Below are positions 1 to 6,099 of a stretch of DNA of 6,099 nt, in pieces (position 1 is the first letter of the stretch; each line of letters starts with the position of its first letter). Source of the DNA: Magnetococcales bacterium (GTDB taxonomy: Bacteria > Pseudomonadota > Magnetococcia > Magnetococcales > DC0425bin3); contig JADGCJ010000183.1 of the NCBI GenBank assembly GCA_015229045.1, positions 1-6,099 of the forward strand, read 5' to 3'. The position numbers were made by a program, and so were the translations under genes. The notes beneath the pieces are model-generated. The model was not told where the DNA came from. It made no database searches and was given only the letters and a program-made list of their open reading frames with translations.

Positions 1-84
1 CGGATTGAGACTTGGCTGGGACAGGGGTTTGCTTGCTGGATGCTGTCAGCGTCAAACAGGAGGATGTGTGGTTACGTTTTGGTC

Positions 85-88
85 AGGA
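85..88 (+). promoter_or_regulatory. Ribosome binding site supporting the ATG 96 start
   Basis: AGGA lies seven bases before ATG 96. The alternative TTG at 12 has no good purine-rich core at a suitable distance. The AGGAGG at 58-63 sits only two bases from the in-frame GTG 66, which is too close. Confidence 0.45.
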
Positions 89-95
89 ATATATC

Positions 96-923
96 ATGAA
101 ACAAGTTGACTTCTGTGCTGCTCGTGTTGCTCATGTGCTTTGGGAAGCTGAATTGGAGGAGATGGTTCAGCAACGTCGGAAGACGATTCACCTGGGCACA
201 TGTAAAGATTGTGATCTGGGACTATGGCTTCATGGTGATGGCATCAGGGAACTGTATCACCTGGATTCGGTGCGACAGTTGGTGAGGGTTCACGAGGCGT
301 TTCACCATACGGCCGATCGTCTCGTCGCCTTGATCTTTACGGACCAACAGAAAAATATCGAAGCAGAGATGAATCAACTGCGCAGTTTGAGCCGTGATAT
401 CGTCTATCTTGTGACCGAGGCGGAGCTAGATTATCTGGAACATAAACCATTGAGCGATTTTTCGGCACATCCGGTCAAGAGTCTCATCCATCGTTTGTTC
501 AATATACATATCCCGGAACACGGGGATGTTGAACAAAGAGGTGTCCTGGATGTGAGTTATGCAAGATTGATGCATTTGCGCTGGTCAAGGCAACTGTTGC
601 GGGCGTTCCAGCACTGGGGAAAAGATGCCGTATTGTCGACATCAGAATCCTGTGTTGTGGGTGTTTGGATCAAGGATGTCAAGAGTCAGGATGAAACGAT
701 CATCAAGATCATTAAAGAGTTGGACGAAAAGCACCATCAATTCCATGTCAAGGCAGAAGAGACGGTTCGTCTTTTGCGGAAGAAAAATTTCCGTGCATCC
801 GAGACGGTATACAACGATGTGGTAGCTCTGGGACGGGAGGTCTTGTATTTATTGACACGTATCGAGTTGGCCTTTCTGCAATCTGAAACGGTCGCCGCAT
901 CAGTAAATGTGTTTGGGCACTGA
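96..923 (+). CDS. Tandem double CZB (chemoreceptor zinc-binding) domain protein
   Basis: Numbered from ATG 96 (275 aa), the protein is two copies of a CZB-like four-helix domain. Copy 1 has His13, Cys39 in a CxxGxWL motif, His66 and His70 in HEAFH. Copy 2 has His160, Cys186 in CVVGVWI, His213 and His217 in HHQFH. The spacings (26, 27 and 4 residues) are identical in both copies. The similarity runs past the metal ligands (SRDIVYLVTEAELDYLE versus GREVLYLLTRIELAFLQ), so each unit is about 110 residues. CZB domains bind zinc through a His3-Cys site and control chemoreceptors or diguanylate cyclases. Here there is no output domain, membrane segment or signal peptide, so it is probably a cytoplasmic zinc- or oxidant-responsive adaptor (inference). 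ATG 96 has AGGA seven bases upstream. The frame is open back to TTG 12, where a 303-aa form could start with a poorer ribosome site. It is the first gene of the tight + strand cluster. Confidence 0.85.
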   Translation: MKQVDFCAARVAHVLWEAELEEMVQQRRKTIHLGTCKDCDLGLWLHGDGIRELYHLDSVRQLVRVHEAFHHTADRLVALIFTDQQKNIEAEMNQLRSLSRDIVYLVTEAELDYLEHKPLSDFSAHPVKSLIHRLFNIHIPEHGDVEQRGVLDVSYARLMHLRWSRQLLRAFQHWGKDAVLSTSESCVVGVWIKDVKSQDETIIKIIKELDEKHHQFHVKAEETVRLLRKKNFRASETVYNDVVALGREVLYLLTRIELAFLQSETVAASVNVFGH

Positions 924-930
924 ATGGGAG

Positions 931-1875
931 ATGCCGCGTCTTTTGTTTCAGCGTTGCCTGGCAGTGTTTGTTCTGTCCGTTGTTTGGGTGGTTTCCTCGT
1001 CGGCGGGCCATGCGGAAGAGAGCAACTTCGGCCCCTTGCACAAACTCGCTGAGGAAGGTGATCCCGTTTATCAGTATATTCTGGGCATGATGTATTCATT
1101 GACGCGCACTATTCCAAACAATGATCGTTTGGCGCTGCTATGGATTGATCGCGCCGCCAACAAAGGTTATGCCAAGGCCCAGTTTGAATTGGCCAATCGC
1201 CATATTGCAGGCAACGGGGTTGCCAAAAATGGTGCGTTGGCCTGCTCCTGGTACCTGAAGGCTGCGGAACAAGGCCATGGAGGAGCCCAGACCAGGTTGG
1301 GCCATATGCATTATCATGGTACTGGATGTGAGAAAAATGATCAGAAAGCGGTGCTGTGGTGGCAAAAGGCGGCCGAGCAGGGAGAGAAAACAGCCCAATA
1401 TCCGTTATCTGTCATGCTGGAGAAGGGAATCAGTACCGCCAAGGATCCCAAACAGGCGTTGTTCTGGTGTCGACAGGCGGCTCAGCAGGGTATTGCCGAA
1501 GCCCAGGAGGAGCTTGCTGACCGTTACCAAATGGGCCGGGGAGTGGCCAAGGATGATAAACTGGCTGTCCATTGGTGGCTCAAGGCCGGAGAACAAGGTC
1601 ATACCGTAGCACAAAGAAGCCTGGGAGCCATGTACTTTCTGGGGTATGGAGTGCCAAAAGACTATGTTGCCGCCTATATGTGGCTCAATCTGGCCGCCTC
1701 AAACAGGGATCGGTTGGCCAAACGATGGCGTGAGACAGTTGCCAAAGAGATGACCCGTTCCCAGATCGCGAAAGGACAGCAGCGGGCCAGTGAATGGTTG
1801 GAACAACGGGCAGGCAACCGGCACGAGGCCGAGGGTGCCCGTGAGATGCTCACCCCTGCTCTTCGGTTTCCATGA
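931..1875 (+). CDS. Exported Sel1-repeat (SLR/TPR-like) protein
   Basis: Numbered from ATG 931 (314 aa), the protein opens with a signal peptide: a basic start (MPRLLFQR), a hydrophobic core (LAVFVLSVVWVVSSS) and an AGHA/EE cleavage site near residue 28. Six Sel1 repeats of exactly 36 residues follow without gaps, at about 44-79, 80-115, 116-151, 152-187, 188-223 and 224-259. They carry the usual A-x-x-x-LG-x-x-Y, GxGV and W-x-x-KAAEQG pattern. The tail at about 274-290 (MTRSQIAKGQQRASEW) is typical for the family. Sel1 repeats form an alpha-solenoid that binds proteins, so a periplasmic scaffold role is likely; the partner is unknown. ATG 931 starts seven bases after the CZB gene stop. An earlier ATG at 907 overlaps that gene by 17 bases but would add an acidic, poor signal-peptide start. 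Neither start has a well-spaced ribosome site. Repeat 4 is the most diverged, lacking the usual LG and GxG residues. Confidence 0.9.
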   Translation: MPRLLFQRCLAVFVLSVVWVVSSSAGHAEESNFGPLHKLAEEGDPVYQYILGMMYSLTRTIPNNDRLALLWIDRAANKGYAKAQFELANRHIAGNGVAKNGALACSWYLKAAEQGHGGAQTRLGHMHYHGTGCEKNDQKAVLWWQKAAEQGEKTAQYPLSVMLEKGISTAKDPKQALFWCRQAAQQGIAEAQEELADRYQMGRGVAKDDKLAVHWWLKAGEQGHTVAQRSLGAMYFLGYGVPKDYVAAYMWLNLAASNRDRLAKRWRETVAKEMTRSQIAKGQQRASEWLEQRAGNRHEAEGAREMLTPALRFP

Positions 1876-1884
1876 AGGGGTGCT

Positions 1885-1989
1885 TTGAGGTGGAAAGACT
1901 TGCTGGTACTGGCCGTTTTATGCGGTCAGGTTCTGGTGTTGTTGTCCGAAATTGGTGATGTTTACATGTTATTGTCCGTATTTGGGTAA
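1885..1989 (+). CDS. Possible 34-residue hydrophobic small protein
   Basis: After the Sel1 gene stop (1873-1875) the same frame is open again to TAA 1987-1989. TTG 1885 has AGGGG at 1876-1880, four bases upstream. The peptide would begin MRWKD, continue with a hydrophobic core LLVLAVLCGQVLVLL and end SEIGDVYMLLSVFG, which resembles a single membrane segment with a positive start. It fills the gap exactly: it ends seven bases before the ODP gene start. It could equally be chance or a leader region. A start at TTG 1900 is also possible. No family is recognised. Confidence 0.25.
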   Translation: MRWKDLLVLAVLCGQVLVLLSEIGDVYMLLSVFG

Positions 1990-1996
1990 TAATTTT

Positions 1997-2854
1997 ATGA
2001 AAGATATGATTGACGGAAAAGTGTCTCATGATCGTCCAATCCCATTGGCTGATGGGGTGTATTGGGTCGGTTATAATGATGCCGGGGGTGGGTTTTCGTG
2101 CAATCCGTACTTGATTGTTGATGGGGATGAAACTGTTCTCATTGATGGAGGCAGTCGTCCGGATTTCAGTACGGTAATGCGGAAAATCTTGCAGGCAGGT
2201 GTATCTCCTGGGTCAATTTCTCACCTTGTTTATCATCATTATGATCCTGATCTGTGTGGTAGTCTTCCCAATCTGGAAGAGATGATTGGTCGTGCAGATC
2301 TGAAAGTGATCTCCAAGGGTGAGAACAATCCATTTATCAGTCACTACGGTTGCCGGTCGGAACTGCATTGCATTGATAAAATGGCTCTGCAATTGGTGTT
2401 GAAATCAGGGCGAAGAGTTCGTTTTATTCCAACGCCCTACGCCCATGCGGCGGGAAGTTTTATGACCTATGACGAAAAAACGGGCATTCTCTTTTCCAGT
2501 GATCTTTTTGGCAGTCTCTCACACTGTTCTGGCTGGCAACTCTTCATGGAGGTGGATCGCCGCTGTCATGCATGCATTCAAGCTGTTCCGTCAGACTGCA
2601 AGATGGTTTGTCAGACAGTCGGTTCTTCGTGTCCCTTTTCCGGGATTGTTCAGTTCCATCGGCAGGTGATGCCCTCCAATGCCGCTTTGCGTTTCGCCCT
2701 TGCGGCAGTGCAGGCACTCAATCCCCGTATCATCGCTTCTCAACATGGTTCCATTCTGTGCAAACGGGAAGATATTGCCAAGACAATCCAGATTTTGATT
2801 AATTTGGAGGATGTGGGGATTGATGGTGTTCTTCTGGAGATGGCGCGTGCTTGA
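1997..2854 (+). CDS. ODP-like di-iron metallo-beta-lactamase-fold sensor protein
   Basis: Numbered from ATG 1997 (285 aa). The start GVYWVG, the stretch NPYLIVDG and the LIDGG strand match the MBL fold of flavodiiron proteins and their relatives, the oxygen-binding di-iron (ODP) proteins. The metal ligands visible are His81-x-Asp83-x-Asp85, His150 (PTPYAHAAGSF), Asp169 (ILFSSDLFG) and His250 (ASQHGS). Leu86 stands where flavodiiron enzymes have the second His of HxExDH, a change compatible with ODP-type sensors rather than reductases. There is no flavodoxin domain, which also argues against O2/NO reductase activity. The known ODP protein of Treponema serves chemotaxis as an iron/oxygen sensor; here the neighbour is a histidine kinase, so sensing for that kinase is inferred. 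There is an unusual Cys-rich stretch (residues 177-212). The frame opens at TTG 1952, which would add 15 residues; 1997 is chosen because family similarity begins just after it, though its ribosome site is weak. ATG 2006 is another option. Confidence 0.85.
   Translation: MKDMIDGKVSHDRPIPLADGVYWVGYNDAGGGFSCNPYLIVDGDETVLIDGGSRPDFSTVMRKILQAGVSPGSISHLVYHHYDPDLCGSLPNLEEMIGRADLKVISKGENNPFISHYGCRSELHCIDKMALQLVLKSGRRVRFIPTPYAHAAGSFMTYDEKTGILFSSDLFGSLSHCSGWQLFMEVDRRCHACIQAVPSDCKMVCQTVGSSCPFSGIVQFHRQVMPSNAALRFALAAVQALNPRIIASQHGSILCKREDIAKTIQILINLEDVGIDGVLLEMARA
2836..2840 (+). promoter_or_regulatory. Ribosome binding site for the kinase, inside the ODP gene
   Basis: GGAGA lies six bases before GTG 2847. 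This is the best-spaced site among the possible kinase starts. At ATG 2811 the GGAGG (2806-2810) touches the start codon. The site sits within the last codons of the ODP gene, so ribosomes ending there could start the kinase. Confidence 0.5.
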
Positions 2855-4190
2855 ACTGCACACCCTGTTGATGGACTGCGCCAATCGGGCGGATCCCCTG
2901 CTTGACCGGGTTCTACTATTGTTGGTTGAACAACGGGCAAAGTTGGCAGAGAGACGAATCAATGACCAGTTGCTGGTAGAACTTGTCCGCCAATTGGTCG
3001 AGTCGGAACGACAGCTCAATGAATACAAGGAAAATTTACTTCAGGCAAACGAGACTCTGGAGCGCCAGTACAGGGCACTCATCGAGGCAGAAAAATTAAA
3101 GCAGGATGTCGAACTGATCACTCGTCACGATATGAAATCCCCATTGAACGGTGTCATTGGTTTTGCAGACCTTCTCCTGAGTACCACCCTCTCTGCCGAA
3201 CAGGAAAAGCATGTCAAGACGATACGCAAGTCGGGTGTAACTGTTTTGCACATGATCAACCTTTCGCTGGGCCTGTATCGTATGGAACAAGGTATCTACC
3301 AACTGGATGTGGTGGAGATCGATTTGCTGCCGATTATTCAGAGTGTCAGGAATGATGCAACGGCATTGATTGCTGGCAATCGACTGATTCTGGAGACAAG
3401 GATTCAAGGTAAGCCTGTTGTGGCAAGCAACTCGTTCTTCATCCGTGGAGAAGAGGTGCTTTGTTACTCCATGCTGGCCAATTTGATCAAGAATGCCCTT
3501 GAGGCATCCCCCGAAGGAGGGGTCGTGACCATCGATATGGAAGGGCAAGAGGATAGAGGAGTGGTCAGGATCCGCAACCAGGGTGCTGTGCCAAAGGAGA
3601 TCCGAGGCAGCTTCTTTGAGAAATATGCCACGTCTGGCAAGTCATCTGGAACAGGACTGGGTACCTATTCCGCCAAGCTTATTGTGGAAACAATGGGCGG
3701 CACAATCCAGATGAACTCTTCCGATGACGGATGGACGGAGGTCACCATTGTTGTTCCCATTGGGGAACATTGTGTGGGTGTACCTGGGGAATCGGGTGCG
3801 ATGCGGTCTGTTGCAGAAGCCGAATTGCTGACTGATGGTGCGCATGAGACAGATGAACACCGTATTGTCACGATGCCGACAACAGAAGAAAGTCAGCAGA
3901 CAGTGCCGGATCAGTTGCCAATATTTTTGTTTGAGTTTTCACAACACATGGAAAGCCTAAGCCGAGCTGTTGAGTTACAGAACAGTGAATCCGCACTGCA
4001 GGAGGCTTTGTGGATGAGATCACGCCTATCCGAGGTGAGTGCGGTGCGTGTTGCAACACAAGCCTTGCGGTTATACGGACTGATTGAGGCAGATGATTGG
4101 GAAGATGTTCGCAAGGCATTTCAAGCGTTCAGGCAGAAACTCAATGAAGAAATTGCAAAATTGATTGTTAAAGAAACGGATGTAACATAG
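2847..4190 (+). CDS. Cytoplasmic sensor histidine kinase with C-terminal Hpt-like domain
   Basis: Numbered from GTG 2847 (447 aa). Residues 1-50 are helical with no recognised sensor domain, and 51-88 look like a coiled coil. The H box is RHDMKSPLNG with phospho-acceptor His94. The N box is LIKNALEA with Asn216. The ATP lid region reads RNQGAVP (Asn244, Gly246), FFEKYATSGK, then GTGLGTYSA (Gly268-Gly272). The G1 box thus has Asn instead of the usual Asp, a form I recall from kinases with the FeKYxTSGK-GTGLGTYSA signature. No transmembrane segment is seen. After a linker (about 309-355), residues 356-438 look like an Hpt four-helix domain, but the HxLKG motif is replaced by LWMRS, so no phospho-histidine is present. 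The start overlaps the ODP gene stop by eight bases; ATG 2811 or 2823 would give longer forms. With no sensor domain of its own, it probably takes its signal from the ODP protein (inference). The response regulator is not in the window. Confidence 0.88.
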   Translation: MLELHTLLMDCANRADPLLDRVLLLLVEQRAKLAERRINDQLLVELVRQLVESERQLNEYKENLLQANETLERQYRALIEAEKLKQDVELITRHDMKSPLNGVIGFADLLLSTTLSAEQEKHVKTIRKSGVTVLHMINLSLGLYRMEQGIYQLDVVEIDLLPIIQSVRNDATALIAGNRLILETRIQGKPVVASNSFFIRGEEVLCYSMLANLIKNALEASPEGGVVTIDMEGQEDRGVVRIRNQGAVPKEIRGSFFEKYATSGKSSGTGLGTYSAKLIVETMGGTIQMNSSDDGWTEVTIVVPIGEHCVGVPGESGAMRSVAEAELLTDGAHETDEHRIVTMPTTEESQQTVPDQLPIFLFEFSQHMESLSRAVELQNSESALQEALWMRSRLSEVSAVRVATQALRLYGLIEADDWEDVRKAFQAFRQKLNEEIAKLIVKETDVT

Positions 4191-4342
4191 TCATCAACTT
4201 TTTAGTGTACTGGTGTTTGTCTGTTTGCTTTTTTGTTGTTGGTATGTTGTGCTTTGGTTTCTGAAATATGTATACAATTCGCGAGTCTGCTCAGTGCCGG
4301 ATACCTGATTATTCTGGCTTGGTGAATGGAGTGTCTGTGTAA
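4191..4342 (+). other. T/G-rich intergenic spacer with a weak promoter candidate
   Basis: There is no gene and no clear terminator hairpin after the kinase stop. About 4206-4262 is nearly all T and G on this strand. A poor promoter-like pair, TTGTGC (4247-4252) and TATACA (4271-4276) with an 18-base gap, could serve the next gene; the palindrome TGTATACA (4269-4276) overlaps it. The matches to sigma-70 consensus are only 3/6 and 4/6. Four bases of ribosome site, GGAG (4328-4331), stand 11 bases before ATG 4343. Confidence 0.3.
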
Positions 4343-4684
4343 ATGTCACCAGTTTTGCAAACAGTTATTCTGCTTACCTTGTCCAACGTCTTTATGACGT
4401 TTGCTTGGTATGCGCATCTGAAGCATTTGGAAGATCGCTACTGGTTGATTGCTGCGGTAATCAGTTGGGGAGTGGCCCTTTTTGAGTACCTGCTGCAAGT
4501 TCCGGCTAATCGGATCGGGTTTGGATCTCTTACCTTGCCGCAACTGAAAATAATACAGGAAGTGATTGCTCTGGTTGTTTTTGTGCCCTTCTCTGTATTC
4601 TACATGGGAAATGCAGTCAAACTGGATTTTGTCTGGGCTGGTTTATGTTTGATGGGGGCGGTCTATTTCATGTTCAGAGGGTGA
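4343..4684 (+). CDS. DUF486 / DMT-type small membrane protein
   Basis: A 113-residue, very hydrophobic protein. Four membrane segments can be read at about residues 3-24 (LQTVILLTLSNVFMTFAWYA), 33-52, 68-90 (LKIIQEVIALVVFVPFSVFY) and 95-111 (FVWAGLCLMGAVYFMF). Length and the motifs TFAWYAHL, ISWGVALFEYLLQVPANRIG and KIIQEVI fit the DUF486 family of the drug/metabolite transporter superfamily closely. Such short four-helix proteins are thought to work as dimers in the inner membrane, by analogy with small multidrug exporters; no substrate is known for this family and none can be read here. The gene stands apart, 152 bases after the kinase and far from the next gene, so it is probably a separate transcription unit not tied to the signalling genes. 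Confidence 0.92.
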   Translation: MSPVLQTVILLTLSNVFMTFAWYAHLKHLEDRYWLIAAVISWGVALFEYLLQVPANRIGFGSLTLPQLKIIQEVIALVVFVPFSVFYMGNAVKLDFVWAGLCLMGAVYFMFRG

Positions 4685-4739
4685 TTTTGTTCATCGGACG
4701 CTGTTTTGACCGGGTTCCTGCTGTGTTGTGCCTCCTCTG

Positions 4740-4874
4740 TCATGACGCCGTTATAGGTTCCGGGTCAGGGAGATTTGCCATCCCATTTGTGGCATCGTTC
4801 TGCTCCGTCGCACTTCCATAAATTTCAGGAATGGGATGCTTGTGGGTGAAGCCTGTGCGGAATTCGAGTGGCAT
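4740..4874 (-). CDS. Possible small or remnant ORF, 44 residues
   Basis: From the minus-strand ATG at 4874 the peptide begins MPLEFRTGFTHKHPIPEIYG and ends MANLPDPEPITAS at TGA 4740-4742. The frame is open 14 codons further upstream, to 4916, reading KARRQEQCIRLIRG, which looks as protein-like as the rest; an internal TTG at 4886 could also start it. No clear ribosome site is seen at either start. It may be the tail of a decayed gene rather than a working one. No family is recognised, and it has no neighbour on its strand. Confidence 0.25.
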   Translation of the reverse strand: MPLEFRTGFTHKHPIPEIYGSATEQNDATNGMANLPDPEPITAS

Positions 4875-4879
4875 TCCGC
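4857..4879. repeat. 7-bp perfect inverted repeat
   Basis: The arms GCGGAAT (4857-4863) and ATTCCGC (4873-4879) enclose a nine-base loop. No T tract follows on either strand, so it does not look like an intrinsic terminator. It could be an operator or a chance match; it overlaps the start of the minus-strand ORF at 4740-4874. Confidence 0.4.
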
Positions 4880-4905
4880 GTATCAACCGGATACACTGCT
4901 CCTGA

Positions 4906-5017
4906 CGTCTGGCTTTTTACCATGATGACCAGAGGGCGTTGTCAGATTTTGACCTGCGCATCGATTTTGGCAACGACCGTGTTGGCGGGAGTGTCCTGCT
5001 CGAGCGTGTTTGACTGA
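4906..5017 (+). pseudogene. Possible coding remnant upstream of the nuclease gene
   Basis: This frame reads RLAFY then HDDQRALSDFDLRIDF and GNDRVGGSVLLERV to TGA 5015-5017. It has many codons starting with G (about half of the last 30), as expected for real coding sequence. There is no good start codon, and the frame is closed upstream by TGA 4903-4905. The nuclease frame directly after it (5010-5069) reads TDQDGYLWPARYLNLTG, which also looks protein-like, so the two may be pieces of one broken gene. The family is not recognised. Confidence 0.2.
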
Positions 5018-5060
5018 TCAAGATGGCTATCTCTGGCCTGCGCGATATCTGAATTTGACT

Positions 5061-5064
5061 GGGA
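5061..5064 (+). promoter_or_regulatory. Ribosome binding site supporting the GTG 5070 start
   Basis: GGGA sits five bases before GTG 5070. The alternative start TTG 5010 has no purine-rich site at a useful distance, and conserved nuclease sequence begins only after 5070. Confidence 0.45.
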
Positions 5065-5069
5065 ACATA

Positions 5070-5936
5070 GTGGAAGATAAAGATAAAAACAGGTCGCAGT
5101 ACGATACCACCTTCAAGGATCTGTTCAAACAGCCACCGCAGCGACTGCTGCATGTGCTGGTTGGGCAGCAGGCTGTCGCAATCTTACCAGTTGAGTTTGC
5201 GTCAACCCAGAAACGGGTGCCTGATTTGGTTTTTCTGATGGAGGATGGCTCAATAGTCCATGTGGAATTGAACAGCAAACCCGAGGAGATGGATTGGCGG
5301 ATGCTGATGTACCACACGTTCATACGGCAACAGTATCCAGATAAGATACTTCGCCAGAAGTTGCTTTATGTCGGGGATACAAGATGGAATCAGCAGGTGG
5401 GGATCGAGGAGGAGCGGCTATCGTTTCAATATGACCTTGTCGATATTCGCGACATTGACTGTCGGGAGTTGATGGCCAGTCCTCACTTGGAGGAAAACAT
5501 CCTGGCCATTCTCTGCCGGATGAGTGACCAGAATGAAACCATTCGAGAAATTTTATATCGAATCAGTGAGTTGCCGGACAAGGCCAGAGCGGATGCATTG
5601 ACAAAGCTGGTGATTCTGTCTCGGTTGCGTCGGTTGGAAACAGAAGTCAAAAGGGAGGCTGAAAAAATGGCTCTTACGTTCAATGTGATGGAAAATGATG
5701 TGTTGCGACCGTTGTTTCTGCAAGAGAGGATGGATGGCGAACTGGCAGGTGAGCGCAAAGGCCGTCATGAGGGTGAGGCAGCCGTTCTGACCCGTCTCCT
5801 TCAACATCGCTTCGGCGATCTACCACCATGGGCCAGCCAGAAAATTGCCGATGCTGAGCTAGCCACTTTGGAAAATTGGAGCCTCCGAATCCTGGACGCA
5901 CCGACGTTGGAGAGCGTGCTGGCGGACCCGTCGTAA
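5070..5936 (+). CDS. Rpn-like PD-(D/E)XK nuclease / putative transposase with DUF4351
   Basis: Numbered from GTG 5070 (288 aa). The N-terminal part opens with QYDTTFKDLF, typical of this family. The nuclease core has Asp52 (RVPDLVF), then Glu66-x-Asn68-x-Lys70 (VHVELNSK), followed by the conserved WRMLMYH. The usual form is ExQ, so Asn68 is a conservative change and the site may still bind metal. The middle (about 135-215) is helical and charged. Residues 233-286 match DUF4351 (LTRLLQHRFGDLPPWASQKI, then LENWSLRILDAPTLESVL). Relatives are called recombination-promoting nucleases or putative transposases and often occur in many copies per genome; Rpn proteins cut DNA and promote RecA-independent recombination. 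The gene stands alone, with no terminal inverted repeats seen. A longer form from TTG 5010 would be 308 aa. The core appears complete, without frameshift. Confidence 0.88.
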   Translation: MEDKDKNRSQYDTTFKDLFKQPPQRLLHVLVGQQAVAILPVEFASTQKRVPDLVFLMEDGSIVHVELNSKPEEMDWRMLMYHTFIRQQYPDKILRQKLLYVGDTRWNQQVGIEEERLSFQYDLVDIRDIDCRELMASPHLEENILAILCRMSDQNETIREILYRISELPDKARADALTKLVILSRLRRLETEVKREAEKMALTFNVMENDVLRPLFLQERMDGELAGERKGRHEGEAAVLTRLLQHRFGDLPPWASQKIADAELATLENWSLRILDAPTLESVLADPS

Positions 5937-5945
5937 AGGTGGCGA

Positions 5946-5966
5946 AGAATCCGCATTCTCTCTTTT
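5946..5966 (+). terminator. Weak terminator-like hairpin after the nuclease gene
   Basis: AGAAT (5946-5950) pairs with ATTCT (5955-5959) around the loop CCGC. The T-rich stretch CTCTTTT follows. The stem is only five A/T-rich pairs, so termination would be weak. Its place ten bases after the stop codon favours it. Confidence 0.25.
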
Positions 5967-6052
5967 ATATGCAAAATCTGCAATAGAAAATTCCGAAGTC
6001 AATCTTGGTACTCAAGTGACTATCGGAAGCGAGTCCGAAGGTGTGTCGTGAA

Positions 6053-6091
6053 AAGTCATTGAGATTTCGACGACTGCGGATAAGTCATTGA
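6053..6091. repeat. 10-base direct repeat with 29-base period
   Basis: AAGTCATTGA occurs at 6053-6062 and again at 6082-6091, with 19 unlike bases between. The window ends eight bases later, so a third copy cannot be judged. It could be the start of a tandem array, a pair of protein-binding sites, or chance. Confidence 0.4.
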
Positions 6092-6099
6092 ATATCAAA

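Follow-up and report, generated by a model that had tools for sequence, protein, structure and literature searches.

The question raised by this Magnetococcales locus, analysed as a window of 6,099 nucleotides, is how a free-standing ODP comes to share a gene junction with a soluble histidine kinase, when the ODP of T. denticola is described with a chemoreceptor as its partner (PMC7666581, PMC6978683; further background on ODP chemotaxis sensors in PMC9665402). The first-pass annotation had proposed that the ODP is a separate sensor subunit of a two-component pathway. This proposal stands insofar as the ODP is the separate partner of a non-chemotaxis kinase in a conserved pair, and is incomplete insofar as five kinds of output occur, the kinase being a single one of them, and as the likely docking module and an insert with four cysteines had escaped it. 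The pair in the window is a real, conserved sensor-kinase pair inside a wider modular system. In our main reading, to which we give a probability of about two in three, the di-iron sensor is a free-standing subunit and docks on a portable helix for signal transmission, the output in this locus being a kinase; the docking, the ligand (O2 or iron) and the cofactor of a four-cysteine insert (Cys4) are the parts that we infer.

The reading frame of the sensor matches the ODP family PF19583 with an E-value of 2.7e-55 and 187.7 bits, the curated cut-off being 27.2, and has the H-x-D-x-D...H...D...QH ligands, the ODP fold, no flavodoxin domain and an end at 285 residues. The metallo-beta-lactamase fold and the six metal-type residues H81, D83, D85, H150, D169 and H250 had been recognized at first pass and all are where they had been placed; none of them varies among the 30 aligned homologues or in any of the 80 loci described below, and D83 and D85 are each kept in 119 of the 120 homologues listed. 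The bridging role of D169 we take to be the same as in flavodiiron proteins. The replacement of the flavodiiron His by Leu86 was likewise confirmed (79/80 loci), and since the solved ODPs of T. maritima and T. denticola also lack this His, both having Val at its position, Leu86 is normal for the ODP family. As a flavodiiron protein the window ODP does not qualify, having H-Y-D-P-D-L in place of the H-x-E-x-D-H motif and no further domain. A residue on which the earlier reading had not remarked is Gln249, which adjoins H250, is invariant and may be a substitute ligand for the absent flavodiiron His; a Gln ligand in the T. maritima ODP is described in PMC7785958.

Table 1. Coordinates of the features discussed in the text; positions refer to the window except where locus L001 is named.
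Feature	Position	Strand	Remark
Stand-alone CZB protein (two zinc-binding stretches)	12-923		no other Pfam domain over cut-off
ODP gene, metallo-beta-lactamase-fold sensor of di-iron type	1997..2854	+	285 aa
H81-Y-D83-P-D85-L86-C87 metal motif, HYDPDLC type	2237..2257	+	H81, D83, D85 in 80/80 loci; L86, C87 in 79/80
H150, predicted iron ligand	2444..2446	+	80/80 loci
D169, predicted bridging ligand	2501..2503	+	80/80 loci
Cys4 insert, C190-x2-C193-x11-C205-x6-C212	2564..2632	+	
Q249-H250	2741..2746	+	80/80 loci
GGAG ribosome-binding site of the kinase, within the ODP gene	2836..2839	+	7 nt before GTG 2847
ODP/kinase overlap	2847..2854	+	8 bases
Shared N-terminal module, proposed ODP docking/transmission segment	2847..3047	+	first ~67 kinase residues (core ~25-57)
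Soluble HisKA-type histidine kinase	2847..4190	+	447 aa, GTG start; HATPase_c 4.7e-17, HisKA 3e-9
H94, predicted phospho-acceptor (HDMKSPL)	3126..3128	+	invariant in 31/31 aligned kinases
C-terminal four-helix region, Hpt-like, phospho-His absent	3912..4178	+	predicted helices 356-376, 380-396, 400-414, 418-444
DUF4351 protein, downstream of the pair	5010-5936		
Receiver-hemerythrin fusion protein (likewise of di-iron type)	L001 3094-4011		end at about window position 8

At the gene junction, the ribosome-binding site that had been assigned to the kinase was found inside the ODP gene, and the GTG start gives the eight-base overlap claimed (Table 1). The arrangement of GGAG, 7 nt and GTG recurs in the relatives L001 to L005; L004 keeps both elements 21 bases further up; since the ODP frame of L004 continues further, the overlap there amounts to 29 bases. 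The in-frame codons ATG 2811 and ATG 2823 may also serve as the kinase start, which would lengthen the overlap to 44 or 32 bases; in contrast to the window, L005 has no start codon upstream of its GTG at -8. Of the relatives, Candidatus Magnetaquicoccus inordinatus UR-1 (L001) is 98.5% identical to the window over a 6,098-column alignment, and Magnetococcales WMHbinv6 (L003) has 96.7% identity over 6,102 columns. The differences between the window and L001 are unevenly spread, with about 78 in the first 2.8 kb or so (1-2800) against about one in the 3 kb that follow (2800-5900), and the two kinases are identical; near the ODP/kinase junction there is thus either a breakpoint of recombination or a joint in an assembly of mixed strains.

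The partner gene does not encode a chemoreceptor of the kind associated with the T. denticola ODP; its product has a phospho-acceptor His helix and a HATPase_c domain, and no sensor domain was found in Pfam, as the first-pass annotation had held. Asp is usual in the G1 box of histidine kinases. The corresponding box of the window kinase is not of this canonical form and reads NQGAVP, with Asn in 13 of the 13 compared proteins (the window's included), a feature which weakens the case for a catalytically competent kinase and leaves the HisKA/HATPase_c match intact. A monomer structure prediction (pTM 0.51) gives an unbroken helix from residue 17 to 111. The C-terminus matched Hpt by hhalign with an E-value of 8e-4 and a probability of only 24%; given this weak match, and as none of the 17 aligned C-termini has a His at the phosphorylation site, a full Hpt domain was rejected.

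The conservation of the pair was addressed by a contig scan of genomes in which the best 80 of 130 relatives were picked by their ODP alone. A gene carrying the N-terminal module of the window kinase adjoins the Cys4-bearing ODP (Cys4-ODP) in all 80 loci, and five kinds of output follow this module: HD-GYP (24), GGDEF (20), HisKA kinase (18), SpoIIE (15) and class III cyclase (2), the remaining partner being cut by a contig end. In 73 loci the partner is the directly next gene (HD-GYP 23, GGDEF 20, HisKA 17, SpoIIE 13), and in 72 of these its frame opens no more than 16 nt past the ODP stop. Three more partners (two SpoIIE and one HD-GYP) were recovered from reading frames that open further upstream, and contig ends truncate two, of which L020 starts as a HisKA protein and L034 shows the module only. 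Both cyclase genes (L058 and L078) stand upstream of their ODP, the one in L058 by 386 bases; the module-bearing class III cyclases of L126-L131 share this position, opposite to that of the other outputs.

The module is helical and rich in leucine, and in an alignment of 50 sequences only three columns reach 90% identity, with Ala31, Leu42 and Leu46 (window kinase numbering) near-invariant. Pfam, NCBIfam and PDB gave no credible match for the module. Among the 50 members, Pfam and NCBIfam returned scattered weak matches, none of them in the module of the window itself; BID was the commonest (5/50, best E 0.013) and the strongest reached 0.00089 in one member. PDB returned a single match at E 0.97. 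Profiles trained on one output class recognized the N-termini of the others at E<1e-3, with E-values computed on small local sequence sets: the kinase-trained profile found 15/15 SpoIIE, 18/20 GGDEF and 14/24 HD-GYP proteins, the GGDEF-trained profile 17/17 kinases, 15/15 SpoIIE and 16/24 HD-GYP, the SpoIIE-trained profile 17/17 kinases, 18/20 GGDEF and 24/24 HD-GYP, and the HD-GYP-trained profile 13/15 SpoIIE, 14/20 GGDEF and 10/17 kinases. The two GGDEF proteins that were missed are probably those of L024 and L031, since in these a PAS domain separates the module from the GGDEF domain and so puts the module outside the 90-residue cut; a second local module search found it in both. In a control of 717 other reading frames at E<0.1, the kinase-trained profile matched four, all of them partners (L020, L034, L058 and L078), and the only extra matches were marginal (L074 at 0.062 with the GGDEF-trained profile; L019 at 0.04 and L061 at 0.09 with the HD-GYP-trained profile).

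Searches of whole genomes showed that the module is near-exclusive to the surroundings of Cys4-ODPs. In 10 genomes that had supplied loci of the 80, all 12 module matches at E<1e-12 adjoin a Cys4-ODP, and the next-best three matches (E 0.56-0.69) are at places without one. A search of 200 genomes of the family of G004 gave one match, the already known pair. Among 297 Desulfobacterota genomes there were eight module matches in seven genomes, all eight beside an ODP; seven of these pairs lie outside the 80 loci, six with a cyclase and one with a SpoIIE partner. The pair of a further Desulfobacterota genome (G505, locus L160) falls below the genome-wide module threshold, its module being visible in a local search. 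Of the 48 Magnetococcales genomes, 11 have Cys4-ODPs, 13 in total and every one accompanied by a module gene; 14 of the 15 module matches in the 48 are beside an ODP, including one ODP that is cut by a contig end and shows the four Cys (G535, L170); the exception is a 1394-aa protein of G543 (E 5.5e-4) with no adjoining ODP. Ten of these 14 pairs are within the 80 loci and four are new (G522, G534, G535 and G518); as the module profile had been trained on the 80 loci, only new pairs count as independent. By genome, the Magnetococcales partners are a kinase in seven of the 48 (one of the seven kinase-paired ODPs being cut by a contig end), GGDEF in six and GAF-HD-GYP in one, kinase and GGDEF pairs occurring together in two genomes. 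The gene pair of the window recurs in other genomes, with HisKA partners in 18 of the 80 loci and in the seven Magnetococcales genomes. The outputs have been swapped on the ODP tree: a quick tree with the five output labels requires 8 changes (minimum 4; shuffled mean 44.6), and its starred branches force at least 3 changes for the kinase label. By record name, the pair-bearing records belong to about 14 phyla, many of them being metagenome bins.

The Cys4 insert accompanies the module. Of the 80 loci, 79, 78, 78 and 80 have Cys at positions 190, 193, 205 and 212, as do 120, 120, 116 and 120 of the 120 proteins listed (window included), and in the five loci where a single Cys is replaced the substitutes are Tyr, Glu, Ser, Ala and, once, His (L040). 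ODPs with HYDPDL (or HFDPDL, HADPDL) in whole genomes have the insert and an adjoining module gene; those with HQDPD[IVFL] have neither. The ODPs of T. maritima and T. denticola are much shorter at this position, and in ODPs fused to output domains the insert columns are gaps without Cys in 100 of 100 among the matches listed. The strict Cys pattern passed over L090/L119, where one site is His, L128/L153, whose spacing is shorter, and the fragments L120 and half of L126, and the narrower module profile of the motif survey passed over the partner of L132/L148, which other module searches recover. The ODP of G334 is split across two reading frames (L126, 2283-2940), through either breakage of the gene or an error of sequencing. 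In G536 (L181) the ODP match has one TGA within the matched stretch, and the same place, when read as L162, is an ODP reading frame of ordinary length. L160 (1330-2328, minus strand) encodes an ODP relative which has lost several di-iron ligands and has kept the four Cys and a module-bearing HisKA partner.

We propose that the di-iron site of the soluble ODP would bind O2 or respond to Fe(II), by analogy with known ODPs, and that the ODP would dock on the N-terminal module of the kinase. In the structure prediction this module comprises a short helix and the start of a helix of about 95 residues that continues directly into the phospho-acceptor helix, so that the state of the sensor could alter the packing of the long helix and set autophosphorylation at H94. 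The Cys4 insert may contribute to the docking face or to the sensor, or have a share in each; here it was encountered only where the partner of the ODP bears the module. Through the overlap, translation would keep the two subunits balanced and near each other. The phosphate would then pass to a response regulator whose gene lies outside the window, there being none within it. Among eight reading frames scanned upstream of the pair in L001 are a STAS-domain protein, a 704-aa protein of no known kind and a receiver-hemerythrin protein, all kept in L003 and L002; as the sole receiver among them the last is the first candidate for the kinase target. L004 has the other upstream neighbours and no receiver-hemerythrin match. 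The CZB protein near the pair is kept in L002, L003 and L004.

Other explanations have to be weighed against this one. That the ODP is an enzyme (an O2 or NO reductase, or a hydrolase), merely sharing an operon with a regulator which it does not contact, would suit a fold held in common with flavodiiron proteins and metallo-beta-lactamases, and gene overlap is by itself common in bacteria; we consider this quite improbable, given that the flavodoxin domain for feeding electrons is absent and that the same module heads the partner in 80/80 loci across five output types. Hardly more credit, and if anything a shade less, is due to the view that the module is a generic coiled coil which links soluble output domains and is no dock for the ODP: its helical, leucine-rich character and low identity would agree with that, yet its genome-wide matches are almost confined to the neighbourhood of Cys4-ODPs, although many other kinases and GGDEF proteins would be expected in such genomes. 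Co-occurrence of Cys4 and module is not in itself proof of contact, since both may share one ancestry.

More serious, if still unlikely, is the possibility that the Cys4 holds an iron-sulphur cluster which is the main sensor of redox state, NO or iron, and that the di-iron site tunes it or supplies electrons. The near-invariance of the four Cys, the replacement by His in L040, as in a metal site, and the survival of the four Cys with a module-bearing kinase partner in L160 all speak for a cluster of this kind. On the other hand, the di-iron ligands, invariant in the 80 loci, must matter as well, Ala, Ser, Tyr and Glu (the four remaining replacements) are atypical ligands for such sites, and a structural zinc site would fit equally well. 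The docking of a di-iron sensor subunit on a transmission helix remains our preferred reading. A wider reading would make the Cys4-ODPs a pan-bacterial dual-metal sensor (di-iron and a Cys4 cluster, probably Fe-S) and an interchangeable subunit, which through one portable docking helix drives histidine kinases, c-di-GMP synthesis, c-di-GMP breakdown, PP2C phosphatases and nucleotide cyclases; we put this forward tentatively, at somewhat less than even odds. If the docking reading is true, a module of about 67 residues would predict an iron or O2 input for many kinases, diguanylate cyclases, HD-GYP enzymes, phosphatases and cyclases that are otherwise orphans and that come, by the names of their records, from about 14 phyla, largely from anaerobes and microaerophiles as judged by these names, and would offer a ready part for building oxygen-controlled enzymes. 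To our knowledge, few soluble sensor subunits act on several unrelated enzyme types through one docking segment.

An ODP outside chemotaxis is not new in kind, as PMC7319448 already describes ODPs fused to signalling domains and ODPs encoded in operons, some with chemoreceptor genes and some with other genes of signal transduction. A literature search of titles and the beginnings of abstracts, with most subscription papers outside it, returned no report of the Cys4 group or of the module, and as far as searched these two and their association are new. The single-chain ODP-kinase fusions that the first-pass annotation had envisaged do exist; the 100 listed are of a different ODP type, without Cys4 or module. 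These ODP-GGDEF and ODP-kinase fusions (P0262-P0361) resemble the window pair in joining an ODP domain to the same kinds of output and differ from it in being one chain, with the module in 0/100 and Cys in the insert region in 0/100 among the matches listed; no natural fusion of a Cys4-ODP with the module occurs among the 100 fusions and 139 unfused ODPs listed (120 of 172 matches in one ODP search and less than half of 1568 in another). Flavodiiron proteins share the di-iron beta-lactamase fold with the window ODP and have Glu and His (H-x-E-x-D-H) where it has Asp83 and Leu86, and unlike them it has no flavodoxin domain. The receiver-kinase proteins P0128, P0134, P0137 and P0139, some of them from Magnetococcales, are 45-50% identical to the window kinase over 83-95% of its length and have a similar C-terminal region, but carry a receiver domain in place of its module. 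Finally, the chemotaxis sensors of T. denticola and T. maritima (PDB 6qnm, 6r9n, 6qrq, 6qwo) have HQDPDV and no insert of comparable size, whereas the window ODP has HYDPDLC and Cys4, and its partner is a HisKA kinase headed by the shared module.
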